A stretch of 64,000 nucleotides of DNA from Procambarus clarkii (taxonomy: Eukaryota > Arthropoda > Malacostraca > Decapoda > Cambaridae). The stretch is from contig NC_091227.1 of NCBI RefSeq assembly GCF_040958095.1, forward strand, positions 21,798,526 to 21,862,525, in the 5' to 3' direction. This document shows positions 1 to 64,000 of this stretch, one piece after another (the stretch's first letter is position 1; each line of letters begins with the position of its first letter). The position numbers and the translations under genes are program-made. A model generated the notes under the pieces. That model was not told the DNA's origin, searched no databases, and worked only from the letters and a program-made list of their open reading frames with translations.

Positions 1-926
1 TTCTAGTGCTAGACATTATTGATGCTATGTAAAATTTCAAGGACTTTTATAGATCTGAAAGATCTTAGTGATGAGCAGAAATCTAATACAAATAGTTAAC
101 CTGAAAATTAGCCCTTGGTATATATCATCATTAACATTTCTTCACCACTTTACTGCCAAATTAAAATGAGCGGAATGCTTTTTGTATTTTTCCTGACATC
201 AGCAGGCAATGCTTTATAATGTACAGTACAAATAATTTGTTATGCACACCAGGAAATTGACCTAATATTTACGTCCATAGATGGTTAAAGTACTGTTGTG
301 GGGTTGTCATTAATTTATTTTATTTATTGAATTACATGGACTGTATACTAAAATTTTCTGTAACAAAATTCCATAGTGGGGGTAATTCAATTGTTTAGAT
401 TAATCTTAAATTAATTGTCTAGTGTTTTATTTAAATCCTGTTTAATTTAATGATTAGATTTAATTATTTTATTTGTTAAAACACTAAGTACAATAATCTA
501 AACTGTTAATCAGTAAGTTTGAACAGCTTAGCTGTTTTGAAAATCCACAGCCCAGAGGATGAAAGACTCATTCACTGCTTCTTTGACTCTTCTCACATTT
601 GCTTGTACCAGAATTTATCTGAATTTACCTCAGGAGCATCATCTCACTGGTGGCCTTGAAGAGGATAGGAAACCAGCAGCTTGTCAAAGGTCCTCCCCAT
701 TTGTCTTGATTTTGTCCAGCTGGATTTTGATTGCAGCAGTGTTTCAGTATTTATGGCTTCGGCGGGTAGGCAATTAAATTGGTTTCTAACACTATGGGTG
801 AAAAAGCATTTCCTTTTTTCTGTCCTACATTGTGGCTTGCTCAGCTTAAAACTGTTGGATCTTGTTTGTTACATCTGACCTTTTAAAGACATACAGTTTT
901 TTTTTTTTTTTTGAATACTGTACTGA
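1..926. other. Intron or intergenic, no gene seen
   Basis: AT-rich sequence, presumably an intron of the GSE1-like gene since its first visible exon begins mid-codon. The small open frames at 559-878 lack splice or homology support. Confidence 0.5.
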
Positions 927-1105
927 TCAACATTCTCCAACGATGTTTCGGTCCGTCCTGGACCATTCTCAAGTCTATTGTGAGAATTCACAATCGACTT
1001 GAGAATGGTCCAGGACGGACCAAAACGTCGTCATCCCTTCACTTTCTAGTGTGTGGTTTGGTCAACATTTTTCAGCCACGTTATTGTGACTCCTTGCCTG
1101 CAATA
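927..1105 (+). repeat. Palindromic short repeat, same family as the Rcc1 insert
   Basis: Inverted boxes (ggtccgtcctggaccattct and its complement, separated by gtgagaattcacaat) form a long hairpin. Then come the family's tgtgtggtttggtcaac and gttattgtgactccttgcctg boxes, also seen at 51.6 kb. A further 3'-end fragment lies at about 4034-4065. Confidence 0.75.
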
Positions 1106-1599
1106 TTCTCCAAATTGTTCAATATTTTAAAAGTTTCAATGAGATCAGCCCTGTCATGTATGGTTTGCAGCATTGTTAGCAGTGGCCTTAAGTCATTCCT
1201 GGTATGAAAGTCGACTTAGTTCTGAGATGATTCTTGCATTCAAATTTATACAATAATATAACAGAGGGTGCACCAGAGATTTATGAAGTTGAATAACTAC
1301 CTTCATTTCCTTGAAGTCAAAAGTTTGTTTTGACTATTTCTAGGGAAATTCACATGGGTAGCATGGGGCATTGCTCTGGAAAACTCACATGGGTAGAATG
1401 GGGCACTGGATGTGGAACTCGTATCAGTGACTATGGGGAAGTGACTGAGATCTAGCTCTTTATGCCCTATCTCCTGGGTGGTTGTACCTGGCATGCTAAT
1501 TACCTCTCAGTATTAACATTTTAATCATATTTCATTTTAAAGTTGTGGATGTAGTTGGTTTCAACTTCATCTTCCTTCAATGAATTCCACTTTCCTACC

Positions 1600-2350
1600 A
1601 CCTGTATAGGGAATAAGAACTTTCTTACATCTCTGACTCGATTGCATATGCAAGACAGGGGGGGACGATGTCCCCTTGTCCCACCAATTTATAATTTAAA
1701 TTACTTATTTTATCCATTTTATACATTCCCCTCAAGATCTTGTATGTAGTTATTATATCTCCCCTGTTTCTTCTCTCCTCTTAGGTTGTGAGATTGAATT
1801 CTCTCAGCCTGTCCTCATAGCCGAGGCCTTTCAATTCTGGTACTAATCGAGTTGAAAGCTGCTGAATTTTTCACAAGTTTTGTTTATGCTTCACAAGGTG
1901 TGGGTTTCATGCTGGAATTACATACTCAACTAATGGTCTCACATAGGCAGTATGTATGAACTTTAAAGCCTCATTGTTTAGATTCTTAAATGATGTTACT
2001 ATGTTTGCTAATTTCCTATATGGTGCTGATGTTATCCTGTTCATATGAGCTTCCGGTGTTAGTGTTGGGATTGCGTCTACTTCCAGGACTTTTTCTCTTA
2101 TTGTTTCTTGTAATTGACTCCCCCTTATGGTATAGTTAAATACAGATCTCCTGTCTCCCTTATCCATTTTCATTACTTTGCATGTCTTTTCATTGAACTC
2201 CAACAGCCATTTATCTATCCACTCTTGAAGTTTGTTCCTTGCAGCACCCTACAGTCCTTTTCAGTTCTTACTCTCCGTATTTGCATCATCTGCAAACATT
2301 AACATGTATGAATGCACTCCGTCTGCAAGGTCACTTACATAAAATAAAAA
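1600..2350 (-). pseudogene. CR1-like LINE reverse transcriptase fragment
   Basis: The minus strand shows LMFADDAN (catalytic Asp pair), FNEKTCKVMKM, VRPLVEYVIPA and, after a frame change, LVPELKGLGYEDRLREFNL. Several frameshifts and stops make it a relic. It sits left of the first visible GSE1-like exon, presumably in an intron. Confidence 0.65.
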
Positions 2351-2646
2351 CAGTTGGAGTGGGCCATTGGGTGGGTAACTTACATAAGTAGGGTGGGGAA
2401 CTGGTTGGGAAACTTATGTGGATAGGGTGGAACACTGGATGGGGAACTCACGTGGGATGGGTGGGTCACAGGATGGAGAGTGTGTGGCTTATGATGAGTA
2501 CAAAGAGAACAGTATATATTTGGACGAAATAATTGTGGATGTAATAATTTTCCTGTTGAGTTTAACTTGTATTTTTTATTATATAAAATTGTATTAGGAG
2601 TCAAAGACCTTATAAAGAAAGCGTGTATAATTGAAGTTTAAAAGTA

Positions 2647-2703
2647 AGAATGATACTTTGAGAAAGTATCATTCTTATCAAAAGATACTTTGATAAGAAT
2701 GAT
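2647..2703. repeat. Short hairpin AAGAATGATACTTT
   Basis: AAGAATGATACTTT is followed after three bases by AAAGTATCATTCTT. A third, partial copy (agatactttgataagaat) sits just after it. It is intronic. Confidence 0.75.
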
Positions 2704-2920
2704 AAAGAAATTTGAAGTGAAATGTTTGTGAAATCCTTTACCTTTTTGTTTAAGATATAGCTTCATGTTGGTAAGGGAAATGCACATCTGCTAAATTTCA
2801 TAAGGAAAAATCCATTAGTATGATTTTATATATATATATACAGTATATTTATATTTATATTGTACATGTAAGTATATGCATGTATATACCCACTAATTAA
2901 GCTTCTTCATATGTTGATAG

Positions 2921-3112
2921 ACTGGAGGAGCAGTTGTACCTAGAACGTTACGGGTTACTTCGGCCACCACTGAGTCCCTACAGTGTTGGTGGTCTCTCTG
3001 GCATGTATCCTGGGGCGGCCAGCTCCCCATACCTCTCATCACGGTTCCCACCTGACCTCTTGCCTACTTCTTTGGCCGCTCTTCATCCATCCTCTGCATT
3101 GCTTCATGAAAG
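2921..3112 (+). CDS. GSE1-like exon a (64 codons)
   Basis: The acceptor is gttgatag and the donor AG|gtcagt. It encodes a Pro/Ser/Leu-rich block containing LERYGLLRPP and YLSSRFPPDLLP and ends HER, splitting an Arg codon with the next exon. It enters in phase with two bases of its first codon supplied by an unseen upstream exon, so it is internal. Confidence 0.7.
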
Positions 3113-6100
3113 GTCAGTGAAGATTTGAATAGTATTATTATTATTAATACATTGTAGATAAGATTGGAAATAATTATTGAAGAGGGAATCTGATTGTAGG
3201 GCTATGAAGGTCCTGCAGGGACACCCATGAAGGCCCTCATTTGACTTGTGCTGTGGTATACTGTAGCTATATTTCTTGGTTACTTTTATCGGTGACATTT
3301 AATGCTAGTAAATCATTGCAGTAGAAATGTTTAAATGAGCTTATATAAATTATCTCCCAACAAATTTCCCCAACCACTTGGGTAGGACGGTAGAGCGACT
3401 ATCTCGCTTCATGCAGGTTGGCATTATATTCCCAACCATCCAGGTGGCTGGACACCATTCCTTTCCCCGTCCTGTCCCAAATCCTTTTCCTGACCCCCCT
3501 TCCAACTGCTAGTTGTCATGGCTTGGCACTTTCCCCTGATAATTCCCTCCTAGCTCACACTAGTGGGGTCTTAATGGAAAAGAGAGTGGAAGAATTTGGA
3601 CAAGAGATTATAAGGTATTATATCACAATTATTAATAAAGCATTATTTATATTTTAAACAATTTATACTAAATATTTATCTAGGGTAACACATTGTATAA
3701 AGACTACATCTACAGGTATACTGTTTTCCAAAAGTATTGTACTGTGATGTTTATATTTATATGAGGTTAGAATACAAATTTATTTGCCCCAAAAAATGTA
3801 AACTTATTGAATAGTACATCATTATTGTAAGGTACTTCCAAAAGTAAGAAGAATTGACCTATAATATAACCTTGTGTCATGTCACTTGTTGCTCATGTCT
3901 TGTCATATTTTGGTAAACCTGTCACAGATAATCTAATACTAGATTATAGACCTAACCTATCCTACTTAATAATTACAAAATGATGTACTGTATAACTATA
4001 AAAGTGGATGTGTCTGTCTTTCTGAGGTAGGAGGCCAGATACGTTATTGTGACTCATTGCCTGCATACAGTCCAGTATTATTATATACATGGTAAGATTA
4101 ACGAGAGACTCTTGTCTGACATTACTAATGGTACAATATTCGGTATATGGTAAGAGTACACTGCTGTATGCTAGTTTTCATACAGAATATTAACCATGTG
4201 AAATGTGTACAAAATATGGCCAGCAATATTTATTAAGCACACTAAATTATGATTGTAATGCTAAAGACATATGCCAATTTCACATAGAAAAAACTCTAGA
4301 AAATTGTGCTTTGAACCTGCAAAAAAAAAAATAGTCTGCTGTTATTTGATTATAACACAATGAGAATCAGTCTAAAGGCTGAATAAACCATTGATTATTC
4401 AGGTGGGGTATTTTCTGTTTTCTTTCTCTGTCCAAAACCACAGCACTCTCCCATACCTATTGATTTTGTCAATAGAATTTTACTTGTCTTGGTTTACGGT
4501 GTAGTGGATGTCACACTTACTTGCACATGTGTACCAATGGTTTACATTAATAATACAAAAATTGTTTAGGTTAAAGCTGGAGGAGGACATGCGTCAACGT
4601 GAATATGAACTAGAACTGAGAAGAGAAAGAGAACTCGAAAGAGAGAGAGAAAGGGAACAACAAAGAGAGAGAGACCGTGAAAGGGAAAGAGAAAAAGAAA
4701 GGGAGAGAGAACGAGAAAAGGAACGAGAAAGAGAGAGAGAACGTGATAAGGAAAAAGAACGAGAGCGTGAGAGAGAGAGAGAGAGATTACGTGAAAAGGA
4801 ACGAGAGAGACAACGACAACGGGAGCACCATGAACCTGATCGAATCAAAGAAGGTAAGGCCTCATGATTCATGGATTACAGTACTGTGCTTAATATTGGA
4901 ACTATTCTTACATTCATGTAGAGGAACTGTAAACTTGCTTATGAGATCAGTACAGTATCACCTGACCTTGTGACCTAAACCTTCGATGATTTTCCCCAGA
5001 ATTTAGTGACCCAGTTATGCTGAAACTAGTCCAGTACTTTCTTTATTCACTTTGACTTTAATCTATATTTTAAGTTCTCAAAAATTAAACAACTTTTTTT
5101 TTTATAGCCAGCTATATTTTCATTGGCTAATCTTCAGTAAAATTGGTCTGCTTATCTTTGAGGTACTGTACTGTGTTTTATTCACACACTCAAACACCCA
5201 ATCCAGATGGTAAATAGCCCTTTAATCCTATGGGCTGTGTTTTATTTAAATATTATAAATTTTATGTCTAAAAGCTTTTTTGACTGTAATTAGTCTTGTG
5301 GATTACTGTATTAAATTTTGAAATACTGTACTTATTTGAAATGAATTGATTAATTCGTTAATTTTAAATCTAGTCTTTTTTTTATCCAAATTTTTAGAGC
5401 GAAGTCAGAGCCATGAAAGAAGTAGAGATCGAAGCCCCATAACTCAGTGTGTTGGTAGTAGTGGTCCAGTGCCTATTACCACACTCAGCACCAGTAGTGT
5501 CACTGTCACCAGCAATGCTCACAGCCGCAAGAATCAGCCGATTGGTAGGCATTCTTTCTGTATCTGTGATCAATTTCAATTATTGCAAGATATGTTATGA
5601 ATAAACTGTTGAAACTTACAGTTCATTAACCATAGATCATTTAACTGTTTATGTGCATGTCATTCTGGACATTCATACACTCAGTGTAATGTACAAAAGT
5701 ATGTTTCTTTTATGAACTAGATGCCCAATACTGTAATGGGAGATTCCCCCATTCAGTGCATTGGCATGAATGGTATTAAAAGTTTAGCAATTTATAAGTC
5801 AATTACAGACCAAGTGACATAGGAGATTACATCTCCCTCGTCAGATATGTTATACTGTACTCCACAAAATGGGTTGAATTGAATAAGAAGCAACACTTCT
5901 CAGGGAGAATTAAAACATGGATTATTGGCTTGCTAAGCTACTAAGATAACTACACCAATATTACATAATACACAAAATACCTAACAAGTTTTTTCAGTTG
6001 GAATGTCGACTTACATGTTTGTAAAAAAAAAACTTAGTTTAAAGCATGTGAGAAGAATTAAACCATGTCATGTTCATTATCATGCACGAAACATTCAATG

Positions 6101-9100
6101 TGTCAAGGTAATTATATGGTACAGTATTACTGTACCTAAGTAACAGCTTCATTTTGGTGATGATTTAACAACCAAATAAAGTAATTATTCCATGTACCTG
6201 TAATGTTAAAACCAAGATATATTTCTGGATCCAAGAGATTCTAGAGCACTACAAGCTTAGTATTCTTAATTAATAAGGAGGATCAGGTTGCTGCTCCAGA
6301 TGCCAGTACACTTTGGCACTATTATATCCCTGAGTGTACAACAAACAATAGTACTGTATCTGTATTTAAAACAGGAAAAACATGATTCAAAGCTAACTTG
6401 CAAAAACACACAAATGATCAGTGGTAGGAAGGAATGTTTATTTAAACAATGTCTTAAATTTTTGGCTATATTATCATCATAAAGAGTAGTCAAACTTGTA
6501 GAACTGTAATGCATATAAAGTTTTTTAAAAGTGCAATATATATTTTGATGAAAAACTTTCAGGAGTTGCAACACAGCAGATAGCACAACCCCTGAACATA
6601 AGGAGCCCAGTAATGTTCAGACCCATTAACGATGTGACGTTCTTGGGGCATGTTCATGCTCAGGCTCAGACACAAACCAAAACTCATACGCAAGCAACTG
6701 GTACTAGAGAAGACTCACTTATACATAAGCTGGACATGTCTAAAGACACTATTCGTTCCTCAGGAAAGCCTCGCACTCCAGCCATTGTTAGGCCCTTTGA
6801 GTCAACACCCAGTGAATCTGTTCAAACACCTCAGACTATTACAAAAAATAATAGTGTACCTCAAACTGTAAAAACTAGTGAAAATATAATAAGTCAGCAG
6901 ACCAGAGTTATAGTGGGAAATGGAGAACTTATCCCTGCTAGTGAGATTAAGAAAGAAGTTGTTGAACCACGAGGCGTATGGCAACCAGTGCAGCTGGATA
7001 AGACCAGCTGCAGTCCTGTACCTGTTGCGTCCAGTAACAGTGTATCAACAACCATTCCCAACCATATTCTCCCTTCACCTGCATCTGTCAAACCACCTTC
7101 AACACCATCTCCACCACCACCACCGCCACCACCCCCACCACCACCACCACCACCACCTCCACCTCCACCTCCTCCTCCCCCACCACCACCACCACCAGAG
7201 CCTTCAATTAGCCGTTTGGATGTAGAAGAACGTAGATTAAGAGAGTTAAGAGAAGCCGGGTTGGAGGTTGAGGAAGCAGAGGAAGTACTTCAGGAAGAGG
7301 CAATGGCCAAACCCAGAGCTAACATGCTAGTGTGCACAAAAGGTCCTCCAGCTCCACTAGATGCCTCAAAAGAGGTTAGTTATGCATGAATTTGGCTTTT
7401 ATATGAATAACTGTAGAATAATTTATATTTATTATTTAATATCTTTCTTTAAATGAGCATCTTTAGATTATCACATGATTTCAATGCCTCTTACTAACAG
7501 CATGATTTAATTACTTTTAATGCACAGTTTAGCAAGTTTTCAGTGCTGCTCTTTGAAAGTACTGTACTTAAGTTATGGGTTGAAGCTGACTTATTTCAAT
7601 TATTTAATTTCATTATAATAGTAACTTGGCTATTTAACTTGATGTTATGTTTGAGTCTAATCAAGTGACACCGACAAGCTAGTCACGAAGATGAGTGAAG
7701 ATTTTCCCATATCTCAATAATACTCTACTGTATTCTATAAATTTAAATATTAAATTATACTGTATCATTTTTATTTTTCCATATTTTATTTAAGACTTTT
7801 CTTGCAGAAAATTACATTCATGAACACAGTGGGTTTGACAACACATGCCCGTGCACAAGAGACTGAACTGACTCAGTGTGAGCGTCGGGCACGTGTCTTA
7901 AGTGCTCTGGAACCTTCATCTATTCCATCTTCCCCTAAACACACTGACTCCATCTCAGAGGACCTAGTGCAGCTGTTGGCCCCAGGCCACAGTTTACCGC
8001 CTGTGATAACCACCTCTGAGGAGTTGTGTCTAGGTCACGAATACCCTCATAAGGCACGCTTCCTTCATCACCTTGAGCTTCAGCCTCAACATTCTCTACA
8101 TCGCCAGCATGGTACTTGTTCCGTTTGAAACATTTGTTTAAATTAAGTTTTAGCACACAGAGAATATGATGATTTTCATATGTTCACTAGGTTTTATGTT
8201 TTATTTTGTCACTTATTAGAAGTTTAGTGCACCACCCCAATCCTTATACAGTAGTTTGTAGTAATTTAACATTGATGGCTGGGTACTTTTATTGATTTTA
8301 GTTTTCTGAAGACTAAATATTTTCTGCGTGCCATAAGATCATCATATATTGATAGGTAATGCATTTAAATTTTAAACTCCACCTAAGTATTAGGTGTCCC
8401 TGGTAGGAATACTTTACAGTTTTATCGTGTTTGTTAGATATACTTCATAGGCATATCTTTTAATTTCAACCAAATTGTTTCTGAGCTGTCATTCTGTTAC
8501 TCCCAAAGGTTATATTAGACAAGCAATATATCTGCATCTGCACCACAGCAGGTATAGCATCCCTGCAGGGTCATATATGGGGCTTAAGGAGTCACTTGTA
8601 ACATTGTCATCCAGCCAAAATAGACTGATACTGAAAATGTATTCACAAGCACAATCCCTATCAGAATTTGTGATGGCCAGTTGGAAACTTAGATAAATGT
8701 AATTCACCATTTACAAACAAGATGCATAATTTCATTAAAGCCATACAGGCAACAGCACCTGATTTATTACAGGGCTCCTGATTCATACCCTCCTCACATA
8801 CATCCTGACTGTCCTATGCAATAGTTTGACAAGTGGGGATTGGCTGTGCAAATAGCGAGTGACAATTACCTAGTCTAATGATTGTGATCTATCAAATATC
8901 TAGCATTTAAAATATTGTCAGTTTTCTGGCCAGTGTGATTTAAAGCTTCACTGGCCCCCAATATTCCAAAATAGGGATACTGAGTATCCCTATTTTGGAA
9001 TCTTATTGGAAGCTCTTATTGGAATGTATTCCAATACGCATACGTATTCCCCAAACCCTACTCATCTAGGGTTTGGGAATGGTTAGGTTTCATTGTGAAG

Positions 9101-12100
9101 CATCAGGCTTATCACTTTAGGGTTCTTCCCTTCAGATTGAATCTGGCTCCCTATCTCTTTATCAGGTAAGTGTGGGTCACTGTGGTCTAGCTACGTTTCA
9201 TGGGGGTCCATGTGTTCGCCTACCTCAATGACTGGCTGGTTTGGGTTCCAAGTTAGTCTGTGCATCAGTTGGCCAGGGATCTAGTTCTTTCCCAACTCAC
9301 TGGTTAACAGTTCCTGGTTAACTGACAGAAGTCCCATTTGGTTACATCCTAGGTTTAGACTTGGCTGGGCCTTGTTTGAGACTCACAGTTGGTGTTGCTG
9401 TCCCTACCCCTGGTGTTTTTGCTCTGCCTACAGCTTCATCAGTCAGGAAGTTGGATTGACCTTAAATGACTCATTGGTTGGTTGAGCGGTTGCACAAAAG
9501 AGCTAGAACTCTGCCTGCATGGTTTTCATGCTGGGCAGGGTTTCATTCTTATTATTGTACATACTAGTTTCTCCAGTTATGCCATTCCTGGCACTGCCTT
9601 CCCTTTGTCAGCTCTTGCTTCACTGGCTTGCTAGTTGGGTTTTTCAGGGTTTGGTTCTGCAGCACCATCCTCCTATCACTTGGTATGATCATAGATGCCT
9701 CAGTCCTGGGTTGGGGTTTCATGTCCTGCGCTCGCCAGGCAAGTCGAGTTCATGGTCAGGTCTGTTCCTTTAGGTGCACACTTAGGTGCACAAGTTTGCA
9801 GGTGTGGCATGCCTCACAGGCATGCTATGGCAGGAGTTCGAGCTAGTTTTGAGTGAATCCATTGTTTCATTTGAATCATTTGTTGCATTGTTTGCCAGTT
9901 TTGAGGCTTCATTTTCTGTGAGCCCTCCAATAATCTGTAAAGCTATGCTGACTTTCTGGATACTTTCCCACTGGAGTGGCAAACTGCCAATTACTCTGTA
10001 ATTATTTAAGTATAATTACAGGACGAGAGCCACGCTCATGTTGTCTTGTCTTTCCAGCACTCTGTTATATAATGTTTTGAAACTACAGTACTGTACTGAT
10101 AGATTTGGCATCCACGACTACCTCACTCAATTTGTTCTACCTGTCGTCTACCACTCTGTTTGCGAAAGTGAATTTTCTCACATTTCTTCAGCAGCTTTGT
10201 TTAGTTAGCTTAAATCAATGACCTCTTGTTCTTGAAGTTCCAGGTCTCTGGAATTATTCTCTATCAAAATTATTATTTTGTCGATTCGCGTTACTTTTTT
10301 GTACATAGTGGTCATATCACCAATTTTTCTTCTATCTTCTAGTTTTGGCACATTTATTGCCTCTAACCTCTCCTCGTAGCTCTTGTCTTTCAATTCAAAG
10401 AGCCATTTAGTTGCATGTCTTTGCACCTTTACCAGTTTGTTGATGTGCTTCTTAAGATATGAGCACCATACAACTGATGCATATTCCAGCTTTGGTCTCA
10501 CAAAGGTCGTGAAAAATTTCTTCAGTATTTTACCATCTATGGTCAGTGTTTAAAAGCAATTCTGAAATTGGAAAACATAACATAGGCTCCTCGCACAGTG
10601 TTCTTTATGTGATCCTCAGGTGATAGTTTTCTCTCTAGAACCACCACTACATCTCTTTATCAGAATTTAAAAAAAAAAGTCACAATTTGTAGGTTGTCTA
10701 TATTCTCCTATTCCACATTCCATAATATAGCATTTATTCACATTAAATTCAATTTGCCAAGTGGTGCTCCACACACTTATTTTATCCAGGTCTTCTTGAA
10801 GGGCATGACAATTGTCTAAGTTTCTAACCTTTCCTAGTATCTTTGCATCATCAGCAAACATGTTCATATAATTCTGTATTCCTTCTGGTAGGTCGTTTAT
10901 GTAGGCGATGAACATTACTGGTACAAGAACTGAACCCTATGGTACTCCACTAGTAACACTCCTCCACTCAGATACATTGTCTCTGATTACTGCCCTCATC
11001 TGTCTGTCCATTAGAAAATTTTTCATCAATGTCAGAAGTCTCCCTGTCACTCCTTCAGCATCTTCCAGTTTCCAGAACAGCCTCTTGTGTGGGACTTGTT
11101 ATCAAAAGCCTTTTTTCGGTCCAGATAAACAGTCAACAGAGTTAAGTATGAAAGTGTTTTGTGATGTTAATGAGGGACTTGTGTGGTGAGGAGGCCTCAG
11201 GAAGACAAAGACTCTCTTCTGCCAAGATGTGGGGAAATCCCATAGATTATGTGTGCTAGAGGCTCCAGTTGCTATGGTAACTGAGATGGCACAGCCTGTG
11301 AGAACCAATCTCTCAGAACCTGAGAAGCAGAATTTAGGGGCCAAGAGTTAGAGCCCCAGGCAATTGTGAGAAGATTGGCCCAGGTAGAGCATCAGTTTGG
11401 GGGGATTGTGCTTGAAGCCTCAGGCAGCCAGCTAAGGGCTAGCCTATATGAAGTAACAGTGACAGTGGTTTTAAGAGATATATTCAGTATTCTGAGGGAT
11501 CATGAATGAGGTGCATCCCATGAGCTGAAGTCCAGGGCACAGGGTTCTGTATACGAATTCCAGGGCTTATTGTAATATATACGTATTGGCAGTCATGCAG
11601 TTGTCTATGCTGTTGAAAGCTGGCTAATAGCAACTAGGAAAGCTACACATTGCCACTTTAAAAATTGGACAGGGACTGAGCCAGCAACCCGAGGAGATGC
11701 CAGAAGCCACCACCCAGGTGTGAGAGCTAAGGAATTAACTTTGGTATAGATGTGTGATTTTTTTTTTTTTAGTGTGGCTGAGCTACAGTACATTAGATTT
11801 GGAGGGATAAAAGAATTTTATTTGTGCATAGTTTGATGAGATAATTCTGTAGACACCATACAAGCCTATATTTTATAATTACTTGAGCAGAACAGCATGT
11901 AGAAAATAGCCTAGACTAGGGATGTCAAAGGTGGATATTACCTCATAAGATATTTACAGTTTGTGTAGATTTATGCACTTGTAGATTTATTTGTCCAGTG
12001 AGTGAATGGTGCAGTGTAGGGACTAGACTGTGGTTTTGAATTATGATATCGATTCTTATGTCTTCGTTGGAATTATTATTTACTATGAATGTGATTAAAT

Positions 12101-12972
12101 AGATGTACCTTAAGTTGTGACGAAATGAGATATTGGCCGAGAAGAATTATACTTATTTATTGTGTGAAGGACAGAGAAATTGTGTGCAAATTTTGCAGAC
12201 GAGGCTGTCAGGAGGCAAGCCGGATGAAGCTATGGAAAATTTAATTTAAGGTAGACCTCCTACTTCAATTATATACAGTATATGATAATATTTATTTTTG
12301 TGATTCTGATGACTGTGGTGTATGATTAATCATTTCAGTAAATGTTTTGAAGCTTGATAAGTTATCATTACTCCTTCCTTGGTGTCCTTGGGAAGAGGTT
12401 GGATTTGACCAAAGGTTATGATACTTTAGCTAGCCCAAGCCAGGTGCCAATATTAATATGGTAAAGATACTAAGGAAGCAAAAGGAGACTGGGTGGGAGA
12501 TGCTGATAACTATAAGGAGTGTCCAAAAACAGCAGGGCAAAGGCAACAGTGAGTATCTGCCACAGGCCATTGGATAAAGATCTTCGCACAATCTGACTGA
12601 AGCAGCTACCATAGAACTTTCCTGCAGGTGCAGAGAGAGTAGCTATTTCCCCATCCCCCCCCCCCCCCCTCCTCTACAAAAGTAGGGTCCTGGTAGTACA
12701 GTTGGGTTCGTTCTCAACTCGGAATCGAGAATTGCGAGTTCGAATCCCAGGCAGGATAGAAATGGTTTGGTGCATTTCCTATCACCTAATGCCCCTGTCC
12801 ACCTAGCAGTAAATACCCAATAGGAGTAAATACCCCAAGAGTCAGCTTGTTATGGGGTTGCATCCTGGGGAGGGTCAGAAATTTGATCCTGTGGGAGGGA
12901 GGGGGAGGACCTTGATACAAGCCTAACATGTTCTATCTGTATAAACTGGCTGCCTGTGCCCCAATGTAAAGA

Positions 12973-13014
<42 letters not shown>

Positions 13015-16000
13015 TTATGTGATCTCCACACCTCTACCTTGTCGTTACCTTTGGACGTCTCTGAGTTAGGTTTCAGAGACAGTACTCATCATAATAGGGG
13101 GTTTCTCACCAGGGAAGCAGGTGCCTAACAATATATACAGTAAAAGCTGTATGTTTTATTGTTCAAAGAATATAATATTTAACTTATATAGTTAACCAAA
13201 TATATCTTTGTGTATCAATATTCTTCACATTCTATGACACAAATATTATTATTGACAGTCCAATACAACATTGCACTTGAAAATCCACTGTAAACACATT
13301 TAAAATACAAAGAAAATCTTATATATTCAAATGCATGCTGTTAGAATTTTGTTGCAAAATGTCTGACTAGGCTGAATTCTGATAACCAGTTACTGTATAA
13401 GATTATTACACTCCCCAGAAATGCTTAGTGGTTCATAATGCTACAAGAAAATGTAGATAGTTACGTGTATAAATATGGTGCCAATTAGGGCCTATGTCAT
13501 CACTCATCCCGACACCCATAGACATTATGTTTATATGGTTTTCACTACACTCTCATCCATGGTCTACACCTTCACCCAATGTTCACACCCTTATAGATAG
13601 ATGGTCAACCACCTAACTTGTGGTCTACATCACCTCTTCTGCGGTCCTCTCCTATTTTAGCAAAAATATAAGACTGTTGGCTTCTGATGGGGTCCTTTCT
13701 TCATTGATTCTTGGTTAATTTAGCTAGGATGCATAATTTGTTGTCACGTTGCAGCCTTTCATCACTACCTGTTTACGATCTGAGCTGAGGGGAACATGTT
13801 GTTTGAAACAGTCTCCTTGGTTCTTTGTTCCAAAGCTTGTCTCCAGTCATCTGCAGTGTCATCAAGTCTGCAATCTGTCCTCAAGCTCAGGATGTTTGGA
13901 AATTTATGGCCTTTGCCACTGTCTTTTCTAATTGTCTTTGGCTGATATCTGGGCTTGAGGGTTTTGGAGGTCTAACAGGGTTAGACCAGGTAATGAGCTA
14001 GGGGCTAACTTAGGGGCCTGACAACAGAGTGGACAGCACTTGGGATTCGTAGTCCTGAGGTTCCTGGTTCGATCCCCAGTGGAGGCAGAAACAAATGGGC
14101 AGTTTCTTTCACCCTGATGCCCCCTGTTCACCTAGCATTAAGCTGCTACGGACTGCTTCCTGAGGATGTATAACAAAAAGGCGGCCTGGTCAAGGACCGG
14201 GCCGCGGGGATGCTAAGCCCCAAAATCATCTCAAGATTACCTCAAGATAGGGCAGCTGGTTATCTGGTCAGTGTCCAAGGTCCTCATCTGGCTTGTGTTG
14301 CCTTTGCTAGGGGTTTCCTGTCCTGATCTTTCCCTTTTGGGGGTTTGATTTTGGCTCTCCTCTGGTGTGTGCCATTTTTTAATTTCTCTGTGGTTTGAAA
14401 CAGGAAGCCAATATTTGACTCCTCCAGAAAACTAGTTTTAAATGTAACGAAATGCCTCTTTCTGTGGGGGGGAGGGGGCAGGGCTTCAGTGGCATCCCGG
14501 ATCCCTCACTACCTTTGAGGATTTTCTTCAGCTCCAGACAGAAATGTTTATGTGGAAGCGGCAGCTACCAGTAGTAACTGGAGAGGAAGGAGGGTGTACC
14601 GTACCCATTGGGTAGATTGCTTGCAGAGATGTTTATTTACTTTCTGTGAACCATACAGTTGCCTATTTGGCTTCACTTCTGGAGGTTGTTTCTTTAGTGA
14701 GAATGATCAAGAATCCCCTGCTCTTTGCATATCTGTGAAGGGGGGGGGGGGGCAGGTTTTGGCCTCTGGTCTCCAGTAGTCTATTAAGAACTCCTGAAGC
14801 TGATGTGACTTGTGTGTAATTACCTAAGTTTAGTTGCAGGATGAGAACTACACTCATGGTGTCCCATCTTCCCAGCACTCTTTGTCATGTAACACTTTGA
14901 AATTACTGACGGTTTTGGCGACCACCACCACCTTGCCTAACTTGTTCCAACTGTCTACCACTCTGTTTGCGAAAGTGAATTTTCCTATATTTCTTTAGCA
15001 GCTTTGTTTACCTAGTTTAAATCTATAACCTCTTGAAGCTCCAGGTCTCAGGAATTCTGCCATATCAATTTTATCAATTCCCATTACTGTTTTGTATGTA
15101 GTGATCATATCGCCTCTTTTTCTATCTTCTAGTTTTGGCTAGAAGATAGAATGATTTAATGCCTCTAACCTCACCTCGTAGCTCTTGTCCTTCAGTTCTG
15201 GGAGCCATTTTGTTGCATGTCTTTGCACCTTTTCTAGTTTGTTGATGTGCTTCTTAAGATATGGGCACCATACAACCACTACATATTCCAACTTTGGTGA
15301 TGGAATATGACAGTTGTGTGTAATTACCTAAGTGTAGTTACAGGATGAGAGCTATGCTCGTGGTGTCCCATCTCCCCAGCACTCTTTGTCATATGTGGAA
15401 CTATCTCGGTGCAACTAGCAACAGGGAGCCACTGAGGCCACCCTCCAGAAAGAGGCATTTTATTACATTAAATGGTAGTTTTTTCTAAAAAGAGAAAATT
15501 TATTTTATTCTTTACTCTAAATAAAAACTTTTCTCTTCTAATAAAATGTGATATTTTTTACACTGACAGAAGTAGAAGCAGTATGGCAACTAGTTGTGCA
15601 GGAGCGACTGCGCCGTTACCGCCAGGAGAGTTCAGATCCACTGGCAGTGCGTGTGTGTGAGGCCCTAGAGCAGCTGCTGGCAGCCAATATAAACCATCAA
15701 TCTCCAACACCTCCCAATAACTCTCTCTCGGTTCCCTTGCTCAAGGTTGCTTCAGCAGCATCTCTCACTTCAGTTTCTCAACCCCCAACCACTGTTGTTA
15801 CTACAGCCGCAGCCACAACAGCAGTGGGTACCACTACCACCACCACCACTACTGCTGCTACTGCAGCTACAACAACTACTACTACCTCCACTACCACTAC
15901 TTCCACTACTGTGGCTCCATTGACCACTGCCACCACCTCCACCACCACTGCTACTACTACTACTACCACTACCAGTTCTTCAATATCTAGCACTAGAGCG

Positions 16001-17929
16001 ATGTCAACAACTACGACAGCACCTACAACAGCAACAGTAGCAACATCCACACCATTGATGGTAACCACCATGCCTGTCGCTGTAGCAACAACTGGTCATA
16101 ATACCGTTAGCAGCTTAAATACAAAAGTGAGTGTTGTATTATCCATTCAAGGTGGAAATTTTATTCGGTACTGTAATTTTAAGTAAAATTTTATTCCACA
16201 TTTTCTTCAATTTTGTTATATCCTATTTTTTGTTTAATTGCTGGTTCACTTGTCCTCTAAGCCACATATCTTCTGTATGTAATTCATTTTCTTACATTTA
16301 ATGGAAAAATTTGCTATTTAGTTCACACAGCAGAGATCATTTTAATTACTAAACATAAAATACCAAAATGAAATTTTGTATTTTCCTAACTTTACATTTT
16401 GATTGTGCAGTTGGTGATGAGCAGAGGCAGCAGCAAAGCTCCCATCAAAGATGCCATTATTATGTCCTCATTACCACCAGAAGATGACCCACTCATGGCA
16501 AGCCTACACGGGGTAGATACTGTCATTGAACATTTCATAAAAAACGCACAAGGTATGTATTAAGAAAAATATCACTTGAGTCGAGCATCTGTTTTGTTTA
16601 CCTACAATGGCACAGCTGTAAAATGACAGTTTAGGATTGAGAGTTTATAAGAACATTATCTTCATCTTGTTTTTCAGATCTATCATTTACTTCAAATTTA
16701 GTTTTCAGTTCATCATGAATTATAATAATTGTTACTCCAAGAATTTGCAAGACTTCCCGTGTTAATGTTGTCAAATTATATTTTAAATGTTTCAATATTC
16801 CAATACAAAATTAATTTTCACAGCTCAAGGAGGCAGCAACAACTCTGCTCTCTTAGAGCACATAGAAGAGGTTAGGAGAAGTCAGCTGGCTGTTTGTCAA
16901 ACTGCTCAGCTAGTGCAGGAACAAGTAGCTCAACTTGTTGCATCCCGTGCACAGTTAGAGGCTCATCGATCAACCCTACATCACCACTTGGCAGCAGTTA
17001 CGTCCCTCATAGCAAGCAGCACAAATCACTCTTCCACTGCCACCACCACAACTGCCTCTGCTCCAATAGGAAGTTCTCACACCACAATGTCTAATGGCAC
17101 ATCACTCTCTGTGGGAGCTCCTTTGGCAGCTACTCAGCTGGGTGTAACTACTGGTACCTACACATTGTCCACAGGGAACTGTACAACTAACACAGCCACC
17201 ACTGCCACTAGCACTACCCCAGGACTGTGTCATCCCATCCCTCTCACCACCACCGCACCAACCCTGGTGGCTGGTCACCCAGTTACTGCTGTTATAAACA
17301 GGAGTTTACAGTCACTTGTGCCAACTGCATCTGTTATGTCTTGGGCTGGACTGGCTTCTCCCTTTCTTGGTAGTACAAACATTGCTCTCTCTTTGGAAGG
17401 TAAAGATGGAGTATATTATTCTCATTTAACCACTAAAGACAATGTTAAAGATACAAAAAGTGTTGTATCGAGTGCAAATGCCTCAAAACCAAACAACAGA
17501 ATATCGATACCTCATGGAAACAATAAAAATTCCTCCAGTAATCGGCACTCTAGCAAGAGCCACAAACATGTCTCGGTTGAGACAACCAACAGTTCTCCAA
17601 TAAAATATAATGGAATACCCACAAATCTTCCTAAACACATTTTCAAACCCCTTCAACTCAGTGGGCCAAATACCAATACCACTACAAATGCAAACAAAAA
17701 ATCCTCTAAAACAGTGAATTATTCTCAGCCTTGTAATGTAACAGGACTTCCACAACCATCTGTAGCTCTTGTGTCCCCAACCACAACAAGCCAAAATGGT
17801 TTAGTGCCACTACCAATAATTCACAATTCTGTCAGCAAGAATGGCAGAACAAACAAACCTCAGATTGGCTTTACTCCATATTCAAAAACTTCTCCCACCA
17901 AAGTAACACAATCATGGATATCAAATTGA
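2921..17929 (+). CDS. GSE1-like nuclear coregulator, 3' eight exons (5' end outside window)
   Basis: Eight exons (2921-3112, 4570-4853, 5398-5544, 6563-7374, 7808-8111, 15570-16126, 16411-16552, 16824-17929) have canonical AG/GT borders. Their phases match at all seven junctions and give about 1,180 codons ending in TGA. The protein opens with a Tyr/Pro-rich block (LYLERYGLLRPP). It continues with a long Arg/Glu/Lys dipeptide region, a Ser-rich linker, about 33 consecutive prolines, a short charged helix (LRELREAGLEVEEAEE), a block with the motif VGLTTHAR, a Thr-rich run, and a C-terminal helix (LLEHIEEVRRSQLAV) before a Ser/Thr/Asn-rich tail. This layout recalls GSE1, a subunit of the LSD1/HDAC/CoREST repressor complex, but the match is from memory; atrophin/RERE or AUTS2-type proteins share the Arg/Glu repeats. 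No enzyme motif is seen. The first exon here starts mid-codon, so upstream exons must exist left of the window. Exon structure is confident, identity is not. Confidence 0.72.
3360..3560 (+). mobile_element. tRNA-like SINE (family C)
   Basis: It has the box gacggtagagcgactatctc and a degraded B box (ggcattatattcccaacc), then a C/T-rich body ending cttggcactttcccctg. It lies in the first intron seen of the GSE1-like gene. I recognise the type from decapod repeats; the call rests on the A-box-like and body motifs. Confidence 0.5.
4570..4853 (+). CDS. GSE1-like exon b: Arg/Glu dipeptide coiled region
   Basis: The acceptor is ttgtttag and the donor G|gtaagg. After LKLEEDMRQREYELEL the exon becomes an almost pure RE/KE dipeptide run of about 65 residues, encoded by purine-rich gagaga-type sequence. 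Such runs form single alpha helices or coiled coils in nuclear proteins. The complementary strand is also open and reads as an SR-like protein, but that is a shadow. Confidence 0.75.
5398..5544 (+). CDS. GSE1-like exon c: Ser/Arg and Ser/Thr-rich linker
   Basis: The acceptor is aatttttag and the donor G|gtaggc. It encodes ERSQSHERSRDRSP followed by a Ser/Thr/Val-rich low-complexity stretch. The phase is continuous with the exons on both sides. Confidence 0.7.
6563..7374 (+). CDS. GSE1-like exon d: large exon with poly-proline
   Basis: The acceptor is aactttcag and the donor GAG|gttagt. The exon holds 812 nt with no stop in frame. It contains a Gln/Thr-rich segment, a stretch of about 33 consecutive prolines at 7103-7198 encoded mainly by CCA/CCT, and a charged helix (EERRLRELREAG). 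Poly-proline of this size suggests WW, SH3 or profilin binding; that is inference. Confidence 0.75.
7808..8111 (+). CDS. GSE1-like exon e with VGLTTHAR motif
   Basis: The acceptor is ttcttgcag and the donor G|gtactt. The exon encodes KITFMNTVGLTTHAR, then an acidic/Ser-Pro segment, then KARFLHHLELQP. This is the least repetitive, most domain-like exon of the gene and the best query for a homology search. A 7.46-kb intron filled with retroelement debris follows. Confidence 0.72.
8963..9001. repeat. Perfect 19-bp hairpin with one-base loop
   Basis: ATTCCAAAATAGGGATACT, one G, then its exact complement. Confidence 0.9.
9046..9079. repeat. Second hairpin CCCAAACCCTA
   Basis: CCCAAACCCTA (9050-9060) and TAGGGTTTGGG (9067-9077) form an 11-bp stem with a six-base loop, just left of the DIRS-like fragment. 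Confidence 0.85.
9095..9850 (+). pseudogene. DIRS-like retroelement reverse transcriptase fragment
   Basis: The plus strand shows, across several stops, a GVHVFAYLNDWLVW block (the YLDD catalytic box with Asp changed to Asn). It is followed by LDLAGP-like, VGVAVPTPGVFALP and DASVLGWGFMSCARQAS, typical of the RT/RNase H of tyrosine-recombinase (DIRS/Ngaro) retroelements. No recombinase is seen. Identification is by motif memory. Confidence 0.5.
10015..11135 (-). pseudogene. CR1-like LINE reverse transcriptase fragment
   Basis: The minus strand reads, with frame breaks, KAFD, then a GVP(stop)GS active-site block with an in-frame TAG, then FIAYINDLPEGIQ, MFADDAKILGKV, VRPKLEYASVVW-type and SYEERLEAINVPKLEDRR. 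It is the same family as 1.6-2.3 kb. It lies in the long GSE1-like intron. Confidence 0.75.
12690..13015 (+). mobile_element. tRNA-like SINE (family B) with (ATT)n tail
   Basis: The B box is gagttcgaatcccagg. The body has acctaatgcccctgtccacc and cctagcagtaaatac, and the 3' end is a (ATT)n run at 12966-13013. The microsatellite is thus probably the SINE tail rather than independent. Confidence 0.65.
14010..14250 (+). mobile_element. tRNA-like SINE (family B)
   Basis: The head has ggttcgatccccagt (B box). The body has aggcagaaacaaatgggcag and tttctttcaccctgatgcc, and the end aaaatcatctcaag. The head and body recur at 53.74 kb. Confidence 0.65.
14805..15400 (-). pseudogene. CR1-like LINE 3' part with duplicated end
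   Basis: It matches the 10.0-10.5 kb copy (ctctgtttgcgaaagtgaat, ttgttgatgtgcttcttaag). The terminal segment containing tgtgtaattacctaag and tcccagcactctttgtcat occurs twice, at 14810-14890 and 15310-15395. A second truncated copy or an internal duplication would explain this. Confidence 0.6.
15570..16126 (+). CDS. GSE1-like exon f: charged helix, then Thr-rich run
   Basis: The acceptor is acactgacag and the donor AAA|gtgagt. It starts with an amphipathic segment (VEAVWQLVVQERLRRYRQ; ALEQLLAANINH). A roughly 110-residue Thr/Ala/Ser run from accaccacc-type triplets follows. The complementary open frame of Val repeats is a shadow. Confidence 0.72.
16411..16552 (+). CDS. GSE1-like exon g (47 codons)
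   Basis: The acceptor is gattgtgcag and the donor G|gtatgt. It encodes SSKAPIKDAIIMSSLPPEDD and the helix DTVIEHFIKNAQ, with no low complexity. It is in phase with both neighbours. Confidence 0.7.
16824..17929 (+). CDS. GSE1-like terminal coding exon
   Basis: The acceptor is attttcacag. The exon begins with a helix rich in Leu/Gln/Val (QTAQLVQEQVAQLVASR), probably a short coiled coil. It continues as about 300 residues of Ser/Thr/Asn/Pro-rich disordered tail with a basic/His/Ser patch (SSNRHSSKSHKHV), and ends in TGA at 17927-17929. Confidence 0.75.
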
Positions 17930-18260
17930 AATTTAAAATCTTGTATTATATTTAGATATATCATTTTGTAGATTAAAACCTCTTTCCATCACAGGTGTCT
18001 TTTACAGACATTAATAGAACTTTGTGAATATTTGCTTGAGAGATGTGTCTCATACAGTATTCATGTTTTAGCTCTGCCAAAGAATTTCATCCTCATGGGA
18101 AATCCAGCTACTAGTGTGGATGCTTGTGATGGTTGTAGCATAATGTAAAAGATCTCACTAGTCAGGTATATTCCTATTATAGACCACATGGAGATCTTTG
18201 GAGGCAGTATTTTTAAACAGCACTTGAAAAGATTCTGAAAACACTCCAAATAAAACAAAG
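17930..18260 (+). other. Probable 3' UTR of the GSE1-like gene
   Basis: AT-rich sequence without open frames follows the TGA. A polyadenylation-type AATAAA lies in aaataaaac near 18246. The true cleavage site cannot be fixed without transcripts, and the UTR could run toward the minisatellite at 18.67 kb. Confidence 0.35.
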
Positions 18261-18671
18261 AAATATTTTTTTGTGTAGATAAGGAATTCAGTAAATATTC
18301 TAATATTTGTCCTTTAAGAAAGGTGATTTCTCTCCTGAGAATATAATGGCAAAAGGTACAATCTAACAACATTTGTTAACCAGCCAACACTTCTCTATAT
18401 GAAATATCCTTAATGCACAAAAAGTATATCCTTAATGTATCCTGTCCTAATTACACAAAAAAGCACATTTTATATTATTATTTATATTTTGTATATACTT
18501 TTATAGTGTCAGACTTAGCACAGATCATTGTATCTTATTATTTCAGACACCTGCAAATGTCAGTACTGTAGTTTGATTTCTAAGAAATTTGTTGTATTGT
18601 AATTTTAAATTTTTGTAATTTTGGCAACTTCTTTATTGACATCATTAAAAATGCTGCACTGGATAGCCACC

Positions 18672-20515
18672 CCGGCTCCAGCGCTTGGTCTCGGGCCACC
18701 ACGGCTCCAGCGCTTGGTCTCGGGCCACCATGGCTCCAGCGCTTGATCTCCGGCCACCACGGCTCCAGCGCTTGATCTCCGGCCACCACGGCTCCAGCGC
18801 TTGGTCTCGGGCCACCATGGCTCCAGCGCTTGGTCTCGGGCCACCATGGCTCCAGTGCTTGGTCTCGGGCCACCATGGCTCCAGCGCTTGGTCTGGGGCC
18901 ACCACGGCTCCAGTGCTTGGTCTCGGGCCACCACGGCTCCAGTGCTTGGTCTCGGGCCACCATGGTTCCAGTGCATGGTCTCGGGCCACCACGGCTCCAG
19001 CGTTTGGTCTCGAGCCACCATGGCTCCAGCGCTTGGTCTCGGGCCACCGCGGCTCCAGCGCTTGGTCTCGGGCCACCACGGCTCCAGCGCTTGGTCTGGG
19101 GCCACCACGGCTCCAGTGCTTGGTCTGGGGCCACCACGGCTCCAGTGCTTGGTCTGGGGCCACCACGGCTCCAGTGCTTGGTCTCGGGCCACCATGGCTC
19201 CAGTGCTTGGTCTCGGGCCACCACGGCTCCAGTGCTTGGTCTGGGGCCACCACGGCTCCAGTGCTTGGTCTCGGGCCACCATGGCTCCAGTGCATGGTCT
19301 CGGGCCACCACGGCTCCAGCGTTTGGTCTCGAGCCACCATGGCTCCAGCGCTTGGTCTCGGGCCACCACGGCTCCAGCGCTTGGTCTGGGGCCACCACGG
19401 CTCCAGTGCTTGGTCTGGGGCCACCACGGCTCCAGTGCTTGGTCTCGGGCCACCATGGCTCCAGCGCTTGGTCTGGGGCCACCACGGCTCCAGCGCTTGG
19501 TCTGGGGCCACCACGGCTCCAGTGCTTGGTCTGGGGCCACCACGGCTCCAGTGCTTGGTCTGGGGCCACCATGGCTCCAGTGCTTGGTCTCGGGCCACCA
19601 CGGCTCCAGTGCTTGGTCTCCGGCCACCACGGCTCCAGTGCTTGGTCTGGGGCCACCATGGTTCCAGTGCTTGGTCTGGGGCCACCATGGTTCCAGTGCT
19701 TGGTCTGGGGCCACCATGGTTCCAGTGCTTGGTCTGGGGCCACCACGGCTCCAGTGCTTGGTCTGGGGCCACCATGGTTCCAGTGCTTGGTCTGGGGCCA
19801 CCATGGCTCCAGTGCTTGGTCTCGGGCCACCATGGTTCCAGTGCTTGGTCTGGGGCCACCACGGCTCCAGTGCTTGGTCTGGGGCCACCATGGTTCCAGT
19901 GCTTGGTCTGGGGCCACCATGGCTCCAGTGCTTGGTCTCGGGCCACCACGGCTCCAGCGCTTGGTCTCGGGCCACCATGGTTCCTGTGCTTGGTCTCGGG
20001 CCACCACGGCTCCAGTGCTTGGTCTCGGGCCACCATGGCTCCAGCGCTTGGTCTCGGGCCACCACGGCTCCAGCGCTTGGTCTCAGGCCACCACGGCTCC
20101 AGCGCTTGGTCTCGGGCCACCACGGCTCCAGTGCTTGGTCTGGGGCCACCACGGCTCCAGCGCTTGGTCTCAGGCCACCACGGCTCCAGTGCTTGGTCTC
20201 GGGCCACCACGGCTCCAGTGCTTGGTCTCGGGCCACCACGGCTCCAGCGCTTGGTCTCGGGCCACCACGGTTCCAGTGCTTGGTCTTGGGCCACCACGGC
20301 TCCAGTGCTTGGTCTGGGGCCACCACAGCTCCAGCGCTTGGTCTCGGGCCACCACGGCTCCAGTGCTTGGTCTCGGGCCACCACGGCTCCAGTGCTTGGT
20401 CTGGGGCCACCACAGCTCCAGCGCTTGGTCTCGGGCCACCACGGCTCCAGTGCTTGGTCTCCGGCCACCACGGCTCCAGTGCTTGGTCTCGGGCCACCAT
20501 GGCTCCATTACTTGG
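18672..20515. repeat. 29-bp minisatellite, about 63 copies
   Basis: A head-to-tail array of a unit built from GGCTCCAGYGCTTGGT and CTSGGGCCACCAY. The unit has no stop codon in any phase on either strand, and 29 is not a multiple of 3. All six frames are therefore open for up to 650 codons, without this being evidence of coding. Variants fall mostly at fixed positions: agCg/agTg, caCg/caTg, ctCggg/ctGggg. Two early copies carry cttgatctcc. It lies 0.7 kb past the GSE1-like stop codon. Confidence 0.95.
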
Positions 20516-20541
20516 TCTGAAGTACCAGACCAAGTAATGGA
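20505..20541. repeat. Perfect hairpin at the right edge of the minisatellite
   Basis: CCATTACTTGGTCTG is followed four to six bases later by its exact complement CAGACCAAGTAATGG. The stem reuses part of the last repeat unit in inverted orientation. Confidence 0.85.
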
Positions 20542-20545
20542 GATA

Positions 20546-21567
20546 TTGCTGAAGCAATAACTACATTAAAATTACTATAATCAACACTTTGCTGAATGAA
20601 CAGTTGAACTGTCATACCTAAACACCTTACTAAGAGGAAACATTTTTTTTTCCTAAATATTGTTCCATTTGTAACACCATTCTCAGAGTTACCAGAATTC
20701 CTTCACCTTCACAGTCTCCAAGTTACTATAATAATTTTTTTTTTATACAAGTTCAGTCAGCCTGTTTTTTCATGCCAATTCTTTGTTGTAAATAACAACT
20801 GTTTCACTCGTGCGGCAGCCAAATATATGCAAGATTCTATATTAAGTGTTAAAAACCACTTTATTTTATTTATGCAATTATAGAAATGGTAAGTGGCAGC
20901 AATATCTTTTGTAGTTTATGCATGCACCATAAAAAGTTGTATGATATAGACTACAAGAACTGACAAATGGTGCCCGAATTTATAATACTGTATATTGATT
21001 TTCATTGGTCAATCAGGATAGGATAGATTTAGGAAATAGTTTTTCTATTTAAAAGTGCAAATCAAGTGGACAAGTAGAATTTCAGTTAATACATGGCAAT
21101 TGGAGTAAGGTTGGTGGCTTCTGAAGACTTCTAATAAAAAGTTTTGAATGCATGTTGAACTGGTTTTCATGTTATTCAAGTTGAGGTTTGTTTTGACAAA
21201 GATCAATATATGTGGTTGATGCAAGACCCTGGTGAGTGTGAATGATGTGTGCCTATTTGAGTCATCCCATTTTCTGTATCTCCTATGGAAGTACTGTGAT
21301 GTCTGAGTCAGTGGTTTGAATGTTAAGATGGCAGCCAGATATTTGCTATAAAGAATTCAGATGTGGATGCCAAACTGCTGCCATCACAATTTTACTGACA
21401 GACCAAATATATCACATTTGTATTTATAAACCAAATAAAATGAAACACAAATGCAGGCTTTAATTCACAAAGCATTTAACCACTATGTTTAATACCTCAC
21501 ATTTAAGATGAAGCCCACTCCTGCTCTATTTCTCATCTCCAGTAACCCACTCCTACTCCAACCTAAA
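20546..21567. other. Unique-looking AT-rich sequence
   Basis: I see no exon, promoter or repeat of note between the minisatellite hairpin and the fold-back element. Confidence 0.4.
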
Positions 21568-21995
21568 CACTCCTGGCGACCATATATCTTGGATAAGTCG
21601 CTCCACACAATTGTCGCTTGGACCGTCGACTTCCTATGGCGTCACCTCTGACATATTTACGTCTAATTTCGTTATGAAATTAGATTATTTCAGAGTAAAA
21701 ATAGGTTTGATCATGTTCTACGTGTAGCACCAACATTTTAGTAAGTAAATATACCATATTTCTTCATTACTTACGTAATGCTAGGACGATTTGGGTACTT
21801 TTGGGTCGATTTGGTCCAAGAACATGATCAACATAGAACATAGAACATGATCAAACCTATTTTTACTCTGAAATAATCTAATTTCATAACGAAATTAGAC
21901 GTAAATATGTCAGAGGTGACGCCATAGGAAGTCGACGGTCCAAGCGACAATTGTGTGGAGCGACTTATCCAAGATATATGGTCACCAGGAGAGTG
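21568..21995. repeat. Fold-back element with 153-155 bp arms
   Basis: The left arm 21568-21720 and right arm 21841-21995 are near-perfect inverted copies around a 120-bp loop. A third, non-inverted diverged copy of loop complement plus arm lies at about 23330-23625. The palindrome thus looks like an inverted duplication of that unit. No transposase is encoded. Confidence 0.85.
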
Positions 21996-22042
21996 TTTGC
22001 TGCCATATCAGCCTTCTGTACACAGTGATCCAGTCCTTTTCG

Positions 22043-22250
22043 TTCATTGAACACCGAACCCTACACGCCCTCTGATATATTGCTTAATTAACAAATATTC
22101 ACAAATAAAGATTATATTTGTATATGTTATCAGAAAGGCAGATATAAAATAGTTTTTGTGAATCCATCACAGAGATTATACCTTATTAGAGAGGAAAAAT
22201 ATTCATACTTTAAACAAGGCTTCATGGCTGACGCTCTCCTTACCGATATT
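22043..22250 (+). repeat. Diverged direct repeat of 23893-24105
   Basis: Segments such as aacaccgaaccctacacgc / aacacggaaccttacacgc and cacagagatta recur in the same order about 1.85 kb apart. Each follows a copy of the ttctgtacacagtgatccag box (22015, 23587). Part of the 22-24 kb region therefore arose by segmental duplication. Confidence 0.6.
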
Positions 22251-24540
22251 CGAACCCCAGTTGGAAACAGACCCAACTATAGGATGGGTTAACCCAAGTA
22301 TCGCGCTTCCAAAAGGGTCGCCCAAGTTGGAAAAGACGAACGCTGAAAGAATATTGTTGAAAACATCTTGATAACTGATTAAACCAAAATTATTTATTAG
22401 TCAGAAGAAAGACAGAAACGCGATCTATATGTAAAACCTCTACCAGACAAATATTTTAAGCAAAACCGAAGATATTTGTAGTTGTATAAAAGTGGCAGTT
22501 TTCATCACTCGTCAAACTCGAAAACCGCAGCATTCATCTCAGAACCATGCCTATTTCATGCAGATTCCTTAATAAACGTAAGAGTTTTATATGTCACAAG
22601 AAAGACAGATATATAAGCTTCGTTCTAAATACCTTACCATGGGCATATTTAAATTTAAAGCGAAGATACGTGTACTTTTATAATAGCCGAGCTCCGACTC
22701 CGGACAGATCGATCGACGGAGCAACTCTCTCTCAGAACAATGCTTATTTCACGTAAATTTGTAAATAATCGTAAATTTTTTATATGCCTCAAGAAAGATA
22801 GGAATATAAGGCTCATTTTAAACACTTTATCATAGACATAATTAAAGTTCTAATGAAGATTCATGTATTTTAATAATCGCCGAGCTCCGACCCCCGCATA
22901 GACTGAGCGACAGAGCAACTCTCTCAGAAGAATGTTTATTTTACGTAAATTCGTTAATAAACACAAATGTTTTACACGTCTTAAGAAAGATAGAAATATA
23001 AGCTTTATTTTAAATACATTACATTAGACATATTTAAAGCTCAAGTGAAGATATATATGTTTTTATAGTGGCGTTCAGTAGCTTTTCGGTCATAAAGTGC
23101 AGAAGCCTAGCACTTGCCAATATGTTGTGTAATTAACAAAGATACGCTAATAAAGCCTAAAATATTACATGCCTCCAGAAAGACAGAGCTATAATCGTTA
23201 TTGTGAGTGCATCAAAGGAAATATATCATGTTGGAGACCAATGATATAGCAATTTTAATTTAAGTTTCGAGTCCCGCCCGGTCGAGAGAGATGGGGCGAC
23301 TCTTGCCCCATCTATTGGAGATTCTGTCCACTAAAGACCCAAAGCTACTCAAACCTTCCTAGCATTACGTAAGCAATGAAGTAATGATATATTTACTCAC
23401 TATAATGTGGATGCTGGATGCACAAAATGAGAAAACATAATTTTACTCTGAAAAAATATCATTTCATAACAAAATAAGATGTAAATATGTAATATCAAAG
23501 GAAGTCGATGGTCCAAGCAACAATATCGTGGAGCGACTTATCCAAGATATATTGCTCTCTGGAAAGTGTTTGCTGGCATATCAACCTTCTGTACACAGTG
23601 ATCCAGTCGTCGAACTTCTCTGCTCAAATTATCGCAAATTTAATTTATGATGTTAACAAGTAGAATGCGTATTTTTAATCAGATCTAACATATTAACAAG
23701 TAGAATGCGTATTTTTAATCAAATCTAACATAACTAGCCAGAAAACGTTAAAGATTATTTAAAAATACATGGTTGGAAGTTAAATCAACTCCATAGAACA
23801 ATATTTTTGTTATAGATACTAATCGTTATTTGTTGGTATGCGTTCGCTACTTAAACTATCATATACTGTATTTATGTAAAATCTCCCTGTTTCTTCGGAC
23901 ATGGAACACGGAACCTTACACGCTCTCTGATTTACTGTTTAATAGAGATTCACAAATAAGCTTATGATTGTATACGTTATCAAAAAGGCAGTGACAAAGT
24001 CAATTTTGCATTTTAATCACAGAGATTAGATCTTAGTGAGATAGGAAAGATATTCATATTTTAAAGAAGGATTTTTGAACCATCGCTCTCCCTATTGATA
24101 GAAACTAACTTTTTTTTTTTGTTATTATTAACAAGCTTAGGTATACACAGTAATGTGCTGCTACCCTATTCTATATGAAAGATTACAGTGTATATCAAAA
24201 ACTAGCTATAAGTTCATTAAATATTCCCATCTCACAGGATGGTTAGTTATACATGGAATCAGGGGATAAAATACCAGCCTCAATAAAAAAAAATCAACTG
24301 TGACTAACAAGAACACCACTTACGGGCTATTCATGCCCGTGCTACCTTTTGGGTGGCTTAATCCTCATCAATCAATCACAAGAAACAAGGGATACATCTC
24401 CCGTCACGCAGGGTCCAGTCGCACCTCCACAGATCTCCAGTATCATCTATTGATACTGTTAATGGTTCAAGAGGACTACCACTTACGGGCCTACCTCAAG
24501 GTAACAATCAGGTGAGAACATAAAATATAAGGCTGATCTA

Positions 24541-25215
24541 TTAGCCTCCGTTAGCAAAATCCGGGTACAGCATAAGAATATCTTCCAATATTCCTAAGTG
24601 TATGAAGTAATTACAGAGTTCAAAGTACCTTATACCATTTGGTCTGAAGTCACTTATAACAGGGCAATCACAGATATAGTGTTGGTGAGTATGTCCCAGC
24701 TCTTGTTCACATAGTTTACAATTGGAATATTCACCATTGGGGCTATTCATTACCTGCAGCCACCTGCGATACATATCGATATCCTAGCCTAATTCTGGCA
24801 ATTACAATGTCACACTGTCATTGTGACACTAGTGGAAGTTTTATGCTGTCCGTTCATATAATTCTCGATTCTAAACATGTTTACTTAGTTTAGTTCATTA
24901 ATTATGCACCCCATATATCATCTTGTGGGCGGTAGTGGAAAAGGTTACAGAGGCACATAAACATGTCATAGCTCTTTATACTCTTGCTTTCTGGCTTTTG
25001 TGTGTCAGTGACTGCTCTTCTGTCTTCCCTAATTTCCTAAAATATTGCGGCTTTGACAGAAGAGATTGGAATGCCCATATCCCACTCAACTTCAGGCTTA
25101 TCACATTCAGTTTTAGCTGCCTTGTTTGTGTCATCATGCTGGACAACACCTATATGAGAAGGTATCAATACAAATGAGACTTTGAAACTCCTACTGTTTG
25201 CAATAATAATGTTTA
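24541..25215 (-). pseudogene. RNase H-type LINE fragment
   Basis: Minus translation gives an RNase H end motif (IPSHIGVVQHDD, normally with GxE..D) and WDMGIPISSVK. Further down it gives a zinc-knuckle-like C-terminus (CKLCEQELGHTHQHYICDCP). Between them lies a segment with ttatgcaccccatata and gtgggcggtagtgg shared with 46.1 kb. The reverse transcriptase part is absent. Confidence 0.65.
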
Positions 25216-25217
25216 CA

Positions 25218-25491
25218 GTCTCCGTGGTGTAGTGGTAAGACACTCGCCTGGCGTTCCGCGAGCGCTCCTTTGTCATGGGTTCGTATCCTGGCCGGGGAGG
25301 ATTTACTGGGCGCAATTCCTTAACTGCAGCCTCTGTTTAACGCAACAGTAAAATGTGTACTTGGATGAAAAAACGATTCTTCGCGGCGTGGATCGTATTC
25401 CAGGGACTTGCCCGGAACGCTACGCGTACTAGTGGCTGTACAAGAATGTAACAACTCTTGTATATATTTAAAAAAAAAAAAAAAAAAAAAA
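25218..25491 (+). mobile_element. Full-length tRNA-derived SINE (family A)
   Basis: The head shows a tRNA-like A box (tggtgtagtggtaagaca) and B box (gggttcgtatcctgg). The body has cagtaaaatgtgtacttgg and aaaacgattcttcgcgg. The 3' part has GCCCGGAACGCTACGCGT and a polyA of about 20. RNA polymerase III promoter boxes are visible; mobilisation depends on a LINE. Confidence 0.85.
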
Positions 25492-25960
25492 TTGTTTATA
25501 ATAGAAGTTACAACTACAACCTTTTGAAGATCAATGCTAATTTTATCTAGATAATGTAATAAACGAAAGTTTTCTATGTCAACAGAAAGGCAGAAATATA
25601 AGCTACACTTTAAATACTTGTCATAAATATAACTGAAGTGAAAGCGAAGATATATGCATTTGATACTGTACAGTTTCTTGATGGCTTGCTCTAAGAGTGT
25701 GAAGCCCTTCACACCAGCCTATAAATTGTGTAATTTATTTCCATATATGCTAATTAACCTTAAAATCTATATGTCAGAAGGAAGGAAGATGTAGACGTTA
25801 ATGTGACAACATTTCAAGAAATATCTCTCTCTTTAAAGTTAAATAATACAATCCTATCGCCGGTGTCCGGACACATGAAAGCTACTTAGGTATCAGTGGC
25901 CAGCCAGGTGGAGATCACAGGCTGTACAATACTGATAAATTATGTAATTCACAGAGATAG

Positions 25961-26184
25961 TCATGGGTTCGTATCCTGGCCGGGGAGGATTTACTGGGCG
26001 CAAATCCTTAACTGTAGCCTCTGTTTAACGCAACAGTAAAATGTGTACTTGGATGAAAAAACGATTCTTCGCGGCAGGGGATCGTATTCCAGGGACCATA
26101 GGATTAAGGACTTGCCCGAAACGCTACGCGTACTAGTGGCTGTACAAGAATGTAACAACTCTTGTATATATCTCAAAAAAAAAA
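25961..26184 (+). mobile_element. tRNA-derived SINE (family A), 5' truncated
   Basis: It starts at the B box (ggttcgtatcctgg) and then matches the 25.2-kb copy, including GCCCGAAACGCTACGCGT and a polyA tail. 5' truncation is normal for target-primed insertion. Confidence 0.85.
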
Positions 26185-26372
26185 AGATACGTTGATAAAT
26201 ATTAATGTTTTATATTTTATTAAAAATACAGATATATACTTTGTTTCATACGTTAAATGTAACAATATTTCAGTATATATTATATAAGCATAGTATATAT
26301 AATTCAGTATATACAATATATAATAAGAGTGTCAGACCACGGAGGAAGAATTGAAACAGGAATTTCCTTTAG

Positions 26373-26446
26373 TACTTTCTTATATTAATACATGTTCAGA
26401 GCGAACCATTCCTTCTGAAGATGTATTAATATACGAAAGTACTTAG
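26373..26446. repeat. Inverted repeat around AGTACTTTC
   Basis: agtactttcttatattaata and its near complement tattaatatacgaaagtact flank about 28 bp. Probably a retroelement end; the host family is not identified. Confidence 0.6.
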
Positions 26447-26605
26447 AGCATTCTATTGTGGTTTTAATATTGAACAATTATACATATACGAAACAGACAA
26501 ATCTGGTGTCCGAAATAGTAAAAATATTAGTGTGCGATGTGATCAATGTAAGGGGGATATTGGGTGTGCCTCGTATCCCCTACAACAACAAGAAGTTCGA
26601 GAGCG

Positions 26606-26685
26606 ATGAGGCCGCCACATACTAGCTTCAGGATGTCGTCGAATCTTAATCAACAATATACTACCGCCGCTACTTTCTCGGAAAC
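26606..26685 (+). CDS. Candidate first coding exon of an unidentified gene
   Basis: ATG at 26606 opens a frame (MRPPHTSFRM) with a second in-frame ATG at 26633 followed by SSNLNQQYTTAATFSE. It ends in a textbook donor, AAAC|gtaagta. The local base composition is unusually GC- and CG-rich for this region. No following exon can be assigned with confidence, and no homology is recognised. It could be a chance ORF with a cryptic donor. Confidence 0.25.
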
Positions 26686-26707
26686 GTAAGTACCTGCCGC
26701 TTTACTT

Positions 26708-26830
26708 CTCTCACCCTGCCTAGCCTGGCCTGACCTGGCCTAGCCAGACCTGACCAGACCTGACCTGACCTAGCCTTACCTAGCCTAGTCTGACCTGGCC
26801 TAGTCTGACCTGACCTGGCCTAGCCTTACC
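26708..26830. repeat. CCTRR pentamer-like low-complexity tract
   Basis: A run of cctgacc, cctagcc, cctggcc and related words with 5-bp periodicity, directly after a strong splice-donor-like site at 26685/26686. It looks like diverged CCTAA. Confidence 0.6.
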
Positions 26831-27424
26831 CAACACTAATCACCACACGTGACAGCCCAAACGAATCGCAAATAAGTACACGTAACAAGTCATATGCCCG
26901 GACACTCTTTCACCTTGGGGACTGAGTGGTAACTATTGTATAGAAGAGCCGGCTCCCTGAGAGTGGTAAGAGGGCGTGATAAGAGGCTAACGTGTGGTCT
27001 TGAAGGAAGTCGATAAAGCAGACAATTTTCAAAAGGAAGGGCAGCATAACGAGCAAACAGGAATGGACAGACAGTCGGTTATCCCATAATGTGTAATACG
27101 CCCCGCACAGCATGGGTGGAGGGGGGGGGGGTGTTGTAGCAGGGCACAGTATGGTGATAGTGCGGGTGAAGTACACACCCACTGAATTCCTGCCATCAAT
27201 AATTGTTTTCATAACCATTAGAACAATGGCATCCCTCCAGCCACCATCCTTCCACTGACCCCCTCCTCTGGTCCTCCACCTCAGACAATAACCCCCCACA
27301 CCCCCTCTCCCTTCCAGACATGAGCATGTCAAAATCAGTACCATAATGTGTTTAAACTATTTAAACTAAGTCATTGTGTATCTCAAGGTATCTTAATTCA
27401 TTTGAAAGTGTACATGTGCATTCG

Positions 27425-27600
27425 TTCATATACTCGCCTAATTGTGCTTGCTGGAGTTGAGCTCTGGCTCTTTAGTTCCACCTCTCAACCGTCAATCAAC
27501 AGGTGTACAGGTTCCTGAGCCTATTGGGCTCTATCATATCTACACTTGAACCTATGTATGGAGTCAGCCTCCACCACATCACTTACTAATGCATTCCATT
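27425..27600 (+). repeat. LINE/SINE terminal fragment
   Basis: It has actcgcctaattgtgcttgc, ttgagctctggctcttt and cacctctcaaccgtcaatc. The complement of these boxes is seen at the end of the 53.7-54.05 kb element. No coding content. Confidence 0.45.
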
Positions 27601-27775
27601 AGATATAATCATATATGATTACACATAATCATAATCATTCCATACACATAATCATATATGTGTACGTCAACGTATACATACATGCGTATATATACTTCAT
27701 ATTAAAATACTGATAAACGAATGACCATGAACAAATTAATTTATAATTGTAGCATTATATATAATTTTAATAGAC

Positions 27776-30075
27776 TATTTATTTATTTATTTTATTTATT
27801 TATGCATATACAAAAATGTACATAAGGAATGTGAGGATACAAATATGGTAATTACAGTCTTGTAAAGCCACTAGCACGCGCAGCGTTTCGGGCAGGTCCT
27901 TAATCTAAGAAAATTTTAAGGAGGTAAATACTTGCAAAATTTATAGACAAAAAATTGATAACAGTTACATGAAATGAAAAAAAGATGAGAGAAAATTGTA
28001 GGTACAGTATATTAAAGCACATAGGTAGCTAAGATTGATTGCAATGACAGCTTGAATGGTAGTTGACAAAAATTGGTAGGCACAATACAGCAGAAACAAT
28101 ATAAGATTGATTGCAATGACAGCTTGAATGGTAGTTGACAAAAATTGGTAGTCACAATACAGCATATGGCTAGCACATAAAAGAAGACAGCAATGAACAC
28201 AATGATAAGGTTGTTTGATATTACATAAAAATTAGGAGATTGGGTAACACTAGGTACAGAGCAAATTTAAAGCTCAGTGTAGGAAACTAAGAAGATGAAG
28301 TTAGGTACTTTTTGGTTTTGCTTTTAAATAAGGCAAAAGTTTTACAGTTTTTCAATTCACTAGGGAGTGAGTTCCATAGACTAGGTCCCTTAATTTGCAT
28401 AGAGTGTTTACACAGATTACGTTTGACCCTGGGGATATCAAAGATATATTTATTTCTGGTGTGGCGATAATGGGTCCTATTACATCTGTCCAGGGAGAGT
28501 TTCAGAGCATGGTTTGCATTTAAGAACAGGGTTTTGTAAATGTAGTTGACATAAGAGAATGTGTGAAGGGAGTTAATATTTAGCAAGTTTAGGGATTTAA
28601 ACAAGGGAGCTGAGTGTTGTCTGAAAGCAGAGTTAGTTATTATTCTGATAGCAGATTTTTGCTATGTGATGATGGGCTTAAGGTGGTTTGCAGTGGTAGA
28701 CCCCCATGCACAGATACCATAATTAAGATAGGGGTAGATTAGTGCATAATATAGTGAGAGGAGAGCAGAGTTAGGAACATAATATCTGATTTTGAAGAGT
28801 ATACCAACTGTCTTAGAGACTTTCTTAGTTATGTGTTGAATGTGGGTGCTGAAGTTGAGTCTCTTGTCTAGGAATAGGCCAAGAAACTTGCCATCATTTT
28901 TATTACTGATGCTAATGTTGTCTATCTGTAGCTAAATTGCATTTGATGATTTGCTTCCAAATAAGATGTAGTAAGTCTTTTTGATGTTTAATGTTAGTTT
29001 GTTCGTTGACATCCATAAGTGGACTTTTTTTAATTCATTATTCACAACATTATTTAGTGTATGTGGGTTGAGGTTTGAATAGATAAGGGTAGTATCGTCA
29101 GCAAACAATATAGGTTTGAGAATATTAGAGACATTAGGCAGATCGTTTATATATATAAGAAATAGAAGAGGTCCTAAGATGCTGCCCTGTGGCACTCCAA
29201 TGGTAATTGGTAGAGTGGAAGAAGTTGTATCATTGATGGTTACATATTGGTGTCTGTCACTAAGATAGGATCGGATGTAGTCAAGGGCAAGGCCTCGGAT
29301 TCCATAATGCTGGAGTTTAAGTAAGAGGTAGTTGTGATTAACAGTATCAAAGGCTTTTCTTAGGTCAATGAAGAGTCCAATCGGAAACTCATTTTTGTCA
29401 AGGGATGAGTAGATAACGTCAAGGAGACTAATGATTGCATCGTTGGTGCTCTTTTGGGACCGAAAGCCAAACTGGTAAGGGCTGAGTATGTCGAATTTTA
29501 CGAGGTAGGAATAGAGCTGTTTGTAAATAATTTTTTCAAATATTTTTGATAGAATGGGTAGATTTGATATTGGTCTATAATTGTTTATGTCCACCGGATT
29601 GCCTCCTTTATGGACTGGTGTTACTCTTGCTTTTTTGAGGATATCAGGGAAGGTGTGACACTCTATAGATTTGTTGAACAGTAGTGCTATGGGTGAGGCA
29701 AGGGCATGGGAGGCTCTCTTGTACACAATGGACGGAATTTCACTGGTGTTCCCTGCCTTGGTTTTTAGAGAGTGTATGATGGACACAACATCTGCCGGGC
29801 TGATTGGTGAAAGGAGAAGAGAGTTTGGATAGCTGCCTGAGAGATATGTGTTAATATGTGTCTGAGTCTGTGGGATTTTACTGGCAAGATTAGCACCAAC
29901 CGATGAAAAGAAACTATTAAATTCATTTGCCATTTCTAAATCAGTTGACGGTATATCCCCATCCTTGTAGAGTTTTATTTGGTTATGTGAGTGTTGTTTA
30001 GTTCCTAGGATACTAGAGATAGTTTTCCAAGTGCTAATTACATGTTTATACATTTGAATGGTCCAGACAGGTGGC
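27776..30075 (-). pseudogene. L2/CR1-like LINE, 5'-truncated, reverse transcriptase with stops
   Basis: The minus-strand frame from about 30075 to 28287 encodes a non-LTR reverse transcriptase: LIDLRKAFDTVNH, GVPQGSILGPLLFLIYINDL and the catalytic FADDTT. The thumb and C-terminal part ends GPSLWNSLPSELKN. Two in-frame TAG codons (28932-28934 and about 28660-28670) break it, with no frame change. The 3' UTR runs to an (AAAT)n-type end at 27776-27805. It contains GCCCGAAACGCTGCGCGT, nearly identical to the SINE tails nearby. The endonuclease domain is missing. It cannot move by itself in this state. Confidence 0.85.
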
Positions 30076-30539
30076 CAGCCTTGGACATATACACTTCTGG
30101 TAGGCACAATGACCTCATGTTAGACCCTTGATAGATTATGTGAGAGAGAGAGAGAGAGCTGGGGCAGGGAGGTGCGTGCCCCAGGGAGATAATCCATGCC
30201 CATGCCCCGCCTCGAGGTCAGTTCTCGAGTCACACCAAGAATAACAATCGAGCAAGTTGTCCTGACCAGGATGTGGCATATTAGGGAGGGTTGAGGAATA
30301 GGAAGCCTGTCTGATAGGGCTCTTGGCAAGCAGCTCTCCCTCAGTCTACCTATCTATATGGAAGAAATGTATCTAGGCCCTCCTCCCCTCTGCCTATTCT
30401 CTCTCCCCCACCTTTCTTCCTTCATTTCCTCCCTCCTTCCCTCCCCCTCACTGGTGAGAGAGTAGGAGTGTGAGAGTGGTTAGAGAACTCGTAGTTCTCA
30501 CGCTCGTGAAATTGTCTGCGACCCTGGAGGAGTAGAGCG

Positions 30540-30800
30540 GAGGGGGGGGGTGAAAGTAGGTGACGATGGAGGAGTAGAGGGGAGCATTATATGCAGTGAA
30601 TGTAGGTGTCTATGGAAGAGTACATCATAGAGGAGGGTGAAAGGAAGGTGACGATGGAGGAGGAGAAGGGAGGGGGTGTGAAGGTAGGTGATGATGGAGG
30701 AGTAGAGGGGAGGAGGGGGGCAAAGGTAGGTGTCTATGGAAGAGTACATCATGGAGGGGGGTGAAGGTAGGTGGCGATGGAGTAGAGCAAAAGGGGTGGG
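30540..30800. repeat. Degenerate G/A-rich minisatellite
   Basis: The boxes aggtgacgatggaggagtag (about 30558, 30648, 30686, 30770) and aggtgtctatggaagagtac (30605, 30727) alternate irregularly. The two latter boxes are 122 bp apart. Confidence 0.7.
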
Positions 30801-30944
30801 GGTTGAAAGTAATCCCGAGTTTAATTTTTTAGTTATATATAGTGACACCTCGGCTTACGAATGAATATTTATGAACTTTTCGGGTTACAAGCCTAATTTC
30901 TTTGAAAAATTTGAATCGAGTTACAAACTTTGCCTCGGGAAATG

Positions 30945-31228
30945 AGTTTTTTTTTTTTTTGAGATATATACAAGAGTTGTTACATTCTTGTACAGCCACT
31001 AGTACGCGTAGCGTTTCGGGCAAGTCCTTAATCCTATGGTCCCTGGAATACGATCCCCTGCCGCGAAGAATCGTTTTTTCATCCAAGTACACATTTTACT
31101 GTTGCATTAAACAGAGGCTACAGTTAAGGAATTGCGCCCAGTAAATCCTCCCCGGCCAGGATACGAACCCATGACATAGCGCTCGCGGAACGCCAGGCGA
31201 GTGTCTTACCACTACACCACGGAGTTTG
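30945..31228 (-). mobile_element. Full-length tRNA-derived SINE (family A) inside Tigger
   Basis: Minus orientation, with a polyT (30947-30960) at the left, the tail box ACGCGTAGCGTTTCGGGC, and the tRNA-like head ending ctacaccacggag. It interrupts the left end of the Tigger element, so it is younger. Confidence 0.85.
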
Positions 31229-31396
31229 TTGATATGCGTATGGGCTGACCTAGCGCGTGGTGGCATGGTGATCGCACCTCAGTTTACCAGTGTCTCCTGC
31301 CTAGTAACTATCGCGCCTGAATTCTTTATAAAGCATTACATTTGTTTTGGGATTTTTGGCTATTTGAACATAAAATTTGTTATTATATATCTTGCC

Positions 31397-31798
31397 ATGA
31401 GTCCCAAGAAAGCCAGTGGTAAGGTTCAAGCGAAGAAAACACATGTGAGAATGACCATAGAGGAAAAACAAGAGAGCATTCATAAACGTCAAAACGGTGC
31501 ACAGGTTGTTGAACTAGCTAGGCAGTACAACAAATCTATGTCAACAATATGCACTATACTTGCTAAGAAAAAGGACATTATGAGCGTTAAAGTGGCAAAA
31601 GGCATATCAACAATCCCGAAACAAAGAACACAAACACTTGAGGATGTTGAAAAGTTTTTATTAATTTGGATACACAACAAAGAGTTAGCAGGTGATAGCA
31701 TTTCAGAGGCCATCATTTGTGAGAAACCAAGGCATTTGCATGAAGACCTTTTAAAGAAAACCCCTGGAACGAGGGGGAAAAAGATGAATCAAGTTTGA
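31397..31798 (+). pseudogene. Tigger transposase N-terminal half
   Basis: It starts at the ATG at 31397 (ATGAGTCCCAAGAAAGCC), the usual Tigger start MSPKK. It covers the CENP-B-type DNA-binding HTH domain and the start of the second HTH, then ends at a stop where the homology ends. Confidence 0.75.
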
Positions 31799-32339
31799 AA
31801 ATGTGAAAAGTTTGTGTGACAATAGAGCCTTGTGGAAAACTTTTGCTGTGGTCATTACCTGGTGGAATGCACCCAGGATGGAGTATTAGGGCTATACATC
31901 TTTTAAATCATAAAAGTAATAAACATTTCCCATCAACCTTACAAACCATATTAACCTATTTTCATGTATTTCCCCCATGTGCATTTTAACAAAGTTACTA
32001 AATTGCCTTTATCATTCTGTAAAATTTCAATTACAGTATACTGTATATAATTTTGTTAGTATAAATGGACTGAATATTCTGAAATCACTATTAATTTTAC
32101 AATTTCAGATTCAAAGGTGGTCTGGACACCCAATTTGGTCAGACAGGTGAAGAGAGCATTTAGGATAGTTCGAAGAGATGAAGATGTTCACAATTGTGTT
32201 TGAAGAGGCAAACGCCCCCCTTTGCTCCTGACATTATGTTCAGCCTATTGATCCCTGCACACCTAACACAAGGTAGGTTGAAAACTCCTCCTTCATGTCA
32301 TTGGTTCATTAGCCAGAAACTTAGGGCCCATGCAGGAAT

Positions 32340-32925
32340 ATCCCTAAAAAAAAAAAAGTGGCCCCAACAATGCATCCTCCAAGTCTGGAGGATGAGCAGG
32401 AGCATTGTCGAGAAGCAGGCCCTTTAGTGTCAAACTTTTCTCTTGCAGATATTTTTTGATGGCAGGGCAAACCACTCTACATCACAGTTTTTCTGCACGT
32501 TATATATTTTTTAAAACTCTTGGATTTTCGGAATGATACACGAGCAAGGGTTTAATTTTCAAATCGCCACACAGCACAAGAGTTAGCCTATCCTGACACA
32601 AGTTAGCCCAAGTTAGCTTGTGTCCGGGCAGTGACGTCTCCTCTTGGGTAATGTATGTCCTCTTCGGCAATTTTTTCCAGAATAGCCATGTCTCCTCACA
32701 ATTAAACACTTGTTGTGGAATATATCCATCAATACAGTATCTACAAAATCTTTAAAATCACGAACAAATCTTTCAGCCCCTACTTTGTCTGAGCTGGCAC
32801 CCTCACCATGCCTCACAACACTATGAATACCACGTCTTTTTTCAAAATTTCTCAAACCATCCCCTACTCACCTTAAACTCTTTCGTATCTGCAAAACTCG
32901 TTCTAGGGGTTTTCTTTATAAGATC
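32340..32925 (-). pseudogene. Tigger transposase middle part, frameshifted
   Basis: Three overlapping minus frames carry consecutive Tigger blocks, from KTPRTSFADTKEF down to CEETWLFWKKLPKRTYITQEE, PLLVYHSENPRV and DNAPAHPPDLED. At least two frameshifts separate them. Confidence 0.75.
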
Positions 32926-32937
32926 TTGCATGAAGAT

Positions 32938-33025
32938 TTCATTGTTGACCAAACCACACACTGGAAATTGAATAGACGACGACATTTCGATCCGTCCTGG
33001 ACCATTATAAAGTCGATTGTGATGA
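32938..33025 (-). repeat. Palindromic short repeat, partial copy
   Basis: It carries gttgaccaaaccacacact and tccgtcctggaccatt, matching half of the 51.6-kb element. It lies at the edge of the rearranged Tigger element. Confidence 0.6.
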
Positions 33026-33854
33026 GATGAGGGAAGCAAGAGCATTAAGTAAGCAAGAGAGAGAGGTGAGTAGATGGCAAGTATGTACGTATGTACATGA
33101 ATAAAACATGTACATACTTATACATAACGTGTGTAAATAGTGTAATAAACACAATAACAGTATTTTGGGAGGAGGAATGTTGGCGAGTAATGTGTTGGAG
33201 GAGGGAGGGAGGACTGGCAGGGTGTGGCAGCTCACTCATGTTTTTTGGGCTCACCATACCAACATAGTGGATCGTTATGGTGAATACATACGTAGATGGG
33301 TATATACAATGTGTGTATATAGTGTAATAACAGCAAAAACACTGTTTGATTGTAGAATATGTCGCATATATGAGGCCCATAATTTTGAGCATAGCGATGT
33401 TCTATACTTTGAATTATATAAATTCCACAAATTACACACTTTTAAATAATATTACAGCAAAAAAAAAGAAGAAATGAATGAGAAACTTCAAAATAATTGC
33501 GCAACATTTTATTCGCAGCAACTGCCGTCACACGGGGTGGCGGGGCCGACAGACCCCCATCGCTCCAACGCTCAGCGCCCATAATTTGCTCAACTTCCCA
33601 GCTCCATCGCAGCTAAAGTAAGTCACATACAATATTTTTTTTTAGTTTCCTCGTGATCAGACTCTGCATTTTAACAATATAAGAAGAGAAAAAATTTTTT
33701 TGGAAAGAATTTATTTCTTGTGCACCAGGGTGTTATTTGGAGACAGAGCAGTTCAGTGGTTAACTACTAAATTTTTTTTTCTCCCACACACGCACCCCCC
33801 TAGGAAGCAGCCTGTAACAGCTAACTCCCAGATACCTATTTACTGTTAGGTAAC

Positions 33855-35345
33855 AGGGGTCATCCCCTTTTGTACAAAGAATCTGCTAAAGCTTTTAGGG
33901 CTAATCTTTGACACTCGTTTGTCTTTGTCGCCCCATATTTTTTACGTCCGAGTTGAATGCTCTAAGGCCCTTAACTAACTTTAGGTCATGTCCCATACTT
34001 CTTGGGGAGCTAATCGACACTGCTCCTCTCTTTACATTCCTCTCTCGTTCTGTCTAAACTCGATTATGGCCCTGTTTACTCGTCTGCTTCTCCTTCTACC
34101 CTTCACCATCTGGACACACTGCATCATACTGGGTTACAGCTCAGCTCTGGTACCTTTCCTTCGATACCTACCCTAAGCCTGTATGTTGAAACTGGCGTCC
34201 TGTTTCTACAGGATCGCCATGATCGCTACTGTCTTCTCCACCTTGCACGGTCCTTACAGCACCCTCACTCTTGCTTATGTCCTGCCTTGACCTTTACCCA
34301 TCCTGTGGTTCCTGTTCCCCTTTACCACCTATCTCTTTCTGTACGGTTGTCTCTCTTACAAAATGCTCTTTCAGTTTGTGTTACCAATATTTCCCCTCGT
34401 GTCATTCCGTCTTTGCCCCTATGGAGGGGTCCCCGTTCCTAAATTCTGTAAGCCTTGACCCACATGACTAAAACTTTTACCCCTCCTACAGTTCTAAATC
34501 ACCTTTTCCTTGAACACTTTTCTTCACACTTCCACTCTATTTCCGTCTTCACCAATGGGTCTTAAGTCTGCAGACGGTGTAGGCTACTCTGTTGTTTTTC
34601 CTGACTGCACCTTTGTGTCTCCTGCCTCCGGAGACTAGCATCTTCATGGCAGAACTTTATGCTATTCTCTATGCTCTTCATCAACTCTTTTCTCGCTGTC
34701 AATCCTCCTCTGTGTTTGTAGTTGACACTTGCAGTGCCCTCATGGCTCTAGAATCCTTTAATCCAGTCCATCCTTTGGTAGTTGAAATTCAACATTGGCT
34801 GTTTCTTATCTCCAGTAGATTTAAGACAGTGGAATTTCGCTGGATTCCCACCCATATTGGTGTGTTCTTAAATGAGCGTGCGGACACTGCCGCTAAGGAA
34901 GCTATCCGCACCTGTCCCATCTCCCGTAAAGGTATTCCTTATTATGACTTTTACCCAGTTATTCATTTCCCCATTCTTGCCCGTTGTCAGGGTTGTTGGT
35001 CTTCTGTTACTGGTAACAAATTGCGTGCTCTTAAGAGTAGTGTGTTTCCGTGGCCTTCCTCCTACCACCGTAACCGGTGGTGGGAAACGGCTCTGGCGAG
35101 GTTGTATATTGGTCATACACGTTTAACTCACGGGCACTTAATGGAGCGCTGCCCTGCTTCTTATTGTCCAAACCGTTGTCTCTACATGTCCAGACTTCCC
35201 GGACTTACGTGTCTTGCTTCCCGACCATCCCTCACTGTCAATTGTCCCTCGATAAAATTCTTGGTAAATTCAATAACTTTGATATTGTTCGCCGTATGCG
35301 TTTTTGTTCTTGTATTGGCGACGTTAGTGATATTTAGCGCACTAT
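33855..35345 (+). pseudogene. I-type LINE, second copy, more decayed
   Basis: Parallel to 38780-40240 throughout (gacactcgtttgtcttt; aatgctctaaggcccttaac). Frames are broken until 34592, where RNase H pieces FMAELYAILYAL, EFRWIPTHIGV and LNERADTAAKEA read through. In this copy the motif stays in frame, which exposes the shift in the other copy. Confidence 0.8.
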
Positions 35346-35439
35346 GATTATCCCACACATTTGATGGTTTGATAATTACTGTACTGTACAGTACTTTGGT
35401 TTGGAATGTATCAAATAAAGTTGTTTCATGTATTCAAAT

Positions 35440-36150
35440 GTGTGAGAAAATCCACTGGGGCTGTGAGATGAAGCGAACCTGTAACAAAGGCATTGCCAGT
35501 TGCATACTCTACCACCACTGATGGTAAAAGTCTTACAACTGGATATCTTGTGTGACGGGTTATGGTATCACAGCTATACTGAAACAAGATGGTATGGCTC
35601 TCCCTCACATAAATGAAAGAAATGCTGCTATTGGCCTTGCAGTGTGTAAGTTGCAGGTGGAAACAAATGAAAATTATCAAATAAATAATTAAACAATTTA
35701 CTGAAATAGTAATGAACAAAAATAACACATGACAATACTTGACAATCATGTAATGCAAAGGTGAACAAGTTAGTATGACCTTAAATGCAAAAAATAAACT
35801 ATAAGCAATGAATAAAAGTATGAAGATATACTGGTGTTCTGAAGACAGCTACCATACCACCATGGCATCAGTCACATGATGTTGGCTGGAAGTGGACGAC
35901 GGGTTAGAGACACGAAGGTGATCCTAGAGCACTAAGGGAGAGATTGCCTCTCCAGGGAGGCAGCGCTCTTTATATAGTCCGGCGGTGATGACTCATCCAG
36001 TGTCAACACGAGGTGGACATCTGGTCAACTAGCAAACTGCTCGTTGTGGCTGGCGGTGCCTTTGTGTTGAGCTGTACCACTGTCAGTTGAAGGCGGCTAA
36101 CTGCTTGTTTGTGGGGTCAAACTGCCAGTTAGCAGTGGCGCCCGGCTTGC
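35440..36150 (-). promoter_or_regulatory. Possible LTR-like promoter with TATA box
   Basis: On the minus strand ACTATATAAAGAGCGC (about 35979-35964) is a good TATA box in a GC-richer context. It is followed by several hundred bases without ORF. It could be a solo LTR or an unknown promoter; I did not find paired LTR ends. Confidence 0.25.
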
Positions 36151-36415
36151 CTCTGAGTCGTACCAGGCCGTGCCAGGCCCTGGGGGGTATGGAGAGGTGG
36201 CAGGACTGATGACTCTTCTGGGCTGGTGTAGATGTATACTTCCAGTGCAGAGGCATTGAAAGTGAAGGGAAAAGGCAGTTCCACTGCTATGCAGGGGATT
36301 CACGTGACACTTGTGAAGCCACAGAAAGTCTGGAGGCCCTACTGAAGCCAGTCCAAGTATTAAATAAAACCCCTGAAGTACGCCGGTGAAGGGTAAAGTG
36401 AAGGGTGAAGCAAGA

Positions 36416-36502
36416 CCGTATGCCCCAACTTCAGGCACACACAGAAAATCACGTTTTGGTCCCGCCTCTCAACTGTGTATTTGAAGTTGGGGCGTATGGT
36501 GT
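36416..36502. repeat. Inverted repeat CGTATGCCCCAACTTC
   Basis: CGTATGCCCCAACTTC at about 36418 is repeated inverted as GAAGTTGGGGCGTATG near 36483, with about 50 bp of loop. Confidence 0.7.
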
Positions 36503-36989
36503 TGAACTGCTTCAGCCTTCACCTGAGTGCTTGTAGGTCTTACGTAAGACGTTGACTCAAGGAGGGGCCTCAAAACTTGCTGTGATTTATGGGGAAATCC
36601 GGTTGTAAGACTTTTACAAAGTCAGTAATATACTGTGGTAGAGTATGCAGCTGCCAGTGCCTTGGGCAAGGGTTTACGTCGCCTCACAGCTCCAGTGGAT
36701 TTTCTGCTTGGTGTATATCAGGTTGTGATTTTGTGTGTGTACCGTATTGTTATGATCGCCGTCTGATAAGTCCTTTCTGGCCTCAAGAGTCATTTTTACC
36801 CACCTAGAAAGATTGCAGATGGCCAAAGCAGTTATTTAAGTTAAGAAGGGACAAGTCTTAAACAGAATTTTGCATAATATTTGACTGTAAAGGGGTAAAT
36901 TGAGGTAGATTGAAAAACAAAATGGTGAACCGGGCAGGCGGTACTCACAATTAGGCGAGTACACTCGGGAACTTTTAAAGTGCAACCAA

Positions 36990-37137
36990 ACATGCTTTAG
37001 GCTCTCACAACAAGAGGTGAGCGGTGGTGGCTCAGGTGCTCAGCCAATCAGAGCACCTAAGGAGGGAGGGCAGGAGTGAGAGGGGGGTGGTATGTGGAAG
37101 TTTGGTGACAGTTGTGTGTAGTTTGTTCATCTTCATT
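36990..37137 (+). promoter_or_regulatory. Candidate promoter with CCAAT box and first exon
   Basis: CCAATCAG (CCAAT at 37044-37048, the NF-Y type) lies inside the inverted pair AGGTGCTC / GAGCACCT (37034-37041, 37051-37058). A donor-like T|gtaagttt follows at 37137/37138. A plus-strand acceptor (actgtttcag) with AATAAA at 41475-41480 lies 4.3 kb right and could be the 3' exon. There is no direct evidence of transcription. Confidence 0.25.
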
Positions 37138-37917
37138 GTAAGTTTCATGGCTTGGTGTGCATTTCCCTAGTAAATTTAATTAGGGAAAAATTCAGGTGTT
37201 TGATTTTTTAAATCAACTTTTTAAATGTTGAGTTGTTAAAGCCTCAAAGTGCATGGAGTTGGTTTGGGAGTATGGCATCCTCATGCTGTTGCGTGCTCGC
37301 GTGAGGTAGCAAAGGTGATGTAAAGTTGTGGGGTGTACATGCTTGGGACGTCCTCTCTCGGGATGGCTGGTGTTAGACCTGTGTGTTTGTCGGTTGTTGA
37401 AAAGCCGTCATCCTTTGCTGTTGTGGTATTGATTTTACATTGTTCATCTTGTAATTAATACTGTAGTACGATATCTAGGGCTACCATTTGTAGGTTTAAA
37501 ATGTCTAATACAAACAGTTGTCCAATGAGTTTTAATAGGAAATATCATCCATCAAGCACCATTGTACAATTATATTAATTGATAGTATATGGATTGTGCA
37601 GAACTGCTTAGAATGATCTTTAACACTTGGCTATATTGGTCATGTCAAATACCTGCACGGTGAATGCTCAAAGACCCTTTCTTTATTCAGCGTTGTCACA
37701 TACCTCATGGGGGTATGGATAGGCAAACACTCATTCGGTTAAACTTGCCTTGTAGTACTTTCAGAGCTCAGTAATTTGGAATCTGGTTAGCACTTTCCAA
37801 ATAAATTGACCTTTAAAGTGAATTCCTATTTAGGTTTAAAACATTATACCGAATGAAAAACTCGGATTATATATTTCCTCATTTTCAAGAGGAAACTAGA
37901 TTTATTCCTCCAAGGAG

Positions 37918-38075
37918 TGCCGGACCAACTGTGTTGGGTATGTGGGCCTGCGGGCCGCTCCAAGCAACAGCCTGGTGGACCAAACTCTCACAAGTTGAGC
38001 CTGGCCTCAGGCCGGGCTTGGGGAGTAGAAGAACTCCCAGAACCCCATCAACCAGGTATCAACCAGGTATATAGC
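37918..38075 (+). repeat. SINE 3'-region fragment
   Basis: It carries gtgggcctgcgggccgctcc and aacagcctggtggaccaaac and ends in a doubled atcaaccaggta. The complement of the first part recurs at 53060-53150. No tRNA-like head remains. Confidence 0.5.
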
Positions 38076-38742
38076 CGAACACCAGAAATGTTGTTATTCA
38101 ATTTGGTTGCCTAAAGCACATTCAAGGACTACACATTACATGGCATTCCAGGATTCCTCTATACCTTGCCTTATGCTGTAAACATTGCCACAACCCTGTG
38201 TTTTATTGATTTAAATGGCCACAGGGAGGCATACAACACTGCAGATTATGATGTCATTAGTTATCCACTGTGCTGACAAGTGGGCTGACTGATGTTCGTT
38301 GACACCTGTATTGTGCTTCAATTTAATCGCCAGGAGATCACCCTCTTACTAGACTCGTCTGTAGGAAGTACAGTATAGTATGTCAAATTACCTTGGATCA
38401 TAAATAGCATAAGACTTGGGGGTAGGAGAGGGTTGCAGTGTTTGTCATGGCTCTCAGTTGTTCCTGGTATTAGGCAATTTAGTTCTGGAATCATTTTTGT
38501 TGGCCAATGTTAAACTTTTTCGAAAGTAGATGTTTTTCTGAAAGGGAAGGGGGGGGGGGAACCTCTATGCTTGGATACAGTTATCTAAGTGAATACTTAG
38601 ATTTATACAGTAGAATAACTACCTTCTTTTCCTTAGTTAAAAAGGTTGCTTGTTTATTTCTAGGGACTTGTATTTTCTTTTATTTTTAACTGCAGCAACT
38701 TTCAGTGAATGATAGATTCTTACTGAAAGGACCTTTACTTCA

Positions 38743-40239
38743 TTGTTGTTGCTTTATGGTCATCTCATTGTGTACAGGGATTCCGCGAAGCTTTTGGGGT
38801 TAGTCTTTGACACTCGTTTGTCTTGGTCAGCCCATATCTCTTGCCTCCGAGTTGAATGCTCTAAGGCCCTTAACCTCCTTAAGGTTTTGTCCCATACTTC
38901 TTGGGGAGAGGATAGGCGCATGCTCCTCTATTTGCACTCCTCTCTCGTCCTGTCTAAACTCAATTATGGTTGCCCTGCATACTCTTCTGCTTCTCCTTCT
39001 ACTCTTCGCCATCTTGATGCTTTGCACCATACTGGGTTGCGTCTCGGCTCTGGTGGCTTTCGTTCGACTCCCGCCCTTAGTTTGTATGTTGACACTGGCT
39101 TTCTCTCTCTTCAGGACTGCCGTGATCGCTACTGTCTTCGCTATCTTGCGCGATCCTTCCAACATCCTTCCTCTCACCTCTGTTGTGCATTGACTTTTCC
39201 TCCTCCTGTGGTTCCTGTTCCTCTTCATTGTCTCCCACTTTCTGTCCAGTTATCTCGCTTACAGGATTCTCTTTCTGTTCATATTTCTAATGTTTCTCCT
39301 CGTATTGTTCCTTCATTACCTCCGTGGAGAGTCCCCCTTCGTAAGTTTTCTACGTCCTTGACTTGTATTACTAAAGCCTTTACCCCTCCTACAATTCTGA
39401 AAAGCCTCTTCCTTGAGCACTTTTCTTCGCACTCCCACTCTATTTCCATCTTCCCTGATGGGTCTAAGTCTGCGGATGGTGTGGGTTACTCTGTTGTTTT
39501 TCCTGACCGTACTTACATGTGTCGCCTCCCTTCGGAGGCTAGCGTCTTTACGGCAGAACTTTATGCTCTTCGTCTCTTGCTTTCTCATTCCTCGTTTGTG
39601 GTTGTAGTTGATTCTCGTAGTGCCCTCATGGCTCTAGGGTCCTTTAATCCTGTCCATCCGGTGGTCATTGAGATTCAACATTGGCTGTTTCTTATTTCTA
39701 GTAAATTTAAATCAGTAGAGTTTTGCTGGGTTCCCAGCCATATTGGTGTTTCAATGAGCGTGCGGATGCTGCCGCTAAGGAAGCTATCCGTTCTTGTCCC
39801 ATCTCCCGTAAAGGTATTCCTTATTCCGACTTTTATCCTGTTATTCATTCTTCCCCGTTGGCAGGGTTGTTGGTCCTCTGTGGTTGGTAACAAGCTGCGT
39901 ACTCTCAAACTTAGTGTGTCCCCGTGGCCTTCCTCCTACCACCGTAACCGGCGGTGGGACACTGCTTTGGCACGGCTGTGGGTTGGTCATACCCGCTTAA
40001 CCCACGGTCACTTAATGGAGCGCCGCCCTGCTCCTTATTGTCCGAATTGCGTTGTCCCTCTTACAGTTGTGCATATCCTTGTTCAATGTCCTGACTTCCA
40101 GGACGAGCGTGTGTCTAGCTTTCCGACCGTCCTTCGCAGTCACTTGTCCCTCGATAGAATTCTAGGTGAATCGGATACTTTTGATATCGTTCGCCTTATG
40201 CGTTTTTGTTCTCGTATTGGCATTCTTGGTGATATTTAG
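38743..40239 (+). pseudogene. I-type LINE: RT C-terminus plus RNase H, with two compensating frame shifts
   Basis: The open frame has the RT tail (LGLVFDTRLSWSAHI, LNYGCPAYSSAS) and an RNase H domain (FPDGSKSADGVGYSVVFPD, AELYALRLL, DSRSALMAL, WVPSHIGV). The C-terminal part reads HTRLTHGHLMERRP and VHILVQCPDFQDER. At about 39750 the frame leaves the expected NERADAAAKEA reading and returns near 39855, so some 35 residues are out of frame. The RT catalytic part is missing to the left. Confidence 0.85.
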
Positions 40240-41355
40240 CGCCCTCTGATTATTTCGCACTTTGATGGTGCTACATGGCCTTCCCGGTTTGGTGCCTTCT
40301 TTTGGTAATTACCTTACCTTCATTGTTGTTTCATTTTAATGTGGTAGTTGTGATATGGATTGTTCTGGCTCACGTGCAAGGTCTTAAGATTTTTTTTTAT
40401 ATTAAGAAATTGCCAGTCTTGTTACTATTTGTAGAGTTAGAGATCTGCATTAAGGCCTCAATATTATATTCTTTTTTTTTTTATAACATGTTATCAAAAT
40501 ATTACCAACCACAAAAATTGCTTATTAATGTCAGTGATGTATATGACAAGGGTTAAGACCCCTTGTGGTATGACAGCATTTTTCCCAGTCATTTCTTTAA
40601 CAAATGAAAGGGTCCTCGTAACCATTCTTTTGTCCTTTCTACCCATTTGTTGCTTCTTGGTCTTTCATTTGGTACTTTGGTAATGTTGCAATTACCATTT
40701 CTAAAAAAGAGCAGGTTCATTAGGCAGGGTCTGTTTTTAGCAAACAAAGTTTTACAAAAAAAATTCCATTCCTTCAGGACCTTGCAGATGTTAGGTCAAA
40801 CTAATTGACAGTAATCTGTTTTGCCCTTTCAAACAATGGTTAAAATATTATCTAGGCAAAATATTTCAGAATATCTGAAGTTTGGCAGACAAATCATTTA
40901 AGAGCTTTGATTAAATTTAAGTTACCAAAGACTGTGAAAACCATGTTGTATAGATGCTTCAGTATAACTTTTCTAATGTTTTGTAAATTTAACAGTGATC
41001 TTTAGTTAATTTAATCATAATTTGTACAAAGCATAGGTGTTGTATAGCTTTAAATTTACTTTCAAATATGAGAACTAAAATATTGACAAGTTTCTTCCAC
41101 TTTAATATTTCTGACTAATTTGCAATATTTGTTAGTTTATGTAAATTGAATAGGTAGTCCACTTACATCTTTTTAGTGCATTTTGCATGCACTTAAGTTA
41201 CAAATAGGTGTAAATTTTACCAAGTATTTATTTTCAAAGTAAAAAAATTTCAGATGTTTAAACATTGCATCAATAGTCATAAACAATTTCCAGCATAATT
41301 TCAGGATAAGGTATATAAAGTAGTTTCATTAAAATTGTTTTATTTAACAAGTTTT
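40240..41355. other. AT-rich sequence after the I-type LINE
   Basis: It includes the LINE's probable 3' UTR up to about 40320 and then unassigned AT-rich DNA to the candidate terminal exons at 41.36-41.5 kb. Confidence 0.4.
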
Positions 41356-41359
41356 ACAT

Positions 41360-44300
41360 ATATTTATAATAAATCTAATATTTATTACTGTTTCAGGGTG
41401 TGGGACATGCTCCTAGATGAACAGAAGATCCAAAAGGCCAAGACAACTCCAGAGACAATCACCTGTAAAAGAAAAATAAACATTAAATAGGGACACTACT
41501 TTTATTATCACCAATGCCTAATAATAAGCAAAAAAATCCTAACATCCTATCTTTTAAGATAGGCTCGGCAAGGCCTATCCCTTCCTCTGATTTTAGTGCA
41601 GAGCTTGTTCCCTGAATGGGTGCATTACATCCACCACTTTAGTGCCATCAACATTGTTCATATGCTTTACTGAAAGCACTGTACAATGCATGCCAGGCAC
41701 TAAAGTTTTAGATGCATCCACCCATTCAGCAAACAAGCCCTGTGAGAATTAACAATGTAACCATTGTTAAGGGTCCCTTAACCTATGCAAATCTAGTCCA
41801 TCTATTAGATGGGTAGTCAAGCAAAGCTCTGAAAAAGCCAAGCCAGGGAAATCTGCAAGACTGCCTGGTCCCCTTTTATGAAATGGGGTAGGTTCAGTAC
41901 AAACTGCATCATTCCCTGTGGGTTGTAACAGTAGGACATGGTTACACACCTATAAATGGACTAGATAAGAGAATTAAGATTAGGTCATTGATATAGCTAA
42001 AACACCAAATTCAAACTCACCCACTTTTGCAGAGTAAAGGAGCCTCATTTCAAGCCAGTCCAGGAATCATAATCACTTTCACCTGAAAAATTTCAACAAA
42101 TTAAGTTCAAATTTAAAGGCAATCTTGCTTTACTTTTCAAATTAACATTCAGTACTTTACAAATTCAGATGGAAAAATTTCTTTAAGAAATTTACCTTTC
42201 CTACATATTCTAGTAGCAGTAGTAAAGATCTAATTTATCAATATAAATATATATGGCATCAATTTGCCAAGTTTCAGTAAATGTCATTTGAGAAACTATC
42301 CACAACTGCACTTCAATGGCAATTTACATTTATCTTTAGCCAATGCTATATTGTTTAAGTTATTACTATTTTTTTACTTTTATGCAAATCTATTCAGATA
42401 AACCTTTACTGCAATTTACTCTTCCAACTGACAGAGGGACTTCTGGACTTTCCAAACCACATTCTGGAAAACTATAAATTTAAAACCAAGCTAAAGTAAA
42501 CATTAAATATTTTTTTTTTACTTTCAAGGGAAAAATACTATCACTTAGAACAAAACTTTTCCTGCCATTAACTTTATTTGACTCATGATTACCCTTAAGA
42601 GTGTTATACATTTATAGATTAAAGCTTATTTAACAAACATTTAATGTTAACTAAACAAGATTTATATTTCATTAAAATTATTAATAAAACACCCTCAACT
42701 ATGCTGTTTAAGACCTAATGCCCCACATTACAATTTTCACAATTTCAACATACCATTCTATTCAATACATTCCTGAAAAGACTAAACTTGCAGATATGGT
42801 ACCCACTAGCCTAAGCCTAGACAATTTAGCTACAGTTCTGCCAAAGGAATGATTAACATACCATGCAAGCCGACTAATATTAAAGTTAGAAATATTTATT
42901 AAAATAAGTTTTTATCATATGGGATGTTATTTTAGAAGATTGGGTGGTGTGGTAGTTATGTTATGGTTGAGTAACATGGTACAAGAGGGCAAGTAGTTGC
43001 TGAGCAAGTATGCCAATTTCAATTTCCAGCAAACTGGCAGATACAGCAGAAGTGCACACTTTCTGCATGGATACTAATGACTAGGGGAAGTTAGCTCTGA
43101 GCATCTTTGATGGCAACGAAAATGTTGCCCCCTTCAAAAGTTAAGCTTGTCTACAGCATTTTGTTTGCAATTAACTATGTAAGGGGGAGATTCTGAATAG
43201 CAAGTGCCAATAGGCACTGCCACTGACTTATGGCAAAAGATTCTGTAGCAATAGAACTATAAGCCACACTTTCTCCCCCCCCCCCTTTCCTCCCAACTGT
43301 TCAGTGTCAAAAGGGAGGGGGGGGGGTGTCCATTTACTGTACTACTTACATTTTAGTGTGGGATTCATCCACTATTCTGATGTTAGCTGGAACATTTGTG
43401 CCAGCTGCTGGTTTGAAAGGGAGGCATACCATGTGCTAATTCAGGAAGCTTTCCACGTTCCTCACTGCATGTCAGCTCAGGACCTCACTACCATGTTGGG
43501 AGGCAGTTGAAGACTAACCAATCAACATCCCAGGCTGGAGAGCAGTGCCAGCTCGGGGAGAATTTACCACCTGCAAAAAATTTAATACTCTTAACAATCT
43601 ACACCATCTATCTCATCTTTACCTAGCCCCCAAACCTTACATTTGTCAGCATTAAACTGCATCTGGTAGCCTTAACCATTTCAAAACTATATAGGGCATC
43701 TATTTTTTTTTTATTTGCCAATTCTGCAACTATTGCAGTCTAAACCATAATCTTGCGAATAACCGAGGTCCAAGGAGAGCTTTTAGGCACTACTTACAAC
43801 ACTTCTCCCAACTTAACCCCATTTATACCAATTTCCTTTGGTATAGCCATGACCTAATCAACTTCAGTCAGCATTCCCAATGATCCGAGCCCCTATCAAT
43901 TTTGCGCCACTATCAAAATCTCTGCTGAAGTCAAGGTACACAAAATCTCAAACCTTATCACCATTTCCTCAACTATGCAACCTAATCCATGAACAGTTAG
44001 TAATAAAACTATGCGATTCATGTATCTAGTCATGTTTCTCAAAAAGAGTAGAGAAATGGCACTTGCAATGTTAGATTCTAGTAACTTTCCTCACAATAGA
44101 CTAAGCTAATTGGTCACTAACTTAAGCGTTAAAGTTAACTCAAACTTTTCCTTTAAAACTTGCTATATTAGGAACTTTCCACGACCGGCCTTTACCCGAC
44201 AATTAAATAGGGTAAAAACGGTATATTAAATGCAATAAAACTACGGTAAATTCAATATCATAAACTTGCATTCTTTAAGCATGGGCTGCATAGTAAGTGA

Positions 44301-44760
44301 ACTAAACTAAATGTTAAGCACCCTGGCAAACCACTTCGTTCTATTCAATTTCTTTATTTAATCACTTTGTCCGGCTAGAATTTTTAGATTAGATTAAAGG
44401 AACACCATCCCTGGTAACGGCTGAACTAGTTAACCAAATACAAATATTTAGGTAAAATACTTTCATAAAACCCGTCTACTTCCCCCACCAGTAGACTTGT
44501 TCAGCTAAAGGCATAATGCAATGTTCCACTTTAGTAAATAAAGACTTAAAAAAACACTACCCCATCTGTGTAGTTACCTGACATTCTTCGCTTAAAATAA
44601 CCCATCTATTCCCCATAATTGTTCGATATAACTTACCTCTCACCCGCTGGTCGAGTACACAGCAGTATATATCCTCCTCCATCACTCACCGCTTGGATAC
44701 TATTTCACTCCGGCCGCAAATTGCCTCAAATCACCTACGTTGTCCATAAACATATATAGA
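41360..44760 (-). ncRNA. Candidate 4-exon spliced noncoding transcript
   Basis: Four minus-strand pieces have matching splice signals: about 44760-44637 (donor GAG|gtaagt), 43570-43350 (tttttgcag ... T|gtaagt), 42082-42021 (tttttcag ... G|gtgagt) and 41462 to about 41360 (cttttacag, then AATAAA at 41386-41381). Joined, the best frame from an ATG in exon 1 (MEEDIYCCVLDQ) stops in exon 2 after about 43 codons, and exon 2 is closed in all frames. This suggests a lncRNA or a small-peptide message. Inferred from splice signals only. Confidence 0.4.
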
Positions 44761-45499
44761 AGAGCAACTGACCGTAACAGCCGTATAGCGATTATCACAT
44801 AACGTGGGAACATTAGTAGTACTGCTGTCAAAACATAGATGGCGCCAGGACAAACGGTAATTCCTATGGACTCGGATACAAGACACTCCGTACATTGATA
44901 ACATCGCACACTAATATTTTTACCACTTCGGACACCGCTTTAGACGTTTCGCATATGTGTACGTGTTCCATATTAAAACGACAATATAATGCTATTAACA
45001 ATTAAAATCTTCTATTTAACAGGCATATAGTTATTAAACGAAGTTTAGTGATGTAATAGACATAATCCGGAGTTGGTAAGGACGCCGCCCGCCAGCGTAA
45101 ACACAACACACCCGAATGCCCACAAACACGATACAACGCACAAAACACAACACTTCTGTCAGTTTTTTGATAAACTCCTTTTATATTTATTATGTGATAG
45201 TTATACTTGCATAAAATGATAACTATTATAGGTAAGCGCCTAATATTTAATATTAATCAATAAAAAAGAAGTCAGAAGCCACACGCCTGTCTGTACATGT
45301 CTTTTGTGTAAAAGTATTTTGGGCGCTAATGTACTTGTGCGCTACCTGGCGTTCACAACTGTTCTCGCCTACAAGCATTAGAATTAAACAAACGAATTTA
45401 TTTTTTCATTTATATACAAGAAGAGAAGGCTATATATACAAGAAGAGAAGGCTACTCTTGAGTCTGTAATATTCATCTGATCACTGGTCTCCCATTTGG

Positions 45500-45995
45500 T
45501 CCTCATTGATTTATAAAATAAAAAAAAATAAAAAATAAAATGTTTATTTAGGTAAGGTACATACATACAATAAATTTTTACAAAGATTGGTTGACTTATA
45601 GGTAGAGCTAGTACATACAATGCCTAAAGCCACTATTACGCAAAGCGTTTCGGGCATGATAAACTTAAATGACAAGCTTAATACTAATTGAGGATAATGA
45701 GTAGAATGAAAACAAGATATGAAAACATAGATGAAAAAGCAGCACAAATACAATTATGTCGACAAACAGCGCTCTTTAAAAAAAAAAAAAAAAAAAAAGA
45801 CATTGGTTGACAATAGAAGGGTAAGGTAGGTTACAGGGAATTTATTAGGTATAGCTTCGTTTTTAACTTAAACTGGTTGAGAGAGGTACAGTCTTTAACA
45901 TGGTTGGGAAGGTCATTCCACATTCTGGGCCCCTTGATTTGTAGAGCATTTCTAGTTTGATTAAGTCGTACTCTAGGAATATCAAAACTGTCTTA
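45500..45995 (-). pseudogene. L2/CR1-like LINE, 3' end only
   Basis: Minus-strand translation of 45995-45840 gives FDIPRVRLNQTRNALQIKGP and WNDLPNHVKDC, the C-terminus of the same reverse transcriptase class as at 28.3 kb. The UTR has GCCCGAAACGCTTTGCGT and ends in an A-rich aaataaa tail near 45520. Confidence 0.75.
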
Positions 45996-46106
45996 CTTAA
46001 AACTTATCTTAACTTATCTTACTTAAAAACTTAATATCAAAACTTATCTTACTATTATTGAATGTCAATAACCGTATTATGCAATTTCAATTTCTTCTAT
46101 TTCTTT

Positions 46107-46195
46107 CTTTATTATGCACCCCATACCCATCCCGTGGGCGGTGGTGTAAAGGATTACAGAGGCACATAATCGGTTCAGGAACTGAACCCTCTAGT
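46107..46195 (+). repeat. Retroelement 3'-region fragment
   Basis: It shares ttatgcaccccatac, cgtgggcggtggtg and ttacagaggcacataa with 24895-24965. The same segment resembles the unit of the minisatellite at 48.9 kb. Confidence 0.6.
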
Positions 46196-46262
46196 TCGGT
46201 TAGCTAAGCAAGTAACAGTGTTTGACGCTAGTTACAAAATTATTAATGTTGTATACACATGT

Positions 46263-46872
<610 letters not shown>

Positions 46873-46976
46873 TTGGAGCGTTGAAACATTGCAAATTTTT
46901 TAAATTAATTCTGGCAGTTTTTGGGGTTTCCAATCAATAGTCAGTTAAAGGATATAGTTTAGTGACTCACAATTCT

Positions 46977-47195
46977 GGGCGCAATTCCTTAACTGTAGCC
47001 TCTGTCTAACGCAACAGTAAAATGTGTACTTGGATGAAAAAACGATTCTTCGCGGCGGGGATCGTATTCCAGGGACCATAGGATTAAGGACTTGCCCGAA
47101 ACGCTACGCGTACTAGTGGCTGTACAAGAATGTAACAACTCTTGTATATATCTCAAAAAAAAAAAATAAATAAATAAAAAAAAAATAAAAAAAAT
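46977..47195 (+). mobile_element. tRNA-derived SINE (family A), head lost, cutting a transposase
   Basis: It begins at gggcgcaattcctt and continues through GCCCGAAACGCTACGCGT to an A-rich tail with aaataaataaa. It abuts the end of the Mutator-like transposase reading frame. Confidence 0.8.
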
Positions 47196-47740
47196 TGTTA
47201 CTAGTCCATAACGTGTCCATTTTGGCTTTTGCGTGAGGTACACACACATAATTCCATAGAGAAGATTTCAAACGGCTATCAAAATAATCTTTGAACTTTG
47301 GGTATTTGTAAAAGTAAAATATGAGATTGTTGATTCCCCTTTCAAACTGATCCTCACAAACACTTCTAACTAACCCATTTGTACCAAATATTTTCTTTTG
47401 GATACAAATCCTCTCGGTGTTTGTACAACCAATGTTATCAGTTAAATAGTGGCGAACATTTTCCTTCAGATGGTTACTACACAATAACAATGTTGCCTTC
47501 GGAAAACAACACATAAGTGCCTTTCTTAACGCGATTTCCTGACCACTACCAATCATTACATTCGAGTTGTTAATACAGTTATCGAGTTTGCCTCTTAGGT
47601 GGGAGAAAAATGATAAGTAAGTCTCGTATTCACCATCCCAGTGTAAATACATGGGCCCGAGGAATATAGGGTTGCTTGATGTTTCTTTTGTTACTACAGT
47701 AGTGTTCTTGTACACACGAGTCTTGTACGCGAGTCTGAAG
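47196..47740 (-). pseudogene. Mutator-like (MULE) transposase fragment
   Basis: The minus frame contains NPIFLGPMYLHWDGEYETY, IGSGQEIALRKALMCCFPKA and CSNHLKENVRHYLTDNIG. These match the DDE core of MULE transposases (GP-H, D-E at the second acidic site, C-x-x-HLKEN). Start and end are missing; the right-hand end of the protein is cut by the SINE tail at 47195. Confidence 0.65.
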
Positions 47741-48700
47741 TGTCAGTTAACAATGGTCAACAGCCACACCTGCACTTCCCCAAATACGAACGAGTCTCTA
47801 ATAAACCAATAATGATCCCCAGCTTGAATGTTTGAAGTTGTTAATTTCAAAATCTAGTTCACAAACCAAATACAACAATCTATTGTAAATGTTGCAACAG
47901 AACAACAGGTACAACAGAGCAACATTTGCAATATAATCGTTAGTGAAGTACCAATCGTCTGTCAGTCAAGAACTGTTAATGGCCGCTCTACAACTACAAT
48001 ATACAATATATACAATAACAAACTAACAAACCCAACAACCCTAAGTTCCTGACACAACATTGGATGATGTTAAATATTTGCTTTCAACTGACTTAAGATA
48101 TTGCTCGTTAATGACAAACTAAGTGATTTTAACTTATTGAAGTGTGGACATTTATGCTTTATAATAACTATTAACGTCCAGGATGACATTGTTCAGAATA
48201 TTATTGTGCTCAAGTGGCATCCTCAACGATCACCACGTGATGCCGAGTGGGTCCTCGGTGCTCCTCTCGTCTTCAAAACAATACTTTCAATCACCTTCCT
48301 CGCTCTTCCTGTCTTCGTCTCCCCAAGCTACTCCTCGAGCACCTTGAGTATAAATCTCAAGACGAGTCTTATTTGATGTCAGGCGGGTCCCATGCAGCTC
48401 CTTCTTACACGCCCTTTACAGCTCCAACCTCTTCAGTTCTGCCTGTTAGAGCTGTATGTTTACCTTGAGATTTATACGCTTTTAACTGTCGTAACCTTTT
48501 AACGTAACCTTCACCTCAGACAGTAAGGAAGGCAACGAAGACCGTCTGTGATACTAAAGAACATCAACAACAACGGGATATAACATAACATTACCTCTCA
48601 CCACGTCAAGTCTGTCACGTGACACCAGCCTCTGATGTTGATGCCTCTCTTGTCTTCCTACTTGGGAACCTGTACACTGAACATTGCTACATTCAACACT
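47741..48700. other. No gene recognised
   Basis: The left part may be the upstream remainder of the MULE fragment. The right part is slightly GC-richer with only unsupported small ORFs. Confidence 0.35.
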
Positions 48701-49225
48701 GCCAGTATATCCTCAGGATGGATATATGGTCCACAACTAGTCACTCGATGTATATAGGGTCCACTACCACCCGTAGGATGGGTATGGGGTCCACTACCAC
48801 TTGAAGGATGTTAATGGGGTCTACTACCAACTGTTAGATGAGTATGGGGGTGGGTATGGGGTTCATTACCGCCCACAGGATGGGCATGGGGTTCATTATA
48901 GTTCACATGTTGGGTGTGCGGTAATGGACCCCATACTCATCCTGTGGGTGGTAGCGGACCCCATACTCATCCTGTGGGTGGTAGTGGACCCCATACTCAT
49001 CCTGTGGGTGGTAGTGGGACCCCATACTCATCCTGTGGGCGGTAGTGGACCCCATACTCATCCTGTGGGCGGTTGTGGACCCATACTCATCCAACAGCTG
49101 GTAGTAGACCCCATTAACATCCTACAGGTGTTAGTGGACCCCATACCCATCCTACGGGTGGTAGTGGACCCTATATACATCGAGTGACTAGTGAACCCTA
49201 TATCCATCCAGAGGATACCCCAACT
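48700..49225. repeat. 30-bp minisatellite in inverted arrangement
   Basis: The left half (48715-48905) has copies of tggggtccactaccac with ggatgggta. The right half (48917-49200) has the same unit inverted (gtggtagtggaccccatact + catcctgtgg), about nine copies. The centre lies near 48910. Because 30 is a multiple of 3, open frames persist through the array. Confidence 0.9.
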
Positions 49226-49524
49226 GTTGGATCATCCAACAGTTGGTAGTAGACCTCTACCATATACGTTTTCTATAACACACAATATACAATCATTTTT
49301 TTAAATTTGTATAGAGCATATCGCATTGTATATATTATAATTTGGCGTCAATTGAAATATTTAGATAATAATAACTCATAAAATAATTATTATAATTTAC
49401 TGAGAACTACCAAGATTTCTCAAAACTAAACTACGACCCTTCAATACGATGTAGCTGGTCCATATTCAAATAGGATAGAAATTACGCAAATTTCTCCTTC
49501 AGAAATTTGTGTAACCAACAACCC

Positions 49525-49630
49525 TGCCAACGCGCATTGATGGAGGACTGAATAACTGGGTAAAAGTCGGAATAAGGAATACCTTTACAGATGGGACAAG
49601 TGCGGATAGCTTCCTTAGCGGCAGCACTAT
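49525..49630 (-). pseudogene. I-type LINE, small RNase H fragment
   Basis: The minus strand contains gctatccgcacttgtcccatc and ggtattccttattccgac, matching 34900 and 39790. This is debris of about 100 bp. Confidence 0.65.
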
Positions 49631-49639
49631 GTTGTGAAA

Positions 49640-50670
49640 GCTACAGCTGACCTAGAGCCATATGTACTATCGTGTGCAGTCACTTCTACATATATTCCAG
49701 CTGCCCTGAGTTACTGAGAAATCTCTACTTATTTCTGGTCCTTTCTAGCTCTTCCAAGCATTTTTGCTCCACTTTTTGGACTCCTTGCCTTGTCTGTTGC
49801 ATCACTGGTAATATTGGTATATTCTGTTCAGTTGCTGCTCTGCATTTATTGCATTACTGCTCTGCATTTTAATGTACTATGATTCGTATGCGTGTGTCAG
49901 GCTGACAGCTACTAATCGGTATTAACAGGTCAAGGATCTAGGGGGGGTAGACAATTCGGCATTTTTTTACTCAACAGTCTAGGTTGCTCACCGGAAGTAA
50001 ATATACAGTACTTGGAATATAATTAGTTCTTAATCTGGGTACCTGGGTCTTAAAAAAAAATATTCAGCTAGCCAGCCAGCTGACATTTGGAATGATTTTT
50101 TGGTACAGTACTAGCTCTTCCAGGTGCTTTACAGCACTGCATGATCAATTATTTTCAAATTAAATTTTATATTCAGAAAAGACCCTGGAAATACTAGAGG
50201 TTTGGAAATGTATTTATATATTTATGGAACATGTTGGACAATATATGTAGGTAATGTTGCTCGATTGTTTCAAGTGCAGGATAAATAACTATATGAAGAT
50301 GTGATTGGATAGATTGAATGTCTTACATAGGCCATTATATCACCAGTTTTCAATATTCATATCATCTAACATTTGGACACATTCCAACATACACATCAAT
50401 TCTCTTCTTGTACTCACAAACCAGTTTGCATTTTCTCAACTATTACTTAATTCACATTTTGTATTTTTGTGAGGCTCCATCCTTCATTTATCAATAGATC
50501 TTATTCTTACATAGCACTATCATATGACAGACAAACCTCCAGATACATGCACAAAAGTTTTAGATAAGATCCTAAAAGCAGATGCATGAAAACGGATTAC
50601 ACCTTTTGTCTGTCAATGAGTTGCAGACTAACCAGACACAAGTACGGTATAAAAGGCAAAAATTAATGAA
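49640..50670. other. No feature recognised
   Basis: AT-rich DNA between the small I-type LINE fragment and the inferred Rcc1 3' UTR. Confidence 0.35.
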
Positions 50671-51415
50671 TTTATCTGCGAAACCTTTATTTTAATCACA
50701 GGAGCCAAGAAATTCACGTCACCGAATTGCTCATCCAAAATACAATTAAATTGTTTCTTAACATATTACTGGACCATCAAGTAAAAGTTTCTTTTAACAT
50801 AAAAAATATTTCTGAAAACTTATGAATAAAAGTAAATGTAAGTGGCCTGTCTTTAAAATTAATTAAAACACTTTCTTTGGAATCCGTCAAAACTCTTTCA
50901 TGAGAAAAGCATGAAAATAAATACTTTAAACCTTAGTCTCAACTATGTAACAAGCAAGGATTAAGCTTCTAAAGCTAACTGTATTGTATTTCAAAATTCA
51001 AAGAAAAAATATGGCAAGATCCCAAATTTTACTAAAAATGTTAACCCCCTCCCCCCCCAATAGAGAAAACAAAAAACCAAAGAGAGATGAAAACACAGCA
51101 AAACATCTTTACCAAAGATAAATAGCAATAAAAACTGCTTTTTGTTTTTTATTAAATATTCTACTTATAGATCTAGTTTGTAGCATACTGTTCTTAGTCA
51201 TCAACAGTACATTTACGACATTATTAACCAAATACACATTCAGATTCAAAATGTAAATGATTTAATGTAAATCACACACAGGTTTCCCATGCATTCAGCC
51301 ACACAAATTTGTACAAATAAGTTATCAAAACAAGCATGTGGACACTTCTTTTGCTGTGCCACTGAGCAAATTACATTATTACAACAAAAAATAGTACACC
51401 CTAAAATTACAAATA
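50670..51415 (-). other. Rcc1: Probable Rcc1 3' UTR
   Basis: AT-rich sequence without open frames follows the stop codon. Read on the minus strand, an AATAAA occurs near 50690 and other A-rich hexamers lie earlier. The exact polyA site is not decided by sequence. Confidence 0.4.
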
Positions 51416-51582
51416 TCATTTGGGAACAGCAAGAATAATTGTATGTTGTCCTCCAGCTACAGCATCCACAACTCTTCGATCGACCAGTTGCTTACCAGTC
51501 AACTTCACAGGAACCAACTGGTCATCCTCGTCTCCCTGGGCCAGCTGGTTGTTCGTGCCCATCCCAAAACCATACACATCAC
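51416..51582 (-). CDS. Rcc1: Rcc1 terminal coding exon
   Basis: The acceptor is ctgcttacag. It encodes [32 protein letters not shown] and a short tail ending VPK then stop. The acceptor sits in a 12-bp direct repeat whose twin lies 163 nt upstream at 51741-51752, flanking a palindromic repeat. Confidence 0.93.
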
Positions 51583-54500
51583 CTGTAAGCAGACAAGGAG
51601 TCACAATAACGTGGCTGAAATATGTTGACCAAACCACACACTAAAAAGTGAAGGGACGACGGCATTTTGGTCCGTCCTGGACCATTCACAAGTCGATTGT
51701 GAAACGTCGTCCCTTCACTTTCTAGTGTGTGGTTTGGTCGATCACCTGTAAGTTTAATACCGTACAGTACATTAGTCCATGAACAGTTCAGCAAAGAGCA
51801 GATTCAGTATGAAATACTGTACAACATTCTGAAAGCAAATGCAAAATATAATCATAAATTAAATTATCAAAACAAGTAGTTACAGTATTATGATCTCAAT
51901 TTATAAAAGTGATCTTCAAAAGATAGAAACCATATATTTTGCAGCCAAGGAGGCACAAAATGAAATCAGATGAGAAAATAAGCTTAAATAATTACCAGTA
52001 ATTAGAAAATGGGCACTAGATTTGAGGTAAAACCAATCTTTTTTAATATCCATTCACCACACATGGCATAGGAAATCTGAACCACCATACAGTAACACAG
52101 AAACATCTCTAATGAATGTTAATTACCAGTACAGTAAAAAAGTGGGTCCCCGAGGTTGGAATATTTGTGTGTGTAAACATGAGAGCGTCATCCATACTCC
52201 AAATATCCAATCTAATGTTCTCAATATTAACAGGCTGGGTATTGCCATGTGGCCGCCTGCTGTTGCATATGTCATGTCCTTGCTACAATTTTGTCCAAAG
52301 ACAGTGACTTACTAGAAAACTGATCAACACTGTCCAGTCAATGTTGTGTTACACTGAGAATGCTCTGCACTGTGGAATTTTCATTGTATTGTGATACCAT
52401 TAACCATTAAATCACCCAGTGTTTATACAAACGATGCAATTTTTTTTATATATGTATATGATGTATTGGAGTTAACCAAGACCTATGAACAAATTATTAT
52501 AATTTTTAATTGCTTACTAAGTGATGAGCTTATTGTGCACTAGTGGCCTGCAATCATCATCAAATCACAATTTGATCTGTCCCACAGGCATTTGAATTTA
52601 TTTCTGGACAATATTCCCATACAGAATAGCAGCAAAGGAGTGGGCTTACAAGACAATTTCTTGCAAAGGTGTGCAGCTGTGCCAGGAACAGATTTAGACA
52701 ACCCATCTTCCTAAAATGACAATACTTATAGCAACTATTGTGTTGAACATACAGTACTAATATGTACTGCTAACCCCCCCCCTCCCCCCCAAAATCTCAT
52801 GTTTTGTGCTATTACTTATATAGAGCCCCTCCCCTACAAAATGCTAAAATCCAAACTTAAACATTCCTAGGCCTAGTATAGCATATATGTACTGTACTAT
52901 ATTAGGTCTAAAATAACAAATATTAGGCCTAGCATATATATATCACAACTTGGACATTTTAAGTTAGGTTCCTTAGTTCCGCACATTTCCGTTTTCTAGA
53001 ATGGAATTTATACTAATTTAATAAAATAAGATGTGAACTTTTTGAGTGTTCAACAGTTTGGTCCACCAGGCTGTTGCTTGGAGCGGCCCGCAGGCCCACA
53101 TACCCACCACAGCCCGGTTGGTCCGGCACTTCTCTTAGAAAACAGTCAAGTTTTCTCTTGAAGTATTCCTATTTGTTCCTATCAGGTTCCTATTTGGCAG
53201 GGCCCTGAGTACTTTCCACCATCACACTCCAGCAAAACATACATGTACATATATGTACAGCCACATTTGCACCCCACCACTTCATTCAACTTTACAACTA
53301 TTTGTAAGAAGCAGGTGAAATTTTGCTGGGATGTAATGGGGCAGATTTTAAACAATTTTGAACTGTGAAGCATGGCACAAGCAGTAGAGTATTTTATATC
53401 TTTTTTTCCTATATTGCTTAACTACAGTATTTCTTTTTGGCTGATACCTCCGCATCCCATAAACGTGGGAAACAAAGTATTAATGATAACTGTATTAACA
53501 ACAGTATTATTGTTATATATGATACTTGTACAACAGACTTCCAATTTTACAATAAAATGTGGTCTTGACACTGTTTAAAGTCAAATCACAACATTTTAAA
53601 TCAAATTTGTTTAAATATCTAATGGTTACAAGATTTCCAAGATTAATTACAGGAAGAATCGATTCTTGTAATTTAATGAGACGCATCTATACTAGTTTAA
53701 GATAGTTAACACAATGGAATTAGAGGGTCTGGTTAGGGGTCTGGTAGCTGAGTAGATAGCGCGCAGGACTCGTAAAAAAACTGGCCATAATTCTGTGACC
53801 CGGGTTCAATTGCTGGACCAGGCAGAAACAAATGGGCAAAGTTTCTTTCACTCTGAATGCCCCCTGTTACCTAGCAGTAAATAGGTACCTGGGAGTTAGA
53901 CAGCTGTTACATAGCTGCTTCCTGGAGGTGTGTGTGTGCGGGGAAAAAAAAAAATAGTAAGTAGTTAGTAACATCATATGACAGTTGAGAGGCGGGCCGA
54001 AAGAGCAAAGCTCAAACCCTGCAAGCACAACTAGGTGAATACAATAGAATTTGCTGGTAAGAGCAGTTCAATCTAACATGATTAAAAATTGTTATGACAA
54101 ATACAATGAAAATAAAAGAATTTAAGCCCTACCAGATTCCATGACCACTAGGGATACACATTCACCAGCTGACACACTAATGGCCTTCTGTCCTTCTAAA
54201 GTTGTTATTGCTGTTGGTTTCTTGATGTCGTGTTGCAATTCTCCTAAACCCAGACGTCCATATTCTCGACGTCCCATACAGTATGCTGTGCCATCATCAG
54301 TAAGAGCCAAACTGAAAGTGATGAATAAACATCATTAATACTACACTGCAACTCTATTTTAATGGAAAATGTTACATATTCCCACTATCTCATAGACTCA
54401 TATATAAAGGAGTTACATATAGTGTACTTCTTTCTTAGTTTTATGATTACAGTATCTGTAAGTACAGTTGATTTACAAGTAATAAGCAGAAGCTTTCTAA

Positions 54501-57500
54501 TACTGCATGGAAATAAAATATAAAAGAAAAGGTTGCTCTAGGGCTACAAATCTCAGTTCCAATAGCTAGCATAATTTTTACTCAAAGTACTGTACTGTAT
54601 TTTCACATCGATACAGTGAAGCATTCTCAGGATACTGAACGAAAATCTTTCAGCAGAAAAAATATACAGTATACCCTGTATATAAAATCACTAGATGGGG
54701 TACCTGGCAGTTCCTGAGTTGATCCAGTCCCATGTCTCCATCACATCCTCCCAATCTCCCCACATCACTGTAATAATCTTCATTATACTGTAGACTTTTT
54801 TCATCACTAAACATTTTCACACCATCTACATTCTTTCCCCACAAACCCTACCCATATCCACCCCCCCCACCTCCCACAAAACCTTCCTATGTCCTGTCAT
54901 ATACACTCCCTGTCTCCTCCCTCCCTGACTCTCTTCCCTACCTAAACGCATACACCCCTTCCCTATCTCCTCACTCCCTGCCACTTCCTTACCCTATCAA
55001 TCTAACCAAATGATTGCACCTAGAATGCACATCTGTTATCTGAACATAGGTTTTGAAAATCAATACCGTATCTGAATTATTTCACATCCACAGACTTTGT
55101 GAAGCAGCGTCATTGGGGCCACGCCCTCTTTCAGGGAAGCAATGGGCTGACCCTGACCCCTTTATGACACTCCCCAAAAAAGTCTGCAGAGTTTAAGGAG
55201 GCCCCAAGCATCTGGAATACAACCTCAAACAGATGAACAGACATTTTATTTTATAGATATATCTAAGATATTCCCTCCAGGAGATATCTACTAAGATGGA
55301 TGTTAATATGAAATTCTGAGCAATTATAATACTGATTGTCAAAATATATAAGTCCATACCTATGATGCTGTCCACCTGAGATTTGTTTCCAGGTTTTACC
55401 TACAAAACTCTTCAACAAAACTGGCTGGAACTTAAGGTTGGTATCTTCATCACCTGAAACAGAGGTTAAATTTGTAAGTGCAAGAAGAAAATATTGAGAT
55501 TTGAAAAAGCATACCAAAGACCATAACATGCTTATGAATTAATTCCAATACAACATGAAATGAATACAGTAAACTCAAATTATTAACAACTTTACTGCCA
55601 TGAATGAAATGTTTAGTTTAACCCTTTAGCTGCAGCACTTATTTTTCAGCTTTTATCCTCAGTCACAAAGCCCCCCCCCCCCAAAAAAAAAAAAAAAAAA
55701 TCTGAAAATCCCAATTTTAATTACATGTCTAGTAAGAAATCCTGGTCTTATCAGCTGAGCCATTTAACACTTTGGCATCATGATGACGTTCACTAGGTCA
55801 TTAAAACAATACACGCAGTTCGGGTGATGACGTTAATGCCGTCATCAATTATATGTTGCTTATTCTTATTATTAAGTATAAACACTGCAAGTCAAAGTGT
55901 AATATTCGTTTGTGTGCTTATGGCCAATGCCCAGCCTACCTTGCAGTGTGCTGTGGGTGGTTTATACCAGGCCAGGCAAAGTGTTAAAAAGAAAAATTTT
56001 TAATAAAATTTAGTCTACTGTATTTTGTAATACATCTCACCTCTAGGGGGAGGTTACCTGGTTGTGCCTGAATCTCTCCTCCCTCACCTCTCTTCCCCTT
56101 CCCACCCCCTCTCCTTTCCTCTAATCCCCCTTCTTCCTCTTTCTCATCAAATTAAATCTATATATGACAAAGCTGTTCAACTCTACAGAAAATTAAAAGC
56201 AGGAGCGATCTCGGGTGCAGGAAAATTAAACGTCAAATTTACAAGATAATTATGCATTCAAAAATTTTGCTTTATCAGAATAAATGAATGATATAAAAAA
56301 ATATTTTATTAGCTAGTTGATAAAATAATTAATGTAATTAATTAAAACAATTAATGTAATTACATGTAAACACACCTTTGTTTACATGTAATTACACATG
56401 ACATTGCAATGTGCATAAACTCCAAGCAAAACTGCCTAATTTTCTTTCAATTTTTTTCTGGTCGAAGACCGGACCGCGGGACGTTGAGCCCTGAAATCAA
56501 CGCAAGGTAACCACAAGGAAAGGTCGCTGTAACTAACAAATATAAGGGATTAAGAACAGAAAATCTAAATACTTACCTAGTTGGTTGTAATTGTTGAGAC
56601 CAAATGCATAAATATTTCCAGTCTCTCTTGCCCTGGCAAAAGTGCCAACGCCTCCAGCCCACACATCATCGAAGAGAACAGCTTTGCGACTCTTGAACAC
56701 TTTAATGGGCTGTGGATCTAGTAAAGTTTCTGAAATTAAGAGTAAAAGTAATGGTAAAAAATGCTAGCATATGAAACATACAAATAGGGTGATAATTTAA
56801 AGAAATTGACTTAAGGAGCTGAATATAATCTAACCTTTAAACACTGCAAGTTTGCATTATTTGTCTTTTCTCTCAGCTAGCAATCAAAGAAGATATGGAA
56901 GGGCCATACTTGTCAAATACTCAGTGGTTGATCAGACAAACTACTGAACCTTTAAGTGCACTGAACATAACAAAACATACTGACATGTCATGCTAACTTC
57001 CAAATAAATATCCTAGAACATAAGAATACAGGAAACTGCAGAAAGCCTATTGGTATATATGAGGCAATTCCTATTTACATTCATAACCTACACTTGAAAT
57101 AATCCAGCAACCCCCTATATTTATTATTTTAACTAACTATTTTCCATAAACCCTTTAACCATGTTGGGGCCCCATAGCAAAATATCCCATACTACCATCT
57201 CCTGGCCTCTGAGATAATTACACAGCTTAAATAGAGAACATGTATTGAAACTCCTGTCCTGTGATTGTGACTATGAATGTCGTCCAGGCACAGATTCAAA
57301 CACTGGGGCAAAGATGAAATCCCACTTGACAACCTCATCGCATAATAAGCCATTATAAAACAATAAGACAATTTGTTCATGGGTCTTGGTTAACTCTACT
57401 ACATCCATATGTAGTAGATTATATCGCTGATACAAAACCCAGGCAGAAATAACAAAATCAAGAAATGACAATGACCACAGTGGCCAAGGAGAGCAACAAA

Positions 57501-60500
57501 CGACAATGACTGCATTCTGAGGGGTTAAACCTATGGATTGAAGATCACAATTAACACCAAATCCTGATCAGCCTTACTCTCATCCAGAGGTATCATGGTA
57601 TTATTGATTTAAATAAATTATTCCAATATGCAGAACAAGTCCAGAATACAATGGCGCCTCGATTAATGAAATTAATCTGTTTCGGCACCAAGCTCGTCAT
57701 GTGGAAAACTCGTCTTGTGAAATAACAACAAAACTGTCATCGGAGATGTCTGAGAAACAGTGGGAACGCTCGTTACTCGAGTGAAAGCTCGTCAGTTGAG
57801 ACATATTTTCTACAAGTAGCTTGCTCATTACTCGAAATGCTCGTAACTGGAGCCGCTCGTCACTCTAGGTTCCACTGTACAAGATAAATGATTTTAGTGG
57901 CCAGGAATCTAACTCATTCACAGCATTATAACAATGGGAATTATAGTTCTGAGAGCCGAACAAATGCCTTGCTAACAGTTCTCCATAACTAATTGCATTT
58001 GTAAGTTAAGGATCCCTCCCCCTGCACTTCCTTTTTCTTCTCCAGGTTGGTGTCTCCTTACCCCATAAAAATTGAAACTTGTAATAGTGATGCTGTTATA
58101 TATAAGACAAATAAATGGATATAGTAAAAATCTAAATTCAAATGAAATAACAATAGAGAATAATGACAAATTCCCCTGACATTAGGGTATGTGTAAACCT
58201 TGTATGCTGTATTCCTGCCATAGATACTTAATTATTCGACAACCAAAAGACATAAAATCACCCATAACACTATCGATGATAAAATCCTTGAGAATCACTT
58301 TTGGAAACTTAATGAACAATCTCTAAACTGCCAAAATTAGCAGTGAAACTTCCTCATGCATTACAAACCTTAGAGCCTTACCTATGCCTTTTCGGTTTCT
58401 AGAATCTCTGGAGGCGAAAACTTCAGCAATCCTGCCTAATTGTCCAGACTCTCCACAGCCACATGTGAACACCCGGCCATCTTGAGACAGTAATGCCAGA
58501 TGATTATTGCCAGAGGAGATCTTTATAACAGGAACATCACTTAAAATTTGTCTAGGTGTTTTTTGTAAATTCCCTTTATCCAAGAAACCTAATGGGCCAT
58601 TGTTATCCTGAGGAAAAAAAAAGTGGAAAAATTAAAAACAAAAAGGTAGAGACAAAGTAACAATATGAGTGAACATAGAAATGTTTCATAATAAAAATAA
58701 TAAGTGAATATTCTTTGGACTATCAGCTGTTTATTGAGGAAAATATCATTAACAATTGTAAACAGGAAGTGTTGGTAATGCACCAGTGCCAACTAAGAAG
58801 CAACCCATTACCTTAGAAACAAGGCTAGAGATTACCAAGCATTCTGAGAAGGGTGAAAACTCAACACATTGCAAACATTTATGGCATGAACCACTCAAGA
58901 AGCGAAACTATCCTAAAGGACCTATCCATGTTTGCCACCCATGTATCATCTCCCACATCAAACTGAACCAGTGACACTGATGACCAGCCAACCTCCACCT
59001 CTTGCTGCCTCATCCAGCAACTAGATCTCTTCTCTACTCAAAAATAGCCAACATTGACAAGTAGGACAACTCCATCATTCAAAGTAAATAATATGCTGCA
59101 TTTTTATATTATATATCCCCCAAAATGATGGTTTTGTGATATTTTTAATGATCCAGGAATGCATACCTTATGGGGAATCTCATTCCACATTCCAAACAAA
59201 TGGTTCACAAACACCACCTTTCCAGAACTAACACCTATCTGTATTTGTTTGTGGTTGGGGGATGACTCCCTTTAATGAGGCATGGTAGATAACTATAGCA
59301 TTCAAGATTCATGTGCAAAACACAGACAGCTCCAGTAAAAAAAAGATAGAAATTATATCTGGTAACAGAAACAATAAGACATACTCTGAAGCATCCCCAA
59401 GCATACACTCGGCCATCTTCAAGAAGCGCTGCTGTGTGACAGTCTCCAGCACTAATTTGAACCACTTTTCCATCGATGTTCACAACGCCACTGGTGTAGG
59501 TGTCTTCATCATTGTCTGTATGGCGACCCAAGGCTCCTTCATCATTACAGCCCCATGTATAAACCTGAAGTCATATGATGGATTTAATTTATAAATTTAT
59601 AAAAAATAAAATCAACAGCAATTTTTATATATCAAAATCATCAACAGTTAATAATGACTAAACCAACTTTGCAAATTAAATAACCACTAATAAATACTTT
59701 TTTAAAATCTGAATTTTAGTTGTATTCCTAGAGGTTTCACACAACTGAGATGAATCTCTGGAAAATCCTGTTTGATTTCAGAAAGGTTGTGGGAAGCGGA
59801 GCTTTCACATCAATATTTTGCCTCATTACTTAATTTATATTTATAAACACATTAAAATGTACTGGAAGTATAGAAATAATTAAATTATGGCGATCTTGTA
59901 TGGATTTCTAACACATTTAAATGCACAAAGATCATAGCCTCTGGTTGAATAAGGTTTTGTAGTTCAATAATTTCATAGGACTCGAATGACATTGAATGTA
60001 TAAAACACTTACAGTACAGAAACTGGTGACAACAAATTAAAAATAATTCAGTGAAATACTCACATAACTCAACTAGACTGACTAAGAGAGTAGCAAAATA
60101 CCCCACTAGTTTACAGATAGACCTGTCAAATTCATCTTGAATTGGCTAATATGCAAAGGATCAGTTGTGATTTGTTATTTCTACTTTAACCAATTTATTG
60201 GTTTTAATGAAGTGTATTTAGGAAAACAGTGACTGAAAATACTCTGTAGATCTGAATACTTTGCCAAATCTACACATACACCAACATTTTACATAAACAT
60301 TCTGTATATAGAATAAATGGCATTAAACATTAGTGCCGAGTGTCACACCTTGCCAGTTTTATCCAAACACACTGAATGGAGGCCACCTGCTGCAATAGCA
60401 ACAATATCGCTCAGAGAGGTCACAACGGCTGGTCGAGTCTTCTCTTCGACGTCTGGTCCCAAACCAAGCTGACCAATGTCACCCATTCCCACTGTTAGCA

Positions 60501-62226
60501 ACACACCATTTTCTACCTTTGGGGCTTCTAATTTCACTATGTAAAAAAAGAAAAAGAAAATAGATTTATATACTTGGAGAGAGACAAGATAAAAAAATGC
60601 TTACCTCTTTGCTTTTACATTCAAGGGCAGTATAACTGAAGATAGCCGTGCAAAATTTAAATTGATTTCATCGAAGATATAATTATTAGCCAATGATTAC
60701 AAACTACATATTCATGATCCTAGTCAAGTTAACATTTATATGTGCAACTTACAAATACAGTACTGTAACTAAATGCTGTATTCCAAATGCATAGTAAAAT
60801 GTTTTTATAAAAAAAAACATACATAATGTCCTTAATCATAGGTACAGTACATAAATACCATACATACATAAGCAATACCCCATTTTCCAGTCTCAAAGAG
60901 AGGAAAGGTATCAACCCAGAATAAAAAGATGAAAAGTGATAGAATATTATACATATTAAAACAAATTGTCTATACATCAGAAGAAAGAAGAGAAGACAAT
61001 TTCAGTCCATCCTGGACTATTATCAATTCGTGTGATCACATGGTCCAGGATGGATTGCAATGTCGTTTCTTTATCTTCTGATGTGTGGGTTGGTCATCCC
61101 ACCTGCACTTTTCAAAACTATAATTTCAGACACAAAAACACTGAACTGCAATCAAGAAAAATTATCCAATTTTATGCTTAAGAAAACAGTCTAATTAAAA
61201 CTTAATTATAGTAAATGCATTTCTATTCTGAAAACAATATTGGAGGCAATGTAACAGGATCAAACTATCATACCTGGACTCTGCAGACACACACACACTG
61301 CTGACTCAACCAGGATGGGCTCAAAAGTACTGGGATTAGAAAGTTTGCCTGATTCACTTTAGAAGGTAGAACTTCTGGTCAAGATACTTTAGAGCTTTGT
61401 TCAGTTGGCAGCATGTGTGTCTGGTAAGCCCAGATACAGGTTTGATCCCATCACATTTGACTCAATATTTTGTCATAGATACATCATGTTACTGTGATTT
61501 CAATCTGTATTTCCATTCGTTTTATTTATCTTCATATTTTAACATGTAATGATATACTGTATTTGAGAAGTCTCTGAAATTTTGGTATTAAGTTTTTGCC
61601 ACTGATATAAACATTATCCAGTTTTCCTTCCACAGGTGGCCAGTGAATTGCACCAGCCAATGACTTTACCCATATAGAACAAAAACTTAGGTGCAAGTGA
61701 TAGCCATTTTCCAGCCATAAATCTACTAAATAGATTATATACAAATTTGCCAATGACATATATTTATTCACGGGTTCATTTTAGGGTGCACTGAACATTT
61801 GGAAGGTGCCAAGATGCAGGATGGCACTCCAAAAAAAATTGAACACACAAAACAATCACAAATTCAATATAGCAAACAGTGCTTGCATTTAGTGAAGTTT
61901 ATTTTTTAGTACTTATCTCCTGGATAGTAAATTTGTGAATATCAAACACACATATAGCAAGAGCTAACTGTATAATTCAGATTCATACATCTTCGCTTCA
62001 GTTTTGTTACTACTTAAGCACCAATATATAACACTTAGGACAAACAAAACAAATTTCTTTAGTTGATAATGATTACCTTTGACCTTTTTTACTTCAAGTG
62101 GAGCCTTGGATGTGAGTGTGCGTTTCCGCCCTCTTCCTTTGGGTACTTTGGATACTTCTCCATTTACTTTAACTTCTTTAGCTTCAACTTTTGAAGCTGC
62201 TCTTCCTCGAACCATTTTTCTATAGC
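51416..62226 (-). CDS. Rcc1: RCC1, Ran guanine-nucleotide exchange factor (complete CDS, 8 exons)
   Basis: Coding pieces in transcript order are 62215-62077, 60536-60349, 59564-59385, 58607-58382, 56729-56577, 55453-55360, 54311-54133 and 51582-51416. All borders are GT-AG, phases agree, and the total is 1,326 nt or 441 aa, close to the usual length of about 420. A basic N-terminus (KGRGRKR) would serve as nuclear localisation and DNA-contact tail. It is followed by the seven-bladed RCC1 propeller: [65 protein letters not shown] and [11 protein letters not shown]1 binds nucleosomes and loads GTP on Ran, giving the Ran-GTP gradient that drives nuclear transport and spindle assembly. The segment SGNNHL has Asn where the human protein has the catalytic-face Asp182. 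Introns carry several repeat insertions, one lying exactly at the last acceptor. Confidence 0.93.
51590..51740 (-). repeat. Palindromic short repeat inserted at the Rcc1 exon 8 acceptor
   Basis: A 151-bp insert is bounded by direct repeats ATCACCTGTAAG at 51578-51589 and 51741-51752. Its outer parts are inverted repeats (gaccaaaccacacact and its complement, plus the neighbouring agtgaagggacgac). The middle holds GGTCCGTCCTGGACCATT and CACAATCGACTTG-type boxes. The same boxes occur near 927, 32938 and 60985, so this is a dispersed family. Confidence 0.8.
53060..53165 (-). repeat. SINE fragment in Rcc1 intron 7
   Basis: The complement of gcggcccgcaggcccacata matches 37940, with aagttttctcttgaa next to it. 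This is repeat debris without promoter boxes. Confidence 0.5.
53740..54055 (+). mobile_element. tRNA-like SINE (family B) in Rcc1 intron 7
   Basis: It has an A-box-like region (gtagctgagtagatagcgcg), the B box gggttcaattgctgg, then aggcagaaacaaatgggca and cctagcagtaaataggta. It ends after cgggccgaaagagcaaagct. Its body matches the copies at 12.7 and 14.0 kb. Confidence 0.7.
54133..54311 (-). CDS. Rcc1: Rcc1 coding exon 7
   Basis: The acceptor is cactttcag and the donor G|gtaggg. It encodes [22 protein letters not shown], one of the best conserved RCC1 blades, and the start of the next ([10 protein letters not shown]). Confidence 0.92.
55360..55453 (-). CDS. Rcc1: Rcc1 coding exon 6
   Basis: A short exon of 94 nt with acceptor ctgtttcag and donor AG|gtatgg. 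It encodes [10 protein letters not shown], with the conserved His pair on the Ran-binding face (His304 in human). Confidence 0.9.
56355..56400. repeat. Hairpin in Rcc1 intron 5
   Basis: TAATTACATGTAAACA and its complement TGTTTACATGTAATTA are separated by about seven bases. Confidence 0.8.
56455..56525 (+). repeat. SINE family B 3'-end fragment in Rcc1 intron 5
   Basis: The sequence aagaccggaccgcgggacg followed by gagccctgaaatcaa resembles the end of the SINE at 14.2 kb. It stops about 50 bp from the exon 5 donor. Confidence 0.45.
56577..56729 (-). CDS. Rcc1: Rcc1 coding exon 5
   Basis: The acceptor is taatttcag and the donor G|gtaagt. It encodes the blade with [13 protein letters not shown] and [12 protein letters not shown], matching the YGFGLSNYHQLG segment of vertebrate RCC1. 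Confidence 0.92.
57650..57882. mobile_element. MITE of Tigger type in Rcc1 intron 4
   Basis: About 230 bp bounded by imperfect inverted ends (acaatggcgcctcgattaat; the complement of the right end reads acagtggaacctagagtgac). It contains repeated actcga/ctcgt boxes and no coding capacity. Confidence 0.65.
58382..58607 (-). CDS. Rcc1: Rcc1 coding exon 4
   Basis: The acceptor is tttcctcag and the donor G|gtaagg. It carries [18 protein letters not shown] and [11 protein letters not shown]. In the human protein the first of these histidine motifs reads NDH; here it is NNH. Confidence 0.92.
58786..58980 (+). pseudogene. Tigger/CENP-B-like transposase N-terminal relic in Rcc1 intron 3
   Basis: The plus frame [20 protein letters not shown] resembles the first helix-turn-helix of jerky/Tigger transposases. 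The remainder is unrecognisable. It is opposite in strand to Rcc1. Confidence 0.4.
59385..59564 (-). CDS. Rcc1: Rcc1 coding exon 3
   Basis: The exon has exactly 60 codons, acceptor atgacttcag and donor AGA|gtatgt. It carries [11 protein letters not shown] and [16 protein letters not shown], keeping the Asp equivalent to human Asp128. Confidence 0.92.
60349..60536 (-). CDS. Rcc1: Rcc1 coding exon 2, first propeller blade
   Basis: The acceptor is tttacatag and the donor AAG|gtgtga. It contains [11 protein letters not shown], whose Asp matches the Ran-facing Asp44 of human RCC1, then AGGLHSVCL. Confidence 0.92.
60985..61110 (+). repeat. Palindromic short repeat, diverged copy in Rcc1 intron 1
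   Basis: Inverted segments cagtccatcctggac and gtccaggatggat surround tcaattcgtgtgatcac, followed by gatgtgtgggttggtca. It is the same architecture as the 927 and 51.6-kb copies with more substitutions. Confidence 0.6.
62077..62226 (-). CDS. Rcc1: Rcc1 coding exon 1 with start codon
   Basis: An acceptor (cttttcag) lies eleven bases before the ATG at 62215-62213, so at least one 5' UTR exon lies further right. Context gaaaaATGG is favourable. The donor is G|gtaatc. It encodes the basic tail with GRGRKR and two Lys-rich patches. This ATG is the first in the exon and no in-frame ATG precedes it after the splice. Confidence 0.88.
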
Positions 62227-64000
62227 CTGAAAAGTAAGTCCTTATAGCTGACCAAGAGTTAACAGATGTTTAAGTTAGATGTCTGGGCACAAAAATTTGT
62301 TTGCTGTACAGTATATGTATGCTGTACACATATTTGGGTATACAGGTATGTCGTTATACCTGATGCATTTGTTTACCTAGCAGTAAACAGATGAATGGGA
62401 GTTAGTCAACTGCAGTATGGTGCATCCTTGGGAATGACCAGCTACTGACTTGGAAGAAGACATTAATAAACCTAGCAGGCATTAGCAACTTTTCTTAAAT
62501 TCCATAAAAAACCAGTGTAGAATGTAATGAAACTCCATTTTCTGGGCGAGTCCCAGAGGCTCCCCCGGAGCTTACCGGGCTGATATGCATGTACAGTATT
62601 AGACCATGGCAACAGTCCTTCGAATGGAGTTCTAATGCCTACCGGGGACCACAAGCCAGAACCTGGCACCAGCAGAGAGGCACAAGGAGCAATGGCTTAT
62701 AGAAACCACCCTGTGGTTGGAAGCATTCTATGTCTGCCATCGACCAAGTTAGGCACCCAAAAAGATACCCAAAAATAAATATATCTTTATTTCTGGTGTG
62801 GTGCTCATGGGTTCTATTACACCTATCAAGGAAAAGTTTCAGGTCAAGATTAGCATTTAGGAACAAGGTCTTGTACATGTAAATAGCACATGAAGAATGT
62901 GTGTGGAATGAGTGTATGTTTAGCATGTTAAGGGACTTAAACAATGGGGGGGGGGGTGTCTGAAAACAGGTGTTTGTTATAGTTATGATAGCAGATTTTT
63001 GCCGAGTGATGATAGGCTTGAAGTAATTTGCAGTGGTTGAACCCCATGCACAGATACAGTATGTAAGATAGGCATAGATTAGAGCATAGTATAATGAGAG
63101 GAGAGCAGAGTAGGAAACATAATATCTGAATATCTGATTTTAGAGAGTATACTGACCAATTTTTATACTTTTTTGGCTGTGATGTATGTGGGTGCTGAAA
63201 TTCAGTCTCTAGTCTATGTAAAGGCCAAGAAACTTTCCTTCATATTTATTGATAATGTTAACATTGTCTATCAGAATTTGAATTTGAAGATTTACTACCA
63301 AATAAAATATAGTAGGTCTCTTTTATGTTTAGTGAGAGTTTGTTGGTTGACATCCATGAGTGGACATACAATATATCCTTACCAGTGTAATCACCTCTGT
63401 AAATTTTGTATTGTAGTTATTTGTTGACATAAAACCTCGCTAAACTAAGCAGTACGGCCCAAAACCTAGATTCACAAATTTATCATTTAACAAGTACATC
63501 ATTCTCATTAAATAACAACTTTTAAAAAACATTGTTTATGGTGTCTTGTTTTGCAAGAATTTCATGCAAAAATGCTTTTTTATTTTGTATATATTCTTCC
63601 TAAAAATATAAATATGTAATTATACTTCTGTGAATTATGTTCCTTTATTTACTATTAACACATGATAAATGCATATTTATGGATGGAACCTGTTCAAGAT
63701 TTTATCCATATATATGCATTAATCATGTGAACTCACATTTATCATGCGAGTTCACATGATAAATAAATATATAAATAAATACAATAACATACACAAAATG
63801 CAGTTCTTGCTGTGGCTTGCAGTAAAAAAAAAATGTTTAAAAAAATGCTGGTCTAGCCTACACTGATGGGGAAGGCCTAAATCTATGGAACCTATTCTGC
63901 CCACAACAGCTTAGAGTGAGTAATTATAAAAGAAAGCAATGGATTAAGGGGGATAGGTGTAGGCCAGGAGGTCAGATCCCAGCCTTCGGAGCCCCAGGCA
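62227..64000. other. Upstream region of Rcc1
   Basis: The acceptor at 62226 means that a noncoding first exon and promoter lie here or beyond the window. Apart from SINE debris near 62350-62460, the LINE fragment at 62.76-63.38 kb and an inverted catgataaatg repeat near 63660-63780, nothing promoter-like stands out. Confidence 0.35.
62757..63375 (-). pseudogene. L2/CR1-like LINE, internal fragment
   Basis: Minus translation contains FKSLNMLNIHSFHTH and YMYKTLFLNANLDLKL, close to the 28.3-28.6 kb part of the larger copy. Further right, the sequence parallels its 28.7-29.0 kb part with frameshifts and a poly-G/C run. It lies upstream of the Rcc1 start exon. Confidence 0.75.

Follow-up and report, generated by a model that had tools for sequence, protein, structure and literature searches.

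An inserted repeat and a duplicated splice acceptor at the last intron of the RCC1 gene of Procambarus clarkii

Insertions at splice acceptors in other organisms

In maize, insertions of Ds and of other transposons generate target duplications that give alternative splice sites, as in the RCC1 gene described here. Unlike the RCC1 element, Ds and its maize relatives are DNA transposons with duplications of fixed length. The closest precedent, by analogy a strikingly close one, appears to be canine Merle. The available parts of two reports indicate that in Merle an antisense SINEC_Cf lies at the boundary between intron 10 and exon 11 of PMEL (SILV), with a 15-bp target duplication and an upstream alternative acceptor that adds 162 bp (PMC7349775, PMC6091007). 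RCC1 likewise has an antisense, apparently SINE-like element at an acceptor, together with a target duplication and, upstream, another acceptor. As far as those parts of the reports go, there are also differences. The alternative acceptor of Merle lies inside the SINE, with oligo(dT) length governing whether it is used, whereas the second acceptor of RCC1 lies in the other copy of the duplication and the insert has no oligo(dT). In Merle the frame is kept and 52 aa are added, whereas the outer RCC1 acceptor would shift the frame. Moreover, the Merle transcripts have been observed, whereas the RCC1 case is known here from the genome sequence alone.

Two other systems share single traits with this locus, according to the accessible portions of their descriptions. 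Introners are mobile elements that can recruit splice sites from the places where they insert or from their target duplications (PMC9860276). The RCC1 insert resembles them in that it too is mobile and has a target duplication able to provide splice sites; however, introners create new introns in many genes, while in RCC1 there is one insertion and an existing intron is lengthened. In the ratchet points of Drosophila, an AG|GT in which acceptor and donor are juxtaposed lies upstream of the final acceptor, as in RCC1 (PMC8605326), although the RCC1 site is in a 2.55-kb intron and is a prediction made from its letters. In the literature covered, with most subscription journals outside its scope, we found no mention of the repeat in RCC1 or of this RCC1 allele, no pieces of the repeat sequence, and no report on a palindromic SINE in a crayfish genome. 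The part of a decapod repeat review that was accessible does not mention the repeat (PMC10454600), and a 23-base piece of it gave 0 matches to viral contigs.

The RCC1 gene, the insert and its repeat family

The window, that is, the whole stretch of 64,000 nucleotides analysed, contains an RCC1 gene on the minus strand. The model was rebuilt by eye as eight coding exons with GT donors and AG acceptors (Table 1), giving 1326 nt and 441 aa. The protein aligned with human RCC1 (PDB) over query residues 25-438 (E 1.8e-117) and matched Pfam PF25390 with 369 bits. Judged by this homology, the gene is a true RCC1 (Ran exchange factor), the RCC1 domain being homologous end to end. The last intron, of phase 1, runs for 2.55 kb from the donor after 54133 to the acceptor at 51582, and exon 8, of 167 nt, completes a split codon with its first 2 nt, encodes residues 388-441 in 54 codons and ends with the stop. 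RCC1 is essential elsewhere. A six-frame comparison of the protein with the whole 4.03-Gb assembly returned 14 matches, namely the 8 exons of the gene itself and 6 relatives of 29-40% identity on other contigs; none of the 14 is a second RCC1 or a processed copy. For this reason, the idea that a duplicate gene or a processed pseudogene might preserve a record of how RCC1 is spliced was rejected. The assembly also yielded 31 hemocyanin matches, and none of 14 control genomes yielded any; this expansion fits an arthropod, and a resemblance of the repeats suggests a decapod crustacean.

Table 1. Coordinates of the RCC1 exons, the insert, the duplication and the candidate splice signals in the window
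Feature	Position	Strand	Comment
RCC1 exon 1	62215-62077	-	gene model
RCC1 exon 2	60536-60349	-	gene model
RCC1 exon 3	59564-59385	-	gene model
RCC1 exon 4	58607-58382	-	gene model
RCC1 exon 5	56729-56577	-	gene model
RCC1 exon 6	55453-55360	-	gene model
RCC1 exon 7	54311-54133	-	followed by donor CTG|gtaggg after 54133
RCC1 exon 8 (last coding), from inner acceptor	51582-51416	-	167 nt
Inner duplication copy CTTACAGGTGAT	51578..51589	-	acceptor AG|GT; exon start 51582; also holds TGA 51581-51579, the end of the outer-acceptor frame
Outer duplication copy CTTACAGGTGAT	51741..51752	-	acceptor AG|GT; exon start would be 51745
Inserted repeat, probably a SINE-like retroposon antisense to RCC1	51590..51740	+	151 bp; comparison with family copies
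Non-palindromic 37 nt of the element	51590..51626	+	RCC1-strand end is gactccttgtctg, then the inner acceptor
Hairpin part, 35-bp arms	51627..51739	.	arms 51627-51661 / 51705-51739; RNA fold prediction
CTAAT branch-point-like motif	51771..51775	-	A at -27 from outer acceptor; motif match only
Acceptor-like stretch cgtcgtcccttcactttttag	51641..51661	-	exon start would be 51640
Acceptor-like stretch acatatttcag	51615..51625	-	exon start would be 51614

At the end of the last intron, the two copies of the direct repeat ATCACCTGTAAG are identical (12/12), their starts lie 163 nt apart, and on the coding strand both read CTTACAG|GTGAT, each with an AG|GT acceptor. The 151-bp insert lies between them and its boundaries coincide with those of a repeat family. 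Its inverted arms are 35 nt long, 97% complementary and separated by 43 nt, and the hairpin is strongly predicted when the RNA of 51570-51780 is folded (z -9.1; 0/200 shuffles as stable). The original prediction had proposed a 151-bp palindromic repeat between two copies of a 12-bp target duplication, each with an acceptor, at a distance of 163 nt that is not a multiple of 3. The duplication, the paired acceptors and the distance were confirmed by the exact repeat, by the AG|GT in both copies and by the repeats of at least 12 bp at the ends of 18/43 family copies. The insert does have the proposed length and 35-nt arms, but the palindrome occupies only 113 nt of it and the 37-nt tail is non-palindromic. 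The origin of the 151-bp stretch by insertion is firmly supported, and it is from the duplication that we infer the ancestral state of the last RCC1 acceptor.

Two genome searches with the RCC1 insert gave 2,856 and 2,837 first-look candidates, and a search with another family copy as query gave 1,334, all of them candidates and not confirmed copies. The best 40 of the 2,856 and the best 40 of the 2,837, which are those most like the RCC1 copy, were scored. The family is about 150 bp long, the best 40 of the 2,837 starting at query positions 1-7 and ending at 148-151 of 151. A total of 63 loci were read, and merging of records at the same place and of copies with similar flanks left 43 distinct insertions. 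Exact direct repeats of 8-16 bp were found at the element ends in 29 of these 43; the repeat reaches 10 bp in 24 of them and 12 bp in 18. Among 2,150 random pairings of flanks, repeats of at least 8, 10 and 12 bp occurred in 0.28%, 0.19% and 0 of cases, respectively. In the other 14 distinct copies no exact repeat reaches 8 bp, but imperfect repeats are present in several. The longest duplications measure 12 (nine copies), 13 (three), 14 (four), 15 (one) and 16 bp (one), and the shorter ones may have decayed. The 5' end of the family is a near-constant (TG)CAGRCGA, with some variants. At the other end, 26 copies whose repeat is at least 9 bp long were measured. Of these, 7 pass straight from ...GGTC into the duplication, and in 18 a tail of 1-6 nt starting with A intervenes; in the RCC1 copy the tail is a single G and is not A-rich. 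Compared with the majority sequence of 28 rows, the RCC1 copy has 6 substitutions in 150, three of them CpG-type transitions, and a 3-bp deletion, a divergence that gives a rough relative age only, since the 28 rows were picked by similarity to the RCC1 copy and include duplicated loci.

Variable duplication length is a signature of target-primed retroposition, as carried out by LINEs and SINEs, and not of cut-and-paste transposition. Since the duplications are variable and the ends are near-fixed, a SINE-like retroposon antisense to RCC1 would fit the sequence data better than would a transposon moved by cut and paste. Counting against the retroposon are the 14 of 43 copies that lack an exact repeat of 8 bp, the 7 of 26 that lack a tail, and the single G in place of an A-rich tail in the RCC1 copy. 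A MITE (palindromic DNA transposon) might be suggested by the hairpin with its 35-bp arms and by a short, apparently non-coding element with 2,837-2,856 unconfirmed candidates. However, its exact duplications range over 8-16 bp, and over 12-16 bp among the 18 longest, which are less likely to have decayed. In addition, one end of the element lies 37 nt past the arm, and the tail that separates the 3' end from the duplication is variable. Cut-and-paste insertion was rejected because the duplication length is not fixed and the inverted repeats miss one end by 37 nt, and we consider it very improbable. An RNA of known family in 51400-54400 was also rejected, given that there was no Rfam match up to E 1; ARAGORN with a lowered threshold returned at least one poor tRNA-like fold. 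Both results bear on the RNA polymerase III promoter, derived from tRNA, 7SL or 5S RNA, that a SINE would be expected to carry.

Several other repeats occur in the window. Positions 930-1100 (minus strand) hold another family copy with a shortened 3' arm, and its flanks, TTGGAGAATATTG and TTGGAGAATGTTG, resemble a target duplication of 13 bp in which one position is mismatched. A fragment of the same family lies at 32943-33022 (90% identical over 80 nt), and a diverged hairpin, apparently also of this family, is found in RCC1 intron 1 at about 60970-61130 (77% over 60 nt, 60982-61035). The last RCC1 intron contains, at about 53735-53990, the tRNA-like interspersed repeat gtagctgagtagatagcgcgcaggactcg, which we take to be a SINE. 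Frames of 395 and 507 aa at 28932-30119 and 38716-40239 resemble, by eye, a non-LTR reverse transcriptase and its RNase H part. A long tandem repeat at 18580-20560 is open in several frames on both strands, its minus strand reading approximately DQALEPWWPETKHWSRGG.

As the RCC1 duplication is an AG|GT, the family could be regarded as introner-like, spreading by turning AG|GT targets into introns or splice sites. In this orientation, CAGGT stands on both sides of a copy at 31 places, RCC1 included, vs 37 for the permuted word CAGTG (four overlapping in one array) and 15 for the CpG-containing word CGTGA. The test, run with an exact anchor of 16 bases and these two words as controls, is coarse; by it CAGGT targets appear not clearly enriched in the family, so that the hit on a splice site seems fortuitous. 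Copies were read at 20 of the 30 other CAGGT places, and 10 of them have a direct repeat of 10 bp or more that includes CAGGT. Yet Pfam gave no match at E 0.1 to any of the 10 open frames scanned out of 24 listed next to the read copies, and none of the 20 copies was recognised as duplicating the acceptor of a second gene; two frames beside CAGGT copies look, by eye, like LINE reverse transcriptase. Furthermore, it is an existing RCC1 intron that is lengthened. Introner-like targeting was rejected for want of clear CAGGT enrichment and is held to be extremely unlikely.

Possible use of the inner and outer acceptors

Eight AGs lie between 51800 and 51560, and the inner acceptor at 51582 is the only one that restores RCC1; it gives the complete protein, in agreement with the original prediction that the C-terminus is reached by the inner site only. 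From the outer acceptor at 51745 the sequence diverges after residue 388 and runs through 53 other codons to a TGA inside the inner duplication, so the claim of about 55 repeat-encoded codons stands as to the TGA and is corrected as to the number. By coincidence the predicted product is also of 441 aa, with the last 53 residues replaced by 53 others; those lost are presumably the last RCC1 blade.

The context of the acceptors was assessed by motif counts, with no trained predictor. Pyrimidines at -20 to -5 number 12/16 at the inner acceptor and 8/16 at the outer, compared with 9-15 at the six other RCC1 acceptors. The tract of the inner site comes from the repeat, as had been proposed, the 37-nt tail of the element ending in gactccttgtctg. 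The outer acceptor is preceded by the branch-like YTNAY motifs CTAAT at -27 and TTCAT at -35, and its AG-free stretch covers the whole 60-nt scan. The 60 nt upstream of the inner acceptor contain no YTNAY except at -4, and the AG-free stretch there is 30 nt, with another AG site 32 nt upstream. On branch-point grounds, as far as motifs indicate, the outer acceptor is the better site. According to these motif counts, then, the inner site would be ahead on pyrimidines and ancestral exon and the outer one on its branch region.

The original description of two acceptors is accurate for the two copies of the duplication but incomplete, since the element adds further AGs and two of these, 51640 and 51614, are acceptor-like. 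The 51640 candidate has the top pyrimidine count of the four sites (13/16); it lies in the hairpin stem, with a predicted chance of being unpaired of 0.0. The 51614 candidate has 9/16 and a predicted product of 390 aa. In the palindrome of the family, the acceptor-like stretch cgtcgtcccttcactttctag is present in both orientations, and for this reason an intronic family copy would offer such a stretch whichever way it lay; the one in RCC1 is predicted to be buried in the stem.

It had also been predicted that the gene depends on choosing the inner acceptor or else makes a truncated product. The first part holds insofar as only the inner site encodes RCC1. The alternative is less strict: since the duplicated site reads AG|GT, the joint made by splicing to the outer site would itself be a possible donor, and use of the outer acceptor need not mean truncation because re-splicing to the inner acceptor is possible and could yield normal mRNA. 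In such recursive splicing, exon 7 would first be joined to the outer AG|GT and the 163 nt would then be removed via the inner acceptor. The duplicated site, CAG|GTGATC, agrees with MAG|GTRAGT at 7/9 positions, within the 6-8 of the seven real RCC1 donors, and the available part of a Drosophila study describes ratchet points with the same juxtaposed acceptor and donor (PMC8605326). However, once exon 7 is joined the donor becomes CTG|GTGATC, which scores 6/9 by hand count, the same as the exon-7 donor, and the lack of YTNAY, except at -4, in the 60 nt upstream of the inner acceptor counts against a second step. In the same part of that study, a cryptic exon at the ratchet point is reported as necessary and ratchet points occur mainly in long introns (PMC8605326), against 2.55 kb in RCC1. 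We therefore regard this route as improbable.

A stable two-isoform gene, in which both acceptors are used substantially and the protein with the aberrant tail is abundant and matters, seems unlikely, though it deserves some weight. The outer acceptor has its retained upstream sequence with CTAAT at -27, and its frame is open for 53 codons with the stop in the terminal exon. A stop in the last exon should escape exon-junction-dependent decay. The 53-residue tail, however, matched no Pfam family at E 0.001, and there is no sign of selection keeping its frame. In favour of two isoforms is also the dog Merle allele, where an antisense SINE at an acceptor leads to two transcript forms, according to the parts of the reports available (PMC7349775, PMC6091007).

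Proposed events and their implications

Taking these points into account, we think it likely that insertion of a SINE-like retroposon duplicated the acceptor, and that RCC1 mRNA uses the inner junction while the outer one competes with it. A non-autonomous SINE-like retroposon would have inserted antisense to RCC1 by target-primed reverse transcription, at a 12-bp target site lying exactly over the acceptor of the last intron, and the duplication of that target would have produced two identical CTTACAG|GTGAT acceptors. The outer acceptor would have retained the ancestral upstream intron, and the inner one the ancestral exon, with a pyrimidine tract from the tail of the element. Functional mRNA would have exon 7 joined to 51582, either directly or via re-splicing of the outer junction. 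This joining appears to be required because one RCC1 locus was found in the assembly, its last exon is intact, and the C-terminal blade is obtained only from the inner junction. The outer acceptor may be expected to compete, giving some transcript with an aberrant tail.

It is conceivable, with a small probability, that the retroposon made an AG|GT ratchet out of a plain acceptor: the outer site, served by its own branch point, would act first, and the hairpin would then leave as a 163-nt intron. The hairpin might in that case hide its own acceptor-like stretch and cut the effective distance. If this were true, the gene would tolerate a frame-breaking insertion on its acceptor, and insertions on any AG|GT acceptor would be partly self-correcting. 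If only the inner site is used, the case would be a tidy but ordinary insertion. Either way, the locus offers a clean natural experiment in acceptor choice, with two letter-identical acceptors 163 nt apart served by one donor in a single-locus gene, of which the outer keeps the ancestral upstream intron and the inner keeps the ancestral exon and has more pyrimidines. The use of the two junctions would show which side of an acceptor dominates, and whether duplications of AG|GT heal by re-splicing.
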